NCBI RefSeq assembly: GCF_031312535.1
Contig: NZ_CP133594.1
Coordinates: forward strand, 124,001-188,000
Reading direction: 5' to 3'
Source of the DNA: Methanolobus mangrovi
GTDB lineage: Archaea; Halobacteriota; Methanosarcinia; Methanosarcinales; Methanosarcinaceae
DNA length: 64,000 nt
How positions within the stretch are numbered: the stretch's first letter is position 1; the number at the start of each line of letters is the position of its first letter. The notes beneath the pieces were generated by a model, which had not been told where the DNA came from, did not search any database, and worked only from the letters and a program-made list of their open reading frames with translations. Positions 1-64,000 of this stretch are shown piece after piece. The translations under genes and the position numbers were made by a program.

Positions 1-984
1 GAGATTATTCATGCCGTCAACATTTTCCTCAGTGGTCTTCTGCATTTTAGTGACATCTGGCAGACCTTCCTTATTCTTGAAACATATGATATCCCCGGGA
101 CATGCTTTATCAAGGGGAAGCCCGCGTTCTATCCTTTTGCAGATAACACGGTTGAAGATATATGACTGGTATGCGTGTATGAACATTCTGCTGATATTTT
201 CTGAAAGTACGCTAAAGGAACCTATGAAATCCCCTGGATTTTCCACAAGGTAATGCATCATTGCCCTCTCATATCTGAGACGTAAAGGATAGTTTTTCAG
301 TCCTTCAGCAAAGTCTCTTGTTTCCCATACATAGTCCCTTACCTCTTTCACATCATCAGTTTCATCCGGGAATGATTGCGCAATATATATTAGTGCAGCC
401 TTTTCAAAATCACCTCTAAGAAGCTGTTCTCCAACCATGTGTGTGATAGGCCTGATAGCTCCAAACCTCTGAATTCCAAAAAAGTTAGGAACTCCGCCAA
501 AAGCATTTATTTCTTCTGTGGTTTCTTTGAGGGTTCTTTCCAGCTCTTCAGGTTTAAGATCAATATCTCTTATGGTGATGCGGAATTCATTACCGTACAG
601 GTCTCCAAGACCGAGTGACCTGTTAGACCTTCCTATGACCTTGAGTTCCACATCTTTGAGGTAGAAGTTCTCAATATCTGTTTCCGAGATATCATATATG
701 CTGATCTTCTGGGTGGTCTTTGCTCTTTTATCCTTGGTACCGGCAAATCCGATTCTCTTCTGGCTGATGCCTAATTTGCGTGACATATCCCTGATGAGGT
801 GGTGCATATCCCAGTTTGTTTTTGTCATCTCGAGGATCAGGTACTTCCCGCTGTCACCTTCTTCCCTGTTTGTTATCTCATTGACAATAAAATCATCTGG
901 TTCCTGTCTCAGCATGCCTCCAATTCCATCGGCATGTGTACAGTAAAGGTCAATTCCCATCTTTTTTTCGACTTCTGGTATCAT
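1..984 (-). CDS. truD: tRNA pseudouridine synthase TruD, C-terminus cut by window edge
   Basis: Makes pseudouridine at position 13 of tRNA (TruD family; in archaea also related sites). Reading the complement from the ATG at 982-984 gives an open frame to the window edge. The N-terminal part reads GIDLYCTHADGIGGMLR then DDFIVNEI, the usual TruD opening, and the catalytic-region signature FAGTKDKRAKTTQ follows at about residue 80; GNEFRITIRDI and NFFGIQRFG, also typical of the family, come later. At least 328 residues are present and the 3' end lies outside. A GGATG-like ribosome site precedes the start; the gene begins 11 bases after the stop of the lipoprotein gene upstream, so the two are probably cotranscribed. 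Family assignment is firm from these motifs; no disruption seen. Confidence 0.93.
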   Translation of the reverse strand, partial: MIPEVEKKMGIDLYCTHADGIGGMLRQEPDDFIVNEITNREEGDSGKYLILEMTKTNWDMHHLIRDMSRKLGISQKRIGFAGTKDKRAKTTQKISIYDISETDIENFYLKDVELKVIGRSNRSLGLGDLYGNEFRITIRDIDLKPEELERTLKETTEEINAFGGVPNFFGIQRFGAIRPITHMVGEQLLRGDFEKAALIYIAQSFPDETDDVKEVRDYVWETRDFAEGLKNYPLRLRYERAMMHYLVENPGDFIGSFSVLSENISRMFIHAYQSYIFNRVICKRIERGLPLDKACPGDIICFKNKEGLPDVTKMQKTTEENVDGMNNL

Positions 985-995
985 TTGTAATCATC

Positions 996-2174
996 CTAAT
1001 TCTGGGGCGCAATATCAATCACAGTGACTGTCGTAGTATTGAGGAAGGTCCATCCTTCATCGGTTGGAGCTGTTCCTCCCGGGAGTCCTCCTGCATATAT
1101 GCTGGATGTTGGGTCCATCATAAGCCATGAGCCATACTCGTCTGTAGTATAATATATTGGTACAGGGCCGTAGTACTCTCCTATTGCAGTTCCCATCTCT
1201 TCTGTGTTGTTGCCTATGTATACTGCTGCAAAAGCGTGTGTATCGGTCAGGTAGATTCTGGAAGTCCCTCCGATGGACTCTATCAGTGATGAAAGAAGGA
1301 TAGCATAGTCATCACAATCTCCTGCTCCTACTTTTAATGTGTCACCGGGTGTGGACCACAGGTCTTTTCCTCTGGGGTCGCTTATGTACTGTATATTCTC
1401 TTTTGTATCATCGAATAATGCACATATCTGGTAAATGTTATACTGTCCGGGATATTTCTTTGCAGACGCTGCAGCCATTGTCCGCACTTCCACATCAAAT
1501 GGCTCAATTTTATCATTGATCTGATTGAATATACTTTCGGGGTTAAAGACATATTCCGGTTCCTGCATACTCTTCTTTTGAGAAACTTCAATTGTAATAT
1601 CTTCAAAGTCTTGATTTTCGTAGTCATGCCAGGTGTCAGATTTCGTTTGTGCGAGCAATGACATATGTGGCTGGAGTTCAAGTTCTTCTACATTCTCCGG
1701 AACCTCTATTGATATGACTCCAATATTCTTTTCTTCCCCTGGAAGTATGGTTATGCCTGTATCTTGTGAAGTAAGTTCTTTTTCCGGTAGTAATGAAAAA
1801 CCAAACTGGTATACGTAAACAGGTGTATTTCCCATGTTTTTCACATACACACTGATAACGCTCTCGCTTCCTTCGTAAAATTCCGTATAGAAATAGTAGC
1901 TTGAAATCTCAAAACCTGGTAAATTATTTGACAGGTCATCTGGCTTGCTCTCATACGTGGAGATTGGCTGGACTGGAATAACCGGAGTCGTAAGTTCATC
2001 TGCATCTATCTGGTAATAATTCTCTTCCTGGAACAATTTGACAGACGATGGATTGAAAATATCCCCTACTTTTTCCATTGGTTCGGAAAGGCATCCGGAA
2101 GACAGGATTGCAGCTATCAGTAATACATGTAGTATTGCATGCAACACCCATCTCGTTTTTTCCATTCTCACCAT
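996..2174 (-). CDS. Transglutaminase-like domain lipoprotein
   Basis: Putative exported, lipid-anchored protein of 392 residues. The N-terminus has a basic stretch, a hydrophobic core and a lipobox ILSSGC with the Cys at residue 28, so the mature protein should sit outside the membrane. The middle (residues ~80-180) looks like an Ig/CARDB-type beta domain (SVYVKNMGNTPVYVYQF). The C-terminal third is a transglutaminase-like core: GAGDCDDYAILLSSL supplies Cys, THAFAAVY supplies His and MMDPTSS the Asp of the expected Cys-His-Asp triad. Archaeal members of this superfamily are usually thought to be proteases or cross-linking enzymes; the actual substrate is not known. It lies between pth2 and truD on the same strand. 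ATG at codon 4 is an alternative start. Confidence 0.85.
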   Translation of the reverse strand: MVRMEKTRWVLHAILHVLLIAAILSSGCLSEPMEKVGDIFNPSSVKLFQEENYYQIDADELTTPVIPVQPISTYESKPDDLSNNLPGFEISSYYFYTEFYEGSESVISVYVKNMGNTPVYVYQFGFSLLPEKELTSQDTGITILPGEEKNIGVISIEVPENVEELELQPHMSLLAQTKSDTWHDYENQDFEDITIEVSQKKSMQEPEYVFNPESIFNQINDKIEPFDVEVRTMAAASAKKYPGQYNIYQICALFDDTKENIQYISDPRGKDLWSTPGDTLKVGAGDCDDYAILLSSLIESIGGTSRIYLTDTHAFAAVYIGNNTEEMGTAIGEYYGPVPIYYTTDEYGSWLMMDPTSSIYAGGLPGGTAPTDEGWTFLNTTTVTVIDIAPQN

Positions 2175-2206
2175 GCTATACTTCCGCCCGAACGCAAGAC
2201 CAAAAC

Positions 2207-2554
2207 TCAGACGAGCTTCAAGTTTCCTGTGACCTTGTCGAGTTCATCAGCCTTTGCAGGTCCTATGCCAAGTACTGTAACTGTTCCCGGTGCAATTTCG
2301 GTAAGTCCTGCATCCTGTATAAGTGCAGTAGGAAGTCCCTGTCTCCTTGCTACTTCTTTCAGCTGGAACATGTCTTTTAATGTAGCTACTCTCAAGACCA
2401 CTTTCTTTTGGCCGCCTTCTTTCCATTTATCGAGAGTTGTACGGTCTGCCCATTCAGAAGCAGAGACTGCAGCATGTGCAACCTGTACTGCAAGTTTTCC
2501 TTTGGATAACTTGAGGTCATCCCTGATAACAATACATTGTTTGTATTCAGTCAT
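2207..2554 (-). CDS. pth2: Peptidyl-tRNA hydrolase, archaeal/eukaryal type (Pth2)
   Basis: Releases tRNA from prematurely dissociated peptidyl-tRNA in the cytoplasm. The 115-residue length is normal for Pth2. The diagnostic segments are visible: [17 protein letters not shown] near the N-terminus, followed by [12 protein letters not shown] (GK...AQ.AHA pattern), then KKVVLRV and, toward the end, [15 protein letters not shown] with the TVLGIGP tail. It lies 22 bases downstream of the ATP-grasp ligase gene and 32 bases upstream of the transglutaminase-like gene, all on the minus strand, in what looks like one operon ending in truD. Confidence 0.95.
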
Positions 2555-2576
2555 TGTTCTTCCTGATCCCAGACAT

Positions 2577-3485
2577 TTACAGCCTGTTCTCGATAGTATC
2601 TATTATATGTTCTGCTACATTGATATTCAGAGATTTATAGATGCCTGCTCCCGAAGGAGTTGCATTTACTTCCAGGACAAAGCATCTATCATCACTTTCG
2701 ATAATATCCACACCGGCAAATACTGCTCCAATGGCTCCAGCAGCATCAATACACATTTTTTCCTGTTCTTTTGTCAGTTCGCATCTCTGCGGAGTCCCAC
2801 CCTGACTCAGGTTATTTAACCACCAGCCATCCGGCGCTTTCCTGTATATGGCCCCTATAACCTTTCCGTCAACAACAAATGCGCGAATGTCCCGTCCGGG
2901 ATTTTCTATGAATTCCTGTATATAAGCAATTCCTTTTTCATTTATTGATTCAGAAAGAAAATCATAAACTGTCGTATTTTCTGCATTTCCGTCCGGTCCT
3001 ATCACTTTATTGTTTTTTATGCGTTTGATCCCTAATCCCTTATACCCGAAAACCGGCTTGACCACAGCATCTTTCATTTTTTCAATGACGTCGATGGCAG
3101 TCTCAGTTTCCTGGCTTACAAAGGTCTCAGGCGTGGAAATTCCGGCTTTTGATATAAGGCAGCTTGCATGGAACTTATTGGCCGCGTTCTGTATGGCAGC
3201 CGGAGGATTGATCATAATCTTCCCGCTTTCTTCCAGTTCCTGAAGTACATCGAAACGGAATACATGGGCATCATTCTTGCCAGGTCCCATGTCCCTTATG
3301 ACAATTGCATCCAGTCCTGACAGTTTAACTCCATCTGCAATATGCTCAATATCTTTCCCTATGGAAGTTTCCAGTTTTCCAAGGTTCAGGCAAAAAGTTT
3401 CAAAACCTCTTTTTCTGGCTTCCTGCACAAGTGCATCTGCAGTCCAGTCATCGGGGTCAGTGACGACTATTCCCAGTTTTTTCAT
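2577..3485 (-). CDS. mptN: RimK-like ATP-grasp glutamate ligase, probably MptN (tetrahydromethanopterin:L-glutamate ligase)
   Basis: 302-residue ATP-grasp enzyme of the RimK family. ATP-binding features are visible: [16 protein letters not shown] (residues ~145-160), [16 protein letters not shown], and a metal-binding end VDIIESDD...[11 protein letters not shown]. In methanogens the characterised protein of this type (MptN of Methanocaldococcus) adds an alpha-linked glutamate to tetrahydromethanopterin, making tetrahydrosarcinapterin, the C1 carrier that Methanosarcinaceae use. I infer the same role here because this is a single RimK-like protein in a methanogen and it begins with the family's typical [17 protein letters not shown]. 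Other RimK-type ligases (CofF acting on F420) cannot be excluded from sequence alone. Confidence 0.78.
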
Positions 3486-3561
3486 GTGGTTTCCTTAAGT
3501 ATTCTGTATTATTAGACTTATTGCTCATGTACAATTAAGACTTTGGCATTATTTTCCTTCA

Positions 3562-4221
3562 TTATTCTCTGGATATGCAGGCCGGAATATCAATCACGTT
3601 ATTCACAGAATCTATTATAATTCCGTCAGCGGTAGCTACAACATCTGAGATGTAACAGTTCTTCAGGTCATAGTCAACATGTCGTGATGTCATGGCACTT
3701 CCTGTAATTTCCAGTTCTTGCATTCTTTTTCTGATAAATGCTGCCAGTTCTCCACTGTTCTTCATCTGTGTGTCCAACAGTACATTCGCTTCTTTTACTT
3801 TTGATCTTGAAACGAAAGATAACATCTTCTCAACAGCTTCAAACGTAACATCATCATTTGAGTGGTTCCTGAACACTCCTCTGATATCCCTCAAAAAAGA
3901 ATCATCTGCCAGCCACGTTCTTTCTCCTTTAAGCAGGCTTTCCAGTGTGATAAGTACATTGTATCCGTCTATCAGGACTGTTCTTCCTTTAAGCTCCCCA
4001 CAGTTCAGTTTTTTCTTCTTGCGTTCCATGGATGTCTCTGATGAAAACACCGTACGCGCAAGTATGTATCTTTCATTTCTGCCAAGACGGTAATGGTCTC
4101 CTGCAAATCTGATGGAGCTTTCCCTTTGATACCCTCTCTCCAGAAGATAGCGAATATCTGTTGCAGCTTTCGCCATCATTTCAGGCTGTCTGTCTTTTTT
4201 ATTAAGATAATTTCCAATCAT
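3562..4221 (-). CDS. DUF434 domain protein
   Basis: 219-residue soluble protein that I recognise as the archaeal DUF434 family (COG2454), function unknown. Visible pieces: an N-terminal helical DUF434-like part (AATDIRYLLERGYQRES... ERYILARTVFS), then TVLIDGYNVLITLESLL at about residue 85, ANVLLDTQMKNSGELAAF, and SDVVATADGIIIDSVNNV near the C-terminus. The spaced acidic residues inside beta-strand-like segments (LIDGYN, LLDTQ, SDVVATADG) are reminiscent of PIN/NYN nucleases, which makes an RNA-cleaving role possible but unproven. It stands alone: 76 bases from the ligase gene downstream and divergent from the response regulator gene. Confidence 0.8.
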   Translation of the reverse strand: MIGNYLNKKDRQPEMMAKAATDIRYLLERGYQRESSIRFAGDHYRLGRNERYILARTVFSSETSMERKKKKLNCGELKGRTVLIDGYNVLITLESLLKGERTWLADDSFLRDIRGVFRNHSNDDVTFEAVEKMLSFVSRSKVKEANVLLDTQMKNSGELAAFIRKRMQELEITGSAMTSRHVDYDLKNCYISDVVATADGIIIDSVNNVIDIPACISRE

Positions 4222-4378
4222 CGGGTCTCATATGTAATTCTGTACTTTGGAAGAATTATATGTGTCGGAATGCAGGCAATTTCGGGGTTTATTTATATAG
4301 ATTAAATATTATACTACCTTTTAACGTCGATGTCTGCTTATCCAATTCAGGATCAGATGTCAACAGAACGTTTTATGA
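4222..4378. promoter_or_regulatory. Divergent promoter region between DUF434 gene and signalling gene
   Basis: A 157-base spacer between divergent genes. A good archaeal TATA box, TTTATATAG, lies at about 4290-4300 and would serve the rightward gene with a start point near 4320-4325. No obvious inverted repeat. Confidence 0.4.
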
Positions 4379-6031
4379 GTGACCGGGATGGATGAACAAA
4401 AAAAGGGAAAAGTGCTGATAGTCGACGATGAATCAATGAATATCAGGCTGCTTGAAGCCTACCTTATGCACGAATATGACCTAATTTCTGCATCAGGTGG
4501 AATTGAGGCATTGGAAAAGGTAGAGGCACATAACCCTGACATAATCCTTCTTGATGTGATGATGCCTGATATCACCGGTTATGAAGTATGCAAAACTCTA
4601 AAAGGTTCTGAAAAGACACGTTTTATTCCTATTATAATGGTCACAGCTCTCTCCAGCCTGGAAGATCGTATAAAAGGTATTGAGGCTGGTGCAGATGATT
4701 TTTTAACAAAGCCGCTTGACAGGATTGAAATAAAAACAAGGGTAGGTTCTCTTCTCAGAATAAAAAAACTTCATGATGAACTCATAGCTGAAAGGGATCA
4801 GGCACAAAATTATCTTGACCTTGCAGGAGTAATGCTTCTCGTTCTTGATGAAAAAGGTATTGTCAGGCTGATTAACAGAAAAGGCAGTGAAATTCTCGGT
4901 TACAGTGAAGATGAGATTATTGGTAATGACTGGTTTGATAGCTATGTACCTGATATTTTCAGGGAAGATGCCAAAGAAGGATTCAATAACCTGTTATCTC
5001 GCGGAAGTACCGAAAACGGGAACTTTGAAATACCATTTCTCAACAGCAAACAGCAAAAAAGAATAATGAGCTGGAACAATATTGCGATAAAAGATTCTGA
5101 GGGAAACATAAATGGTTTGCTTGTTTCAGGTGAGGATATTACAGAAAGACTTGAAGCAGAATCTAAAATTAGACGGGCCAATGAATATCTGGATAATCTG
5201 TTAAAAGCATCTCCTATAGCTATCCTGTCTCTTGATGGCAAAAGGAAGATAGTTACAGCCAACAAGAATGCAGCCGACCTCCTTGGCTATGATGTTGGTG
5301 AGCTCATTGCAAGACCTATAAGGAATTTTGCAGATGAAACTGATCTGCTGGAATTTGCTGACAAAAAAGATTTTGGTATGGACTTCTTCACAAAACATGG
5401 TGAAAAAGTGTTAATGAATGTTTCAACTTCCCTTCTTACGGACGATGGTGGAAAACAGGGTCTCATCGTTGCCTTGCAGGACCGTTCCCGGCTAAGGGGA
5501 ATATTCATCACTCCTCTTACTGAAGATGTTGAAGAGGATACAAACAATAATATAGTCGAGCTGGAAAGTGGTTATATCTATCTTTCCGAGTGTGAAGGTC
5601 CTGAGCAAAGTTATCAGGCATTCTCCGAGCTTGTTAAGGGTGGAAAACCAGGTCTTTGTATTACCAGGCAGAACCCGGATAAGATTCGGAATATGTATGG
5701 TATCACAAAGACACCGATTGTCTGGCTGACTAAGAACAAGATAAATGGCCAGCAATCCATTGATTCAACTGAACTTTTCAAAATATATCCTACGATAGCC
5801 GATTTTGTGAATAAGGTCGACGATGGCGTAATTTTAATGGACGGTCTGGAGTACTTGATACTTGATAATGATTTTCTATCAGTGGTCAAACTGATAGAGC
5901 AAACGAATGATACTATAATGGCATCCAGCTCAAGAATGGTTTTACAGGTGGATCCGAATGTACTGGAGAAGAAAGAATTCCATCTGCTAAAAAGATGGAT
6001 GAGGTCTGTATCCGGGGATTCTATTAGTTAA
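4379..6031 (+). CDS. Response regulator with REC, two PAS and a C-terminal DUF835 domain
   Basis: 550-residue cytoplasmic signalling protein with no output kinase. Domains in order: REC receiver (residues ~10-125) with the acidic pocket DDE at 16-18, phosphoacceptor Asp59 in ILLDVMMPD and Lys in FLTKPLD; PAS 1 (~145-260) ending in VSGEDITERLEAE; PAS 2 (~265-375) ending in LIVALQDRSRLRG; then DUF835 (~395-545), recognised by GYIYLSECEG, PGLCITRQNPDKIR, PIVWLTKNK and GVILMDGLEYLILDNDF. DUF835 proteins are common in methanogens and their output is unknown. The start is taken as GTG at 4379; ATG at 4388 is equally possible. The KaiC-like ATPase gene follows about 115 bases later, suggesting a functional pair. 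Confidence 0.92.
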   Translation: MTGMDEQKKGKVLIVDDESMNIRLLEAYLMHEYDLISASGGIEALEKVEAHNPDIILLDVMMPDITGYEVCKTLKGSEKTRFIPIIMVTALSSLEDRIKGIEAGADDFLTKPLDRIEIKTRVGSLLRIKKLHDELIAERDQAQNYLDLAGVMLLVLDEKGIVRLINRKGSEILGYSEDEIIGNDWFDSYVPDIFREDAKEGFNNLLSRGSTENGNFEIPFLNSKQQKRIMSWNNIAIKDSEGNINGLLVSGEDITERLEAESKIRRANEYLDNLLKASPIAILSLDGKRKIVTANKNAADLLGYDVGELIARPIRNFADETDLLEFADKKDFGMDFFTKHGEKVLMNVSTSLLTDDGGKQGLIVALQDRSRLRGIFITPLTEDVEEDTNNNIVELESGYIYLSECEGPEQSYQAFSELVKGGKPGLCITRQNPDKIRNMYGITKTPIVWLTKNKINGQQSIDSTELFKIYPTIADFVNKVDDGVILMDGLEYLILDNDFLSVVKLIEQTNDTIMASSSRMVLQVDPNVLEKKEFHLLKRWMRSVSGDSIS

Positions 6032-6145
6032 CTTGAATTTGTGTTTATATCGATTTTCTCACCATATTCTCCATTAAACATTTATATTATTTTGACTCTA
6101 TTATTCTTACTTCTTTTTTGCATACGTCAAGAAAAGAGGGGTATT

Positions 6146-6844
6146 ATGCGATTTGTGGATACTATAGATGGTTTGAATGAGGTTTTTGAGACTGATATAC
6201 CCAAAAACAGTGTTGTGCTGGTAACCGGTGCAGCAGGTACTTTGAAGTCCGGTTTTACTTTTCAGGTTCTTTCCAATTATCTGGAACAACAGGATGACTA
6301 TGGATTATACGTAACATTTGAGCAAAGCAAAGAGAACCATCTTCAGAATATGGGTAGTATGGGTATCACCCTATCTAAAAAATTGCATATTTCTGATTTT
6401 AGTGACTACAGGGTTCAATATGATGATTTTTCAGAGGATCTTTTGAGTATCCTGGAAGAGAATATAATTCAGTTCAAAAAAGAAGTCGGTGAAAAATGCA
6501 CCTGTGTTGCTATTGATTCCCTTGGTGCCCTGTATTCTCTTCTGGATGTAGAACCTCAGCACTTAAGGAAAAAGATGTACAAAATGCTTGAAACCCTCAG
6601 ACGCGAGGAACTCACAACATTTCTAATCCTTGAAGAAGAGAAGCTATCCGGTATTTCTGATCCTTCGACTGGTATGGAAGGTTACCTTGCCGATGGAATA
6701 ATTGAGTTAGGCCTGCATCTTAAAGGCAATGTTGCAAACAGGTACATGAGAGTACGTAAAATGCGTTCGGCTTCCCATAGTATGGAGCCCTGGATTCTCA
6801 CTGTATCGGAAAATGGTCTTAAGGTATACAAAGGTAATTTCTAA
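6146..6844 (+). CDS. KaiC/RadA-like RecA-superfamily ATPase
   Basis: 232-residue ATPase of the archaeal KaiC-like group. Walker A is TGAAGTLKSGFT (~residue 28-39), followed by QVLSNYLEQQDDYGLYVTFEQ with the Glu expected for this family, and Walker B is CVAIDSLGALYSLL. Single-domain KaiC-like proteins in archaea are usually linked to two-component signalling, taxis or phosphotransfer regulation; the exact role is unknown. The open frame extends upstream to 6041, but the ATG at 6146 has a good ribosome site (GAGGGG, 6136-6141) and removes a hydrophobic leader that the family does not have. It directly follows the REC-PAS-DUF835 gene on the same strand. Confidence 0.85.
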   Translation: MRFVDTIDGLNEVFETDIPKNSVVLVTGAAGTLKSGFTFQVLSNYLEQQDDYGLYVTFEQSKENHLQNMGSMGITLSKKLHISDFSDYRVQYDDFSEDLLSILEENIIQFKKEVGEKCTCVAIDSLGALYSLLDVEPQHLRKKMYKMLETLRREELTTFLILEEEKLSGISDPSTGMEGYLADGIIELGLHLKGNVANRYMRVRKMRSASHSMEPWILTVSENGLKVYKGNF

Positions 6845-6915
6845 AACAGGGGTAAGAATATTTTTATATATTCCCGACAAAGCATATCTTTGTTACTAAC
6901 CGGGGTGTACGGGAT

Positions 6916-7335
6916 ATGTTTTCAGAATTCAACAATGCTTTTATGAATTTATTATTACAATTTTTATCTGTTCTTATACTGGGAATTGCCCTTTCGCAGG
7001 TATCAAAAGATCCCTCTGGAAAACACTGTAATCTTGTGAGTGTTGCTGTATTGTTGCAATTATTATCCATCATTGCATTCATGTTCCCATCGATGTCAAC
7101 ACTTACCAATATAGGGGTAGGTTCTTCCCTGAGTACCCAGATGTACCTTCATCATCTCGCAGGTTTATTCGTGATCCTTTTCGCGATATACATAAAGCTT
7201 GCAGTTGATGGCAGGATAAAGCCAATTGTAAATCCCTTCAACCTAATGAAAATCACCCTTGCATTGTGGGTGCTTGTTTTCATAGGAGGTCTCAGTCTCT
7301 ATCTGAAGCTCTGGGAAGGTATCTCACTTCTGTGA
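6916..7335 (+). CDS. Small membrane protein, four predicted membrane segments
   Basis: 139-residue integral membrane protein that I do not recognise. Four hydrophobic stretches are visible at about residues 8-28, 45-62, 75-98 and 112-135, with a histidine pair (MYLHHLAG) at the start of the third. A TATA box (TTTTTATATATT, ~6860-6872) lies upstream and the ATG at 6916 is the only reasonable start. Its TGA stop at 7333-7335 directly abuts the stop of the convergent ligase gene (TGATCA forms both stops), so the two genes have no spacer between them. Confidence 0.72.
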   Translation: MFSEFNNAFMNLLLQFLSVLILGIALSQVSKDPSGKHCNLVSVAVLLQLLSIIAFMFPSMSTLTNIGVGSSLSTQMYLHHLAGLFVILFAIYIKLAVDGRIKPIVNPFNLMKITLALWVLVFIGGLSLYLKLWEGISLL

Positions 7336-8700
7336 TCACCTTCTGTCAACTATTCGTTTGGGTCTTCCTTTAACACGGTAAAATTCAAGTTCACCGGGCT
7401 TTGTATAGTTAAAAAGGATGTTCAAGCTTCCATCAATGTACGAATTTTCCAGATTTTGCTTATAAGCAAAGAATGATCTCAGGAAATTTTCCTTAATCAA
7501 TTCTTCATCGCACTTATGAAGGTCATTACACTCCATACTGACCCTCAGGGTTGTTTCTCCTTCATCCTCTCCGCCATAAAGGAAAGCCTCATATTCACCA
7601 GTCAGGTATTCCATGTTCTCTCTCTGGAACACGCCTTTTTCAACCTCCACACGATTGAACGGAGTTCCGGAAACCCAGAAAGTTTCAGCTTCTCTTTCCG
7701 GATTCATTATCTTCATATGAGTTCGTCCGCAGGAACATTTATCCCGGCTAAGGACTACGGTTGTGTCTTCTGTATCGTAATTCAGAAGTACGTTTCCACC
7801 CTTTGCACCGACAGGTAGCAAAGTTGTGAGTACAAGTCTGCCACATTCTCCATCCTTCACAAATTTATCCATGTGGGGGTCATACACATCCAGATGCACC
7901 AGGTCTTCAGGAACATGCAAGCCACTTATGTCTGTACATTCTCCGCACATGGTTCCTTCGGTACTTCCGTATGTATTGTATACCTCACAATCCCATATTT
8001 CCGAAACGTAGTTCCTTGATTCCTCTGCAAAGCTCTCTCCGCCTATCACAAGATGTTCAATACTGGACTTTGCAGGATCCATTCCCTGTTCCTTCATCCT
8101 CTTTGCAAGGTGAATGAGCTTGAAGATACTTCCGACAATGGAAGTTGGCTTGTATGCTTCCATGATTCTAACGGGAAACGTACACTTCCCCTCAGGAATC
8201 ATTGTCATACCAATGTTCCTAGCTGCGAGTGTCATTGTGTTCGCACCTACATTCATACCATAGGATGCGCAGACAATGACGCGGTCATCAGGTCCGAATC
8301 CCTGGGAAAGGAAGCTTCTTGCATATTTTTCTGCATATCTTTCCCAGTCATCCCATGTAAGGAAAAATGATTTAGGTGTCCCACTGGTTCCACTTGTTTC
8401 ATGCACTGTAAAAACATCTTTCCATTCCACAGTTTTAAACCCAAAATCCTCTTTAACAGGTGGTTGGTTTTCTCGAATGGTCTTCCCGGATATTATTGGA
8501 AGTTCCAGAAGGTCCTCATGGGTTCTGATATCAGAAGGATTAACACTATTTTCCCTGAACCATTTTCTGTAGAACAATGAGTTCTCTGCTGCATAGTTCA
8601 CCGTGTACCTGATCCTCTCGTCAATCAGGGCGTCAAGGTCACTTCTGCCCATAGTTTCAATATCTGGATTATAGAATTTTCCATTTGTCATACTCATCAC
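7336..8700 (-). CDS. Phenylacetate-CoA ligase / coenzyme F390 synthetase-like adenylating enzyme
   Basis: 454-residue member of the adenylate-forming enzyme superfamily, PaaK branch. The P-loop-like motif is TSGTSGTPKSFFLTWDDW (~residues 116-133), followed by VYNTYGSTEGTMCGEC, the usual YGxTE motif, and DTEDTTVVLSRDKCSCGRTH, the zinc-type Cys cluster often seen in this branch. In methanogens these proteins are commonly annotated as coenzyme F390 synthetase, which adenylates F420 on oxygen exposure, but many are aryl- or acyl-CoA ligases; sequence alone does not decide. Start taken at the first ATG of MMSMTNGKF. Upstream, 15 bases away, is the YyaL-like gene on the same strand. Confidence 0.85.
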   Translation of the reverse strand: MMSMTNGKFYNPDIETMGRSDLDALIDERIRYTVNYAAENSLFYRKWFRENSVNPSDIRTHEDLLELPIISGKTIRENQPPVKEDFGFKTVEWKDVFTVHETSGTSGTPKSFFLTWDDWERYAEKYARSFLSQGFGPDDRVIVCASYGMNVGANTMTLAARNIGMTMIPEGKCTFPVRIMEAYKPTSIVGSIFKLIHLAKRMKEQGMDPAKSSIEHLVIGGESFAEESRNYVSEIWDCEVYNTYGSTEGTMCGECTDISGLHVPEDLVHLDVYDPHMDKFVKDGECGRLVLTTLLPVGAKGGNVLLNYDTEDTTVVLSRDKCSCGRTHMKIMNPEREAETFWVSGTPFNRVEVEKGVFQRENMEYLTGEYEAFLYGGEDEGETTLRVSMECNDLHKCDEELIKENFLRSFFAYKQNLENSYIDGSLNILFNYTKPGELEFYRVKGRPKRIVDRR

Positions 8701-8715
8701 CAGTTATGTATAAAT

Positions 8716-10827
8716 TTAGGAAAGTGTTTCGATCTGTTCCTTTATCTTATCCATGTCATTGGAAGGAAGTTTGCAGTTGTGGTTCTGGCATATGTGCACT
8801 GTCGTCTTACCATCTATCATTTCCATCTCTTTGGTATAAACTGCAAAATCTGATAGCCTATCATCTTCTTTCTCTGTTTTGAGAAGCAAAATCTTTCCGG
8901 GAATGAACCTCTCATTTATGAATGAGGTGATATCTCCTGTGTCTGTATCTTCCTGATTACCGACAATGACGATTTCCAATGAATCTCTCATATCAAAGTC
9001 CAGGGCAGACATGAATTGGGTATATCCAATTGGAGTCGCATTTACTTTTTGTGAGAATGCCTGTATTGTTCTATGGGCAATACTCTCAAGTTTTGTATCT
9101 GCTGTTATCTTTGCAAGTTTCAGGAGATTCAATACACATACAGAGTTTCCTGAAGGGATAGCTCCGTCATATACTTCCTTACTTCTGAATATTAGCTCTT
9201 CTGCTTCATCGGATGTATGGAAGAACCCTCCATTCTCATTGTCGTTGAAGTGAGTTATCAGATAGTTGTTGAGTTTCAGTGCATGTTCCAGATACTTACT
9301 ATCAAAGTTTGTCTGGTAGAGTTCTATAAGTCCCCATATGAAAAAAGCATAATCTTCAAGGAAAGCATCTATGGCTGCTTCTCCATCGCGATATCGATGC
9401 TTCATTTTTCCATCAACATCTGTCATTTCCTTCATGAAAAAATCTGCTGCATTTTCAGCGATTGTTGCATATTCTGTTTCACCGAAAGCCTGTGCAGCTT
9501 TGCAGAGTGCGACTATCGTAAGTCCGTTCCAGTCGGTTAGCATCTTATCATCTTTAGAAGGATGAATACGCCTTTCGCGTTCAATGAACAATTTTTGTCT
9601 TGAACGTTCCACAGAAGCCGCGATATCTTCCATACGGTCTGCATTTTTAGAAGTAAATATCCGCATGGTTTCTGTCATATGGGGTATATTTTTCCCAGTG
9701 AACTGTTTTGTGTGTTCTTCAGTGAAATTACCTTCATCTTGAATGTTGAAAATGTTTTTGAAAAGAGTTGCATCATCCTTTCCAAGTATTTCTTCGATAT
9801 CTTCTGTTGCCCAGAGGTAGAACTTGCCTTCTTCTCCCTCACTATCTGCATCTTCAGCTGAGTAGAATCCTCCTTCCGGTGAAATCATATCTCTTTTAAG
9901 ATAGGTCAATATCTCTTTTGCAGTGGTCTTGTATTCCGTATCTGCTATTGCCTGGTATGCTTCAGCCAGTGCAATTATCATCAATGCCTGGTTGTACAAC
10001 ATCTTTTCAAAATGTGGAACAAGCCATTGACTGTCGGTTGAGTATCGATGGAACCCAAAACCGATCTGATCGAAGATCCCTCCCATACGCATTGCACTTA
10101 AGGTTCTTTCTACCATTTCCAGTGCATTTGCATTACCGGTTCTTTTCCAGTATCTCAGAAGGAATGTAAGGTGGTGGGGTGTTGGGAATTTCGGTGCTCT
10201 TCCAAATCCTGCATGGACGGTATCAAAGGTATCTGATAGCTGAACGAATGCTCTTTTCAGGAGCTCTTCATTGATATTTATTCCCTGTTCATTTTTCCCG
10301 GTAGATGAAACTGCAGATGTTATGGCATCTGCGCTATTGAGAAGCTCTTCTTTTTTGTTTATCCACAGGTCCCTTATGGCAGGTATGATCTCAAGCATTC
10401 CCGGGATTCCGTATCTGCTTTCTCTGGGAATGTAGGTGGCGGCGTAGAATGGTTTTTTGTCAGGGGTCATGAGAATGGTCAGTGGCCAGCCCCCGCTGCC
10501 GGTAAGTGCCTGACAGACTGACATATATATGTTATCAATATCCGGTCGTTCTTCACGGTCCACCTTTATAGAAACAAATGACTCATTCAAAAGTTGTGCA
10601 ACACTGTTATTTTCAAATGATTCTTTTTCCATCACATGACACCAGTGGCATGTGGAGTAGCCTATTGACAGGAATATAGGTTTATTCTCTTCTCTTGCTT
10701 TTTTGAAAGCTTCCTCTCCCCAAGGGTACCAGTCTACAGGATTATATGCATGTTGCAGCAGATAAGGACTTTTTTCCTGAATTAGGTTGTTACTTTTTCC
10801 TGAAATATTCTCTTTTACTCCGGTCAA
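8716..10827 (-). CDS. Thioredoxin-fold protein of the YyaL/SPATA20 (DUF255) family
   Basis: 703-residue cytoplasmic protein. The N-terminal thioredoxin-like domain is unmistakable: [21 protein letters not shown], then [16 protein letters not shown] with a CxxC-type CHWC pair, then [14 protein letters not shown] and GSGGWPLTI. The remaining ~500 residues form the (alpha/alpha)6 barrel related to N-acylglucosamine 2-epimerases ([51 protein letters not shown]). Function is unknown in prokaryotes; a redox role is inferred from the CxxC. The start used is TTG at 10827 with a GGGAG site just upstream; no ATG exists in the right place. Confidence 0.93.
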
Positions 10828-11021
10828 TCTGTCACTCCCATTTTCTAATTTCTTTGGTAGGTATAGATAGTCTTGACTCTTGAAATAGCCTACTGTGCAA
10901 TAGTTTCTAAATTATTTAGTCTCAGGCATCTTCCTAAATCAATTATCTCATTATGAGTATCATTTTTGAAAGTATCAATATCATTATATAGTGCTCTCCC
11001 TCTTATCTTTACTTAAGTAAT

Positions 11022-11037
11022 ATTGTTCAGTAACAAT
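11022..11037. promoter_or_regulatory. Perfect inverted repeat in leader of the PKD surface-protein gene
   Basis: ATTGTT-CAGT-AACAAT, a 6-bp perfect inverted repeat with a 4-base centre, 38 bases before the ATG at 11076. A TATA-like sequence ATTATATAG lies at about 10984, so the repeat would fall just after the transcription start, where a repressor could act or a small hairpin could form. Confidence 0.3.
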
Positions 11038-11075
11038 GCTTCGAATAAGGATTAAACACAAATGGTGGTACATTT

Positions 11076-11750
11076 ATGAATAAACGATTGATCTTACCAG
11101 TTATTATTATGCTTGCATTAGTTCTGCTACTGGCAGGTCTGATGAATTTCCAGGCAGGATCGGCAGAAGAATTGCCGGATTCTGATAATTCAGGTCCGAC
11201 AATGGAAGAACCAGTAATAGTCGCTCAGAAAGCAGCTTCTACTCCCACAACAATGGCAGCAGCAACCTCTAATAACTCAAGTGGTACGGCTCCTGCTCCA
11301 GCACCTACTATGATGGGTTCAATGGGTGCTGCATCAGTTCCAAAAGTAACAACTGCTACAGTTCCAAAGGAATCAAGTGTTGCAGTTCCTTTAGTCGTCA
11401 CTGCTAATTTCACATATAATACTGAGTGTCTGACCGTTAGCTTTACTGACATGTCACTAAATACTTCAGAAGATACATCATGGGCCTGGGACTTTGGAGA
11501 TGGTAATTCTTCAAGTGAGCAGAACCCTGTTAATATATATGCAAAAACAGGTTCTTATGAGGTAAACCTGCTCGTTGATAATGGGGATGGAAACAGTGAT
11601 TCCAAAATGAAGATTGTATCTGTTGATGAATGCACTGGTTATGAAAGACCAACTATCCCTGTTACACAGGAAGTTCCGGAATTCCCAACAATTGCAATCC
11701 CAATGGTGGCAATTATTGGAATGGCATTCTTCTTCGGCAGAAAGCAATAA
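11076..11750 (+). CDS. PKD-domain surface protein with PEF-CTERM sorting signal
   Basis: 224-residue exported protein. An N-terminal membrane segment (residues ~5-25, ILPVIIMLALVLLLAGLM) acts as signal sequence. Residues ~40-110 are a low-complexity Ser/Thr/Ala/Pro linker. A single PKD domain spans ~110-190, with the signature WAWDFGDGNSSSEQNP and KTGSYEVNLLV. The C-terminus VPEFPTIAIPMVAIIGMAFF followed by GRKQ is a textbook PEF-CTERM signal: the PEF motif, one membrane helix, and a short basic tail, which archaeosortase C is expected to process for surface attachment. The gene is monocistronic, with a strong hairpin terminator after it. Confidence 0.9.
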   Translation: MNKRLILPVIIMLALVLLLAGLMNFQAGSAEELPDSDNSGPTMEEPVIVAQKAASTPTTMAAATSNNSSGTAPAPAPTMMGSMGAASVPKVTTATVPKESSVAVPLVVTANFTYNTECLTVSFTDMSLNTSEDTSWAWDFGDGNSSSEQNPVNIYAKTGSYEVNLLVDNGDGNSDSKMKIVSVDECTGYERPTIPVTQEVPEFPTIAIPMVAIIGMAFFFGRKQ

Positions 11751-11763
11751 AATTGAAAAATAC

Positions 11764-11787
11764 GAAAACCGCTGAATAGCGGTTTTT
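11764..11787. terminator. Hairpin terminator between convergent genes
   Basis: AAAACCGCT-GAAT-AGCGGTTTTT forms a 9-bp stem with a tetraloop and a T-run. It sits between the PKD gene and the convergent ferritin-like gene (whose stop is at 11786) and could serve both strands. Confidence 0.7.
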
Positions 11788-12271
11788 ATAACATTATTTT
11801 TGCAAAACCTCCGACTCTGTCCTTGCAGATGTTTGCGTGTTTTTCTTCATCTTTTATTAGTTGTCCCATATCCTGAAGGAATTTTATCTGGTCATCTTCA
11901 TCTGGGAATAACTCTTTGATAACGTCCTGATTGGTGTTTTTAACATCAGTATATGCATTCTTTGCAAGTATTTCGTATTTCATTATTTTTTCGAACATCT
12001 CGTTACTTGACATTCCTTCAAAATCAAAGATGTGTTTTGGAAGTCCTGATGGGGCTGTTTCAGGAACAGTTATGCCTCCTTTTGTCAACCATTTTTTGAG
12101 AATGTCTCCGTGTCTGTCAGAGTCATGAGATAGCATTTCAAGTGCAGCTATATTATCATCCATCATCTCTATTCGTGCTTCCCATGTGCCGAGTTGCTCC
12201 ATTTCAGCCTCTATCCAGTACATTCTCTGGAGTAATTTCTCAAGGGTTATTTTATCTTTGATCGCTGGCAA
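11786..12271 (-). CDS. Ferritin-like four-helix protein
   Basis: 161-residue, almost entirely helical protein. Two repeats of a helix pair carry acidic/His positions in the ferritin/rubrerythrin style: EAEMEQLGTWEAR...LSHDSDRHGDIL in the first half and YEILAKNAYTDVK...LIKDEEKHANICKD in the second (ExxH-like DxxRH and DEEKH). I infer a ferritin-like fold, possibly binding a di-metal centre, but the full E/ExxH x2 ligand set is not certain. No recognised specific family. It is transcribed alone, towards the PKD gene. Confidence 0.6.
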   Translation of the reverse strand: MPAIKDKITLEKLLQRMYWIEAEMEQLGTWEARIEMMDDNIAALEMLSHDSDRHGDILKKWLTKGGITVPETAPSGLPKHIFDFEGMSSNEMFEKIMKYEILAKNAYTDVKNTNQDVIKELFPDEDDQIKFLQDMGQLIKDEEKHANICKDRVGGFAKIML

Positions 12272-12411
12272 AAAGATTCCTCTTATATTATATTTATTTT
12301 TTTTATATTTATGTATATTGAGGCATTTGACGATGGGTATTTATATTCATATGTTCTTAAAGTACTCCTTCAATATTACTACAGTATTATTCGGCTCATG
12401 GAGGATTATCT

Positions 12412-13107
12412 ATCAGTTCAATTGCTTTGTTAAGTAGCGGTCTTGATTCAGTTACTGCCATTGCGGCAGTTCAGGAACATATCGGAGTTAAGATGGCCCT
12501 TATATTCAATTACGGTCAACGCTCTGTGGAGCGTGAGATCGAGAATTCAGTGAAGGTTTGCGAACACTTTGGAATCGAATATCGTATTCTTGACATCAGG
12601 TGGATGTGTGAGATAACCAATACATCTCTTGTTAATACTGATGTAGAAGTTCCATCACTGACCATGGAAGAAATATCTGATGATGCAGACCCTTCAATAA
12701 CCATTCAGTCTGCTAAATCTGTCTGGGTTCCAAACCGAAATGGCATCCTCATAAACATAGCAGCAGCTTTTGCTGAAAGCATGGATTGTGAGTATGTAAT
12801 TGTGGGTTTCAACAAGGAAGAAGCTGTAACGTTCCCGGATAATTCTGCTGAATTTATCATTGCTATTGATGATTCGCTTTCATATTCAACAGCAAATGGT
12901 GTTAAAGTACTTGCACCACTCATCGGTCTGGATAAAAAAGAGATCGTTGCTAAGGCAATGGAGCTGAAAGCCCCATTAGAATATAGCTGGAGCTGCTATC
13001 ATGGTGCAGATGTACCATGTGGTGAATGTGAAAGCTGTACTCGCAGAAGAAGGGCTTTTGAGACCGCAGGTGTTAAAGACCCACTGCTTGCAAGGTTAGG
13101 GGTCTGA
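12412..13107 (+). CDS. queC: 7-cyano-7-deazaguanine (preQ0) synthase QueC, apparent non-AUG start
   Basis: ATP-dependent enzyme that converts 7-carboxy-7-deazaguanine to preQ0, the precursor of archaeosine in tRNA. The PP-loop is LLSSGLDS at the very N-terminus, followed by [32 protein letters not shown], and the zinc-binding C-terminus [18 protein letters not shown]. The first canonical start in frame, TTG at 12427, would remove the beta-strand in front of the PP-loop. The frame is open upstream and reads [13 protein letters not shown] from ATC at 12412, which lies 7 bases after a perfect GGAGG site (12400-12404); no ATG, GTG or TTG occurs in frame there. I therefore place the start at ATC 12412 as an inference. 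First gene of the queC-DUF366-queE-queD operon. Confidence 0.88.
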
Positions 13108-13137
13108 TCTGGATTTGTTAATTTTTGGTGCGATAAA

Positions 13138-13695
13138 ATGAAATGCATAATTCTTGATAAAACCACAGATTATGACGGAAGTCAGATATCATCGCTCTGG
13201 GCCTACAACCTTGCAGACGTCCAGACAGACTCCATCATTGCTTTCAGGGGCGGCTGTGACGTTAAGATAGAACACATGATCGATCTTGAGGATAAGAAAC
13301 AGGGTGATATGATATTTTCCACAGACATGGTCCACTTTATCATAGAACACTTTGACTCAACTGACCTCAAACTGGTGTATGCAAGACAGAGGTTGTTCAC
13401 TGCAATAGTTGCAGAAGTACTTTCAGAGTTCCGCAATGATATCATCAGAAAAGGTGATGATCTTTTTGTGGATAACAAGAAACTGACAGTATCCATTGCC
13501 AGTACATCTGCCGTGTCACAGAAGATCCATTTCGGAATAAATGTCGTGCACGATTATTATGGTAGTCTTGAGGATGTCGGGGTAAGCAGTGATAATGTGG
13601 CAGTACTAATGGAAAAGATTGCAAATTGTTACTATAATGAATTCATCGACATTGAGATGGACCTTAGAAAATCCAGACCACTGGATGTGATATGA
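13138..13695 (+). CDS. DUF366 protein of the preQ0 operon
   Basis: 185-residue soluble protein I recognise as DUF366 (COG2029), unknown function. Conserved-looking segments: SSLWAYN, IIAFRGGCDVKIEHMIDLED, MVHFIIEHFD, LVYARQRLFTAIVAE, and ASTSAVSQKIHFGINV. It lies between queC (30 bases upstream) and queE (the stop and next start overlap by 4 bases), which ties it to deazaguanine metabolism. A role in preQ0 or archaeosine synthesis, or in tRNA modification, is inferred from position only. Confidence 0.85.
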   Translation: MKCIILDKTTDYDGSQISSLWAYNLADVQTDSIIAFRGGCDVKIEHMIDLEDKKQGDMIFSTDMVHFIIEHFDSTDLKLVYARQRLFTAIVAEVLSEFRNDIIRKGDDLFVDNKKLTVSIASTSAVSQKIHFGINVVHDYYGSLEDVGVSSDNVAVLMEKIANCYYNEFIDIEMDLRKSRPLDVI

Positions 13696-14411
13696 TGTTC
13701 GCACCCATTAGTGAGATATTCTGCTCTGTACAGGGTGAAGGTCCTTATGTAGGTTACAGGCAGGCATTCGTTCGTTTTACCGGATGCAATCTGAATTGTA
13801 ATTATTGCGATACCCCTGTGGAAGCAACAAAGGTTTGCAGGGTTGAGAAAAAAGCAGGATCCAATGTTTTCCAGAATATTGAAAATCCTCTTTCTTCGGA
13901 TGAGGTAAGCGAGATTGTAAAATCATTCTCAGGATTACACTCCGTCTCACTAACCGGTGGCGAACCGTTACTTCATGCAGAATTTATATCTTCGCTGGAT
14001 ACGGGAATCCCTCTGTATCTGGAATCCAACATGACATTGCCTCATATGGCAAAAAAAGTAAAAGATAATCTGTCATATGTTTCCGGTGATGTAAAACTTC
14101 TGCCTCATTCATTGCTTGAGGACCCGGAGCTTCATCTTGACAGTACTATCGAGTGCTTCAGGGTTCTGAAAACTACGCAGAACAGGGATTGTTTCTGTAA
14201 GATAGTTGTTACAAAGGATACTCCTGTTGACGACATTGAAGGTATCGTGGGTGCTATATCTGGCTATATATCCAGTCTTATATTGCAACCGGTGACACAA
14301 AAAGACATGCAGCCGGAACCTGGCTACTTGTTAAGTCTGCAGGAGTCCTTCCTTAATGATATTGATACGAGAATAATACCACAGACCCACAAAATGTGGG
14401 GGTGCTTATAG
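13692..14411 (+). CDS. queE: 7-carboxy-7-deazaguanine synthase QueE (radical SAM)
   Basis: Radical SAM enzyme that turns 6-carboxytetrahydropterin into 7-carboxy-7-deazaguanine. 239 residues. The N-terminus EIFCSVQGEGPYVGYRQAF is the QueE hallmark and the Fe-S motif is GCNLNCNYCD (CX3CX2C, residues ~33-42), followed by VSLTGGEPLLH. Start ATG at 13692 overlaps the end of the DUF366 gene (ATGA type), and the TAG stop shares its last base with the GTG start of queD, so translation is tightly coupled. Confidence 0.95.
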   Translation: MMFAPISEIFCSVQGEGPYVGYRQAFVRFTGCNLNCNYCDTPVEATKVCRVEKKAGSNVFQNIENPLSSDEVSEIVKSFSGLHSVSLTGGEPLLHAEFISSLDTGIPLYLESNMTLPHMAKKVKDNLSYVSGDVKLLPHSLLEDPELHLDSTIECFRVLKTTQNRDCFCKIVVTKDTPVDDIEGIVGAISGYISSLILQPVTQKDMQPEPGYLLSLQESFLNDIDTRIIPQTHKMWGCL

Positions 14412-14755
14412 TGAAAATGAAACTTGGAATAATTGATTATATTGACAGTGCCCATTATCTTCCCGGGCATGAGACATGCGGAATAGTTCACGGACACACT
14501 TACAAGACCGAAGTCGTGATCGAAGGTGAGAAAAAGGACACCGGAATGGTCATGGACTTTTATGAAATTAAAAAGGTCATAAAGGAAGTTCTTAAACAAT
14601 ATGACCATGTGTTGTTGAACAACATACTGGAATTTCCTAGCGTGGAGAACCTGTGTGAACATGTCCACACAAACCTTTCATCCAGACTTGACTTTCCGCT
14701 TTCCGTAAAAATGTGGGAAGGCGAAGGCAAGTGGTGTGAAGTAAGTACATGTTAA
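14411..14755 (+). CDS. queD: 6-carboxytetrahydropterin synthase QueD
   Basis: Second pterin-stage enzyme of the preQ0 pathway, about 114 residues. Zinc-binding and catalytic residues are seen in DSAHYLPGHETCGIVHGHTY (His of AHYL, Cys of HETCG, His pair of HGH), with the acidic GMVMDFYEIK and a C-terminal LSVKMWEGEG. The open frame extends to 14396, but the GTG at 14411 overlaps the queE stop (TAGTG) and gives the usual N-terminus; ATG at 14417 is an alternative. Confidence 0.93.
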   Translation: MKMKLGIIDYIDSAHYLPGHETCGIVHGHTYKTEVVIEGEKKDTGMVMDFYEIKKVIKEVLKQYDHVLLNNILEFPSVENLCEHVHTNLSSRLDFPLSVKMWEGEGKWCEVSTC

Positions 14756-14837
14756 ACTGGAAGATTATACAAAACTATATCTATGAGTTTACCTTAAATT
14801 GAGCCGTGTTTATTGGAGCTGCATAGGAGCTATATTT

Positions 14838-15776
14838 ATGGAAAATGAAGAAAAAGACATTTGTGAAATAGAAATTTCCAAGGATGAAGATGTCAAGAGA
14901 GTGATTGCACAGCATCCTTGTTATTCCAAAGAAGCCCAGCACAAGTTCGGAAGAATCCACCTTGCAGTAGCTCCGAAATGCAATATTCAGTGTAATTATT
15001 GTGATCGTAAGTTTGACTGCGTTAATGAGAGCAGACCCGGTGTGACCAGTGAAGTACTGTCTCCACAGGAAGCCCTTGAAAAGACCAGACAGGTACTGAA
15101 GGAATATCCTTTCATCAAGGTAGTCGGTATTGCAGGTCCTGGTGACCCTCTTGCAAATGATTCGACCTTTGAGGCACTGGAACTTATAAAGAAAGAGTTC
15201 CCGGATGTGACACTCTGCCTGAGTACCAATGGTCTCGCATTACCTGAGAAATTGTCCGATCTGATCAGGGTAGGGGTTACTACATTAACGGTAACAATGA
15301 ATGCTATCGATCCGGAAATAGAGGCTCAGTTGATAGGTCATATTTCCTACAAGGGAAAGATCTACAGGGGCATCGAGGCTGCTGAGATCATGGTGAAGAA
15401 CCAGCTGGAAGGTATCAAGCTTGCAGTCGAGGCTGGTCTTGTTGTAAAGGTCAATACTGTGCTTGTTCCAGGTATCAACGATAAGCATATTATTGAAGTT
15501 GCAAAGAAGATCAATGAACTTGGTGTCTTTATCATGAATGTGATGCCACTTATCTGTCAGGCAAAGTTTGCAGACAGAGAGCCACCATCGCCTGCAGAGT
15601 GTAAGGCTATTCAGGACAAGTGTGCTCCCTATGTCCAGCAGATGAGACACTGTCGCCAGTGCAGATCAGATGCATATGGACTTATTGGACAGGATATGTC
15701 ACAGATGAGCGAGGATCGCAGGAAAATCATTAAACTCGATATGGACAAGAAGATGCATTCAGATGAGAAGGCTTAA
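14838..15776 (+). CDS. nifB: NifB-type radical SAM FeMo-cofactor precursor protein
   Basis: 312-residue radical SAM protein of the short archaeal NifB type (no C-terminal NifX domain). Motifs: CNIQCNYCDRKFDC (CX3CX2C plus an extra Cys), VVGIAGPGDPLAN, TNGLALPE, and a Cys-rich end CAPYVQQMRHCRQCRSDAYG that holds ligands of the additional Fe-S clusters. NifB makes NifB-co, the 8Fe core of nitrogenase cofactor; diazotrophic methanogens keep a NifB of this size. Start ATG at 14838 has AGGAGC upstream (14825-14830). It is not next to nifHDK in this window; it follows queD after 82 bases. Confidence 0.92.
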   Translation: MENEEKDICEIEISKDEDVKRVIAQHPCYSKEAQHKFGRIHLAVAPKCNIQCNYCDRKFDCVNESRPGVTSEVLSPQEALEKTRQVLKEYPFIKVVGIAGPGDPLANDSTFEALELIKKEFPDVTLCLSTNGLALPEKLSDLIRVGVTTLTVTMNAIDPEIEAQLIGHISYKGKIYRGIEAAEIMVKNQLEGIKLAVEAGLVVKVNTVLVPGINDKHIIEVAKKINELGVFIMNVMPLICQAKFADREPPSPAECKAIQDKCAPYVQQMRHCRQCRSDAYGLIGQDMSQMSEDRRKIIKLDMDKKMHSDEKA

Positions 15777-15843
15777 GCCTTTTCACTGACGTTTTATAGT
15801 TGTTCTACTTATTAATTCTATTATCATTGTGCAGGTGTTTTTT

Positions 15844-16815
15844 TTGTATATTGAAGAGCTTGCGGCAAATTTAAGGAACTTTGAAGGGGTTACCCGGAAA
15901 AAGCCAATTGCAGATATTGTTAGTATATTCGAAACAGTTCGCTCGGAATACGGAGAGGTCATTGATGATTTCGGAGACGATGCTGCAGTTATTGATATTG
16001 GTACTGATGACGTGATACTTTTCGCAGCTGACGCAATCTGGGGAAAGATAGTCAATAAGAGTCCCTGGTGGACAGGTTACACCTCCGTTGTTGTCAATGT
16101 GAATGACATATCAGCGATGGGTGGCCGTCCTCTTGCAATGGTCAATGTCATGGCTTCCAGCGACCTGGAATCCACTGAAGAGATCATGAGAGGTATCCGG
16201 GATGGAATCAAGAAATTCGGTGTGCCCATGGTAGGCGGGCACATGCATCCTGACACTCCTTATAATTCACTTGCGGTATCGATCATAGGTATTGCTAAGA
16301 AAGACTGTGTTATTCGCAGTGACAGTGCAAAGCCAGGAGATGTCGTGATAGTTGCCTATGATATGGACGGCAGGGTCGGACAGAATTCTCCATATAGCTG
16401 GGACACAACTTCATTCAAGGAAGCTGATGTTGTTCGTGAGCGTTTCATGGTAATGCAGGAGATCGGGGAAAAGAAACTGGTAACTGCAGGCAAGGATATC
16501 AGTAACCCCGGTACAATTGGCACTCTTGGTATGCTCTGTGAAGTGAGCAGGATGGGCGCTTCTGTGGACCTTAGAAAGATACCACGACCTGATGATGTTG
16601 ACTTTGAGCAGTGGTTGAAGATATATCCTGCAACTGGTTATGTTGTCACTGCAAAAGAAGAGAATGCTTCTCAGTGTGTAGAGGTATTTGAGAATGCAGG
16701 GCTTAAGGCTGCTATTATAGGTGAGATCAATGCCAGCCAGATCATTGATATCTATGATGACAGTGGTAAAGCCATTGTATTTGATCTCAGAAATGATACA
16801 ATAACCGGAATTTGA
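15844..16815 (+). CDS. Methanogenesis marker protein 2 (AIR synthase/SelD-like)
   Basis: About 323-residue protein of the PurM/SelD superfamily recognised as methanogenesis marker protein 2. Visible: EGVTRKKPIADIVSIF near the N-terminus, DDFGDDAAVIDIGTDD (the acidic Gly-rich ATP site), ADAIWGKIVNKSPWWTGY, VVNVNDISAMGGRPLAM, and GGHMHPDTPYNSLAVSI. The reaction is unknown; the family is nearly confined to methanogens. I chose the TTG at 15844 because AGGTG (15833-15837) is correctly spaced; GTG at 15829 or 15835 would add up to five residues. Confidence 0.88.
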   Translation: MYIEELAANLRNFEGVTRKKPIADIVSIFETVRSEYGEVIDDFGDDAAVIDIGTDDVILFAADAIWGKIVNKSPWWTGYTSVVVNVNDISAMGGRPLAMVNVMASSDLESTEEIMRGIRDGIKKFGVPMVGGHMHPDTPYNSLAVSIIGIAKKDCVIRSDSAKPGDVVIVAYDMDGRVGQNSPYSWDTTSFKEADVVRERFMVMQEIGEKKLVTAGKDISNPGTIGTLGMLCEVSRMGASVDLRKIPRPDDVDFEQWLKIYPATGYVVTAKEENASQCVEVFENAGLKAAIIGEINASQIIDIYDDSGKAIVFDLRNDTITGI

Positions 16816-16856
16816 AAGGACTGGCCATAGAGCCTGTCCATTTACATTTATATTTT

Positions 16857-17165
16857 TTAATCGCTTTCTATCCAGGCCTGCAGTTCTTCATACAGATATC
16901 TTTCAGCAGCCTGTACTTCTTCCAGAGCGCCTCTGAGGACGATTACTTCTCTTTCATCTGTTTCCACAATATGGACACCCATCTTCCTTCCAAATGCTTC
17001 GAGATCAAACTCTTCCACAAGGTCGTATATGATGTATGAAGGAGTTCCGGGTGGTATTATAAGATCGTAGAGATTTTCAAGGTCCTGTACAGCAGGATCT
17101 GCTTCTTTTTTACTTTTTGCTCTTTCAAGATCCTCAAATTGCAGTTTTCTTGCCAATGTGATCAC
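16857..17165 (-). CDS. Conserved-looking 102-residue protein, unrecognised
   Basis: Small acidic soluble protein, not assigned to a named family. The N-terminal half is charged and helical (RKLQFEDLERAKSKKEADP); the C-terminal half (LIIPPGTPSYIIYDLVEEFD, then REVIVLRGALEEVQAAERYL) has an alpha/beta pattern that could be KH-like or ACT-like, but this is only impression. ATG at 17165. It lies between marker protein 2 (convergent) and the divergent radical SAM gene; the neighbourhood suggests a methanogen-specific role. Confidence 0.7.
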   Translation of the reverse strand: MITLARKLQFEDLERAKSKKEADPAVQDLENLYDLIIPPGTPSYIIYDLVEEFDLEAFGRKMGVHIVETDEREVIVLRGALEEVQAAERYLYEELQAWIESD

Positions 17166-17228
17166 CGTCTATTCTGGTTTGATGGTATAATAGACATAAA
17201 TAGTAATCGCTGTGTTTAACAGGGTTTA

Positions 17229-17240
17229 ACTATTAATAGT
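17229..17240. promoter_or_regulatory. Perfect 12-bp palindrome in divergent spacer
   Basis: ACTATTAATAGT lies between the 102-residue gene and the radical SAM gene. Two copies of GTTTAAC precede it (about 17213-17230). A candidate operator; no protein can be named. Confidence 0.3.
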
Positions 17241-17306
17241 GTTAGTTATAAAAATGTGCATAGTTGAAATGTGGTCAAAACCACATGTGACATCCGGAGG
17301 GTATGA

Positions 17307-18005
17307 ATGAGATTAATCGATCTATCAGATGCAAAAGGACAGATAAGAGTTGAGTTTGGTGGATGTAACATGAAATGTCCTTATTGTGTTCATATACACC
17401 AGCCTGTGAAGGAGTGGACCGTTGATGAGATCGTGGACTATGCCAGCAAGTCCACAACTGCGAATGTATATCTGGGAGGTGCTGAACCTACGCTCCAGAA
17501 AGACCTTTTGCCGTTAATTGAGGAACTACAGAGGATAGGCAAGAGTGTAATACTGAAGTCAAATGGTATGAAACCTGATGTGCTTGAAAGTGTGCTTCCG
17601 CTTGTGCATGGTTTTGTACTTGAGATCAAGACGGCAAATAATGATATCAAAGGCATCATGGAGCTTACGGGAATGTCAGAGCAGCGCAGCATAAAGTATG
17701 TGACGCTTCTTAAAGAGTCTCTGTCCATTGCTAAGAAAAAGTGGCTTAGGGTATGGATAAGGGTCATACCTGAATATGTGAATGAAGATACACTTCCACG
17801 TATAATGCCTGATCTGGAAGGTGCTTCAGAGGTAATGTTGTACCAGTTCATGAGCAATCCTGAGTTTGACAATCCTTTCATGGGTCATGATACACCTACA
17901 CCTTCATGGACAGAGATGAAAAAGCTTGGGGAGATCGTGGCAAAAGTGGTTCCAACAGTGAGGATTGTTGGAGAAAGAGGCCAGATATTGTTGCAGGAAT
18001 CATAA
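17307..18005 (+). CDS. Radical SAM protein, activase-like
   Basis: 232-residue radical SAM enzyme without a specific assignment. Fe-S motif GGCNMKCPYC (CX3CX2C, residues ~18-27), followed by VYLGGAEPTLQKDLLP (the GGEP-like segment) and SVILKSNGMKPD. The size and the short N-terminus resemble activases of the PflA type and a group of single-domain methanogen proteins. Start ATG at 17307 with GGAGGGT (17296-17302). Gene product substrate unknown; its companions here (marker protein 2, DUF5611, chorismate lyase) suggest cofactor or methanogenesis-enzyme maturation. Confidence 0.85.
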   Translation: MRLIDLSDAKGQIRVEFGGCNMKCPYCVHIHQPVKEWTVDEIVDYASKSTTANVYLGGAEPTLQKDLLPLIEELQRIGKSVILKSNGMKPDVLESVLPLVHGFVLEIKTANNDIKGIMELTGMSEQRSIKYVTLLKESLSIAKKKWLRVWIRVIPEYVNEDTLPRIMPDLEGASEVMLYQFMSNPEFDNPFMGHDTPTPSWTEMKKLGEIVAKVVPTVRIVGERGQILLQES

Positions 18006-18157
18006 TGTTATTGATATTGCATTGTGTTTGAATATATTTGTGATACTTTTGTATTCAAATACACCTGCATGATAACCAATAGGATTAAAAACAGTGTGAT
18101 GCATGATACATAGCAGAATTTTATTCAATTCAAGCCTTACTATAGGGGATAATATTA

Positions 18158-18469
18158 ATGCAGGAATATAAATTAAAGCGCGGTTTTGCACCTGATATGG
18201 ATAGAATCTATGAATGCCTGACAGAGACTTTTCCAGGCGAGGTCAAGAAGGAAGATGGTAAATTCGTTACTTCTTACGGTGTTCTTTCCAGCCTGAGTGT
18301 TTGGATAGAAAACAAGAAACTGGCTGTTGATACAGTATCTGATACTTCTTTGACGGATGATGAACTTATACTTGATTCTAACAAGCGTTTCAGGGATTTC
18401 CTTTTACAGGCTACAGGGTATACTGCAAAGGAACGCCTGAAGCAGGCAAAGAAGGAAGTTTCCAAGTAA
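18158..18469 (+). CDS. DUF5611-like small protein
   Basis: 103-residue soluble protein starting MQEYKLKRGFAPDMDRI, which I recognise as the archaeal family annotated DUF5611; the function is unknown. It continues with YGVLSSLSVWIENKKLAVDT and a basic end (FLLQATGYTAKERLKQAKKE). AGGGGATA lies upstream of the ATG. It ends 20 bases before the chorismate lyase gene. Confidence 0.7.
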   Translation: MQEYKLKRGFAPDMDRIYECLTETFPGEVKKEDGKFVTSYGVLSSLSVWIENKKLAVDTVSDTSLTDDELILDSNKRFRDFLLQATGYTAKERLKQAKKEVSK

Positions 18470-18489
18470 TTTCCTTTATTTTTTTACCA

Positions 18490-19014
18490 ATGCCAGAGAT
18501 TGTTAGCATGGGATTTCTCGAAAATCTGAAGAGCTTTGATATTCCTACATGCCTGAGGGTGTGCGCAGGAACTGACGGTTCGGTCACTTTCCTGCTTGAG
18601 ATCATGACCAAGCATCCTACAGCCGTTGTTACGGAATACCAGCATATCATTCCGGCGGATGAGCATATGGCAGATATCTTCGATGTGGATGTGGGCGCGG
18701 ATATTAATGAGCGCGTGGTCACTCTCACAGCAGGGGATGTCCCTTATGTGCATGCAAGATCCCTGTCAGCCATTGAGAAGATGCCTGAAGGTGTCCGCTG
18801 TGACATGATGAAAGCCGACATCCCAATTGGCAGGATACTGCGCGACCACGATATTGAGACTCGCAGGGACTTTGAAAACATTGAGATACTTGAGGAGACC
18901 CCACTCTTCGGAGCTAAAAAAGTTCTTTCACGTTCTTACCGCATAGTCCACCACAACGGTGTCCTCATGTGGATAAACGAGAAATTCCCGGTTGATGACC
19001 GCTGGTGCTTATAA
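18490..19014 (+). CDS. DUF98 chorismate-pyruvate lyase (4-hydroxybenzoate synthesis)
   Basis: 174-residue protein of the DUF98 family. In methanogens the characterised homologue (MJ0807) cleaves chorismate to 4-hydroxybenzoate, which feeds methanopterin biosynthesis. Supporting segments: FLLEIMTKHPTAVVTEYQHI, ARSLSAIEKMPEGVRCDMM, and IPIGRILRDHDIETRRDFEN followed by LSRSYRIVHHNGVLMWINEK, matching the lyase fold with Arg and Glu positions expected for chorismate binding. ATG at 18490; ATG at 18508 is an alternative. Confidence 0.82.
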   Translation: MPEIVSMGFLENLKSFDIPTCLRVCAGTDGSVTFLLEIMTKHPTAVVTEYQHIIPADEHMADIFDVDVGADINERVVTLTAGDVPYVHARSLSAIEKMPEGVRCDMMKADIPIGRILRDHDIETRRDFENIEILEETPLFGAKKVLSRSYRIVHHNGVLMWINEKFPVDDRWCL

Positions 19015-19089
19015 ACCAACGTCTCTCCAACCGAAAACTTATTAATTGAGTCTGTGTATTAAGGGAAAGCACCCCAATACTTCTTGTGT

Positions 19090-19161
19090 GCCTCGGTGGC
19101 TTAGGGGTATAGCGCGTCCTTGGTAAGGACGAGGTCGTGGGTTCAAATCCCACCCGAGGCT
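19090..19161 (+). tRNA. tRNA-Thr, anticodon GGT
   Basis: A complete cloverleaf: acceptor stem GCCTCGG/CCGAGGC, D-arm with GGGG, anticodon stem CGTCC/GGACG closing the loop TTGGTAA (anticodon GGT), T-arm GTGGG-TTCAAAT-CCCAC, discriminator T at 19161, which is normal for archaeal tRNA-Thr. No intron; CCA is not encoded. The 3' part of this gene and its downstream flank are repeated in degraded form at 20210-20237. Confidence 0.97.
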
Positions 19162-19183
19162 TCAAATCTCGGGGTCAAAAGCC
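19156..19183 (+). repeat. Left copy of tRNA-Thr 3'-end repeat (att-like)
   Basis: GAGGCTTCAAATCTC followed by GGGGTCAAAAGCC; 25 of 28 bases match 20210-20237. The copy covers the last bases of tRNA-Thr and the following hairpin (GGGG...CCCC, 19171-19185), which may also act as the tRNA terminator. Confidence 0.6.
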
Positions 19184-19675
19184 CCAATTTCCTTTTACTT
19201 TTTGTTACAACTTAGTCATAGATAAGCGTAAAAACAAAACTATCTGAATATAAAATAAGTTTTGATACAAAAAACATCTCAAAGAATAAAAATCAGATAA
19301 TTGTTCTTATAATCTATTCAATAAAACTCATTGAAGTTAAAAAAGGATTTGAGTAGATATGGTGAAAATATTCACTTTATCTAAAAAGCTTAATATCATA
19401 TCTCTTTGAGGTTATAGTGAAAATAACTTATCACTATCCTTTGCTTTTTTATATAGAACAAGTATCTACACGATAGCCACACTCAGCGGATTATTCATAC
19501 TACACATATGACTTCTGTGATTATTTGGTAAAAAAGATAATGATAATTTTACTTGTCTGAATACAAAAAAACCAGGCCATCTATAGCTGAAGATATGTCG
19601 TAACATTTATCAGTTTGAGGTTACGAAATTATCTTGTGGGGAAAAAATATCAACTCGCACAATGGGGAACCAAAC
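19184..19675. other. AT-rich gene-free stretch between tRNA-Thr and the cupin gene
   Basis: About 490 bases with no convincing gene on either strand. A TTTATATAG sequence near 19449-19457 is a possible TATA box, far from the cupin start. The base composition is much more AT-rich than the cupin gene that follows. Looks like decayed or imported spacer within the islet. Confidence 0.5.
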
Positions 19676-20080
19676 ATGAAGGAAACAAGCTCTTCCAATC
19701 TCACCCAGGTGACCTATCACAAAATATATGTGGACTCACAGGGTGATTCTCACTTTGATGTCGTGACAGTCGAACAGAGCCTCGCGCAAGCAGCACCACC
19801 AGCTGCCCCGTTCTACGTATCCGAGGATGGACCTGCGTTGAAGTATCGTTTCTATACATTTGATCCCGGCTGGATCGGTGAACTGCATCCGGCTCCAACC
19901 CGGCAGTTCCTAGCCCTCATGTCGGGTGTAGTGGAGATGGAGACAACAGATGGAACTGTCAGGCGGTTTAAGCCTGGAGATCTGGTCCTGCTGGAAGATA
20001 CATCCGGCAAGGGCCATGTGACGAGGAACATCGGGGACGGGTTCTGCACGTACCTTGTGGTTCCGGTTCCATCAGCCTGA
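19676..20080 (+). CDS. Cupin-domain protein, likely horizontally acquired
   Basis: 134-residue single-domain cupin. The beta-barrel motifs are visible: LHPAPTRQFLALMSGVVEME (motif 1 region, lacking the usual His pair) and RRFKPGDLVLLEDTSGKGH (motif 2, with the conserved PGD and a terminal His). Function unknown; bacterial and fungal relatives are often small metal-dependent enzymes or sensors. ATG at 19676 has GGGGAA (19664-19669); the frame is open from TTG 19634. Its GC content is visibly higher than both flanks, and it lies between tRNA-Thr and a decayed copy of the tRNA 3' end, so transfer on a small integrative element is likely. Confidence 0.82.
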   Translation: MKETSSSNLTQVTYHKIYVDSQGDSHFDVVTVEQSLAQAAPPAAPFYVSEDGPALKYRFYTFDPGWIGELHPAPTRQFLALMSGVVEMETTDGTVRRFKPGDLVLLEDTSGKGHVTRNIGDGFCTYLVVPVPSA

Positions 20081-20209
20081 TATATTTCATAAGATATCGA
20101 CTCTTCATCACCTCCTTTCTTTGCAATGTAGCAAGCTAGGACGAGCAGATCACCTATATAGGGAGATAATAGTCTTCACACAGTAATATAGGGTATTTAA
20201 ATCCAGCCA

Positions 20210-20237
20210 GAGGCTCCAAATCTCGAGGTCAAGAGCC
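20210..20237 (+). repeat. Right, decayed copy of tRNA-Thr 3'-end repeat
   Basis: GAGGCTCCAAATCTC followed by GAGGTCAAGAGCC. Upstream, GGGTATTTAAATCCAGCC still resembles the T-arm of tRNA-Thr. Downstream AAGAGC-CTTTTTTT-GCTCTT (20231-20250) is a hairpin with T-run that could end the cupin transcript. Confidence 0.6.
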
Positions 20238-20325
20238 TTTTTTTGCTCTTTGCTTCAAAAAGCAATTTGTTATCTATCAGGAAAGGATATTATTTTTCCA
20301 GAAAAATATTTCATCAGGTTTTCTT

Positions 20326-20529
20326 TCATACTCTTCGATAGCATTTAGGTATAATCCTGGATATTGCGTACTCTCCCTGCGAAGATGGATTAGTCTGATC
20401 ATCTTTAGCATCATTTGTTTGATTGTCCACTACGCAGATGGATGTACCATCCGGCTCTACACAGCCGGTGGCTGCCAGTAGCAGTAAGGTCATTAACAGA
20501 ACACTAAGTATGATTTTTGGATAGCCCAT
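20326..20529 (-). CDS. Small putative lipoprotein
   Basis: 67-residue protein with a clear lipoprotein signal: basic start MGYPK, hydrophobic ILSVLLMTLLLLAATGC with the lipobox Cys at residue 23, then a short polar tail. The ribosome site GGGGGAG precedes the ATG at 20529. Function unknown and no family recognised. The C-terminal residues CYRRV may be eroded; the gene ends close to the islet border. Confidence 0.6.
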   Translation of the reverse strand: MGYPKIILSVLLMTLLLLAATGCVEPDGTSICVVDNQTNDAKDDQTNPSSQGEYAISRIIPKCYRRV

Positions 20530-20728
20530 GTTTTACTCCCCCTGTCTAATAATAAAAAGATGGATTTGAAGCGTTATTTACGTTTTGATTTTGATGTAGG
20601 TGGCTCTTACCAAAGATATTAATTATACGGCAGGCACATAATAACTAGGGATATAATAGTGGTGTTACCAGCCAGCTTTAGGGGTATAGGGTACTGGTTG
20701 GATCAGAGGGCTGCAGGAATTGCTTCTC

Positions 20729-23035
20729 ATGTCCGGGATAACTGACATAAATGGGTTCCACAGGAAAATACTGGATAGTATATGGATTGGGGTCTGGGCT
20801 GTGGATAAATATGAAAATATAGTCTTTTTCAACAAAGGGATGGAGTATATTTTCGGAACTTCAAAAGAAAAAGTTCTGGGCACCAATGTTCTGCGATATA
20901 TCAAGGAACAGAGCATGCGTGACCAGAAGCATTTCTGCGAACTATTCTGTCGTGTAAAAAGAACAGTGACACCGGCTCCATATGATTCTCTATCGATGAT
21001 CACAAGGAAAGGCAATCTGACATATCAGAGTGGTGTTCTTGTACCCCTGCTCGATGACATGGGAAACTACGATGGGATGGTAGGTACTGTTGAGGATATA
21101 ACTGAAAGAAAGCTCAGTGAAAAACAGACACTGGATTTCCTCAAAACAGAGAAAGAGCTGGAGATGATCTATAAGAGCAGTCCGGTTGTTGCATTCCTGT
21201 GGCTTGCTGAAGAGAACAGACCGGTTGAATACGTGTCAGATAATCTGGACCAATTTGGTTACAATCCTGAAGATTTCACTTCCGGAAGAATGAATTATTC
21301 TGAGATCATATTTCCGGATGACCTCAAAAAGTTTCAATCCCATATTCGTAAAGATGAGGCAGAAGGCCACAAATACTTCTCTCAGCAGTACCGGATACTT
21401 ACAAAGGACGGGAAAGTACGCTGGGTCAGTGAAAGATCACTTATCGTGCGTGATGAGACTGATATTCCTGCTCACCATCAGGGTATAATCATCGATATAA
21501 CTAAACAGAAAATATCTCAGGAAGCCTTGCTTGAAGCTGAAAAGAAGTATCGCCTGATATTTGAGAACTCCCCATTGGGGATATTTGATTTTGACAATGA
21601 AGGGGTTGTCAGGCATTGTAACGATAACCTGATAAAGATACTCGGGCTGCCAAAAGAGGAGATAGTCGGATTCAACCTCATGACATCGCTGAGGGATGAA
21701 CAAATGAAGACTGCTTTTGAGTCCGTTCTTTCAAAGAAGTCCGGACATTACGAAGGCGAGTATAAATCTACAACAGGTGACAAAGTCACACCCATAAGAG
21801 CCTGTTACAGCCCGAATATCTCCGAAGATGGCTCGGTGCTTGGAGGTATTGGCATAATTGAAGACATCACCGAACGTAAAATTGCGTATGATGCCCTGAA
21901 GGCTTCCGAAGAAAGATATTCCTCACTTGTGGAGAATGGAAATGATGGGATTGTTATTATCCAGGAACATGTGCTCAAATTTGCCAACTCAAAGTTTGAG
22001 GACCTTACGGGGTATTCCAAAGAAGAAATGATCGGGAAATCGTTTTTTGAATTCATATCTCCCGAGTACAGGGACATCGTTTTTGAGATGTATGAAATGG
22101 GATCAAAAAAAGACCCGACAATTCCTCACAAATACGAGATATGTATTCTCTCCAAAGAAGGAAAAAAGGTTGCCACTGAATTGAATACATCTTACATTAT
22201 CCATGATGGGAAGCCTGCCGATATGGCAATAATACGGGATATCACTGAGCGCAAAAAAGCTGAGAGAGCCCTGAAAGAATATGCCCACGAGCTGGCCAGG
22301 GCGAATGAAGAGTTGAAATCCCTCGACAGGATGAAGGATGAGTTCCTCTCCAACGTAAGTCACGAACTGAACACTCCCATTGTTTCAATAAAAGGATATT
22401 CCGATCTTGTCTATGACGAAACACTTGGAGGCATAAATGACAAACAAAAGGATGCCCTTGAGGTTGTTTTACGTAATACCCAGAGGCTTATAAACGTGGT
22501 AAATTCACTTTTATATATCAGTATGGTGGAGTCAGGATCAATTGAATACAAGTTTGAGGATGTACTGATTTCGGATATCATTGATAATGTTGCAGATGAT
22601 ATGACGGCACAGATCAAAAAGAAAAGTCTCTCTCTTGAGAAAAACGTGCCTGCTGATCTTCCTCCTGTAAAAGGTGACAGGGATAAACTGGCAATCCTGT
22701 TTACCAATCTGATGGATAATGCAATCAAGTTCACCGATGCCGGTGGACAGATTATACTTAATGTGGAAGAAGAAAAACAAGAAGGAAAAGAAGAAGAACA
22801 AAATTACATCCACATAAAAATCAGTGATACGGGCATCGGTATCCCGGAAGAACTTATACCAAAGCTTTTCCAGCGTTTCTACCAGATAGACGCATCAACC
22901 AAGCGTAAATACGGTGGAACCGGTTTAGGGTTATATATCTCTAAAAGCATTGTCGATGCGCATGAAGGTCAGATATGGATTGAGAGTGAAAAAGATGCTG
23001 GCACTACTATTCATGTAAGATTGCCATGCCAATAG
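20729..23035 (+). CDS. Multi-PAS sensor histidine kinase
   Basis: 768-residue soluble kinase with no membrane segment. Four PAS domains in order (about residues 5-120, 145-265, 275-390, 400-515), each ending in a PAC-type DITER or DITKQ motif (EDITERKLSE, IDITKQKISQ, EDITERKIAY, RDITERKKAE). Then HisKA at ~540-600 with phosphoacceptor His in FLSNVSHELNTPI, and HATPase_c with the N box DNAIKF, G1 DTGIGIP, F box and G2 GGTGLGLYI. No receiver is attached. ATG 20729 is preferred over TTG 20720. The next gene is also a PAS kinase, but 365 bases separate them. Confidence 0.93.
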   Translation: MSGITDINGFHRKILDSIWIGVWAVDKYENIVFFNKGMEYIFGTSKEKVLGTNVLRYIKEQSMRDQKHFCELFCRVKRTVTPAPYDSLSMITRKGNLTYQSGVLVPLLDDMGNYDGMVGTVEDITERKLSEKQTLDFLKTEKELEMIYKSSPVVAFLWLAEENRPVEYVSDNLDQFGYNPEDFTSGRMNYSEIIFPDDLKKFQSHIRKDEAEGHKYFSQQYRILTKDGKVRWVSERSLIVRDETDIPAHHQGIIIDITKQKISQEALLEAEKKYRLIFENSPLGIFDFDNEGVVRHCNDNLIKILGLPKEEIVGFNLMTSLRDEQMKTAFESVLSKKSGHYEGEYKSTTGDKVTPIRACYSPNISEDGSVLGGIGIIEDITERKIAYDALKASEERYSSLVENGNDGIVIIQEHVLKFANSKFEDLTGYSKEEMIGKSFFEFISPEYRDIVFEMYEMGSKKDPTIPHKYEICILSKEGKKVATELNTSYIIHDGKPADMAIIRDITERKKAERALKEYAHELARANEELKSLDRMKDEFLSNVSHELNTPIVSIKGYSDLVYDETLGGINDKQKDALEVVLRNTQRLINVVNSLLYISMVESGSIEYKFEDVLISDIIDNVADDMTAQIKKKSLSLEKNVPADLPPVKGDRDKLAILFTNLMDNAIKFTDAGGQIILNVEEEKQEGKEEEQNYIHIKISDTGIGIPEELIPKLFQRFYQIDASTKRKYGGTGLGLYISKSIVDAHEGQIWIESEKDAGTTIHVRLPCQ

Positions 23036-23400
23036 GCCGGACCATGATTGAGAATTTCTGAGTCCGCTACTTGAGTCATGCAACTTATTTGACAGGAACA
23101 TATTGATGGGAAATCGCAAAGTATATGTCGTTGTGGTCTTGGTTGCTTGAAGGTCTGAATGAACAGAGTGATTGAATATCTATTGGGACTAATCTAAAAT
23201 ATGTGTCTAGTATCACTTTAAGCTAGTGCCCCTCAATATTTTTTAGACGCATATCAAATTATCAACAATTTTTCGTTTGCTCAACAAACGCACATTTATA
23301 TATTAATAATCCACAATAAAACTTTAAAACTCTTTATTTTAAGGGTCCTGAGTGCAAAAGATTTGTAATTTCTGTATAAAGCCAAGACTGGAGTTATTGG
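23036..23400. promoter_or_regulatory. Intergenic region with hairpin and TATA box ahead of second PAS kinase
   Basis: 365 bases without a gene. A hairpin CGTTTG-CTCAA-CAAACG (23274-23290) is followed at once by a TATA box TTTATATATTAA (23296-23307); the predicted start point is near 23330, giving a ~70-base leader. The repeat overlaps the position where TFB binds, so it is a plausible operator. Confidence 0.45.
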
Positions 23401-25647
23401 ATGGATAAAGAAAAACGATTATCTGATGAAAATAGTGATTTGTACAGGTCATTTTTCCAGGAAAATAACGCAGTCATTCTTCTTGTTGATCCAGAGAACT
23501 TTGATATTGTCGATGCAAACACAGCAGCATGCATGTATTATGGGTGGCCGCTCGAAAAAATAACCCGCAGGAGAATCCACCACCTAAACGTTTTGTCGAC
23601 TGAGGATATCGAAGCTGAAACGCAGAGGGCTGAAGAAGAAAATAGGAATTACTTAACCTTAAAGCACCGTCTTGCAAACGGTGAGATACGTGATGTTGAA
23701 GTTTATAACGGTCCAATGGTGCTGAATTCACGAAGAATGCTCTACTATATAGTTCATGACGTCACTGAACGCAAATTAGCAGAAGATAAATTAAGACGAA
23801 AGGAAATGCAACTTCGCGCTGCACAAAAGATTGGTCAGTTCGGTAGCTGGGAGATGGACTTAAATTCCGGCAATGTGGATGCTTCAGAGGAAGCAAGAAG
23901 AATATACGGATTCGAAGACGAAGAGCTTAGCCTTGAAATAATAAAAAACACGCGGCTGGAGGAGTATCTTCCAGCAATGTATGAAGCATTAGCTAATCTT
24001 GTAGAATTAAATTTACCTTATGACCTGAAGTTTAAAATAAGAAGGCAAAATGATGGCAATATCCGTGTTATACACTCTGTGGCTGAATACTATGCTGAGA
24101 GGAATGTAGTTATAGGGATGATTCAGGACATTACAGAACGTAAACACACAAAAAGTAAACTACGGGAAAGTGAAGCTCATCTGAATGAAGTTCGCAGTAT
24201 CGCCAACATCGGTAGTTGGGAATTTGATTCAAATGGTTTAGCCAAATGGAGTCCTGAAGTTGCAAGGATTCATGGAGTAGACCCTGATGATCCTACGGGC
24301 ATTAACTGTTCTTTTAGTTTTTATACACCAGAGTCAAGAGCAAGTCTTGAAAAAGCCATTCGTAACGCTCTTGAAAAAGGTGAATCTTATGATCTGGAAG
24401 TGGAATTTGTCACCGAAAAAGGTGAGCATAAATGGGTTCGTACAATCGGTCATCCTAAAATAGAGGATGGTAAAGTAACAACAGTAACCGGTTCATCGCA
24501 GGATATTACAGAGCGCAAGCAAGCTGAAATTAAGGCTGTTGAAGAGGTAGGCTGGCGCAGTATACTCATGGAACAGTCCCGGGATGGAATAGTTATCATT
24601 GACCAGGATGGTAAAGTTTTCGAGGCGAACCCCCGATATGCGGAGATGCTTGGATATTCTCATGAGGAAATGAAATCATTACACATGTGGGATTGGGATA
24701 CTCACTACACACGTGAGCAATTACTGGAAATGCTTCGGTTGGCTGACAGTAAAGGGATTCTTCATGAAACCCGCCAGCTTCGTAAGGATGGCTCTCTCAT
24801 TGATGTGGAGATCAATGCAAATGCAGCTAAATTTGGAGAACGAAAACTGAGTTTTTGCGTGTGCAGGGATATTACCGAACGCAAACAGGCTGAGGAAGAA
24901 TTGCTAAATGCTAAGCTGGATGCTGAGGATGCCAACCAGTCTAAAAGTGAGTTTCTGGCTACAATGAGTCATGAACTCAGGACTCCCCTTAATTCTATCA
25001 TAGGTTTTTCAGATGTACTGCACAGTGAAATATTCGGAAGCCTGAACAAAAAACAGGCAGAGTATCTAAGTCATATTTCAAGCAGTGGCAAACATTTACT
25101 GAGACTCATTAATGATATCCTTGATCTCTCAAAAGTTGAAGCTGGCAAGATGGAACTTGTCTGTGAAAAGTTCTATGTTTCTGATGCAATCGAGGAGATT
25201 AACATTACAATGATCCCTCTTGCAATAAAAAAAGGCATTTACCTTGATGCAAAAATCGCTCCACATCTTGAAAAGATCAATGCAGATAGGTCAAAATTCC
25301 AACAGATACTTTCCAACCTGATTAGTAATGCTATCAAATTCACACCTGATAAAGGTCATGTAACGATTGAAGCACAAAAATCCGGTAATTTTGTCCAGAT
25401 AGCTATAAAAGATACAGGAATCGGAATTGCAGATAAAGACATGGAAAAATTATTCCAGCCATTTAAACAACTGAATTCATACCTCACTCGTGAACACGAA
25501 GGAACAGGATTAGGTCTTGCCCTTGTCAAGAAATTTGTCGAGATGCACGGTGGCAGGATACGGGTTGAAAGCAAAGTTGGAGAAGGCAGTATTTTCACCT
25601 TCTTGATCCCGGTTGATTTCAAAGAACAAATCCCGAATCCGGCTTGA
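23401..25647 (+). CDS. Multi-PAS sensor histidine kinase
   Basis: 748-residue soluble kinase. PAS domains: ~15-130 (ends HDVTERKLAE), ~140-250 (QDITERKHTK), ~255-375 (QDITERKQAE) and ~385-495 (RDITERKQAE). HisKA at ~515-580 with EFLATMSHELRTPLNSIIGF (His in the H box), then HATPase_c with SNAIKFTPD, DTGIGIADKD and GTGLGLALVKKF. No transmembrane helix and no receiver. The four PAS modules point to a cytoplasmic redox or ligand signal. Possible duplication of the upstream kinase, but the PAS domains are not closely alike. Confidence 0.93.
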   Translation: MDKEKRLSDENSDLYRSFFQENNAVILLVDPENFDIVDANTAACMYYGWPLEKITRRRIHHLNVLSTEDIEAETQRAEEENRNYLTLKHRLANGEIRDVEVYNGPMVLNSRRMLYYIVHDVTERKLAEDKLRRKEMQLRAAQKIGQFGSWEMDLNSGNVDASEEARRIYGFEDEELSLEIIKNTRLEEYLPAMYEALANLVELNLPYDLKFKIRRQNDGNIRVIHSVAEYYAERNVVIGMIQDITERKHTKSKLRESEAHLNEVRSIANIGSWEFDSNGLAKWSPEVARIHGVDPDDPTGINCSFSFYTPESRASLEKAIRNALEKGESYDLEVEFVTEKGEHKWVRTIGHPKIEDGKVTTVTGSSQDITERKQAEIKAVEEVGWRSILMEQSRDGIVIIDQDGKVFEANPRYAEMLGYSHEEMKSLHMWDWDTHYTREQLLEMLRLADSKGILHETRQLRKDGSLIDVEINANAAKFGERKLSFCVCRDITERKQAEEELLNAKLDAEDANQSKSEFLATMSHELRTPLNSIIGFSDVLHSEIFGSLNKKQAEYLSHISSSGKHLLRLINDILDLSKVEAGKMELVCEKFYVSDAIEEINITMIPLAIKKGIYLDAKIAPHLEKINADRSKFQQILSNLISNAIKFTPDKGHVTIEAQKSGNFVQIAIKDTGIGIADKDMEKLFQPFKQLNSYLTREHEGTGLGLALVKKFVEMHGGRIRVESKVGEGSIFTFLIPVDFKEQIPNPA

Positions 25648-25693
25648 GACCAAGATGGGCTATTATTCTTGTCTTAATCAAACATTAGAATCA

Positions 25694-26470
25694 TCAATCT
25701 CTCTTCCCTCTACTCCTCTTGTCTCTGATATAAACAACAACACTCTTACCAGCGCCATTCTGTGCTCTTTTATCAATATCAAACAGGTTTGTCGCTTCCA
25801 CAAGTTCTCCGAGTTTCTTGTATCCGTAGTTCCTTGGATCGAAATCCGGACTGCGCTTGATGAGATTTCCGCCCACCTCTGCCAGGAAAGCCCATCCGTC
25901 ATCATCAGCGGAATCCTCAACTGCATTTCTCAGGTGACTCACAAGCCTTGTGTCTCCCTTGAGTTCATTTGTATTCCACTTTTCTCTTTTAGATGAAGCA
26001 GAGGTATTTTCCGTTTCCGTTTCCTGTTTTCTCAGGATTTCAGTATAGATGAATTTATCACATGCTGAAATAAAAGCCATTGGAGTTTTCTTTTCACCAA
26101 AACCATAGACTTTAAGGCCTGCTTCCCTTATCCTCTGTGACAGGCGCGTAAAATCACTGTCACTTGAGACTATGCAGAATCCATTAAGTTTGTCAGTATA
26201 AAGCAGGTCCATAGCGTCAATTATAAGGGAACTGTCCGTTGCATTCTTTCCGGTGGTATAGGCGAATTGCTGTATCGGTTGTATGGAATGGTCAAGTAGT
26301 GTATCTTTCCATGAATTGAGGTTTGGTTTCGTCCAGTCTCCGTATATTCTTTTTACACTGGCGATACCATAGAGCGCAATCTCATCCATTAATCCTTCAA
26401 TGATCGATGGCTGGGCATTATCAGCATCTATTAGCACAGCTAACTTATCCTGAATTCCGTTCTCTTCCAT
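25694..26470 (-). CDS. NYN (PIN-like) nuclease with C-terminal OST-HTH/LOTUS domain
   Basis: 258 residues. N-terminal NYN domain: KLAVLIDADNAQPSII (first acidic motif), GKNATDSSLIIDAMDLLYT (second), and FCIVSSDSDFTRLSQRIRE (SSDSDF, third acidic motif), together the metal-binding set of NYN/LabA nucleases. C-terminal half (~180-245) is a winged-helix OST-HTH/LOTUS-type domain (VSHLRNAVEDSADDDGWAFL...NYGYKKLGELVEATNLFDID). The family is inferred to act on RNA; no substrate is known. Transcribed alone. Confidence 0.9.
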   Translation of the reverse strand: MEENGIQDKLAVLIDADNAQPSIIEGLMDEIALYGIASVKRIYGDWTKPNLNSWKDTLLDHSIQPIQQFAYTTGKNATDSSLIIDAMDLLYTDKLNGFCIVSSDSDFTRLSQRIREAGLKVYGFGEKKTPMAFISACDKFIYTEILRKQETETENTSASSKREKWNTNELKGDTRLVSHLRNAVEDSADDDGWAFLAEVGGNLIKRSPDFDPRNYGYKKLGELVEATNLFDIDKRAQNGAGKSVVVYIRDKRSRGKRD

Positions 26471-26531
26471 TCCTTACACCATTATAGTTTGATATCGTCG
26501 ACGAACTGCAAGTTCAAAAAGAAGAAAGCAT

Positions 26532-26873
26532 CTACTTATTAGCTTTCCTCAGACTCTTCATCTTTTCAAGCTCAGCTTCAAGTTCCTCTATTTTAGAATC
26601 ATTGATTTTCTCAGCGAGTTCTTCAAGTTCTTTATCTGCCATCTTCAATGAACTCTGCAGTTTTTCAATGATATTCTTCTCGATGTCAAGTTTTTGTCTT
26701 TTTGTTTCGCTTATAAGATCCTCAACAAGTATCTTGCCTTCCTCTTTGCTGATCTTGCCTGTTTCGATCTTTTCCTTTACGAATTCTCTGATTCTCTCTT
26801 CTGACAATGCTGCAAGGCCTGCACCGATAAGTGCAGCTGCACCAAGAAGGCCTACTTTCTTCATTTTATCCAT
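26532..26873 (-). CDS. Small coiled-coil protein with N-terminal hydrophobic segment
   Basis: 113 residues. Residues ~5-24 form a Gly/Ala-rich hydrophobic helix (KKVGLLGAAALIGAGLAALS); the rest is a strongly charged helix suited to a coiled coil (ETKRQKLDIEKNIIEKLQSS, then KELEELAEKINDSKIEELEA). It looks like the phasin/granule-associated family annotated in many methanogens, but I cannot be sure; function unknown. Confidence 0.75.
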   Translation of the reverse strand: MDKMKKVGLLGAAALIGAGLAALSEERIREFVKEKIETGKISKEEGKILVEDLISETKRQKLDIEKNIIEKLQSSLKMADKELEELAEKINDSKIEELEAELEKMKSLRKANK

Positions 26874-27053
26874 GTCAAAACTCCCATCAATTTGTATGCT
26901 GGCATGATTTTTATGGTAACATCAAGATATTCCCTGCTAAAATCCTGGGATTCTGCAAGTTAAGATCTAAACGTACCGAACAGGATGCCATGTCCCCACA
27001 TCCAAATTTAATACAGATATAGAATTATTGGAAGTTCAATCTATATTAATACA

Positions 27054-27134
27054 ATGGCACAAACAAAAAAGTTAGAAATGTGCAATGGGTGTTATGTAGT
27101 TCGCAGGACTGGTATACAAATCCTGCGAGATTAA
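27054..27134 (+). CDS. Possible 26-residue small protein
   Basis: Short frame from ATG 27054 with one CxxC pair (CNGC) and a basic end. No ribosome site; a TATA-like AGATATAG lies ~37 bases upstream. Weak evidence, listed because this 286-base gap holds nothing else. Confidence 0.15.
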   Translation: MAQTKKLEMCNGCYVVRRTGIQILRD

Positions 27135-27159
27135 TGAATAAAAAAGCTTCTATTTCGCT

Positions 27160-27387
27160 TCAAGGCATTTCAAGGTGGCCGCAGCCACAACTTCTTCCAA
27201 GGAATGTAGATACCCTATGATTAAGGTTGTGAGCTTCACTCTCACTCATAGTCTCAAGGAGGTCCTTGTGTTCAGTTTCGATATGACCAAGCATATTCTT
27301 TTCAACTTCATCAATGTCATATCCAAGTGCTATATAGTCACAATCGCAAATTCCTACATCGCTGCATTTTACCATTCTCATTTTCAT
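27160..27387 (-). CDS. DUF1059 family protein
   Basis: 75-residue protein, recognised by MVKCSDVGICDCDYIALGYD at the N-terminus, the DUF1059 hallmark, plus HIETEHKD. Five Cys and several His/Asp suggest metal binding. Function unknown. Start could be ATG 27387 or ATG 27381. Confidence 0.85.
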   Translation of the reverse strand: MKMRMVKCSDVGICDCDYIALGYDIDEVEKNMLGHIETEHKDLLETMSESEAHNLNHRVSTFLGRSCGCGHLEMP

Positions 27388-27591
27388 CAGGGCTGTGCTC
27401 CGCTTATCCTTATGAAAACCAATGCATGTAGTATGATATAAACTTAGTTAATTATGCCAATATGTGTCCTCTCCGTGATATCAGCGAAAGTATCATATTT
27501 GTAAATCCTACGATATGGATTTTGAATATATATTGGAATTCAGTCCTGCCAACTTATTTAACAATGGATATCAATAGTTATTTGAGCAGAT

Positions 27592-28125
27592 ATGAAGGTC
27601 AATGATCTCAAGGCAATTCTTAAATTCAGTGCAAAAGAAGAGGCCATGTTTGGCAGATTCGATCTTCCCAAGGATGCATTCTATCCAATGATACTTTCCC
27701 TGAAGGTGGGCGGTGCCTGGAGCTATTCTACAGGTGACCTCAAAAGCATCTCAGTTATGAAGGTGTTCACAACCTATAACGAGGAAACCGGAACAGGTCA
27801 CACCATAGAGGAGGTCTATCTCTTTTTAGATCCTGAATATGTGTCAAAGGAAGGAACCGTATACAGGCTTGAAAAGTGCGGTGGCCGGGATGAACGGGCG
27901 CTGGTAACAAGGCCATACTCAGTGACCCTGAAAGCAAAAAGGATAATAGTTGCATCTATAAGTACGGAAAAGAAGAAGATATTCATCAAAGAACTCGATG
28001 AAAAAACAATGTCATTTACGGGTCCTTCTGCTTTTTATGCCGCCCATGAGATGGAACATCTGGAACATATCGAAATAGACGGTCTTCCAATGTGGGCTTT
28101 TGAGTATGAAGAAGTGAAAAGCTGA
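27592..28125 (+). CDS. Peptide-deformylase-like protein (putative metalloprotein)
   Basis: 177 residues, not assigned with certainty. Three features recall the peptide deformylase fold: EKCGGRDERALVTRPYSVTL (compare the EGCLS...V.RP..V segment, Cys at ~103), a following strand-rich stretch, and AAHEMEHLEHIEIDGL (an HExxH motif like the deformylase HEIDHLxG). The first deformylase motif GxGLAAPQ is absent. If right, the Cys and two His would bind Fe or Zn. Archaea do not formylate initiator Met, so the substrate would differ. ATG 27592, monocistronic. Confidence 0.6.
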   Translation: MKVNDLKAILKFSAKEEAMFGRFDLPKDAFYPMILSLKVGGAWSYSTGDLKSISVMKVFTTYNEETGTGHTIEEVYLFLDPEYVSKEGTVYRLEKCGGRDERALVTRPYSVTLKAKRIIVASISTEKKKIFIKELDEKTMSFTGPSAFYAAHEMEHLEHIEIDGLPMWAFEYEEVKS

Positions 28126-28303
28126 TACTGCTATCCAACAAGCATAAATTATTCTGTAAAAACATTTTTATATTTCATATACATGCTTAAAAATGAGCAA
28201 AAACAATTATTCAATAAAGCCATAATAACTGGCAGGTACTAATTATTTCAAACTGTGCTGGACTCTGCAGGGGTGCGGTAATTGATTAAAAAAAGGTGTT
28301 AAT

Positions 28304-29380
28304 ATGGGAATGCTAGATGACGTAAAATCAAAGAAAAAGCAGAAAGCTGCTGAGAACTGGATGAAGATGGCCGATTCGGCCAAAACACTTGAAAAACAAA
28401 TAGAATACTATACAAAATCACTGGATATCGATCCATATAATGCGGAAGCATGGTTCAAGAAAGGCAGAGGTCTCGAAAAGCTGGGACGTTTCGAGGAAGC
28501 TAAAAAGTCCTTTGACCTTGCAATAGAGATCGATCCTGATTATCAGGGTCTTATTGGCAAAAAATATGAATCAACTGCTTCTCCTGCACCTTCAGTAGCT
28601 GAGAATATATCTTTTGTAGCTGCTCCTCCCACACCAGTTGTTGCAGATGAGAAGGAAAGCGATGAGCAATGGACCACAGAAACCCCGGAGCCTGCTGTTG
28701 CAGAAGAACCGGTCATTGCAGAAGAGAGTGAACTGCTAGAGGAATTTGAATATTCATTCAGGCCTCCTGTAGGTGATGAGTCAATATTCAGCAATGTGAT
28801 CTCCAGAGAAAGTGATGATAACGGTTCTCCGTCAACACTCAGGGAAGAAGAGGAAGAAGATGTTTTTGGCAGTAGCGATGAGGAGCCATCTGTATTATCT
28901 GAACCTGAGGTAATTTCAGGCAATAATTACGCAGCCGATAAAGAAGATGATGAAGCGTCTATATTTGCAGCATCTGTTCCTGCTGAGGTTGAAGAAGAAA
29001 CAGTGGATGAACGGGAAGACACATTCTCCCCGACACCTGAAAAGGTAACTGAAGAACCTTCTTCATTCCGTAGCGATGAAAACATTATCGGAAGCAGAGA
29101 GCCTGTGACCTCCAGCGCTGAAGCGATTAACAAACCATCAGCAACTTTCGCTCCTGATTCCAAACCGGCGCAACAGGAAACCGCTACCGCAGGTTCTGAT
29201 GAAAGTCCTGCAATATCAGGATATGTTCCATCATCAGGTGCTATTGCCAGTTCAAAGTCAGTTGCTTCTCAGGGAGTTGAGATCGTGGATATCAGGATAC
29301 CATTAAATGAAACAATAAAATTCTGGGCAATAGGCATTGTTGCAATGCTTATAGTTCTGCTCATATCATCAATTCTTTAA
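28304..29380 (+). CDS. TPR protein with acidic linker and C-terminal membrane anchor
   Basis: 358 residues. Two TPR repeats lie at ~15-90 (QIEYYTKSLDIDPYNAEAWF, KKGRGLEKLGRFEEAKKSFD). Residues ~95-310 are a low-complexity Glu/Ser/Pro/Ala-rich stretch. A single hydrophobic helix at ~337-357 (FWAIGIVAMLIVLLISSIL) ends the protein, so it is tail-anchored with the TPRs in the cytoplasm. Scaffold role inferred; function unknown. Confidence 0.8.
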   Translation: MGMLDDVKSKKKQKAAENWMKMADSAKTLEKQIEYYTKSLDIDPYNAEAWFKKGRGLEKLGRFEEAKKSFDLAIEIDPDYQGLIGKKYESTASPAPSVAENISFVAAPPTPVVADEKESDEQWTTETPEPAVAEEPVIAEESELLEEFEYSFRPPVGDESIFSNVISRESDDNGSPSTLREEEEEDVFGSSDEEPSVLSEPEVISGNNYAADKEDDEASIFAASVPAEVEEETVDEREDTFSPTPEKVTEEPSSFRSDENIIGSREPVTSSAEAINKPSATFAPDSKPAQQETATAGSDESPAISGYVPSSGAIASSKSVASQGVEIVDIRIPLNETIKFWAIGIVAMLIVLLISSIL

Positions 29381-29519
29381 ATATCCTTGATTTCCGGGAT
29401 TATTTTCACATGAAAATAGTAAAATGATGTCTGAGGGATCAGATATCATCTAATTTTTTATGATTCTCTTTTCTGTTTCTTGTTTTCGACATTTGCATTA
29501 TTTGCTGAATAATTTGCTG

Positions 29520-30803
29520 TCATGACAGAAAGAGCCAGTATACGAATACCTGTGTAATGGTCAGTGGGATCCCAACCCTGGCAAACTCAATGAAACCGAG
29601 GGAAATATTGCCTTTACGCTCTGCATTCTGTATAATTATCACATTACTTGCAGCTCCGAGTATGGAGAGGTTTCCTGCGATGGTACTGCCTGCTGCAAGT
29701 GCAAGTAATCCTCCGGTCGTTACATGTGCGTGAGAGAGTATTGGCATGTACAGAGCAACAAGGGGAACATTTGATATGAACTGGCTAAGGAAGACACTTA
29801 TTGGAAGTATCACGGAGGTCGCGGTGATATCCGCTCCAGAACCATTGATAGCATTTTGGAAAAACCCGCTGTTCCAGACGCTTTCCATAAGAATGAACAT
29901 TGCTGCAAAGAATATGAGGGTGTGCCAGTCCATACTCTTCAGGACTTCTTTTCTTCTTTTGCTCAGCAACAGTACCGGTAATGCTGATATCATGGCTATA
30001 TAGGTCAATTTGATATCTAATTGCAGGCCGGATAATGCTACCACTATTTTGATGCAGACAAGTAGCAGCACAAGTCCCAGTGATATTCTGGAAAGTCCGG
30101 CAAGCCTTGTATCCGTAATAGGTTGTTTTGTATGGTTCAGTGGAGAAGAGGTAAAGTGTTCCTTGTATGATATTTTGAGGAAGAGGTAAGCTATGAAAAG
30201 GTTGATCAGTGTTGGTAGCAGCAGGTGTTGCATAAATGTGAGGAAAGGTTTATTCATATCGCTTCCAAGTGCTATCAGGAGATTTTGTGGGTTTCCTATG
30301 GGACTTATAACACTGCCTGTGGTCACTGCAAAAGCCAGTGCTATCAACAATAATTTAGGGTCGATACGATGCTCTTTTGCAAGCAACAGCACAACCGGTG
30401 TGCCTATTATTGCAAGGGTATCATTCATCAGGAACGCTGATGCAAAGCCCATCCCAAATAGTATGTAAAGTATTACAGCGTCAGTTGATCCTGCATTTTT
30501 GAAAAAGTGATATGAAAGGTGGGACAGGTATCCGCTCATCTCAAGGGCTTGTCCGATAATGAACATTCCGAAAAGGAAGAGCATAACATCAATATTAACG
30601 GCATCAATTGCATCAGCTATTGATATCTGGTCTGTCAGAAGCACCATCAGGGCACCCAGGGACATTATCTGCCATATTTCAAGTCGGATGTTTCCAACCT
30701 GCCTTACGGCTGTAAGAAGGAACACAATTGCAAGTATGAATACAGGTATTATCATCAGAAATCCAGAATCAGTTAGGGTACTTAAATACTTATCTGACTT
30801 CAC
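29520..30803 (-). CDS. ArsB/NhaD-superfamily anion or cation permease
   Basis: 427 residues with about 11 predicted membrane helices. Signature stretches of the SLC13/ArsB-NhaD superfamily are visible: FGMFIIGQALEMSGYLSHLS, ASAFLMNDTLAIIGTPVVLL, SVISPIGNPQNLLIALGSD and the second repeat FISNVPLVALYMPILSH with GNLSILGAASNVIII. The two inverted repeats match the family topology. Substrate (arsenite, Na+/H+, sulfate or dicarboxylate) is not readable from sequence. Divergent from the FAH gene. Confidence 0.85.
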   Translation of the reverse strand: MKSDKYLSTLTDSGFLMIIPVFILAIVFLLTAVRQVGNIRLEIWQIMSLGALMVLLTDQISIADAIDAVNIDVMLFLFGMFIIGQALEMSGYLSHLSYHFFKNAGSTDAVILYILFGMGFASAFLMNDTLAIIGTPVVLLLAKEHRIDPKLLLIALAFAVTTGSVISPIGNPQNLLIALGSDMNKPFLTFMQHLLLPTLINLFIAYLFLKISYKEHFTSSPLNHTKQPITDTRLAGLSRISLGLVLLLVCIKIVVALSGLQLDIKLTYIAMISALPVLLLSKRRKEVLKSMDWHTLIFFAAMFILMESVWNSGFFQNAINGSGADITATSVILPISVFLSQFISNVPLVALYMPILSHAHVTTGGLLALAAGSTIAGNLSILGAASNVIIIQNAERKGNISLGFIEFARVGIPLTITQVFVYWLFLS

Positions 30804-30861
30804 ATTTTACTCTTCTTGAATACTCATCCTTATCTAGAATGAAAGCAAAACAGTTGCACTA

Positions 30862-31593
30862 ATGTTTGGACGATTCAGGTGCAATGATGATGTATTTTAC
30901 GGAGAGGTAAGTGGCAATACTGTAATTTCACAGGAAGGTGCAGTTATAGAGTATAAGCTATCCGAGTTAGAGGTGCTGCCGCCATCACATCCTTCAAAGA
31001 TCGTTTGTGTGGGTCTCAATTATCATGACCATGCAACTGAACTTGGTTTGAGTGTCCCTGAAGAACCAATACTTTTTATTAAGCCCCCGTCTGCCGTGAT
31101 AGGGCAGTATGGGAAAATATTGTACCCAAAAGTAAGCAAAAGAGTGGACTTTGAAGCTGAACTGGCTATTATTATCGGAAAAAGATGTAAGAATATAACC
31201 TATGACAGGGCTTATGACGTTATCGCCGGTTTCACATGTATTAATGATGTGACCGCCCGGGACCTGCAGCAGAAGGATGGACAGTGGACAAGGGCTAAAT
31301 CTTTTGATACTTTTGCCCCGGTAGGTCCTTTCATAGTCCCTGTTGAGGATTTCAACCCGGAGGATGCTTCAATTGTAAGTCGTGTCAACGGGGAAGTAAA
31401 GCAGGATTCCAACATATGCAACCTGATATTTGATGTGCCGTACCTGATAGAGTTCATTTCTGGAATAATGACACTGGAAGTGGGTGATGTGATTGCAACA
31501 GGCACTCCTCCGGGTGTGGGTGAGCTTCATCCCGGGGATGTTGTAGAAGTAGAGATAGAAGGAATAGGAACTTTGACCAATGAGGTTGTATAA
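30862..31593 (+). CDS. Fumarylacetoacetate hydrolase family protein
   Basis: 243-residue FAH-family enzyme. Typical parts: KIVCVGLNYHDHATELG (start of the FAH fold), FEAELAIIIGKR (metal-binding Glu-x-Glu), CINDVTARDLQQKDGQWTRA (Asp metal ligand and substrate loop), FDTFAPVGPFI, and IATGTPPGVGE near the end. Such enzymes hydrolyse or decarboxylate acylpyruvate-type compounds; no specific substrate is assigned. Its TAA overlaps the ATG of the small HTH gene by one base (TAATG), so the pair is cotranscribed. Confidence 0.93.
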   Translation: MFGRFRCNDDVFYGEVSGNTVISQEGAVIEYKLSELEVLPPSHPSKIVCVGLNYHDHATELGLSVPEEPILFIKPPSAVIGQYGKILYPKVSKRVDFEAELAIIIGKRCKNITYDRAYDVIAGFTCINDVTARDLQQKDGQWTRAKSFDTFAPVGPFIVPVEDFNPEDASIVSRVNGEVKQDSNICNLIFDVPYLIEFISGIMTLEVGDVIATGTPPGVGELHPGDVVEVEIEGIGTLTNEVV

Positions 31594-31892
31594 TGCTATT
31601 CGATCAGGTTAACAGGGAACTGGAACTTGCCCAGCGCCATCTGGAAGTTTTAAAAGTGGTTATTGGCCGCGGACCTATTGGTATACTCAAGCTAGCAGAA
31701 GAAACAGGCATGCCTACACACAAGGTGCGTTATTCTTTGCGTGTGCTTGAACAGGAACAGTTGATAAAGCCTTCATCACACGGTGCCATTGCAGGTGATT
31801 CTGTGGAAAAGTTTCTCTCTGAGTTTGAAAAGGATATTGAGGAATTGATTGTCAGGGCAGAAGTAGTAAAAGATATCGGAAAATCCTTCTGA
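31593..31892 (+). CDS. Small winged-helix protein
   Basis: 99 residues. The N-terminal half is a wHTH: VVIGRGPIGILKLAEETGMP then THKVRYSLRVLEQEQLIKPS (helix-turn-helix and wing). The C-terminal half is helical (EKFLSEFEKDIEELIVRAEV). Conserved archaeal type, likely regulator; its coupling to the FAH gene suggests control of that enzyme or of its pathway. Confidence 0.8.
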   Translation: MLFDQVNRELELAQRHLEVLKVVIGRGPIGILKLAEETGMPTHKVRYSLRVLEQEQLIKPSSHGAIAGDSVEKFLSEFEKDIEELIVRAEVVKDIGKSF

Positions 31893-32007
31893 CCATATAT
31901 TTTAAGTTCAGTTCTTATAATTCAGCCTACTATGCCTATCTTTGCAGGGATTACGGAACTTTCCGTGTCCTTTATGAATGTTGATTTGATTTTTTCGGAG
32001 ATCTATT

Positions 32008-33717
32008 ATGACTTTAACTGATGAAGATAAGAAGACTATAGAGAAGTATGCACTCCAGAATGCTGTTAAATACGGCCAGGCACCACAGATTGGTGCTGTT
32101 ATGGGTCGTGTTATGGGTGAGTGCCCTGAACTTCGTTCCAAGGCAAAGGACGTTACTCCGCTTATACAGGAGATCCTTGTGGAAGTTGCAAAGGAAACAC
32201 CTGAACAGTGGCAGGCTCGCCTGGAAGCTATTGCCCCTGAGCTCATTGAGGAGCTAAACACTAAAAAAGAGCCTGATAAAGGTCTAAAGGCGTTGGACGT
32301 TGAAGAGGGACAGCAGGTTGTAATGCGTTTTGCACCAAATCCTAACGGTCCGCCAACACTTGGAAGTACCCGTGGTATCGTTGTAAACTCCGAGTATGTG
32401 AAAAAATACGGTGGCAAGTTCATCATACGCTTTGATGATACCGATCCCCAGACAAAGCGCCCAATGCTTGAAGCATACGACTGGTATGTGGATGATTGTA
32501 AATGGCTCGGCGCAGACCCTGATGAGATAGTCATCGCTTCTGACAGGGTACCTATTTATTATGATTATGCCCGCAAGCTCATAGAAATGGGACATGCATA
32601 TGTCTGTTTCTGTGATGGTGCGGATTTCAAGAAATTCAAGGATGCAAAGGAGCCATGTCCGCACAGGAATGCAGGTCCTGAGGAAAATCTGGGACACTGG
32701 GACAAGATGCTTGCAGGTGAGTACGAGGAGAAATCCGCCGTCCTGCGTATCAAGACCGATATAACTCACAAAGATCCGGCATTACGTGATTTTGGTGCTT
32801 TCAGGATAGTAAAGACAGCTCACCCTCGTCCGGAAGTTGGAGATAAATACTGTGTCTGGCCATTGCTTGACTTTGAGGGTGCCATTGAGGACCATGAACT
32901 CGGTATGACTCACATTATCAGGGGTAAGGACCTGATGGACAGTGAGAAACGTCAGACCTATATCTACAATTACCTGGGCTGGACATATCCGAAAACAACT
33001 CACTGGGGTCGTGTAAAGATGCACGAGTTCGGTAAGTTCAGTACAAGTGGATTACGTCAGGCTATTGAAGCTGGTGAGTATTCCGGCTGGGATGACCCAC
33101 GTCTTCCAACTATCCGTGCCATACGCAGGAGGGGTATTCTGCCCGAGGCCATCCGCAAGTTCATGATAGAGCTGGGTGTCGGTGAAACTGATATCAGCAT
33201 CAGTATGGATTCTCTCTACGCAGAGAACCGTAAGCTTGTGGATTCGGTGGCAAACAGGTATTTCTTTGTATGGGATCCGGTAGAGCTTGAAATAACAGAT
33301 GCAGAACCATGCACCACAACTCCTGCGCTTCATCCTACAGAGGACAGGGGATGTCGTGAGATCGAAGTGAACAACAAGGTCTATATCTGCAAGGAAGATG
33401 CTGAAAAGCTTCAGGAAGGTTCAAAGCTCAGACTCAAGGACCTGTATAACGTGGAAATAACTTCCATAGAACCCCTGCAGGCAAAGTATCTTGGCGATTC
33501 CATGGAATCCATGAAAAAGGAAAAGATGAGAATTGTTCACTGGGCCCCAATGGACGGGGTTCCTGTAAAGGTTCTCTCACCCGATGGTGAGTTCACAGGT
33601 ATTGGTGAGAAACAGGTTGCTACAGAACTGGACAAGGTCGTACAGTTTGAGAGATTCGGTTTCTGCAGAATAGATTCTGTAGCCGAAGAAGTAGTGGCTT
33701 ATTATACACATAAGTAA
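32008..33717 (+). CDS. gltX: Glutamyl-tRNA synthetase, archaeal type
   Basis: 569-residue class I synthetase charging tRNA-Glu (and, in archaea, tRNA-Gln as the first step of Gln-tRNA formation). N-terminal helical extension (~1-95), then RFAPNPNGPPTLGSTRGIVV (HIGH-type region), FIIRFDDTDPQTKRP, DHELGMTHIIRGKDL, and the KMSKS region GKFSTSGLRQAIEAGEYSGW, which in Methanosarcinaceae departs from the standard KMSKS. C-terminal beta-barrel anticodon domain follows (HWAPMDGVPVKV). ATG at 32008. Confidence 0.96.
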   Translation: MTLTDEDKKTIEKYALQNAVKYGQAPQIGAVMGRVMGECPELRSKAKDVTPLIQEILVEVAKETPEQWQARLEAIAPELIEELNTKKEPDKGLKALDVEEGQQVVMRFAPNPNGPPTLGSTRGIVVNSEYVKKYGGKFIIRFDDTDPQTKRPMLEAYDWYVDDCKWLGADPDEIVIASDRVPIYYDYARKLIEMGHAYVCFCDGADFKKFKDAKEPCPHRNAGPEENLGHWDKMLAGEYEEKSAVLRIKTDITHKDPALRDFGAFRIVKTAHPRPEVGDKYCVWPLLDFEGAIEDHELGMTHIIRGKDLMDSEKRQTYIYNYLGWTYPKTTHWGRVKMHEFGKFSTSGLRQAIEAGEYSGWDDPRLPTIRAIRRRGILPEAIRKFMIELGVGETDISISMDSLYAENRKLVDSVANRYFFVWDPVELEITDAEPCTTTPALHPTEDRGCREIEVNNKVYICKEDAEKLQEGSKLRLKDLYNVEITSIEPLQAKYLGDSMESMKKEKMRIVHWAPMDGVPVKVLSPDGEFTGIGEKQVATELDKVVQFERFGFCRIDSVAEEVVAYYTHK

Positions 33718-33745
33718 AAAGGGAATTCTGTTATTCCCTTTTTTA
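33716..33745 (+). terminator. Hairpin terminator after gltX
   Basis: AAAAAGGGAAT-TCTGTT-ATTCCCTTTTTT, a perfect stem with a T-run directly after the gltX stop codon. Confidence 0.75.
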
Positions 33746-33814
33746 TACATCTATTTTCATCCAAAAACTCTTTTTTGTTGTTTACTGTATTAACATACTA
33801 TAGAGGTTCTTCTA

Positions 33815-34768
33815 ATGTCCGGATTCCCACGCCCTATCATCGTGATCAGTAAATGTCTTGGCTTTGCAGCCTGCCGTTATGACGGAGAAATTATACCATT
33901 TCCTTTAGTCAGATCCATGAGGGCATATGTTGATTTTATCGATGTCTGTCCGGAGTGTGAGATTGGTCTGGGTGTTCCCAGAGAACCTATTAGCATAATC
34001 CTTGGTGATAAGAAAAGACTTATTCAAGCAGCGACAGGGCTTGATCTTACGGATAAGATGGAGGCTTTTGCAAGATCATATCTTGGAAAGCTGGATGATT
34101 TTAATGGTTTCATTCTAAAATCTAAATCTCCCTCATGTGGGATAGGTACAAGCAAAGTTTTCCCCGAACCTGATGCTGATGAGTACTTGTATCAAAATGA
34201 AAATGGTTTTTTTGCAGAGGCAGTGTTAAGGGATTATCCGGGTCTGCCTGTCATCGATGAAAAGCAAATAGAGGATTCTTTTCTCAGGGATCATTTCCTG
34301 ACCCGAATATTCACAATGGCATCTTTCAGGGAAACTTCATCTTCCACAAAGATGCATGCATTGGTTGAGTATCATACAAAGAACAAACTTCTGTTCATGG
34401 CATACGATAAACAAATTATGACTGCTATGGGCAATATTGTTGCAAACAAGGATGATCTTCCGGTTGAGGCTGTTTATGAAAAATATCTGGTCCTTTTATC
34501 GCAGATCCTGTCAAAACCGGCAGAAACGGGTAATGTTGTTAATGCTCTGATGCATGCATTCGGCTATTTTTCCCGAAATCTCAGTGTCAGGGACAAGTTT
34601 CTTTTCATGAAGAAACTACAGGAATACCGCGAAGATAATTCTTCTGTTTTTGAACTGAAAAAATGGTTCATATCTAAAGCAGAGGAATTCAATGCAGACT
34701 ATCTTCTGACGCAAACATTTTTCAGTCCTTATCCTCAGGAACTGTCCGGTAGTTTGCAGATAGTTTGA
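33815..34768 (+). CDS. DUF523 (TudS-like) and DUF1722 fusion protein
   Basis: 317 residues. Residues ~1-150 are DUF523: SKCLGFAACRYDGEII, VDVCPECEIGLGVPREPI (here FIDVCPECEIGLG) and KSKSPSCGIGTS provide the Cys ligands of a [4Fe-4S] cluster. Characterised DUF523 proteins (TudS) remove sulfur from 2-thiouracil. Residues ~180-310 are DUF1722 (MHALVEYHTKNKLLFMAYDK), known fused to DUF523 in many genomes, function unknown. A thiouracil-salvage or tRNA-thiolation-turnover role is inferred. Confidence 0.88.
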   Translation: MSGFPRPIIVISKCLGFAACRYDGEIIPFPLVRSMRAYVDFIDVCPECEIGLGVPREPISIILGDKKRLIQAATGLDLTDKMEAFARSYLGKLDDFNGFILKSKSPSCGIGTSKVFPEPDADEYLYQNENGFFAEAVLRDYPGLPVIDEKQIEDSFLRDHFLTRIFTMASFRETSSSTKMHALVEYHTKNKLLFMAYDKQIMTAMGNIVANKDDLPVEAVYEKYLVLLSQILSKPAETGNVVNALMHAFGYFSRNLSVRDKFLFMKKLQEYREDNSSVFELKKWFISKAEEFNADYLLTQTFFSPYPQELSGSLQIV

Positions 34769-34841
34769 TATGTTTTAAAACTGCATATTATATTGTCGAT
34801 ACAGTGTCCATCAGGGGTAAGCACAAAAGGAGGATATTGTC

Positions 34842-35084
34842 GTGGAAGATAGTGATGTCGAAAGAACTGATATTCAGGAATCGAATGAAGGCGAAGATGA
34901 AGAACTGATTGAAGTGTGTCCTGTCTGTGGCAGCCCAGACCTCTATTATGAGACCGGGGGGATTGAAGGCCTTTACCATTGTAAATACTGTGGTTATATT
35001 GGTGGATTTGTAATTGATGCCAACAAGAAAATGATGGGCCTTATACGTGATGAATACGAGCGCAAGCTCAGAATATCTGAATAA
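34842..35084 (+). CDS. Small zinc-ribbon protein
   Basis: 80 residues with an acidic N-terminus and a zinc ribbon CPVCGSPDLYYETGGIEGLY followed by HCKYCGYIGGF (CxxC...CxxC). A typical archaeal small Zn protein; function unknown. GTG start at 34842 with AGGAGG at 34829-34834. Confidence 0.8.
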   Translation: MEDSDVERTDIQESNEGEDEELIEVCPVCGSPDLYYETGGIEGLYHCKYCGYIGGFVIDANKKMMGLIRDEYERKLRISE

Positions 35085-35157
35085 ACTTACAGTTATTTTA
35101 CCGGACAGATATTAAGAAAAGTAAAGATTAGGTGGTTAGAACCACCTGGATATTAAT

Positions 35158-35748
35158 TTAAGCTTTTACAGGGACAGATTTTACTTCTGTCTTTCTGATC
35201 TCTACCCTTCTGAGTGGGTAGATGGACTTTGCATTCCTGTAAATGTTTGCGGAAAGCTTGCCCATGATAGCCTCTTCGATAAACTGCTCGTAGTTAAGTT
35301 CTGATGCACGCTCTTTTACGATGACGTTCATTACTTCTCTTATGCCTTTTATCTGGCTTGTTCTTGCTCTCTTAACAGTGAAGCATATTGGTTTCACTCT
35401 AACGATGTATCCGTCCTTTGTTGTAACGTCAAGGTTTGCGTCGATCCTTGAGGTCTGACGCTTTACGATAGAGCGCAGGTAATCTGTAGTGATCTCGTGA
35501 CCAAGGAATCTGGTACTTGCGACGTCACCATTGACATCGTTGATCTCGAGTCTGAGCTTTGTGTTATGCTTTGTGAAATCGTTAGCAATTTCTCCGACAG
35601 TGGTCTCAACAACACGACCAATGAGCTGCTCCGGGGTTTCTGCAGGTGTAACTCCAATGTTAGCTCTGCTCATGAATTCAGGTGTTTCAACGTTGTACCA
35701 TGTCTTAGACTTCCATTTGTCTAACTTTCTCTGCACTTTCCTTGCCAA
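35158..35748 (-). CDS. rps3ae: 30S ribosomal protein eS1 (S3Ae)
   Basis: 196-residue archaeal/eukaryal ribosomal protein. Begins [20 protein letters not shown] and contains [53 protein letters not shown] and the C-terminal [14 protein letters not shown], all diagnostic. ATG 35748, with GGAGGAAT upstream (35755-35762 on the complement). Confidence 0.97.
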
Positions 35749-35886
35749 GTAATTCCTCCGAATAAATGTGATTTGATGATAGATGTAATTCTAATGATGT
35801 AATGTAATTGTTCAACAAGCTGTCATAATATAATTCTGAAATAAGGTATGCACTGATAAATTGGCTCTCTATACTATGCATATCTC

Positions 35887-36060
35887 TATATAAAGAAATC
35901 GGTTAATCATTTCAGGCCGACAATTGTTTTAACTCAATTGTTTCACTTCCTGATTGTGAATTACAAAAAGTATTTTAGTGATAAATCCTTCTCTAGGATA
36001 TTCACAATTGTAAATACATTATCACTAAAATGTCTTCCTGACATAAGGGGCAATTTGTAT
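35887..36060 (+). promoter_or_regulatory. thiM promoter and interleaved inverted repeats in the leader
   Basis: A strong TATA box TATATAAAG (35888-35896) predicts a start near 35920 and a leader of ~140 bases. In it are two perfect inverted repeats that interleave: ATTGTGAA (35953-35960) with TTCACAAT (36001-36008), and ATTTTAGTGATAA (35972-35984) with TTATCACTAAAAT (36019-36031). The order a-b-a'-b' is that of an H-type pseudoknot or of mutually exclusive hairpins. Two direct CAATTGTTT copies occur at 35922-35945. I see no TPP-riboswitch (THI-box) consensus. The spot is right for thiamine-responsive control. Confidence 0.5.
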
Positions 36061-36846
36061 ATGAATCTTCCACTGCAAAAAATAAGGGAAACAAAACCAC
36101 TGGTACACCATATAACCAACTGGGTAACGATCTATGACTGTGCGAACATGACGAGGGCCTTCGGTGCCCTTCCAGTAATGGCCCATGCACCCCAGGAGGC
36201 TGCAGATATGACGGGTATCTCCTCGGCACTTGTGCTCAATATCGGTACTCTCACTGAAGAGCTGATCAATGCAATGCTCATATCGGCAAAAGCTGCAAAT
36301 GAGAAGAGTGTTCCTGTAGTTCTTGATGCTGTAGGTGTGGGTGCCACACCTTTCCGTGATGAGATGGCAACAAAGATACTTGACTCCGTAAGAATTGATA
36401 TAATCAAAGGCAATTATTCCGAGATTGCAAAGCTGGCAGGTGAAAATGCCCAGACCAGAGGTGTTGAAGCAACAGCAATTGATGCTGACCCGAAGCAGGT
36501 TGCAAAAGAGTTTGCAAGAACAAGGTCATGTGTTGTTGTAATGACAGGTAAGGAAGACATAATCAGCGATGGAGAAAGGACCTTTGTTGTTAAGAACGGA
36601 CACGAGTCCATGGGCCTGATCGTAGGTACAGGATGTATGGCAGCATCTGTCATAGGTTCCTTCGCTGCTGTCAATGCAGATTACTGCGTTGCAGCAAAGG
36701 ATGCATTGTGCTATTTTGGAATAGCCGGAGAACAGGCAGCTGAAAAGTCCGCAGGTCCGGGAACTTTCAAGATGTATTTCTATGACGAGGCATTTAACCT
36801 TTCAGATGAAAAAGTACAGTCCATGATGAATTTTGAAGAATGCTGA
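36061..36846 (+). CDS. thiM: Hydroxyethylthiazole kinase ThiM
   Basis: 261 residues. Phosphorylates the thiazole alcohol for thiamine salvage. Signature regions: [20 protein letters not shown] (N-terminal substrate site), [42 protein letters not shown] and [16 protein letters not shown] with the catalytic Cys. The open frame starts at 35938, but ATG 36061 gives the family's N-terminus and follows AAGGGG (36045-36050). thiE starts within 10 bases of its stop, so the two form an operon. Confidence 0.95.
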
Positions 36847-36853
36847 GTTGAGT

Positions 36854-37498
36854 ATGGAACATAAAAGATCATTGTTGAAACTCATAGACTTCTACCTTGT
36901 GACTGATTCCGTTTTGTCTAAAAAAGGAACACTGTCAGATGTAGAGAATGCAGTTACTGCAGGTTGCAGGATAGTCCAGTACAGGGAAAAATCCAGAAGC
37001 ACAAAGGATATGATCCTTGAAGCATCGCAAATCAAAACCCTGTGTGGCAGTGAGGCAATATTCCTGGTGAATGACCGGGTGGATGTTGCTCTTGCTGTTG
37101 ATGCCGATGGTGTTCATATAGGTCAGGATGACATGCATATATCAACTGCACGGAATCTTCTGGGTCCTGATAAGATAATCGGTCTTACGGTCCACAATGT
37201 TGAAGAGGCTCTTGAAGCAGAACGGAATGGTGCTGATTACGTGGGTCTGGGTCCTATCTTTGACACCACCACCAAAAACGATGCAGGTGATGGTATCGGT
37301 CCGGAGAGCATCAGAGCTGTAAAAGATGCCATAGACGTTCCTATCGTTGCTATAGGTGGCATTAATAAACAGAACTGTGAAAGTGTTATTGTAGGTGGTT
37401 CGGACAGCCTTGTAGCAATTTCTGCGGTAGTGTGCAGTGATGATGTTGCCAGAGAAACAAAGGATTTCATTGACATTATAAAGCAGTTCAAGGAATAA
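36854..37498 (+). CDS. thiE: Thiamine-phosphate synthase ThiE
   Basis: 214 residues. Joins HMP-PP and thiazole phosphate. Motifs: FYLVTDS near the N-terminus, [16 protein letters not shown] (QYREK), [43 protein letters not shown] (GPxF.T.TK), and [13 protein letters not shown] 36854 is preferred; TTG 36833 overlaps the thiM stop. Followed by a bidirectional terminator. Confidence 0.96.
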
Positions 37499-37547
37499 GC
37501 AATAATAAAACAGAAACAGCAATTGAACTTGAATAACTAAAATAGTA

Positions 37548-37572
37548 TTTTGATGGGTTTTTCCCATCAAAA
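37548..37572. terminator. Bidirectional terminator between thiE and serS
   Basis: TTTTGATGGG-TTTTT-CCCATCAAAA is a perfect 10-bp stem between convergent genes, with A/T tails working on both strands. Confidence 0.75.
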
Positions 37573-37581
37573 ACAAAAAGA

Positions 37582-39153
37582 TCAGAGGAACCTGATTCCT
37601 CTGGGAACCTCTCCAACTCTTTTCCTGAATTCCTCAGGCCAGTTTGCAGGGTCCAGTCCTTTCTGTGCAAAGAACGCTGAAGCCCATCTTTCCAGTCCGA
37701 CACCGGAACATCCGGACCAGAGTTCTTCTCCTGACTGGCATTTGACATTGAATCCTGATGGATACTTGTTGCCGTTCACACTGACATTCTGGAATTCCAG
37801 CCATTCTCCGTCTTCGCCGCGATAAGGCAGAACTGCTTCATAGTCGGTTGTTCCGGCCTCGGTCTGCTCAGAGACTCCGGTAAGTCCTTCCTGTGCCATG
37901 AACCATGGTGTAACCCATGCTTTTCTCCATTCGAGGTCCAGTATCTCATTGAAGATATGCATGTATCTCTCGTGCAGTTCATTGGCAGTCTTGATTACCT
38001 GTTCTTTGTTTCCAACCCAGAGGATCTCTATCCTGTGGAATTCATCCACACGTTCCATGCCGTGGATTCCACCACTCTCATACCTGTGTGAAGTTCCTGA
38101 CCTGTCGAATACCTTGATAGGGAATTCATCTGTAGGTACTGTTTCACCCTGCAGGTATGTCCAGAATGGAGGGCACTGTGCATAGCACATTCCACCAATT
38201 GGGTCTCCTATCTTCTCTTTGATAAGGGATGTAGGGACCTCAAGGGTTACTTTATAATGGTCAATTACTTCTTCCCAGAACTCAGGGTCCCTGGTCTTTG
38301 GAGGACATACGTAATATATCTCAGGATAAACACCCTTTGCGTGTCCTGATTTCTGCCATACCTCCCATGGAACCAGCTTTGGGAAGATCATTTCCCTGTA
38401 TCCCAATGGTTCCAGCAGTTCATCAAGAACTATCTTTTCAAAGGTCCTGAACATTTTAGTGGACTGCGGGCCATGTATCCACTGTCCCCTGCTGGCACCT
38501 CTCTTAAGCCATCCGGCTTCCATCATTGCCTTGGTAGGGTCTTCTGTGAATGCATGTTCCTTCTTTTCACTCTGCCACAGTACGTTCCAGTGCTCGGTCT
38601 TTCCGCCGTATTCTCCCTGCTCCAGTTTATCTTCCATCAGGGAAAGTATCCTGTCAGGAACACGATTTGACATTGCAGCTTCATCAACATCAAGTACAAG
38701 TTTGATGCTTCCATCCTTATATGTCATCTCGCTTACATAGGGAATCCTCATTGGAGGAAGTTCTTTTTCGGAAGGTACTTCAATTGTGTATGAGTCAACC
38801 TCTATTCCACGGACACCTATCTTGAACTCTTTTCCAAGCTTTCCAGCAAGTGGTTTTCTCATACGGAGCAGTGCATCGTGTACACGGACATGCCTGCCTG
38901 ACTCGATGATGAGTTTTATCCTGTCACCCTCGACTCTCCATCCAGTGACCTTTGCACCCTGTCCCTCCGGTGCTCCTTTGGTAAGAATAGTGTGATTAGC
39001 CTCATGTATGTAGTCACCGATAACATCTGCAGCCGGTGTTGCATCGGCACTGGTCTTAAGTGAACACTCCAGCCTGAATTTGAAATTGATTACAGCTCCG
39101 AAACCTTCCGGTTTGTCTGCCGGACAGCATTCATCTCTTTTCTTTGCTTCCAT
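37582..39153 (-). CDS. serS: Seryl-tRNA synthetase, rare methanogen type (SerS2)
   Basis: 523 residues; this class II SerRS form occurs only in some methanogenic archaea and uses a zinc ion to recognise serine. Evidence: [20 protein letters not shown] at the N-terminus, [20 protein letters not shown] (motif 1-2 region), [16 protein letters not shown] (zinc Cys), [16 protein letters not shown], and [20 protein letters not shown] (second zinc Cys, motif 3 GVGLERW). ATG at 39153. Monocistronic. Confidence 0.96.
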
Positions 39154-39357
39154 TATGATTCCATTCCTTTTTGTGATTATGATAATTCAGCAGTGATAAG
39201 TAAGCTAAGATACCTGATTTCCACAAATATTTCTCTGTGTCTGGTTACTTTATGCATGATGTATCTTTTGCTAATTAAGAGCTTCTCTTTATTGGCTGCC
39301 ATCCAAGAGTTATTCTTTTAATGGAAAAAAACATCTAAGTCAGAAATGAGGTGCTCT

Positions 39358-40281
39358 ATGAAAGTCCTGATATTAGGTGCGGGAGCAGTGGGTCTTTCAC
39401 TTGCTGCAAAACTGTCTTCGGTTTGTGATGTGCATGCGGTCTGCCGCCAGAGGCATGCTGACAGGATAAAGGATGCAGGTTTTAAAATGACCGGTCTCTG
39501 GGGTGAATCAACCTGCAAATTCAGCTGCTCTGAAGAAGTTCCAGAAGATAATTATGATTATATATTCATCACTTCCAAGTCCACTGCAACTGAAGCTATA
39601 TGTGAACAATTCTCCAATATAATTAAGGGCAGGGAGGTTGTCAGTATGCAGAATGGCCTGGGTAATGAGGAAATAATTGCCAGATATACTGATAAGGTAA
39701 TTGGCGGCACTATTATTACCGGGTTTGAATGGGTGGGCGATGCAGAAATACACGTGTCTGTTGAAACCGGACCAATGAACCTTGGAAGATTCCCATCAGG
39801 AATTGATGACAGTGTACTCCAACTTGTAGAACTGATTAAAAGTGCAGGTATTCAGGTTACAGGAACAGAGAATATCATGAGTTCTGTCTGGTCAAAGGTT
39901 CTTTACAATTCAGCCCTCAATCCACTTGGTGCTGTTATGGGTGTTCCTTATGGAAAATTGGAAAATAAACACGCATGGAATATTATTATCAATGTGGTAA
40001 AAGAGGCTTTTATGGTCACAGAAGCAGAAGGAGTTATTCTTCCATGGAAAAGTGCGGATGAATATCTTAATTACCTGCATGATTTCCAGCTCCCAAATAC
40101 TGCAGAACACCATTCATCAATGCTCCAGGATATCTCATCAGGAAGAAAGACCGAGATCGATTTCCTCAATGGTGCTATTGTTATAAGGGCAAAGGAATTT
40201 GGTATCGATACGCCTTACAATACTTTTATCTCAGAGCAAATACGCTTCATGGAAGCTCTTCAGGCAGAAAAACAGACTTAA
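39358..40281 (+). CDS. Ketopantoate reductase-family dehydrogenase (PanE/ApbA)
   Basis: 307 residues. N-terminal Rossmann motif MKVLILGAGAVGLSLAAKL, then DYIFITSKSTATE, VVSMQNGLGNEE and GGTIITGFEW; C-terminal domain VWSKVLYNSALNPLGAVMGV and TEIDFLNGAIV, all standard for 2-dehydropantoate 2-reductase. Reduces ketopantoate to pantoate for CoA synthesis if orthologous. ATG 39358 has GAGGTG just upstream (39347-39352); ATG 39346 would bring that site into the gene. Confidence 0.9.
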   Translation: MKVLILGAGAVGLSLAAKLSSVCDVHAVCRQRHADRIKDAGFKMTGLWGESTCKFSCSEEVPEDNYDYIFITSKSTATEAICEQFSNIIKGREVVSMQNGLGNEEIIARYTDKVIGGTIITGFEWVGDAEIHVSVETGPMNLGRFPSGIDDSVLQLVELIKSAGIQVTGTENIMSSVWSKVLYNSALNPLGAVMGVPYGKLENKHAWNIIINVVKEAFMVTEAEGVILPWKSADEYLNYLHDFQLPNTAEHHSSMLQDISSGRKTEIDFLNGAIVIRAKEFGIDTPYNTFISEQIRFMEALQAEKQT

Positions 40282-40327
40282 CTTATGCATTAAGCAGAAT
40301 CTAATGAAAACGAATCAGGTGTTTCAT

Positions 40328-40897
40328 ATGGCAATCCGATCAGTTAGTGAACTTGTAGAGCAGGGATTTGAAGGGATCGAGAATGAGATTAATACATGCA
40401 CTGACTGTCAGCTTCATGAAACGGTCACAAACAGGGTCATTAGTAAAGGCTCTCGTAGTCCGAAGATAGTTTTCGTGGGTGAGGCTCCTGGCAAGAATGA
40501 AGATGAGACTGGAATTCCTTTTTGCGGCAGAGCCGGAAAGAACCTTGATGGCATGATCGAATACATGGGCCTTTCCGAGGACGGCTATGCAGTGATAAAT
40601 ACTATAAAGTGCCGCCCTCCAAATAATCGCAATCCCCTGAAAAGTGAAATAAATGCCTGCAAACCCTTCCTCCAGGCTCAGATCGAGCTTCTTAACCCAA
40701 AGGTGATCATCCTGCTTGGCAACACTGCGGAAAAAGCCTTTTGCAACGGTGAGAAACTTGATTGGGGTGTCCCCCGAATAGTGGATGGAAAGCACACTCT
40801 CCTGAAGATATATCATCCGGCGGCACTCATATACCAGCGTTCAAGAATAGAGGAACAGAATGCCCTGATCGATAACAACAGGCATTTGTGGGAATAA
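40328..40897 (+). CDS. Type 4 (Fe-S) uracil-DNA glycosylase
   Basis: 189 residues, DNA repair. Family 4 signature: CTDCQLHE (first Cys pair), KIVFVGEAPGKNEDETGIPF with CGRAG (motif A), VINTIKCRPPNNRNP and ACKPFL (remaining Cys of the 4Fe-4S site), VIILLGNTAEKAF, and LKIYHPAAL (motif B). The open frame begins further upstream in the end of the reductase gene, but ATG 40328 with AGGTG (40318-40322) fits the family. Confidence 0.94.
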   Translation: MAIRSVSELVEQGFEGIENEINTCTDCQLHETVTNRVISKGSRSPKIVFVGEAPGKNEDETGIPFCGRAGKNLDGMIEYMGLSEDGYAVINTIKCRPPNNRNPLKSEINACKPFLQAQIELLNPKVIILLGNTAEKAFCNGEKLDWGVPRIVDGKHTLLKIYHPAALIYQRSRIEEQNALIDNNRHLWE

Positions 40898-40918
40898 AAA
40901 AAGTAATATTTGATTTCC

Positions 40919-41152
40919 TCACTCATCGAGGTCTTCAGCAATCTCTTCTGCTATTTTTGCATTCATCAGAAGGTCATCGACCGTAGCTATTAGTGATGTG
41001 ATCTTCTCAGTAGTGATGTGAATGCATACACTATCCTCTTTGATCTCTGTATTCATATTTGTCAGGTTATCAGGTGCCAGCGAGTTTGCAATCCTTTTAG
41101 CTACCTGCATAGCTCCTTCATCTTTGAACTCGATGGTAGTAGTAATTTTCAT
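40919..41152 (-). CDS. pcc1: KEOPS complex subunit Pcc1
   Basis: 77 residues. Dimerising subunit of KEOPS, which makes t6A in tRNA. Matches the small archaeal Pcc1: KITTTIEFKDEGAMQVAKRI, LAPDNLTNMNTEIKEDSVCI and TSLIATVDDLLMNAKIAEEI. Its ATG overlaps the end of the DHH gene by 4 bases, so it is translated from the same message. Confidence 0.92.
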   Translation of the reverse strand: MKITTTIEFKDEGAMQVAKRIANSLAPDNLTNMNTEIKEDSVCIHITTEKITSLIATVDDLLMNAKIAEEIAEDLDE

Positions 41153-42489
41153 TCACTCTGCTCCTTATGAGGGAGTTGCTCTGCAACGATCTCGTCAACT
41201 TTGGCGATGAACTGTTCTGCGGTTCCCGGAGGTATCGAGGCACCGGATGCCACATTATGTCCTCCACCTTCGCCACCTACCAGCTTAGCAGCTTCTCGGA
41301 GCGCAAAAGACAGGTCAAGTCCTTTTTCCACAAGTGCACGGGTACCTCTTGCAGAAACCTTCACAAGTTCCTCTACCTGATTAACTGCAACAAATGGCAT
41401 TTCAGGGTTGACATACCTGACGAAAGTACTGGCTATCATGCCTGTTGATTCCATTTCCTCACCTATCAGGTAGCCGATACTTTTCCCCTGCTTTACCATA
41501 TCCATACCTTTCTTGATATTCTCTACAATGGATATCTGGTGGGACATTGCCATGTCCGTTGCTTCTGCAAGGTGTGTGTTATTCTTCATACAGATAGACA
41601 GCCCCATGCCACCTTTATCGGCCTTGCCACAGGTGTTCAGTATTGCAACGAGGTCATAGACATTATGTACTATCTCCTTGTTCAGGATGTACACATCACC
41701 AATAGCTGCATCTATGGCTTCGGGACTTGCATGTTTTGCAAGTTTAAGTGCGATTGCGGATGTTAGTTTCTTGGTCTGGTCGGGGTCGAGGTCCTCAATA
41801 TTGCCATGAAGCCCGAGAATATCAAGGAAATTATCAATTTTCTCCCTGTCACCAGTGATGTCGAGGTAAGGTTCAGGTGTGTACTCAAGCACTTTTGCCA
41901 GGTCTCCGTCACCAATCCTAAGTCCTTTTTTAACAGTCACTACTTCTGCATTCACGGCCTCTTCCAGTATATGGCCATTAAGGGTGCTGAAAAGCTGTTT
42001 ATCACCTACAGCACCTGCAATTGCAAGTCCTGCAAGGTCTATGTTTGCAGGTTCCATTTCCATTGCCACAAAGAAAGTGGTTCCGGACCCGGACACATGC
42101 ATTGCTCCGTCAATTCCAACAAGATGAGGATTTACAAGAACCTTTGCAGGTGTTTTTCCCACCGGAACATGGTGGTCCAGTACAACTATGTCCTGTTTGA
42201 TCTCAGATATGATGTCTGACTGCCCGCTGCCCATGTCGCAGAAAAGTACAAGGTCATCGTCTCCAGCGCTTGCCTTCACTATTTCAACCACGGATCTGTC
42301 AAGTCTGGGTACGATAGTAGTGTGAAAACGGATGTCTTTTCTCATGAGTGCCTGGCAGATTATTCCTGCAGATGTAAGGCCGTCGGCATCATTGTGTGAA
42401 ATGACACGTACATGGTCATGCTTTTCAATGACATCTGCTGCCTCTCTTGCCAGTTCCTTGAGTTTTTGCATCTCTATATTAAATTTCAT
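41149..42489 (-). CDS. DHH-family phosphoesterase, RecJ-like exonuclease
   Basis: 446 residues. DHH motifs: HVRVISHNDADGLTSAGII (motif I with DAD), DDDLVLFCDMGSGQSDII, VVLDHHVPVG (the DHH signature), NPHLVGIDGA, and a DHHA1 C-terminus GGEGGGHNVASGASIPPG. Archaeal proteins of this build are single-strand 5' exonucleases or nanoRNases, some bound to the GINS replication complex. Exact role not decidable here. Lies between the glm genes and pcc1. Confidence 0.92.
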   Translation of the reverse strand: MKFNIEMQKLKELAREAADVIEKHDHVRVISHNDADGLTSAGIICQALMRKDIRFHTTIVPRLDRSVVEIVKASAGDDDLVLFCDMGSGQSDIISEIKQDIVVLDHHVPVGKTPAKVLVNPHLVGIDGAMHVSGSGTTFFVAMEMEPANIDLAGLAIAGAVGDKQLFSTLNGHILEEAVNAEVVTVKKGLRIGDGDLAKVLEYTPEPYLDITGDREKIDNFLDILGLHGNIEDLDPDQTKKLTSAIALKLAKHASPEAIDAAIGDVYILNKEIVHNVYDLVAILNTCGKADKGGMGLSICMKNNTHLAEATDMAMSHQISIVENIKKGMDMVKQGKSIGYLIGEEMESTGMIASTFVRYVNPEMPFVAVNQVEELVKVSARGTRALVEKGLDLSFALREAAKLVGGEGGGHNVASGASIPPGTAEQFIAKVDEIVAEQLPHKEQSE

Positions 42490-42521
42490 CCGAATCTCCG
42501 GGGTAATGATAGTAAAGCGAC

Positions 42522-43730
42522 TTAATTAGTTTTTCTTTTGTACATAACAACTTCACCGGGCATAGTGGAACTTCCCGGTTCCATTACTGTACCGATGTTG
42601 ATGCTTGTATTGATGCCTGTGTGAACATCATCTCCCATGATGACGCCAAGTTTCCTGCGGCCGGTATCTACCAGTTCACCCTTAACCATTGATTTTACGT
42701 TCTTATTATCGTGTCGCAGGTTCGCAACCTTTGTACCGGCACCGAAGTTGCAGGCTGTGCCTATGACACTGTCACCGAGATAACTGAGATGTCCTATTTT
42801 AGTGCCATCCATTATTATACTGTTCTTGACCTCAACAGCATTGCCAATATGGACATCGTTACCAATGGCAGTTGAAGACCTGATGAAGCAGTTAGGTCCG
42901 ATATCACAGTTTTCACCAATGACCACCGGTCCGATTATATAGGCACCATTGCGGACAATTGTGTTCTTGCCAACCTTTACATTTCCATGCAGGGTCGCAT
43001 AAGGTTCAACAGTACCTTCATGGGTATCATCGATATTCTCAAGTAGCACCTTGTTTGCATCCAGCATATCCCAGGGCCTTCCAATGTCGATCCAGTCACT
43101 GGTGAGTATCTCATAACCAACACTGCAGCCATCATCTATCATCATCTGCAATGAATCAGTTATCTCATACTCTCCTCTTTTTGATTTTCCTGTTTTATCT
43201 ATGTACTCAAAAATAACATCATCAAAAAGATATATTCCGGCATTTGCAAGGTTTGTTGCCGGGTTCTTTGGCTTCTCGATGATCCGTGTGACTCTCTCTT
43301 CCTTATTTTCAATGACACCGAACTGTGAAGGATCTTCCACTTCCTTTACACTGATGATCGCATCCTCTGTTCTGGATATCAGATGTTTGATGTGTTCTGT
43401 GCTTACAAGCATGTCTCCGTTTAGAACAATGAAATGCCCTTTAACGTAATCTTTTGCATAACCTATGGCGTTGGCAGTTCCAAGTTGCTCTTCCTGGTGC
43501 ACATACTCCACACTGATCCCAAGGTGGTTTCCATCCTTGAAATACTCCATTATTGAATTTTCACGGTATCCTGTAACAATAAGGAACTCTTTGATTCCTG
43601 CATCCATAGCAGCATTAATGGTATGTTCCATCATGGGTTTGTTCGCTATGGGGAGCATCACTTTTGGTTTAGATGCTGTCAGCGGTCTCATCCTTGTGCC
43701 TTCACCGGCAGCAAGTATAACTACTTTCAT
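42522..43730 (-). CDS. Sugar-1-phosphate nucleotidylyl/acetyltransferase (GlmU-like), copy 1
   Basis: 402 residues. N-terminal nucleotidyltransferase: [20 protein letters not shown] (nucleotide-binding loop), [29 protein letters not shown] and [11 protein letters not shown]-terminal left-handed beta-helix of hexapeptide repeats ([20 protein letters not shown]) with an acetyltransferase-like end ([13 protein letters not shown]). Likely makes UDP-GlcNAc from GlcN-1-P, as in archaeal bifunctional enzymes. The ATG at 43730 overlaps the glmM stop (ATGA); GTG 43739 would add three residues. Confidence 0.88.
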
Positions 43731-45028
43731 TGAAGGCACTCCTTCACAATAGTCTCAACCTTTGCATGGAGCTCTTCCACATTCTTCCTGGCTTCTGCTG
43801 TAATCCTTATCTTTGCCTCGGTTCCCGATGGCCTGACCAATACCCATCCATCTTCCATATCAACCCTGATACCATCGATGCTGGAAACTTCCCCCATGCT
43901 CGCAAGCCTTGAGCTGATAGCTTTCATGACTTCTGATTTTCTGGAATTATCGCATTCAACCGTACTTCTGAGTGTGGGGTACTGTGGCAATTCCTCCCTA
44001 AGCACAGAGAGTTTTTTCTCCTTGACAATATCAACAAGCAGAGCTGCCGCATAGATCCCGTCCGGGCAATATGATATCCTAGGGAATATCCAGCTTCCGG
44101 ATGGCTCTCCGCCAAAATCAGCCTTCTGCTTCTTCATTTCCTCCGCGACATATACGTCACCGACTCTAGTGTGGATAATAGTTGAACCCGGGAGTGCATC
44201 ATCGACTATCATTGAAGTGTCCACAGGGACTACAACTTTCGGATTGTCCTTGCATTCGTAGCGTGCAAAGATGGCAAGCATTTCGTCACCTGACACAAAA
44301 ATGCCGTTCTCATCCACAGCCATCATCCTGTCAGCATCACCATCATGAGCGATACCAAGTTCAGCCTTGAACTCGGTCACTGCTCTTTTCAGCATCCAGA
44401 GATTCGAGTCTTTAGGTTCTGGATTGCGTGCAGGGAAATGTCCGTCGATCTGTGAGTTAAGCGTGATTACTTCGCATCCCATTTCGCGTAGAAGGAATGG
44501 TGTTATAGTTCCGCCTGCACCGCCTCCACAATCGACAACAACCCTTATGGGTGCACCAGTCGAGTGGCTTTGTATCATATCAATGTGATCCCTGACCGCA
44601 TTCTCGTATGAGGTTATTTCTCCTATCCTGTTCCATGGAACATTGACAAAATCCTCTTTCTCGATGATATACTCAATTTCTTCCTGCTGGGTGGAGTCAA
44701 AAGCCATCCCATCAGGGTTCCAGAGTTTGATCCCAACATCCTGTGCAGGGTTATGTGATGCAGTGACCATAACTCCGCAGTCATAATTGCGGGCTGCATA
44801 TGCAAGAGTCGGTGTTGTCAGGATGCCTGCACGGACAACATTGCATCCTGCAGACATGAGGCCTGAGATGAGCGCATGTTCTATCATCTCTCCGGCTACA
44901 CGGGGGTCTCTTCCAATAACGGCGGTCTTCTTTGATCTTCCAAGAGCCATTCCCACTTTCAGAGCCAGGTCAACGGTGACTTCTACATTTGCAAGTCCCC
45001 GGATGCCTGATGAACCAAATAATTTCAT
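43727..45028 (-). CDS. glmM: Phosphoglucosamine mutase GlmM
   Basis: 433 residues of the phosphohexomutase superfamily. [16 protein letters not shown] at the start, [20 protein letters not shown] (phospho-Ser loop), [18 protein letters not shown] (metal loop DGDAD), [13 protein letters not shown] (sugar-binding loop) and [12 protein letters not shown] (phosphate loop). Converts GlcN-6-P to GlcN-1-P. In the glm gene run, its neighbours give the specificity. Confidence 0.9.
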
Positions 45029-45055
45029 TCAAAATCCTCTCTTAAAATAAAATGA

Positions 45056-46885
45056 TCATTCAACGGTTACACTCTTTGCAAGGTTCCTTGGTTTATCAAT
45101 AGAACAATCCTTTGCCAGTGCTGTATAATATGAAAGCAATTGCAATACTACTGAAGAAAGTACCGGTGCAAGGAGTTCATGTGAAGAAGGCACTCGAAGT
45201 ACAATATCAACGTACTTGTCTATCTCAGTATCATCGTCATCAGCCACCGCAATGACAGTGGCATTACGTGCCTTTACTTCCTTGATGTTGCTGAGTATTT
45301 TCTCATATGTATGTCCTCTGGTGGCGATTGCAACCACAGGGGTCTCATCAGTAATAAGTGCCAGAGGGCCATGTTTTAGTTCACCTGCTGCATAGCCTTC
45401 AGCATGTATATATGAGATCTCCTTCAGTTTCAGTGCCCCTTCAAGAGCCACAGGATAATTCAGGTAACGACCTATAAAGAAACAATCTCTCTTGTCTGCA
45501 AACTGTGCAGCACATTCCTTTATCATTTCTTTTTTGTTGAGGATTTTTTGTATCTGACCCGGGAGACGCTTCATCCCGACGATAAGGTCCTTTGCCTCGT
45601 TTGCGCTGACAACACCTCGTATCCTTCCAAGATGGATGGCAAGCATGTAAAGTGCTACCAGCTGTGCTGTGAAGGTCTTTGTCGCAGCAACGCCTATTTC
45701 AGGCCCGGATCTTGTATATAGCACACTATCCGATTCTCTGGTAATGGTGCTACCCACAACGTTTGTGATTGCAATACTACGGCATCCGTAGGAGCTTGAA
45801 CTCCTGACTGCAGCCAGGGTATCTGCTGTCTCACCTGACTGTGTGATGGCAATTGTCAACTCCTCTCCGCACAGTACCGGGTTACTGTACCTGAACTCAG
45901 ATGCAGTTTCCACGTCAGTGTGGAGGCCAGCAAGTTTTTCAAAGAGGTATTTGCCAAGTATGCCTGCATTCCATGAGGTTCCACAGGCTATAATTGTAAC
46001 TCTTTTTAGTCTTTTGATCTCGTCACGCTCAAGATATAGTTCATCCAGTGTAACGGTCCCTTCAAGTTCGGATAATTTGCCTGCAAATGTATTCTGTATT
46101 GAAGTAGGCTGTTCATGTATCTCTTTTAGCATAAAATGCTCGTAACCTGCTTTTTCAGCAGCTTCAAGAGTCCATTCAATGGTTTCCGTATCCCTGGAAA
46201 TGCTGTTTCCATCAAGATCAAATATGTCAATTGAGTCTGGTTTTAAAAGCCCTATCTCATTGTCGTTGATATATATTACTTCTTTTGTATGCTTTAAAAA
46301 AGCAGTAACGTCGGATGCAGCATAATTGCTGCCATTGCCGATTCCAATGACTAGGGGGCTGTCCTTTCTGGCAAAAGCCAGTATACCTGGTTCTTCAGCA
46401 CATAGTGCTGCAATTGCGTATGAGCCTTCAAGTTCTTTTATCGTTTCTGTCAGGCCATCAAGCAGGTATTTCTTACCATTGCAATTCATGTTAAAATGCA
46501 AAAGATGAGCTATAACTTCAGTATCCGTATCAGACTTGAACTCGTAACCAAGACCTGTCAGTCTTTCCTTGAGTTGCATATAATTTTCGATAATCCCATT
46601 GTGGACCACTGACACATTAGATGAAATATGCGGGTGAGCATTTCTGGTTTCCGGTTTTCCGTGTGTTGCCCATCTTGTATGCCCTATGCCGGTACTTCCA
46701 TTTACATTCTCAGGAATTATGTCTTCCAGGTTCTTTATTCTCCCCGCGATCTTATACGTTTCAAGTGATCCGTTGAAAATCGTAACGCCTGCGGAATCAT
46801 ATCCTCTGTATTCCAGCATTTTGAGTGATTCAAGTATTATAGGTACAGCCTGACCATCGCCGATATATCCAACTATTCCGCACAT
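45056..46885 (-). CDS. glmS: Glutamine-fructose-6-phosphate aminotransferase GlmS
   Basis: 609 residues. Starts MCGIVGYIGDG with the Cys2 nucleophile of the glutaminase domain, followed by HTRWATHGKPETRNAHPH. The isomerase half has two SIS domains (ACGTSWNAGILGKYLFEKLA, ITQSGETADTLAA, EISYIHAEGYAAGELKHGPL) and ends DKPRNLAKSVTVE. Makes GlcN-6-P from fructose-6-P and glutamine. No glmS ribozyme is seen upstream, as expected for an archaeon. Confidence 0.97.
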   Translation of the reverse strand: MCGIVGYIGDGQAVPIILESLKMLEYRGYDSAGVTIFNGSLETYKIAGRIKNLEDIIPENVNGSTGIGHTRWATHGKPETRNAHPHISSNVSVVHNGIIENYMQLKERLTGLGYEFKSDTDTEVIAHLLHFNMNCNGKKYLLDGLTETIKELEGSYAIAALCAEEPGILAFARKDSPLVIGIGNGSNYAASDVTAFLKHTKEVIYINDNEIGLLKPDSIDIFDLDGNSISRDTETIEWTLEAAEKAGYEHFMLKEIHEQPTSIQNTFAGKLSELEGTVTLDELYLERDEIKRLKRVTIIACGTSWNAGILGKYLFEKLAGLHTDVETASEFRYSNPVLCGEELTIAITQSGETADTLAAVRSSSSYGCRSIAITNVVGSTITRESDSVLYTRSGPEIGVAATKTFTAQLVALYMLAIHLGRIRGVVSANEAKDLIVGMKRLPGQIQKILNKKEMIKECAAQFADKRDCFFIGRYLNYPVALEGALKLKEISYIHAEGYAAGELKHGPLALITDETPVVAIATRGHTYEKILSNIKEVKARNATVIAVADDDDTEIDKYVDIVLRVPSSHELLAPVLSSVVLQLLSYYTALAKDCSIDKPRNLAKSVTVE

Positions 46886-46894
46886 TTTTTCACC

Positions 46895-48115
46895 CTAAAT
46901 TACTATAGAATCTGTGGGGATATCCTCAGAGATTGTTTTACCTGAACTTATGCGACAATTTATGGATAGCATGTTCCCTGCACGGACAAGGACGTTGCCT
47001 CCAATCTCTGTATCGTCACCTATAACGGTCCCAAGCTTTCCTGCATTTTGAAGCTCGCCTTCTATCTGTATAAGCATATCATCACCTTCTTCAGTGATGA
47101 AGTTGGGTCCTGTTGAAACGTTACTTCCGAGTACGGAACTGGACACATTACTGTGTGTGCTGATACGCACATCGTTCATGAGAATACTGTTTTTGATATA
47201 TGAGAATGAAGCTATTGAAACGTTATTTCCGATGCTAGTGGAAGGGAGAATGACAACATTAGGTCCTATGTCACAATTATCTCCAATGACAACAGGTCCT
47301 ACTATATATGATCCTGCTCTGATGGTTGTGTTTTTGCCAATGGATACACTGCCTTTTATATTAACTCCATCTTCTATTTTTGCATTTGTAGTATCAGGTT
47401 CAAGATCACCAAGTACAATTGTGTTCGCTTCCAGCAGGTTCCATGAGAAAGCGGCATCAAGCCATTCTGCATTGGTTGCTGTCATTGTCACATTCATTCC
47501 ATTATCGATCATTGCCTGAAGAGTGTCTGTGATGGCATATTCACCCGTTGCAGATATCTGTGTATTTTCTATCATTTCAAATATTTCAGTCCTGAAAAGA
47601 TAGATTCCTGTATTGATCAGGCGGCTTACAAGGGTCTTGGGTTTTTCAATTATCTCACTGACACGTTTCCCTTTTGCAACTATTACTCCATAGCCACTAA
47701 CGTCATCCTTTTTACAGGTAAGGAGTGTTGCATCACCCTCTGCTCCGGTTATTAGATCTGATATCGCATCGGGACCTATTATATTGTCTCCGTTTAAAAC
47801 AATGAATTTCTCTTCGCCATGGTCGATAATAATATCCCGTGCCTGAAGGATAGCATGTGCTGTTCCGATCTGTGTTTTTTGTTCGATGTATCTTATTTTG
47901 ACACCAAAATTGATCCCGTCTTCAAAATAGTCCATAATACGTTCTTTTTCATATCCTACTACCAGAACAATGTCCTTGATATCGTTCTTTACAAGGGCAT
48001 TGATGGTGTATTCGAGAATGGGCTTATTCGCCACCGGAAGCATTACCTTTGACCTTGTAAGTGTAAGAGGCCGGCATCTTTTACCTTCACCGGCTGCAAG
48101 AATGACCGCTTTCAT
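46895..48115 (-). CDS. Sugar-1-phosphate nucleotidylyl/acetyltransferase (GlmU-like), copy 2
   Basis: 406 residues, paralogue of the copy at 42522-43730. N-terminal [49 protein letters not shown] and EWLDAAFSWN; the C-terminal hexapeptide helix shares IVGPVVIGDNCDIGPNVVIL. The WLDAAFSWNLL segment replaces [11 protein letters not shown] of copy 1, and the C-terminal acetyltransferase end differs, so substrates may differ (UDP-GlcNAc versus another NDP-sugar). First gene of the glm run; spaced 9 bases from glmS. Confidence 0.86.
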   Translation of the reverse strand: MKAVILAAGEGKRCRPLTLTRSKVMLPVANKPILEYTINALVKNDIKDIVLVVGYEKERIMDYFEDGINFGVKIRYIEQKTQIGTAHAILQARDIIIDHGEEKFIVLNGDNIIGPDAISDLITGAEGDATLLTCKKDDVSGYGVIVAKGKRVSEIIEKPKTLVSRLINTGIYLFRTEIFEMIENTQISATGEYAITDTLQAMIDNGMNVTMTATNAEWLDAAFSWNLLEANTIVLGDLEPDTTNAKIEDGVNIKGSVSIGKNTTIRAGSYIVGPVVIGDNCDIGPNVVILPSTSIGNNVSIASFSYIKNSILMNDVRISTHSNVSSSVLGSNVSTGPNFITEEGDDMLIQIEGELQNAGKLGTVIGDDTEIGGNVLVRAGNMLSINCRISSGKTISEDIPTDSIVI

Positions 48116-48262
48116 GGCATATAATGCTCTTTAAAACAATTTATATGTTACCTTCTAATCAATTTTGAAATTGATGAGATTGCATAGTTAACACTACGCG
48201 AAAAAGTCATTATAAAAAAAGAATTGAGTTTGACCTTTCGGCCAAACATTAGTATATACTAC

Positions 48263-48721
48263 TTATCTGGTGATCAGCATTTCAGCTGTCTCTGGCTTGT
48301 ACTTCCATTCAACTGGAAGGACCTTTGTAGACTGGTAGTATTTGACCAATCTTCTGATCTTGGCTTCAATGTTCTGAAGGGAACGTTTGTTGTGAACATC
48401 TTTGTGATTATTGTTCATGTGTTTCCTCAGTCCGATAGCCTTTACGATAAGGTTGTACAGGTCCTCAGGTACAGCGAATTTCTCGCCACCCTCTCTGAGT
48501 ATCTGTGTAATTTTCTTGCCTGTAGCGAGTTTGACATCAGGTACGCCGTATTTGTCTCTGAGTACCATTCCAATTTCACTTGTGCTGATACCCTGTTTCC
48601 ACATGTCATTTACTACGGTTGTCACTTCTTCAGTGGTCATTGTAGACCATGCAGGTGCTTCTGTACGAAGTGGTCTTGTAGGTCCGGAGTTTCCTTTCCT
48701 ACGGGTGTGCATTTTTGCCAT
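48263..48721 (-). CDS. rps15: 30S ribosomal protein uS15
   Basis: 152 residues, archaeal length. [20 protein letters not shown] at the N-terminus, [40 protein letters not shown] and [20 protein letters not shown] are diagnostic of uS15. ATG 48721 with GGAGGAAG upstream. Confidence 0.97.
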
Positions 48722-49040
48722 TAGCTTCCTCCTGATAATTGTAAATTAAATTTTGAATTAAATATGTACGGTTTAAGTTTTAGATACTAGATATTACCAG
48801 ATCGTTGAACTTGGGAGTCGATCCGATAATGTGTTAATGTGATTGGCGAAGTGCTTCCTATGAATACCATCATCTAATATATATGTTGTGATTGATGAAA
48901 TTGACCATGTATGCGGTTGCTTGCTAAAGGTTCTTTATTATTTACCATAGCATAAGTACAATGTCTGCACCAGCCGGATTTGCAGTTCTGTAGATTCTAT
49001 CAAGTTGGATATCAGCAAGCTCATATCTGGTTTTAATCAA
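48722..49040. other. Spacer between hisS and uS15 gene
   Basis: 319 bases. TATA-like TAATATATATG (48876-48886) would serve the uS15 gene only on the other strand, so is of unclear use. Reading the complement from TTG 49040 to TAA 48942 gives a 32-codon frame (TRYELADIQLDRIYRTANPA...) with protein-like composition directly after the hisS stop; it has no ribosome site and may be a fragment. Nothing else seen. Confidence 0.3.
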
Positions 49041-50276
49041 TCATTTCTTTGTGAGTTTTTGAATGACTTCATCAATGGTCAGCAGTTCCTGTTCTCCGCT
49101 AGCCATATCCTTTAACATAACTTTTCCAGCTTCAACTTCCTTCTCACCGATAATTATCACATGCTTTGAATCGATGTTGTTGGCATATGATAATTGAGCC
49201 TTAAAGTTCCTTTTCATCAGATCATTGTAGACTGGCATGTGCTGCCTGAGTTTGTTGGCTGCTTTTATTGCATCAAGACGTGTGCTGTCCTTTGCAATTA
49301 TTACAACGGGCACATCATCTGGTGCTTCAAGTTTACATACTTCCATTATCCTGTCAAAACCAAGACCAAATCCTGTGGAAGGAACATCTCCACCGCCAAA
49401 TAGCTGAATGAGTTGATACGAACCGCCGCCACATACCTGATTCTGGGCACCAAGTCCTTCTGCATAAATCTCAAAAACTGTACCTGTATAGTAATCAAGT
49501 CCTCTGGCGATTCCGAAATTAATTGTGTACTCCACACCATAGGCATCCAGAAGAGTAAGCAATTCTTGGAAATCTTCTATCTCAGGTATATCGCCTATAA
49601 TGTCCCTTGCTTTTGTAATGGCATCAGTGCCAGTGAGGGAGATAAGCTCAATAAGTTTCATACGAAGGCTGGCAGGAGCATTAATTTCTTCAAGGAACTC
49701 ATCAAGTCCGTCATAATCCTTTTTGTCAACAAGCCTCATAATTTTGCTCTGATGTTCAGTTTCCAGAACACTCAGGATGTTCCTGATGACACCTAGATTG
49801 TTCACATGAAGGTCACCTTTGATACCTACTGCTTTCAGCATCTCTGTTGCCAGTCCAATTACCTCAGCATCAGCATCCATTTTCTTGCTTCCGATGAGTT
49901 CTACGCCGAATTGCCAGAATTCTCTGAATCGTCCCTTTTGAGGTCTCTCATACCTGAAACAGTTCTCAAAATAGAATAATTTCAAAGGCTGTTGGTATGC
50001 CTGCATTTCATTGACGTACATCCTCATGACAGGAGCTGTCAGTTCAGGACGCAGGGTCATTTCCCTGTCTCCCTTGTCTGTGAAGTTGTAGAGTTCTCCT
50101 ATTATTCCTTCACCAGATTTTAGTGTGAAAAGTTCCAGGCTCTCAAATGTAGGTGTGATTATTTCGTTGAATCCCCAGTTCTTAACGACCTGACGTAATA
50201 TACCCTCTACATACCTTCTTTTCTTTGTATCCTCTGGGAGGAAATCACGGGTGCCTCGTGGTTTTGTGATCTTCAT
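49041..50276 (-). CDS. hisS: Histidyl-tRNA synthetase
   Basis: 411 residues, class [22 protein letters not shown] (N-terminus), [20 protein letters not shown] (motif 2 region with histidine-A loop residues), [20 protein letters not shown] (FRYERPQ.GR.REF), [15 protein letters not shown] (histidine-A signature), [14 protein letters not shown] and a C-terminal anticodon domain. ATG 50276. Confidence 0.97.
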
Positions 50277-50725
50277 TTTGTGTCAACCTGATGATTTGAA
50301 TTACGGATTCTGGATTGATGAAATATAAAGCAATGATTGTTTGAATTAGCTGAACAAATATCACAGCTTATTTTAGTTATGTCTGGTAGTATTAGTATAG
50401 TATATTTTACAGTTTCGATTAGTTGTTATAAAGTTCTTCTTATAATCGATATGATAAAAATTGATATATACTACATTCTGATTTTCAATATTCTACTTAT
50501 TGAAAGTTTAATGGTAAATAAAGTATTTCTTATTCTGAATGGAAGGAAATGGGATTCTCTAAGGGTACATTGCATTATATGAAGAAGAATGCTGAGGCTG
50601 AGAAACCGTTCACTTTTAATTCTCATGTAAAAGAAAGGTTGGAGATGTGGGAGCAAACATAAAAGTATACGTATGTATCTATATTACATAATATACGCAA
50701 TGTCTGCTTATAGGATGTAAATCTG
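50277..50725. other. Gene-poor spacer with promoter elements
   Basis: 449 bases between hisS and the Msr-type regulator. Apart from the coding fragment listed at 50522-50662, it holds AT-rich sequence and, at 50664-50697, GTATACGTATG...ATAATATACG, an imperfect palindrome with a TATA-like core that probably is the promoter of the regulator gene. Confidence 0.4.
50522..50662 (+). pseudogene. C-terminal fragment resembling Cas1/transposon HTH tail
   Basis: A short open frame (stop codons at 50519 and 50660) reads ISYSEWKEMGFSKGTLHYMK then KNAEAEKPFTFNSHVKERLE. The core EMGFSKGTLHYMKKN has the same pattern as the PolB C-terminus in this window (SLGVPKTTLWDMQKR) and resembles the C-terminal helix-turn-helix tail I know from archaeal Cas1 proteins. 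It has no start region and no ribosome site, so it reads like a gene end left behind by deletion. Identity is tentative. Confidence 0.35.
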
Positions 50726-51511
50726 GTGAAAAAAAGATTACTTGATGTAGCATTCGCTTCTGATAAGAGAAAGAATGTATTATTGTTCTTGCAGGAAGGA
50801 GCGAAAGAAATGGATACTCTTCTTGAATTATTGGATACAATCAGACAAGCATTACTTCCTCAGATGAAAATCTTAGAAGAACATTATCTTGTATTTCACT
50901 ATGATGATAAATATGAACTAACAACTATTGGGAAACTGGTTGTTGATGAGATGGTTCCTTTATTGAATACTGTTGAGCTTTTTGGTAATGATATTGATTA
51001 CTGGGGAACCCGTGATCTGAATTGTATTCCCCATCATTTAATATCAAGAATAAGTGAGATTGGAAAATCCAAAGTGATATCTATTTCTCCTACAGAGCAA
51101 TACGATGTAAGAAGTACACATCATGAAAAATCTACTGAATGTAAGTTTCACAGCGTAGTTACCACAATACTCTATCCCAATTATCATGATATATTCTCTT
51201 ATCTGATTGAAAATAACATAAAAATAGATTTAATTGTCTCTGAAAGTCTACTTAAAAAAATATGTACTGATCATCATGTAAATTTTGAAAACTACATGAA
51301 AACTGACGTAGTGAATATCTACGTTTATAATAAGAAAATGGACTTCCTGTTTTTTTCGTATGATGAGTTTTACACCAACTTATGTTTATTAAGAAATAAT
51401 GGAGAATTTGATTCTAAATTTATTCTATTTGATAACAAGAATGCACTCAAGTGGGGAAAAGACTTTTTCGACTACTACTTGGAGAACTCTACGCCAATAA
51501 CAGAACTTTAA
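50726..51511 (+). CDS. FilR1/Msr-type winged-helix transcription regulator
   Basis: 261 residues. Residues ~1-80 form a winged helix (DTIRQALLPQMKILEEHYLV... KYELTTIGKLVVDEMVPLLN); the rest is the methanogen-specific C-terminal domain seen in Msr regulators (HHLISRISEIGKSKVISISP, IKIDLIVSESLLKKI, YNKKMDFLFFSYDEFYTNLC). Msr proteins of Methanosarcina control methyltransferase genes; this one has no such neighbour. Codon use is AT-rich compared with the core genes. TTG/GTG start choice: annotated at GTG 50726. Confidence 0.85.
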   Translation: MKKRLLDVAFASDKRKNVLLFLQEGAKEMDTLLELLDTIRQALLPQMKILEEHYLVFHYDDKYELTTIGKLVVDEMVPLLNTVELFGNDIDYWGTRDLNCIPHHLISRISEIGKSKVISISPTEQYDVRSTHHEKSTECKFHSVVTTILYPNYHDIFSYLIENNIKIDLIVSESLLKKICTDHHVNFENYMKTDVVNIYVYNKKMDFLFFSYDEFYTNLCLLRNNGEFDSKFILFDNKNALKWGKDFFDYYLENSTPITEL

Positions 51512-51687
51512 TCACAATACATTTTTTCTTGATTAATATATAACACACAGTTAATTAATAATGGAAGTTCTGTTTTTTAGCTTTATAATTTTGAATGTCA
51601 TTTAAATTTTCAAATGCATCAAATAGTCCCATCCAAGAGTACAATTCACAAGGAATCGTGCTATATATCGTAAATGTCTATCTATGA

Positions 51688-51850
51688 TCGGGGTTACCAT
51701 GCGGGAGTGGAACCTTATAAACATCAGCTTCCGAGTTGATGTTCCAGATTATAGCCTGATAAGAGAAGAATCCTAATACCAACAAACTTTGCCTTATCAG
51801 GCTATAATTCCTAATCTCTGGGCAGACGCTTTAGCCTACGTAAGCATTTT
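51688..51850 (+). ncRNA. Candidate structured RNA, module 1 (two hairpins)
   Basis: AACATCA (51720-51726) pairs with TGATGTT (51737-51743), and ATTATAGCCTGATAAG (51748-51763) pairs perfectly over 16 bp with CTTATCAGGCTATAAT (51793-51808). CTATATAT at 51661-51668 is a TATA box with a predicted start near 51690, just before GCGGGAGTGG. Strand is inferred from that box. No known RNA family recognised. Confidence 0.35.
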
Positions 51851-51955
51851 TGGATTTCTTTACCTTCTATGAAAACATTGGCATTATACATCTTGTATAA
51901 ATATTGTTCTATCAACTTTTTATAATGACAACAAATTATATATAGTATAAATCTG

Positions 51956-52049
51956 ATTAGAACATCAGATATGCGGGGGAACTATTTTAAATAATTAACC
52001 ACTCCCACACTAACCCCCACTCCCCAAATCCCCCGCACAATATTCTAAT
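51956..52049 (+). ncRNA. Candidate structured RNA, module 2 (C-rich loop)
   Basis: Nested stems ATTAGAA (51956-51962)/TTCTAAT (52043-52049) and GCGGGGGA (51973-51980)/TCCCCCGC (52029-52036) enclose an unpaired C-rich loop (CCACTCCC, CCCCCACTCCCC). TTATATATA at 51936-51944 is a TATA box whose start would fall near 51966. T-rich sequence follows. The C-rich loop is suited to pairing with G-rich ribosome sites, as for some Methanosarcina sRNAs. Confidence 0.4.
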
Positions 52050-52191
52050 TTTAGTATTGGTATTCTCTAATTTTAAGGGCGTTATAAATTATAACACCAT
52101 TGTAATTTGCCAATTGATGAAAAAAAATACTGGGATTTGTTTATATGTAATACTTAACAATCATACTAATCAATGGGGTATGAAATTAAGC

Positions 52192-52264
52192 ACACGTGGG
52201 GTGGGCTTATCGTGTATCATTCTTCTAATGAAATAGCGATAGTACGATATTAGAAGAGTGATAC
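52192..52264. ncRNA. Candidate structured RNA, module 3 (16-bp hairpin and G-rich loop)
   Basis: ACACG (52192-52196)/CGTGT (52211-52215) closes a G-rich loop TGGGGTGGGC; then GTATCATTCTTCTAAT (52214-52229) pairs with ATTAGAAGAGTGATAC (52249-52264) over 16 positions with one G-U pair. The two stems share two bases, so they are partly alternative. Confidence 0.35.
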
Positions 52265-52305
52265 CTCTCCTACATTCGGTGACATACATTATCTACAAAT
52301 GAACC

Positions 52306-52365
52306 TGCCTGATAGCGTTCATCATATAAAGATCTACACAACAACCAAAATGACTCTATCAGGCA
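52306..52365. repeat. Inverted repeat sharing its core with module 1
   Basis: TGCCTGATAG (52306-52315) and CTATCAGGCA (52356-52365), 10-bp perfect stem with a 40-base loop. The core CCTGATA also forms the module 1 stem (GCCTGATAAG), and both are followed by CCTAATA. Suggests copies of one RNA or small mobile repeat. Confidence 0.4.
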
Positions 52366-52472
52366 ACCCTTCCTAATAGATAGTTAATAATAAGAAAAAA
52401 TGATGTTCATTGATTGAAAATCGCATCATTGAATTTAGTGGTACAATTAAATAAAATGCTGGGGGCATTACT

Positions 52473-52700
52473 ATAAGGCGTAGTAGGTTGGATATTTCTA
52501 TCGCTATCTTAAAGATAGCCATGCATGGTGCAAAGAAGACTCATATTGTTTATAAAGCGAATTTGAATTCTACAATTGCAGATAAGTATATTTCTACACT
52601 GGAAGACAAAAAGCTCATCGAGCGTAAAGAAAATATTTTTATGACAACTGACAAAGGGAGAATGTATGAGGAAACTGCAAGTGAACTAATGGCCCACTGA
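52473..52700 (+). CDS. Small archaeal winged-helix protein, apparent AUA start
   Basis: About 75 residues: a common methanogen wHTH type (SRLDISIAILKIAMHGAKKT, HIVYKANLNSTIADKYISTL, EDKKLIERKENIFMTTDKGR). The only canonical start is TTG 52488, which would remove the conserved RRSR just before LDI. In frame, ATA at 52473 gives IRRSRLDI and is 7 bases after GGGGG (52461-52465). I place the start there as inference. Likely regulator; not known of what. Located just left of the mobile element. Confidence 0.7.
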   Translation: MRRSRLDISIAILKIAMHGAKKTHIVYKANLNSTIADKYISTLEDKKLIERKENIFMTTDKGRMYEETASELMAH

Positions 52701-52886
52701 CCTCAGTTACTGAACCTATTTCTTATTATTTTTATCTTTAAAATGAAAAAATATCAAATTCAGCCTCTATAGCTGAAAGTAGCAAATCTATTCTATACGC
52801 GACAATACTTTTTGAATTATTACTATTGTTGATTAACATTCATATAAAGGTTCTACAGAACTGAAATCCTAGCGTACAAAAAATCA

Positions 52887-52915
52887 GAGATAACTATATC
52901 CCATAATATAATTGC
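52887..52915 (+). repeat. Outer flank: extra terminal-repeat tip plus left target-site duplication
   Basis: GAGATAACTATATCCCA (52887-52903) is identical to the tip of the right terminal repeat (60921-60937), and TAATATAATTGC (52904-52915) is the left copy of the 12-bp direct repeat. Together with the next T, 30 bases are identical to 60921-60950. The extra tip outside the duplication may be a scar of an earlier tandem insertion. Confidence 0.8.
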
Positions 52916-52948
52916 TGGGATATAGTTATCTCCAAAAAACCGAACTTC
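52916..52948 (+). repeat. Left terminal inverted repeat of the element
   Basis: 33 bp, perfect match to the reverse complement of 60905-60937. Its first 17 bases also pair with 52887-52903 across the 12-base duplication, giving a perfect 17-bp hairpin at this end. Confidence 0.88.
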
Positions 52949-53047
52949 ATTTAAGAATTATAACTGTGAAAATATTTTAGATTCAAAGAAAGTAATAAAT
53001 AATACTAACAACTATTATGCAGAAATAAAAATATAAGTTCGGTTATT

Positions 53048-54049
53048 ATGGTATTAACTAGCTATCCAAATAAAAATAATTCTTTAATAGACATCCTGAA
53101 GAATTTCAAAAATAACCAACTTAGCAATTTTAAATCGTTTATACATATGTTCACACAAGCATTCAAAAATAATAAAATTAATACAACAGTAGGTTTACTT
53201 TTTACTATTCAATTTATAATTCTCATCAAAAATATTGGTCTGTTTACTGAATTTAAAATACATCCTTATTTGATTGCTTCTAGTTTAACAATAGAAATAA
53301 TAGGGTTGTTTTTGTTATCTCCATTTTATAAAGACTTCATTTTTTTTAGAACACAACATAAAGCATATAAAAACATAATGAATCTACATTATTTTAAAGA
53401 TAAAGATATTAAAGAAGCCACATATAATTTAGAATTAGAGAGTTTTCAAAAAAACTATAATAAATTGAGAGTACAAGCTAAGAATCATATTCTTTCCTCT
53501 GAGGGAAATATTTTGTCTCATGATTTTGAAATCAATCGAATTCTTCAAGATATTGACCTTTTTTTTGATTCAACAATAAGAATTTTGTTTAACAAGAATA
53601 TGATGGAAATTCCATATCTACCTGTAGAAGAATTTGAGGAAATGGTGAATTCAGGTAGACAAAAAACGTATTGTAATAATCTCAATGAATCACCAGAACT
53701 ACATGACCCAAATCACTGGAAAACTCATGAAATAAAAGAAATTAATTTTTATTCTTTATCTAATTTTATACGGATATATGGCAATATTATTAGAAGAAAT
53801 CCCCGAAATAAAAGTATAAATATAATTGCTATAGCTGAACTTTTCAAAACATGGAATGGTATAGTAATAAAGCTTGAGCCTAAAATATATTCATATTCAA
53901 AAAAAGAAATTATTGCATTTTATAACGAAAAACAAAAAACTAAAAATTATTTTTATTATAAATACTATGAATTATTTACTGCTTCTATACTAGGATTGAT
54001 TACAGCATCTATTTTAGAAGTGATTAAATTTCTCCTAGATTCAACTTGA
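53048..54049 (+). CDS. Unrecognised membrane protein, cargo of the element
   Basis: 333 residues, very AT-rich coding. Two hydrophobic segments at ~residues 46-64 and 77-97 and one near the C-terminus (~308-328, LFTASILGLITASILEVIKF); the ~200 residues between are charged and probably cytoplasmic, with a long helical part (EATYNLELESFQKNYNKLRV). No family recognised. The layout (short membrane part, large soluble part) is shared by many phage-defence effectors and by superinfection-exclusion proteins, but that is only analogy. Convergent with polB; stops 3 bases apart. Confidence 0.75.
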   Translation: MVLTSYPNKNNSLIDILKNFKNNQLSNFKSFIHMFTQAFKNNKINTTVGLLFTIQFIILIKNIGLFTEFKIHPYLIASSLTIEIIGLFLLSPFYKDFIFFRTQHKAYKNIMNLHYFKDKDIKEATYNLELESFQKNYNKLRVQAKNHILSSEGNILSHDFEINRILQDIDLFFDSTIRILFNKNMMEIPYLPVEEFEEMVNSGRQKTYCNNLNESPELHDPNHWKTHEIKEINFYSLSNFIRIYGNIIRRNPRNKSINIIAIAELFKTWNGIVIKLEPKIYSYSKKEIIAFYNEKQKTKNYFYYKYYELFTASILGLITASILEVIKFLLDST

Positions 54050-54052
54050 ATA

Positions 54053-56713
54053 CTACGTCAACCTCTTCACAGCAGGAGTACTCAAGTTTAACTCTCCTGC
54101 TTCCCTTATCCTTTTCTGCATATCCCACAATGTAGTCTTTGGAACTCCCAGAGATTTTGCTTTTGATACGGATATGTTGAGAATATTGTCCATAATCTCT
54201 TGCTTGTTGATAAACTCCTGAGCCTTCCTCACATCAAGAGCCTGCTCATCAATATTATTTGCTTCTTTGCCAATATAGATTACAGAATCAGCCTTAACGG
54301 GCTTTCTTTCAAGTATTCCTATTTCCCCATGAAACTTTGATTCAAGATGATTAGCGTATTCTATTATTGTCCTACTAAGTTGCTTGAAATAATGTGAACC
54401 ATTTTTAAGATTCCCGGTCTCATAATCAATAAAAGATTCGTAAACTATGCTCTGTGAATCGCTAGAATAAGGAACTAGAGGCTTTACAGCTTTACCATTT
54501 TCCTCTATTGTCTGGAATCCAACAAGATAGAAATTAAATGGTTTAATTTGATGCTTCCATGTCTTATTTTTATTAATCCTCTTGAATCTGTTCAGAACAT
54601 TAGGAGTAGTAACGGTCAATCTTGAAATGGCAAAAAAACTGGAATACTTTCTTTCAAGATCTGATTCTGAAATTATCCTGTAATATAATTTAAGCAAATC
54701 TTCCCATACTTCTGCTTGCCAATCCCCAACAGCCTTCGGAAATGGATTTGTTAGATGACCCAGACCATGAAGTTTGAATGACCTTTCATGCTCCATGAAC
54801 TTGATATTTCCATCTTCATAAGTGTAAAGAGCATATCTCTTAGAGGAAATCCCATAGAACCACATATCCACCTTTTCAGGTTTCAATAGATCAATATCAA
54901 GATTATAAGGATTCAATGGCTGGAAATAATCAATTATTTCCTGTGCATGTCCTGGAGGAACAAAGATACTATCAGTATCCATGTAGGCATGAGTAGAACC
55001 TAACTCTCTTGTTTTGGCTTCAGCCATTGCAAGAAAGAGCCTTGAACCTGAAGTAATCATAACAGCAAGCAAAGGATGATAGAAATTACCTTCCTTCTCA
55101 AATCTGTTCTCTGAGGTCTGGAAACTATCCAAACCATAGACCTGAATATCACTCTTCTTATCTTCAGGATTAAGTTCTATGAATATGCCATAGCTCATTG
55201 CATTAACAAGGATCTTAATAGCCTGTGCCCTGCTCTTTAGAGCTTGATACTCTGAATCTCCCCTTTCAAGTGATTTCATCCTTAACTTTATCTTCTGTCT
55301 TTCCTCAACAAGTACCTGGACCAAATTATCTTCTGAAGGGTCTATGTCTATTCCAAGTATCTGAGAGCTGTTCAGGTCATCCTGAATCCCTTTAGGGAGG
55401 AATTTAACAGCTTCCACTATCTCAGGTACTTTTCCAGTAAGAAGGACAGAACTAACAACATCAGGTAATGAGTACCATAGTTCAAGCTCAGAGGAAAGAT
55501 AATTAACGCCTACATTGAAAGAAGTACTGTCTTTCTTGTATGCCATCCTTACAGGTAGAATATCTTCATCAGGACATAATTTGACCATTACAATGAAGTC
55601 CTTCCAATTATCCTTGTTCTGGAGATATGCAAGGGTGACATTTGCAAGCATCTTTTTTATTTCACCAGTAACAACCGTTGTTTCGATATTCTCAGCAATA
55701 ACGAACTTCCAGAGATCAAGAACCATTGTGACGGTAGGGTACATACTTGTAAAATCAAGGGTTGTTACCTTTACAGGTTCTTTTCTGATCTTACATTCAC
55801 ACCTACCACCAAAATAAGAGGTCATTATATTCCCTTTGTGAGTATCGGGAAAGTCGGGTAGCTGTTCACTCAAAGGTTTAATTCCAAGTTGTCTTAGTGC
55901 ATGTTTACCTAAAGATGCAGAACTGTATATCTTTGTAGGTGCCAAGTCTATTTGATAAAGGTCTAATTCATCTATGAGCTTTTGATAGACCTCAAATGTA
56001 CTTTCAACATCTGTTACCAGATAATCAATGTACCTTTTTGTAACCCTTCCATGCTCTATATCTTTCATCTTCTGGATGCGGGTGTCCAGTTTCTCACATG
56101 CCTTTGCAAGGGAAATACGGGGCGATTGGAGCAAGACTTCAGCTAATGTCTGAACATCAAGGAAATAGCCAGCAAAATAGTTCTCTCCCTTATTCTGTTT
56201 CGTAGTTGTGAACTTGACATTGTGAGAGCCACCCAGTTTCTTAATCACAATAGGAGGATTGAAGCGATTATCTGAAAGGGTAAAAGTAAATCCTCCCCTA
56301 TTCTTTCCTCTTGAATCACTAGACCTTTTTGCTATCCTGCTGAGATCGAAAGGGAGATTGAAACCTATACAAAGACTTCTTAGGTCGAACATTTCAGGAT
56401 AGAACACATCCTGAATGAACTCATCAAGGTCATACAATAAGATACCACATTCCTTTGAATATGATCTAAGAACAATAGTCTCTCTTTCATCAAGCATGGA
56501 AGGATCATAGAAAAGCCCTTCATGCTGGATGAGATTCTCATAGTAGATCTGAAAATATCCTATCTTCAGGTTCTGGAACTGGTCTATTGTTGTTTCTGTA
56601 TCAAAGACAAATATCCTATCATGCCTTAAAGGATGTTCATTTCCTACTTTTCGTGTATCCTTTTTTGAGTTAGATGCTTTCTGAGTATATCCTCTGACAG
56701 CTATCTTACTCAT
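54053..56713 (-). CDS. Family B DNA polymerase of the mobile element
   Basis: 886 residues. 3'-5' exonuclease domain: FVFDTETTIDQF (Exo I, Asp38 and Glu40), further acidic motif YLVTDVESTFEVY (Exo III-like). Polymerase: motif A VTTLDFTSMYPTV (~residue 320), motif B AIKILVNAMSYGIF (~503), motif C YMDTDSIFV (~579). The last ~40 residues are an HTH-like tail (SKAKSLGVPKTTLWDMQKRI). No terminal-protein domain of the protein-primed group is apparent. Active site residues are intact. The ATG at 56713 overlaps the end of the HNH gene by 8 bases; TTG/GTG at 56734 is further out. Most likely replicates or repairs the element during transposition. Confidence 0.92.
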   Translation of the reverse strand: MSKIAVRGYTQKASNSKKDTRKVGNEHPLRHDRIFVFDTETTIDQFQNLKIGYFQIYYENLIQHEGLFYDPSMLDERETIVLRSYSKECGILLYDLDEFIQDVFYPEMFDLRSLCIGFNLPFDLSRIAKRSSDSRGKNRGGFTFTLSDNRFNPPIVIKKLGGSHNVKFTTTKQNKGENYFAGYFLDVQTLAEVLLQSPRISLAKACEKLDTRIQKMKDIEHGRVTKRYIDYLVTDVESTFEVYQKLIDELDLYQIDLAPTKIYSSASLGKHALRQLGIKPLSEQLPDFPDTHKGNIMTSYFGGRCECKIRKEPVKVTTLDFTSMYPTVTMVLDLWKFVIAENIETTVVTGEIKKMLANVTLAYLQNKDNWKDFIVMVKLCPDEDILPVRMAYKKDSTSFNVGVNYLSSELELWYSLPDVVSSVLLTGKVPEIVEAVKFLPKGIQDDLNSSQILGIDIDPSEDNLVQVLVEERQKIKLRMKSLERGDSEYQALKSRAQAIKILVNAMSYGIFIELNPEDKKSDIQVYGLDSFQTSENRFEKEGNFYHPLLAVMITSGSRLFLAMAEAKTRELGSTHAYMDTDSIFVPPGHAQEIIDYFQPLNPYNLDIDLLKPEKVDMWFYGISSKRYALYTYEDGNIKFMEHERSFKLHGLGHLTNPFPKAVGDWQAEVWEDLLKLYYRIISESDLERKYSSFFAISRLTVTTPNVLNRFKRINKNKTWKHQIKPFNFYLVGFQTIEENGKAVKPLVPYSSDSQSIVYESFIDYETGNLKNGSHYFKQLSRTIIEYANHLESKFHGEIGILERKPVKADSVIYIGKEANNIDEQALDVRKAQEFINKQEIMDNILNISVSKAKSLGVPKTTLWDMQKRIREAGELNLSTPAVKRLT

Positions 56714-57038
56714 CGAAATCACCCTCAAAACCAATAAATAAAAGCTGGTCAGCGATTATCTTTAGGATTCCACCAACAGAAACAAGAAAAAGTCTGATGT
56801 TGTTCTTTCGTGAGGAAGTTTTCGACCTTATTTTAGGTGATAGCTTATTCTGTTCTGACGTGATCTTTGCATGACAGTTCTTGCATAATGGTACAGTCAT
56901 TTCAGAATTAGCCCTACTGAACAAATGATGATTCTCAAGGGTTTCAGGACTGGATTCACCACATATTGAACAACAGAGAGATGTTTTCTTATCTCTCTTT
57001 TGTTTATTGATGCTTTGTTTGTATGCTTCCTTGTTCAT
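56706..57038 (-). CDS. HNH endonuclease of the mobile element
   Basis: 110 residues. CCSICGESSPETLENHHLFS gives the first Cys pair and the HH of the nuclease motif; VPLCKNCHAKITSEQNKLSP gives the second CxxC and the terminal His. A compact HNH domain with zinc knuckles. HNH genes next to PolB are a constant part of family 2 casposons. Start ATG 57038, 9 bases after the previous gene's stop. Confidence 0.88.
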   Translation of the reverse strand: MNKEAYKQSINKQKRDKKTSLCCSICGESSPETLENHHLFSRANSEMTVPLCKNCHAKITSEQNKLSPKIRSKTSSRKNNIRLFLVSVGGILKIIADQLLFIGFEGDFDE

Positions 57039-57047
57039 GGTTTCACC

Positions 57048-57686
57048 TCACTCCTTGTAAATCTCGAAAAATTCGGGTTCTTCCTGGGCTTCTGTTATCT
57101 CATACAGTTTTTCAAGATCTGTTTCAAGATAGTGTTCTATTCCATCAGCATCCACTATCCTGAGGTCTTTGAACTTGTCCAATAATGAAGGGTCATTGGT
57201 TCTGAGTGCCTTTTGTACAAGAGCAAAATGCTCTCCTATCAATGATCTGTCCTTTGAACTCTTGGTTACAATGGATACATGTCCCTCAGTTCCAAAGATG
57301 GACATTTCGACTTCCATTGTATCGGTCGGTTTAACCTTCCATTCTTTGCCGGACTTCTGAAGGTAGCCACCAAGGTTCTTTAATGCGAACTGTCTATTGA
57401 TGCCTCTTTTTTCTATAACATTGGTTAATGTTTCTCCTTTCCTTATCTCCCTCAATATCTCAAGGGACAGTTTTCTATCACTTTTCTGAGATGAGCTTAA
57501 ACTGCTCCAGTCAGTCTTGCTTATATCATAATCGCTTATCCTGAGCTTTCTTAACTGGCTCAGACTCTTATCAGGGAAATACTGATGTTTTCTGATTATT
57601 TCCTTAGCATATCTGGAATCTCTAGGAAGGGCTTTTAACCATTCACCATAGGTCCTATATTCTCTGGAAAATTCAGGACGACTCAT
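57048..57686 (-). CDS. 212-residue putative DNA-binding protein of the polB operon
   Basis: Not recognised as a named family. A helical N-terminal half (YRTYGEWLKALPRDSRYAKE, LSLEILREIRKGETLTNVIE, KRGINRQFALKNLGGYLQKS) looks like an HTH-containing region; the second half is a strand-rich domain (MEVEMSIFGTEGHVSIVTKS) and an acidic tail (EAQEEPEFFEIYKE). The acidic C-terminal tail and position between RHH and HNH suggest a replication or mobilisation accessory protein, conceivably the missing recombination factor. No catalytic residues can be named. Confidence 0.75.
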   Translation of the reverse strand: MSRPEFSREYRTYGEWLKALPRDSRYAKEIIRKHQYFPDKSLSQLRKLRISDYDISKTDWSSLSSSQKSDRKLSLEILREIRKGETLTNVIEKRGINRQFALKNLGGYLQKSGKEWKVKPTDTMEVEMSIFGTEGHVSIVTKSSKDRSLIGEHFALVQKALRTNDPSLLDKFKDLRIVDADGIEHYLETDLEKLYEITEAQEEPEFFEIYKE

Positions 57687-57823
57687 TTCTCGGTCTCCCA
57701 GAGTTTCATTATTCCCATCCTAACAACTTCAGCCTGAGAGCATCCAAACTTATCTGACAATTGTTCGAGTTTCTCCTTCAGGAAAGGGGAGATTGTTGTT
57801 AGTATTCTTCCATTATTGCTCAT
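57683..57823 (-). CDS. Ribbon-helix-helix protein, first gene of the polB operon
   Basis: 46 residues, too short for most gene finders. Complement from ATG 57823 reads MSNNGRILTTISPFLKEKLE, QLSDKFGCSQAEVVRMGIMK, LWETEK. The beta-strand RILTTIS followed by two helices is the Arc/CopG/MetJ ribbon-helix-helix plan. The stop overlaps the ATG of the 212-residue gene (ATGA). Probably represses its own operon. The divergent gene starts 60 bases away. Confidence 0.72.
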   Translation of the reverse strand: MSNNGRILTTISPFLKEKLEQLSDKFGCSQAEVVRMGIMKLWETEK

Positions 57824-57882
57824 GGTATTATCACCATGAACTACATTCCCCGGAATTGTTATATACAGATTTGAGTGTAATT

Positions 57883-58761
57883 ATGAGTATGAATATGAGT
57901 ACCAATAACGAAGTTGATGATACAGATAATATCATAAATGAGGTAGATTTTGATACAGAGGTCATTACATATCTCAATTATGTTGGGCATATTAGGAGGA
58001 AAGAACTGGTGAATGACCTTATGTCAGAGCATAAAGATGAAAGAGGTTATTCACAAAAAAGTATAGATCGAAAATTAGGAATCCTTGTTAAGACTGGTCA
58101 AATAAAGGTCTTAAAAGAGCCTGAAGAGCTTGAAAGATATGGGATAGACAGAGAAGATGGAAAAGCTTCTTATCTCGTTTCTAAAAGGACAAGTGAACTA
58201 AAAGAATACCTCGACAATATGATAGACCTTTTGAAAAATGGTGATGATATTGAAAAAAGAGAAGCTTTGGTAGAGCTTGATACCTTCAAAAATAGTTATG
58301 TTCTAGACTCTGTTCAACTTGACCTCTTGGTTCAAAGCCTTGATACAACCAATAAAAAACTCATTATGCAGATAATTAATATTCTTTACGAGTACATTGA
58401 TAAACGAAGAAGAGATCCACTAAATAGAGATACATTTATTGAGAAACTTAGGGATCTACTTACTAGATATCCTGAACGTGAAAATAATAATGACCATCTG
58501 AGGACTGCTTTAATTCACTTACTTGGATATTATAATGATCAGTCCGTTATTGATCAACTGATGAAGGATGTCAATACATTAGATAATCTATCCTCTGTGC
58601 AACCTGATTATGAAACATGGTACACAGCCACTATTCTTGAATCTAATAGAGAGCTATTATTTGATATTATCACAAAATTAAGACGAGATAAAAGGGAAAA
58701 AGAAGCCACTTTTCTTTCATCTATCAGACATAAGGCAAGGGTTCATTTAGGAATGGTGTGA
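57883..58761 (+). CDS. Winged-helix and helical-repeat protein, partner of the SIR2-like gene
   Basis: 292 residues. Residues ~15-95 are a winged helix (ITYLNYVGHIRRKELVNDLM, YSQKSIDRKLGILVKTGQIK, ASYLVSKRTSELKEYL); the remaining ~190 are all helical, with HEAT-like repeats (KREALVELDTFKNSYVLDSV, KKLIMQIINILYEYIDKRRR, LRTALIHLLGYYNDQSVIDQ). No family recognised. TATATA at 57861-57866 is about 25 bases before the ATG cluster 57883/57889/57895, so the message may be leaderless. It precedes the SIR2-like gene by 50 bases on the same strand. Confidence 0.75.
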   Translation: MSMNMSTNNEVDDTDNIINEVDFDTEVITYLNYVGHIRRKELVNDLMSEHKDERGYSQKSIDRKLGILVKTGQIKVLKEPEELERYGIDREDGKASYLVSKRTSELKEYLDNMIDLLKNGDDIEKREALVELDTFKNSYVLDSVQLDLLVQSLDTTNKKLIMQIINILYEYIDKRRRDPLNRDTFIEKLRDLLTRYPERENNNDHLRTALIHLLGYYNDQSVIDQLMKDVNTLDNLSSVQPDYETWYTATILESNRELLFDIITKLRRDKREKEATFLSSIRHKARVHLGMV

Positions 58762-58811
58762 TTTATGAAGTTACTTCAGGGAAGGGGTAGAGATGTGGGA
58801 GGGGTCTTAAT

Positions 58812-59912
58812 ATGGATATTCAATCGAGTAAAAATATTTTGCTGTTAGGAGCTGGTTTCACCAAAAATTTTGGTGGGCTATTGGCAAATGAAATGTGGGC
58901 TGAAATTTTTAATCACGAAAAAATACAAAATCAGCCAAGACTTAGAACCTTGATGTTAAATGATTTTGATTACGAGTCTGTTTTTTATTCCGTATTAGAA
59001 GGCTTTGAAGATGCTAAAGGTTTGTTAGGCGATAAAAATGAGTTAATATTATTTGAAACTGAAGAAAAAAATGCTATGATGAAAGCAACAACATCTGCAT
59101 ATCATTATATTGATGAAATTTTAAGAGAGTACGTAAAAAATCGTCCTCATCCCACAGAATTAGACTATTTTAATGAATTGATTTGTCAAATTGGATCACA
59201 GAATATAATAAGAAATCCAATTGTTAATGAGAGTGGAGAAACCACTTACGCATTCCAAGATACAGGGAGTAAAAATTTCATCTTTACACTGAATCAAGAT
59301 TTGTTTTTTGAAAGATTATCTAGAAAAGATAGATATGCAAATATTTCTATTCCAGGAATTGATAATAATTCAAAATGGTTCACCACTTTCTTTAATGAGC
59401 CTTTAGAGGCATCCGATTTTTGTAAATTGCCTACTGAGGACGAATTAAATGGCAGAAATATTTTAGACGAAGGAAACTATTTCTTAATTAAACTTCATGG
59501 TTCATGTAATTGGTTCAGTTTTGATGATTCAGAAATGATGGTAATTGGAAGAGGAAAAGAATCAAAAATTCAGAAAGAACCTCTTTTGAAGGAATATTTT
59601 GAAATTTTTGATGCTGTTATTTCAAGAGGTGCAGGTCGCTTATTAATCATAGGGTACGGTTTTGGTGATGCACATATCAATGAAATAATATCTAAAGCTG
59701 TGGACGAACATGGATTGAAAATATACATACTTTCTCCAGAAAAACCAGAAGCTCTTAGAAAGATGCTATGTGAAAATGATGATACTAAAAATATCTGGGA
59801 AGCAATTTCAGGTCACTTTCAATTCGTGGGAGAGGTTCTAATAAAAAATGATTATTTCAAGGAAACCACAAAAAATCATTTTCATGATACCTTTTTTGGT
59901 GAACGTTTCTGA
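58812..59912 (+). CDS. SIR2-like NAD-binding protein, candidate defence effector
   Basis: 366 residues, SIR2_2-type domain over most of the length. NAD pocket: ILLLGAGFTKNFGGLLANEM (Gly-rich loop, ~residues 9-28), NFIFTLNQDLFFERL (TxNxD motif, ~160), LIKLHGSCNWFSF (His of the HG motif, ~225) and IIGYGFGDAHINEII (~280). SIR2 domains of this kind in phage-defence systems degrade NAD+ when triggered (DSR, SIR2-HerA, SPARSA). GGGAGGGG lies before the ATG. The upstream wHTH-helical protein may be its sensor or regulator. Defence role inferred. Confidence 0.85.
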   Translation: MDIQSSKNILLLGAGFTKNFGGLLANEMWAEIFNHEKIQNQPRLRTLMLNDFDYESVFYSVLEGFEDAKGLLGDKNELILFETEEKNAMMKATTSAYHYIDEILREYVKNRPHPTELDYFNELICQIGSQNIIRNPIVNESGETTYAFQDTGSKNFIFTLNQDLFFERLSRKDRYANISIPGIDNNSKWFTTFFNEPLEASDFCKLPTEDELNGRNILDEGNYFLIKLHGSCNWFSFDDSEMMVIGRGKESKIQKEPLLKEYFEIFDAVISRGAGRLLIIGYGFGDAHINEIISKAVDEHGLKIYILSPEKPEALRKMLCENDDTKNIWEAISGHFQFVGEVLIKNDYFKETTKNHFHDTFFGERF

Positions 59913-60012
59913 TAATGATTTCAAATGTCCTGGTCAAAACAGCTTTGTGTAAATGTCAATTTCATCTAATACAAGAAATCTACATGGAAAGTTTGGGGAT
60001 GTGGGATAGCTG

Positions 60013-60057
60013 AAAGAGAGTAAGTACTACTGTTTTAACACAACTACTCTCTTTTTT
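60013..60057. terminator. Hairpin terminator downstream of the SIR2-like gene
   Basis: AAAGAGAGTA (60013-60022) pairs with TACTCTCTTT (60045-60054), followed by T. It would stop rightward transcription and overlaps the stop codon of the leftward 52-residue gene. Confidence 0.5.
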
Positions 60058-60202
60058 GTGAGAATGCTCTGAGACTACCTATTAGAGAATCTACTTGGTC
60101 TGAGTTGATGTAAAGAATCTGTGTAGTAGAGTTTCCTTGTGTTTTGATTCTTATATCACCTGTTCTCATCTCATCTACGAACATACGGATTACATCTGCC
60201 AT
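60044..60202 (-). CDS. Small 52-residue protein
   Basis: Not in usual length limits. Complement from ATG 60202 reads MADVIRMFVDEMRTGDIRIK, TQGNSTTQILYINSDQVDSL, IGSLRAFSQKRE. AAAGGAAG lies 9 bases upstream of the ATG, a good ribosome site, and composition is protein-like. Two strands and two helices possible; no family recognised. Located between the SIR2-like gene and the exported protein. Confidence 0.55.
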   Translation of the reverse strand: MADVIRMFVDEMRTGDIRIKTQGNSTTQILYINSDQVDSLIGSLRAFSQKRE

Positions 60203-60259
60203 TTGTATTACTTCCTTTAATGCTTATTTTGTCAAGTAATTTATTTGAGGGACGTTTTT

Positions 60260-60793
60260 CTAAATATCAAATTTAAGATTACCAAGCATAATAAACGTTT
60301 TAGAATCATAAGTCATATTTACAAAATTATATTTTAGGTTTCTTTGAGAATCATCGATTTCATATAAGAAGAGCCAAGTATCTTCTTTTTTAAAAATTGG
60401 AGGAGATGTGTCATAATAAGTAAATTTAAAGCTAGCATTATTTGGTAAATTGGTTTTATTTGCTATTACATCAACTCTCCAAACCTCTTCATCGTCATCA
60501 TCGGCGTCAATATTAGATTTAATTGACGAATCATGGCTATATTCAGGATGTAGAGCCGAATCTATTTTTACTAAAAACTCTTCTGAAGAGGCTTGAAGGA
60601 TATAAGATCCTGAATCATCACCATAATTGTGTACTTTAAAATTAAAACTATTTTTAGAATATTGGTTAATTTCATTTGGAGGGGTAAATGTAAAATGTTC
60701 TAGATCTGAAGAAGATGAGGAAACAGTAAACATTAAGCCTCCAATTGCTACCAATAAAGTTAGTATGGCTATATCTCTATCTTTTAGAGGCAT
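60260..60793 (-). CDS. Membrane-anchored exported protein, unknown
   Basis: 177 residues. Hydrophobic helix at ~8-25 (IAILTLLVAIGGLMFTVSSS) acts as signal anchor; the rest is outside and strand-rich (FTFTPPNEINQYSKNSFNFK, SYILQASSEEFLVKID, ASFKFTYYDTSPPIFK), like an Ig or CARDB-type beta sandwich. No family recognised. With the 333-residue membrane protein, it is one of two envelope proteins carried by the element. Confidence 0.65.
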   Translation of the reverse strand: MPLKDRDIAILTLLVAIGGLMFTVSSSSSDLEHFTFTPPNEINQYSKNSFNFKVHNYGDDSGSYILQASSEEFLVKIDSALHPEYSHDSSIKSNIDADDDDEEVWRVDVIANKTNLPNNASFKFTYYDTSPPIFKKEDTWLFLYEIDDSQRNLKYNFVNMTYDSKTFIMLGNLKFDI

Positions 60794-60904
60794 AAGTACA
60801 ATAATATATTCTTTGCTAATAAATTTTTTTAATTGATACTGATAAAAACCAATCTAATTTTAAGACATGTATTACAAAAAAAGCCACTGATTGAATTTAA
60901 GTGT

Positions 60905-60937
60905 GAAGTTCGGTTTTTTGGAGATAACTATATCCCA
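60905..60937 (-). repeat. Right terminal inverted repeat of the element
   Basis: 33 bp, exact reverse complement of 52916-52948; outermost bases CTATATCCCA. Confidence 0.88.
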
Positions 60938-60949
60938 TAATATAATTGC
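60938..60949 (+). repeat. Right copy of the 12-bp target-site duplication
   Basis: TAATATAATTGC, identical to 52904-52915. It continues into TTGCTAGGT (60946-60954), which pairs perfectly with ACCTAGCAA (60966-60974), so the insertion point lies at the foot of a 9-bp hairpin in the target DNA. Confidence 0.8.
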
Positions 60950-61331
60950 TAGGTGTACTATTTGAACCTAGCAACTGAAGTTGATGCTCGTCAAGATAGA
61001 AGGAAATACAAATTCAAGGTTACTTTCCTGAATCAAAAAGTGGCATGGTGGTTGATCAAATAATTGGTGATTTTTTTGACATTAATGCATGCTACATTCG
61101 TTACTACTTTACCCACACTATATAAATTTTTTGAAATAATATAGGTATAATAGCAGTTTTAAGAAATTTAAAGTCATAATTTTGTAACTAATTTGGCAGT
61201 ACCTTCGTCTTGGGCACCCTATTAGTCTTTCAGCCATATTCTCCTTAAATTCCCAAATCAAAACCATTAAATACCTCGTCAATGTACTCTTTTATACACT
61301 ATTGATTTCACTTTTTTATAGAGGTATAACT

Positions 61332-62630
61332 ATGGATCATACAAAGATACTACTTGATGAAAATGAAATGCCAAAACAGTGGTATAACATACTTGCTGAC
61401 CTTCCGGTGGAGCCACCACTGAATCCGGCAACCAATGAGCCAATGAATCCAGCAGATCTTGAGCCTATATTTGCAAAGGAGCTTATCAATCAGGAAATCA
61501 GTTCTAAGAAATACATTGACATTCCTGAAGAGATCAGGGAAATATACACACTATGGAGACCATCACCTTTGCACAGGGCACACAGGCTTGAGAAGGTACT
61601 GGGAACGCCTGCAAAGATATACTACAAAAATGAAAGTGTCAGTCCTGCAGGAAGCCACAAGCCAAACACTGCAATTGCACAGGCATACTACAACATGAAG
61701 GAAGGTACCGAAAGGATCACAACCGAAACAGGTGCAGGCCAGTGGGGCAGTGCACTATCACTTTGCTGTAACTATTTTGACATTGAGTGTAAGGTCTACA
61801 TGGTAAGCTCAAGCTTTTACCAGAAGCCATACCGTAAGTCACTTATCAACCTCTGGGGAGCAAAAGTAGTTCCTTCTCCAAGCCCTGATACACAATTCGG
61901 AAGAAAGATCCGTGAGATGTATCCTGACACAACAGGAAGTCTTGGAATTGCCATAAGTGAAGCAATTGAAGATGCTGCCCTTAACGATAATACAAAATAT
62001 GCACTTGGCAGTGTCCTTAACCACACCAGTCTCCACCAGACCGTAGTAGGTCTTGAAACACAGGCACAGTTCGACAAGACAGAGGACTACCCGGACATCG
62101 TCATCGGATGCTGTGGCGGTGGAAGTAACCTTGCAGGTGTAAGTCTGCCTTACATCAGGGACAACCTTGCCGGCAAGACCAATACAAGGTTCATAGCTGT
62201 CGAACCTTCTGCATGTCCAACTCTTACAGCAGGTGAATTCAAGTATGACTTCGGTGACATGGCACAGATGACTCCTCTGCTTAAGATGTATACACTCGGT
62301 TCAGAGTTCATACCACCTGCAATCCACGCAGGCGGTCTCAGGTACCACGGAGCATCACCAATTATCAGTAAGCTTGTTGCAGATGGTATCATGGAAGCAA
62401 CATCATACCACCAGGTAGAGGTGTTTGACGCAGCAGTAACATTCGCACGCAGTGAAGGCATCGCTCCTGCTCCGGAATCAGCACATGCTATCAAATGCGC
62501 AATCGATGAAGCACTCAAATGCAAGCAGACCGGTGAAGAGAAGACAATCCTGTTCAACCTTAGTGGTCACGGTCACTTTGACATGGGTTCCTATGACAAG
62601 TACTTCAGTGGAGAGCTGAGCAACGAATAA
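61332..62630 (+). CDS. trpB2: Tryptophan synthase beta-like protein TrpB2
   Basis: 432 residues, the longer TrpB2 class common in archaea. [20 protein letters not shown] (TrpB2-type N-terminus), [38 protein letters not shown] (Lys for pyridoxal phosphate), [29 protein letters not shown] (phosphate-binding Gly loop) and [12 protein letters not shown]. Makes tryptophan from indole and serine. GAGGT at 61321-61325 precedes ATG 61332; the open frame extends upstream to 61302. Confidence 0.95.
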
Positions 62631-62658
62631 ATTTAGTTATTTATTAAAACAGGGTTAA

Positions 62659-62695
62659 GTGGCATGCAAGGCATGCCACATACTTTTTCTTTTAA
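62659..62695 (+). terminator. Strong hairpin terminator after trpB2
   Basis: GTGGCATGC-AAG-GCATGCCAC is a perfect 9-bp stem with a 3-base loop, followed by a T-rich tail ACTTTTTCTTTTAATTC. Confidence 0.75.
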
Positions 62696-62727
62696 TTCTT
62701 TCAGTTATCTAACGTTTTGCCAATTGA

Positions 62728-63609
62728 TCAGTTAGATTCCATATCCTTTTTGTAAACAATAGTGCGGTATGGGAATGGTATTTCGATACCTTCTGCATCG
62801 AATCTCTTTTTGACCGCCTCTCTGATATCACAACCGATATCATATGCAATATCCCTGTCTTCAACCCAGATAAGAAGCCTTAAGATCACAGCAAAATCTC
62901 CCAGTTCCCTGACACGAACACTCGTTACTTCTTCTTTTTTAATATCAGGGTGATAATTCTTAAGCTGGCTGAAAGTCATTACTCCATTCTGTTTTCTGGC
63001 TTCACATATCATGATATGTCTTGCTTTGTCAATATCAGAATCATAACTGATCCCGATATCAATCGGCCAATTCACAGTCGGGTCCTCAATGGACCAGTTG
63101 ATTATCGATTCCTCACTTATCACACTGTTTGGAATGATGAGTCTCCTGTTATCCCATGTCCTGACAACGGTATGCCTGAGTGTGATATCTGTAATTCTTC
63201 CATACTCGTCCCTGATGGTTACAAGGTCTCCAACTCTGAAAGGCCTGAATGCTGCAAGTGAGATGCCGGATATGATATTTGAGAGTGTACTCTGGGCTGC
63301 AAGACCAAGCACAATACCGGCAAAACCTGCACTGGCAAAGAGGGTTATGGACAGTGCTTCAAGTGATGGTATCAGGTTTACGACAACAAGGATGCCAAAA
63401 ATATAGATAGAAGCAACCGCCGTATGCCTCACAACTCTATAACTTGTCTGGTCGACATTCATTTTTTTGCTTACAATTTTGAACTGCCTGGAAAGGATAT
63501 GGTCAACAGACCGTGCAAAAAAGACAGTCAGCAGTATTGTAAGTATTATGAGGCTTACATTCACAAGCTCCCAGGTAATCCATGCTGGTATAGTTATCAG
63601 GTCTGCCAT
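62728..63609 (-). CDS. Small-conductance mechanosensitive channel, MscS family
   Basis: 293 residues. Three or four N-terminal helices: LVNVSLIILTILLTVFFARS, ASIYIFGILVVVNLIP and the pore helix LFASAGFAGIVLGLAAQSTL (Gly/Ala-rich, as in MscS TM3); then SNIISGISLAAFRPFRVGDL and the beta domain VTIRDEYGRITDITLRHTVV, RTWDNRRLIIPNS. The C-terminus has the alpha/beta domain of MscS. Protects against hypo-osmotic shock. The frame is open to 63786, but ATG 63609 (MADLITIPAW) fits the family start. Confidence 0.92.
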   Translation of the reverse strand: MADLITIPAWITWELVNVSLIILTILLTVFFARSVDHILSRQFKIVSKKMNVDQTSYRVVRHTAVASIYIFGILVVVNLIPSLEALSITLFASAGFAGIVLGLAAQSTLSNIISGISLAAFRPFRVGDLVTIRDEYGRITDITLRHTVVRTWDNRRLIIPNSVISEESIINWSIEDPTVNWPIDIGISYDSDIDKARHIMICEARKQNGVMTFSQLKNYHPDIKKEEVTSVRVRELGDFAVILRLLIWVEDRDIAYDIGCDIREAVKKRFDAEGIEIPFPYRTIVYKKDMESN

Positions 63610-63892
63610 ATTAACTCTTAAACATATTAGCAATTGAATGAATATGAGTTTATTGCAGCTAGCTGAAAACTCAGTATCAGTTTTTTCAAGTTTCAAAAGC
63701 TTTATTTCACATTGCTTCAGAATATAAAGTGGAGTGAACAAATCTTTCAGGTAGGGTGTGTATGTAGGGTAAGAACTCAGGAGCAATAGCCATAGATAAG
63801 TGAAAGCATTCCGTTCTTTTTATTTTTTTGATTTATTCTGTTACGCCTCTGCCAGGTATACTTGTGCACTTTCAAGTGAGTAAGGGGTTAAT

Positions 63893-64000
63893 ATGAAAGA
63901 AATATATGACAAAATGGCAATAGAAGCCATGAATGCACAGAAAGCTGTTGTAAGTACCATTAACAAGAAACGTGGTACCGCCTTTAAAGTAGAGGATGCA
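63893..64000 (+). CDS. Start of an unidentified gene, cut by window edge
   Basis: ATG 63893 with AAGGGGTTA upstream. The first 36 residues read MKEIYDKMAIEAMNAQKAVV then STINKKRGTAFKVEDA. Protein-like, helical; too short to name. A TATA box is not obvious nearby. Confidence 0.6.
   Translation, partial: MKEIYDKMAIEAMNAQKAVVSTINKKRGTAFKVEDA

Follow-up and report, generated by a model that had tools for sequence, protein, structure and literature searches.

The DNA ahead of thiM in Methanolobus mangrovi (GCF_031312535.1) contains two interleaved inverted repeats, and the question it raises is whether they shape an RNA or mark a site for a protein. The window analysed here is a stretch of 64 kb (NZ_CP133594.1, 124,001-188,000, forward strand), in which the arms follow each other in the order a-b-a'-b'. 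The first-pass annotation had located both stems correctly and had given b its right length of 13 bp, but arm a (ATTGTGAAT, 35953-35961, pairing with ATTCACAAT, 36000-36008) is 9 bp long and not 8. When the 146-nt leader was shuffled 1000 times with its dinucleotides preserved, one shuffle contained a perfect arm of at least 13 bp with a loop of at most 60, and about 6% contained an arm of at least 9 bp, so that b stands above local chance while a alone does not. Three arms as long as b (at least 13 bp), b included, are present in the window. Two perfect inverted repeats of greater length lie at 52887-52932 (17-bp arms, loop 12) and 51748-51808 (16-bp arms, loop 29).

In one of the two readings that the annotation offered, the stems may form a pseudoknot or a switch in a long thiM leader; such an RNA would act in cis and sense a thiamine-related ligand. 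The window leader does fold better than its shuffles (z -4.7), chiefly through stem b, and three pairs of this stem are changed on both sides among nine relatives. However, in the nine aligned Methanolobus leaders, stem a pairs at 4-9 of its 9 positions, with just 4-5 positions paired in six of the nine species, and stem b at 4-13 of 13. Covariation between the thiM upstream regions of relatives, which the annotation had proposed as a check, did not exceed controls for either stem; measured against shuffles of the nine leaders it was not clearly elevated (shuffles reaching the observed value: paired cells 36/500, double-change pairs 230/500, score 28/500). Nor is the fold common to relatives, since four of their leaders gave z values of +0.6, -0.4, -2.3 and +0.3 against -4.7 for the window. 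A pseudoknot or switch was rejected on these grounds: stems broken in most relatives, covariation not above controls and a fold that is not shared. TPP riboswitches are common controllers of bacterial thiM and thiE genes. The genes are the same here, but the Rfam match is absent: cmscan of the leader and its surroundings produced no match above the gathering threshold, and a permissive search (E up to 10) returned only unrelated chance matches in the leader. The annotation had seen no TPP riboswitch, and Rfam agrees; this and the other Rfam families were discarded as candidates.

The length of the supposed leader, 140 bases, had been derived from the stretch TATATAAA (35887-35894). On the minus strand this stretch reads AACCGATTTnTTTATATA and makes up a BRE-TATA promoter directed at rps3ae, the divergent gene. 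We searched 27 Methanolobus genomes with the DNA of positions 35749-35912, and the rps3ae promoter stretch was retained even where thiM is distant, about 13.6 kb away in one genome (G005) and about 4.6 kb in another (G019). The promoter from which the long leader was deduced is thus that of rps3ae. A likelier thiM promoter lies further downstream (Table 1). At thiM loci situated away from rps3ae (L006, L017, L019, L020), a block resembling ACAAAA followed by one resembling TATTTTA is found about 22 bp ahead of a 16-bp palindrome, and the same BRE/TATA-like geometry is repeated at the regulator gene described below, at nadA and at the SepCysS gene. In M. psychrophilus R15, promoters lie about 19-22 nt from the transcription start and the median 5' UTR is 55 nt (PMC5378194). 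Applied to thiM, this spacing likely gives a leader of about 60 nt with a predicted start near 36000 (35998-36003). With such a start, arms a and b would belong to the promoter and fall outside the RNA. An RNA switch whose 5' arms are upstream of the likely start, whose covariation is no better than that of controls and whose fold the leaders of relatives do not share is, in our judgement, very unlikely.

Table 1. Features of the thiM upstream region and operon (positions of the window).
Feature	Position	Strand	Remarks
rps3ae promoter, earlier taken for that of thiM (AACCGATTTCTTTATATA on the minus strand)	35887-35904	-	kept in 26/27 Methanolobus genomes, thiM adjacent or not
Degenerate second operator, right half ATTGTGAAT = arm a (35953-35961)	35946-35961		7.3 bits, fourth best match of the window
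Likely thiM promoter, BRE-like ACAAAAAG (35963-35970) and TATA-like TATTTTAG (35971-35978)	35963-35978	+	conserved block in Methanolobus thiM loci
Near-palindrome AAGTATTT-N7-AAATCCTT across the TATA-like box	35968-35990		intact form conserved in rps3ae-linked Methanolobus thiM loci
Arm b, ATTTTAGTGATAA	35972-35984	+	overlaps the TATA-like box
Predicted thiM transcription start	35998-36003	+	from M. psychrophilus R15 spacing (PMC5378194)
Predicted palindromic operator, ATTCACAATTGTAAAT	36000-36015		16 bp, 7/8 position pairs symmetric; overlaps the predicted thiM start
Arm b', TTATCACTAAAAT	36019-36031	+	found in nearest relatives only
Ribosome-binding-site-like AAGGGG ahead of thiM	36045-36050	+	purine-rich stretch kept among aligned Methanolobus leaders
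thiM, hydroxyethylthiazole kinase	36061-36846	+	PF02110 and NF006830/TIGR00694 above cut-off
thiE, thiamine phosphate synthase	36854-37498	+	starts at the first ATG of the frame that TTG 36833 opens; over 36833-37498, PF02581 and TIGR00693 exceed their cut-offs

Arm a' coincides with the left half of the 16-bp palindrome, which is located about 22 bp downstream of the thiM TATA-like box. Its relation to other sites was measured with a weight matrix made from 19 distinct sites, all of them upstream of the gene for P0002, a helix-turn-helix protein encoded far from the window; thiM sites were not used. This matrix placed position 36000 at the top of the 64-kb window with 19.1 bits, the next match reaching 9.3, where 0.03 such matches are expected per 64 kb. 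Of 25 Methanolobus thiM loci, 11 have the site at 17 bits or more, and it also occurs at one thiM locus of Methanomethylovorans and at three of Methanohalophilus, where the flanks are unrelated. A site acting as DNA would be expected to survive in this way amid unrelated flanks. The palindrome has been lost from a M. vulcani-like clade (L009-L011, L013-L015), from L021-L025 and from the Methanosarcina thiM loci; such losses in several clades indicate that it is not essential there and that the place of thiM in the regulon is labile. The loci L021-L025, a M. psychrophilus-like clade, carry another conserved thiM leader (GCATGCGTATGATTAATACATGATAAG...) in place of the operator block.

The annotation had also offered a pair of protein operators as an alternative to RNA. 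One site of this proposal stands, as a' belongs to the conserved palindrome and a to a degenerate half-copy, but b and b' form no recognisable operator pair. The half-copy is notable by its position only, because about 7 matches at the 7.3-bit level are expected per 64 kb (4 were counted in the window), and similar remnants were seen in L005 and L007 only. The 13-bp pair b/b' is a lineage-specific feature that an operator at 36000 leaves unexplained.

The TATA-like box itself is covered by a near-palindrome, AAGTATTT-N7-AAATACTT (35968-35990), which could be the site of a second regulator specific to thiM. The M. vulcani-like clade, whose operator has decayed, preserves this near-palindrome perfectly. 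Nevertheless, its genome-wide frequency is about that of a reversed-pattern control and it is found mainly at thiM, so it may be no more than the constrained promoter of close species; the form AAGTATTT-N7-AAATCCTT likewise showed no genome-wide enrichment over control. A second regulon built on this pattern was rejected for the same reasons, and a second thiM regulator appears improbable to us.

The operator palindrome is shared with a set of sulfur genes, ahead of which sites with at most two mismatches were found in the window genome. Pattern searches with a reversed-pattern control gave 140 sites genus-wide against 51 for the reversed pattern. Of 25 Methanolobus P0002 loci, 24 have one or more sites within 330 bp ahead of the gene, and in most genomes the distance is 51-68 bp. 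In a survey of 16 loci from 15 genomes, each holding all or some of the units, the site recurred at [SepCysS - ThiF/UbaA-like E1 - MoaE], [P0002 - cysteine desulfurase - FdhD], [tRNA-Cys - SAMP2-like], [NadA] and [TusA]. The palindrome also fronts [TusA2 - DsrE - IscS - IscU] in the window genome and is near the TusA2 gene in several relatives. Assignment of SepCysS is secure (TIGR02539, 416.7 bits for a cut-off of 365.25), and a 'GcvPA-like' label for the target followed by E1 and MoaE was dropped in favour of this family profile. Among Methanosarcina orthologues of P0002, a site is present upstream and several have a CysK-like protein downstream, while the neighbour of Methanohalophilus orthologues is a SepCysS-like or sulfhydrylase-like protein (names read from translations in both cases).

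One predicted target is a tRNA gene. The operator is followed after 10 bp by tRNA-Cys(GCA) in the window genome (L237:10121-10218 = G000:C1:1443120-1443217) and after 2 bp in G005 (L240:8699-8788), and in both genomes this tRNA gene is just upstream of the SAMP2-like gene. Five near-identical tRNA-Cys copies exist in the window genome in total. Extra tRNA-Cys(GCA) genes were noticed in the loci L313 (G002:C6), L314 (G017:C81) and L315 (G002:C5). In G017 and G002 such genes directly precede TusA genes, and G002 has four further copies in its SepCysS/regulator region, so that additional tRNA-Cys genes recur near the regulon. The operators before two of the targets are paired: ahead of SepCysS two copies lie 21 bp, or two helical turns, apart (L237:7257-7293), and ahead of TusA1 two overlapping copies are spaced by 14 bp (L034:1487-1516). 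These spacings suggest cooperative binding. According to Mukai et al. (2017, PMC5424206), clade VII SepCysS genes often have tRNA-Cys and genes of sulfur metabolism as neighbours. That grouping is alike, but the regulator, the operator and the link to thiM are absent from those loci as described (PMC5424206).

The occurrence of the site before its own gene makes P0002 the candidate protein. It is 107 aa long, with an XRE-type helix-turn-helix (G000:C1:1440426-1440749), and in a profile search it passed the Pfam cut-off for HTH_3 only; no NCBIfam family matched, and neither did the ThiN, Rrf2 or ArsR family models of Pfam. In 31 orthologues, the residues C5, C87, C90 and C100 are invariant and a PSA(V/I)SQY segment is shared; four conserved cysteines suggest that the protein could bind a cluster or a metal. 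An AlphaFold2 model of moderate confidence (pLDDT 72) has five helices, and nothing significant was returned by a PDB sequence search or by Foldseek with this model. Of the 393 genomes in the phylum sample, 233 gave profile matches, those to a paralogue being counted as well.

This paralogue is about 40% identical to P0002, has 120 aa, is cysteine-rich and is found throughout Methanolobus, directly behind IscS-like and NifU-like (IscS-IscU) genes (L238:2897-3259). The operator could belong to the same regulon and yet be bound by another protein such as this one, which shares the helix-turn-helix segment and cysteines of P0002 and adjoins Fe-S assembly genes. Its own locus (L238), however, has no site above 11 bits, whereas 24 of 25 P0002 loci carry a site. 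The paralogue is moreover present in genomes that have no P0002 orthologue, and there the thiM site is lost (G014) or weakened to 12.4 bits (G013, assembly without the orthologue). For P0002 as the binding protein, the joint absence of orthologue and site in G014 counts in favour, and the site that G013 retains counts against. We regard binding by another protein as unlikely.

The annotation had stated that archaeal thiamine genes are usually under ThiR, a repressor combining a helix-turn-helix with a ThiN domain, and a protein of this kind might use the palindrome. ThiR operators are reportedly palindromic and front thiamine genes, according to work in J Bacteriol (2017). A palindromic operator near thiamine genes and a helix-turn-helix are indeed shared with the present case, but P0002 lacks the ThiN effector domain and its regulon differs, the remaining targets of the site being cysteine and sulfur genes. 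In the genome, ThiN was detected only once, as the C-terminal part of a ThiD-ThiN enzyme that shows no helix-turn-helix match, and since a profile search of the genome revealed no helix-turn-helix-ThiN fusion, ThiR was rejected as candidate. Control by ThiR does not fit a regulator that is not ThiR-like and a regulon of cysteine and sulfur metabolism, and we give it hardly any credence.

Position 36000-36015 is probably the DNA operator of an autoregulated, sulfur-responsive repressor, which is likely P0002, and not part of an RNA; thiM would then be included in a cysteine/sulfur regulon. The conservation of the site, its shared occurrence, its position in promoters and the conserved cysteines were all computed directly; we infer binding, the identity of the regulator, repression and the effector. 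P0002 would be the cognate protein and would act on its own gene through the upstream palindrome. The sites of thiM, nadA, SepCysS and the regulator gene fall between the TATA-like box and about +16, which favours repression by blocking recruitment of polymerase: P0002 probably bars RNA polymerase from its targets. The palindrome was found where a repressor operator should be, at the TATA box or start of its targets and before the gene of the regulator itself. Release of P0002 would follow a change in sulfur, cysteine or Fe-S/Zn ligand state; judging from its cysteines, occupancy of the operator may be set by sulfur, cysteine, redox or Fe-S status. The targets would be tRNA-dependent cysteine synthesis and sulfur trafficking, with thiazole salvage (thiM-thiE) as an outlying member, and the 9-bp interleaved arm a would be an operator half-site repeated upstream of the promoter. 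It is plausible that thiazole salvage spares sulfur when sulfur is short.

IscR and SufR are small cysteine-bearing helix-turn-helix repressors of Fe-S genes, cysteine desulfurase genes and their own genes. P0002 resembles them in size, cysteines, type of target and autoregulation, but it is of the HTH_3 (XRE) type and not Rrf2 or ArsR, and cluster binding by P0002 is putative. Bacterial regulators such as CysB and CymR join cysteine synthesis and sulfur supply in one regulon; a joint cysteine-sulfur regulon is alike here, but the protein families differ, and SepCysS and a tRNA-Cys gene are included. In open-licence papers, we found no account of P0002 or its operator and, for Methanosarcinaceae, no regulator described for either cysteine synthesis or sulfur trafficking; the control of thiamine genes in methanogens seems undescribed. 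A helix-turn-helix regulator with a palindrome is of a familiar kind; this member and its regulon appear new.

We consider it reasonably likely that P0002 and its orthologues are a cysteine/sulfur-status regulator of Methanosarcinaceae, using four cysteines for metal or Fe-S sensing and one palindrome for SepCysS, an extra tRNA-Cys, sulfur carriers, Fe-S assembly, NAD synthesis and thiazole salvage. The RNA-switch reading of this AT-rich archaeal promoter, though plausible, is very likely wrong, and the present analysis corrects it. The analysis also yields an operator that can be tested, a candidate protein and a list of targets joining tRNA-made cysteine, tRNA-Cys, sulfur carriers, Fe-S assembly and thiazole salvage. 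If the proposal is true, a cysteine pathway that runs on tRNA and the gene for its tRNA would be under one operator.
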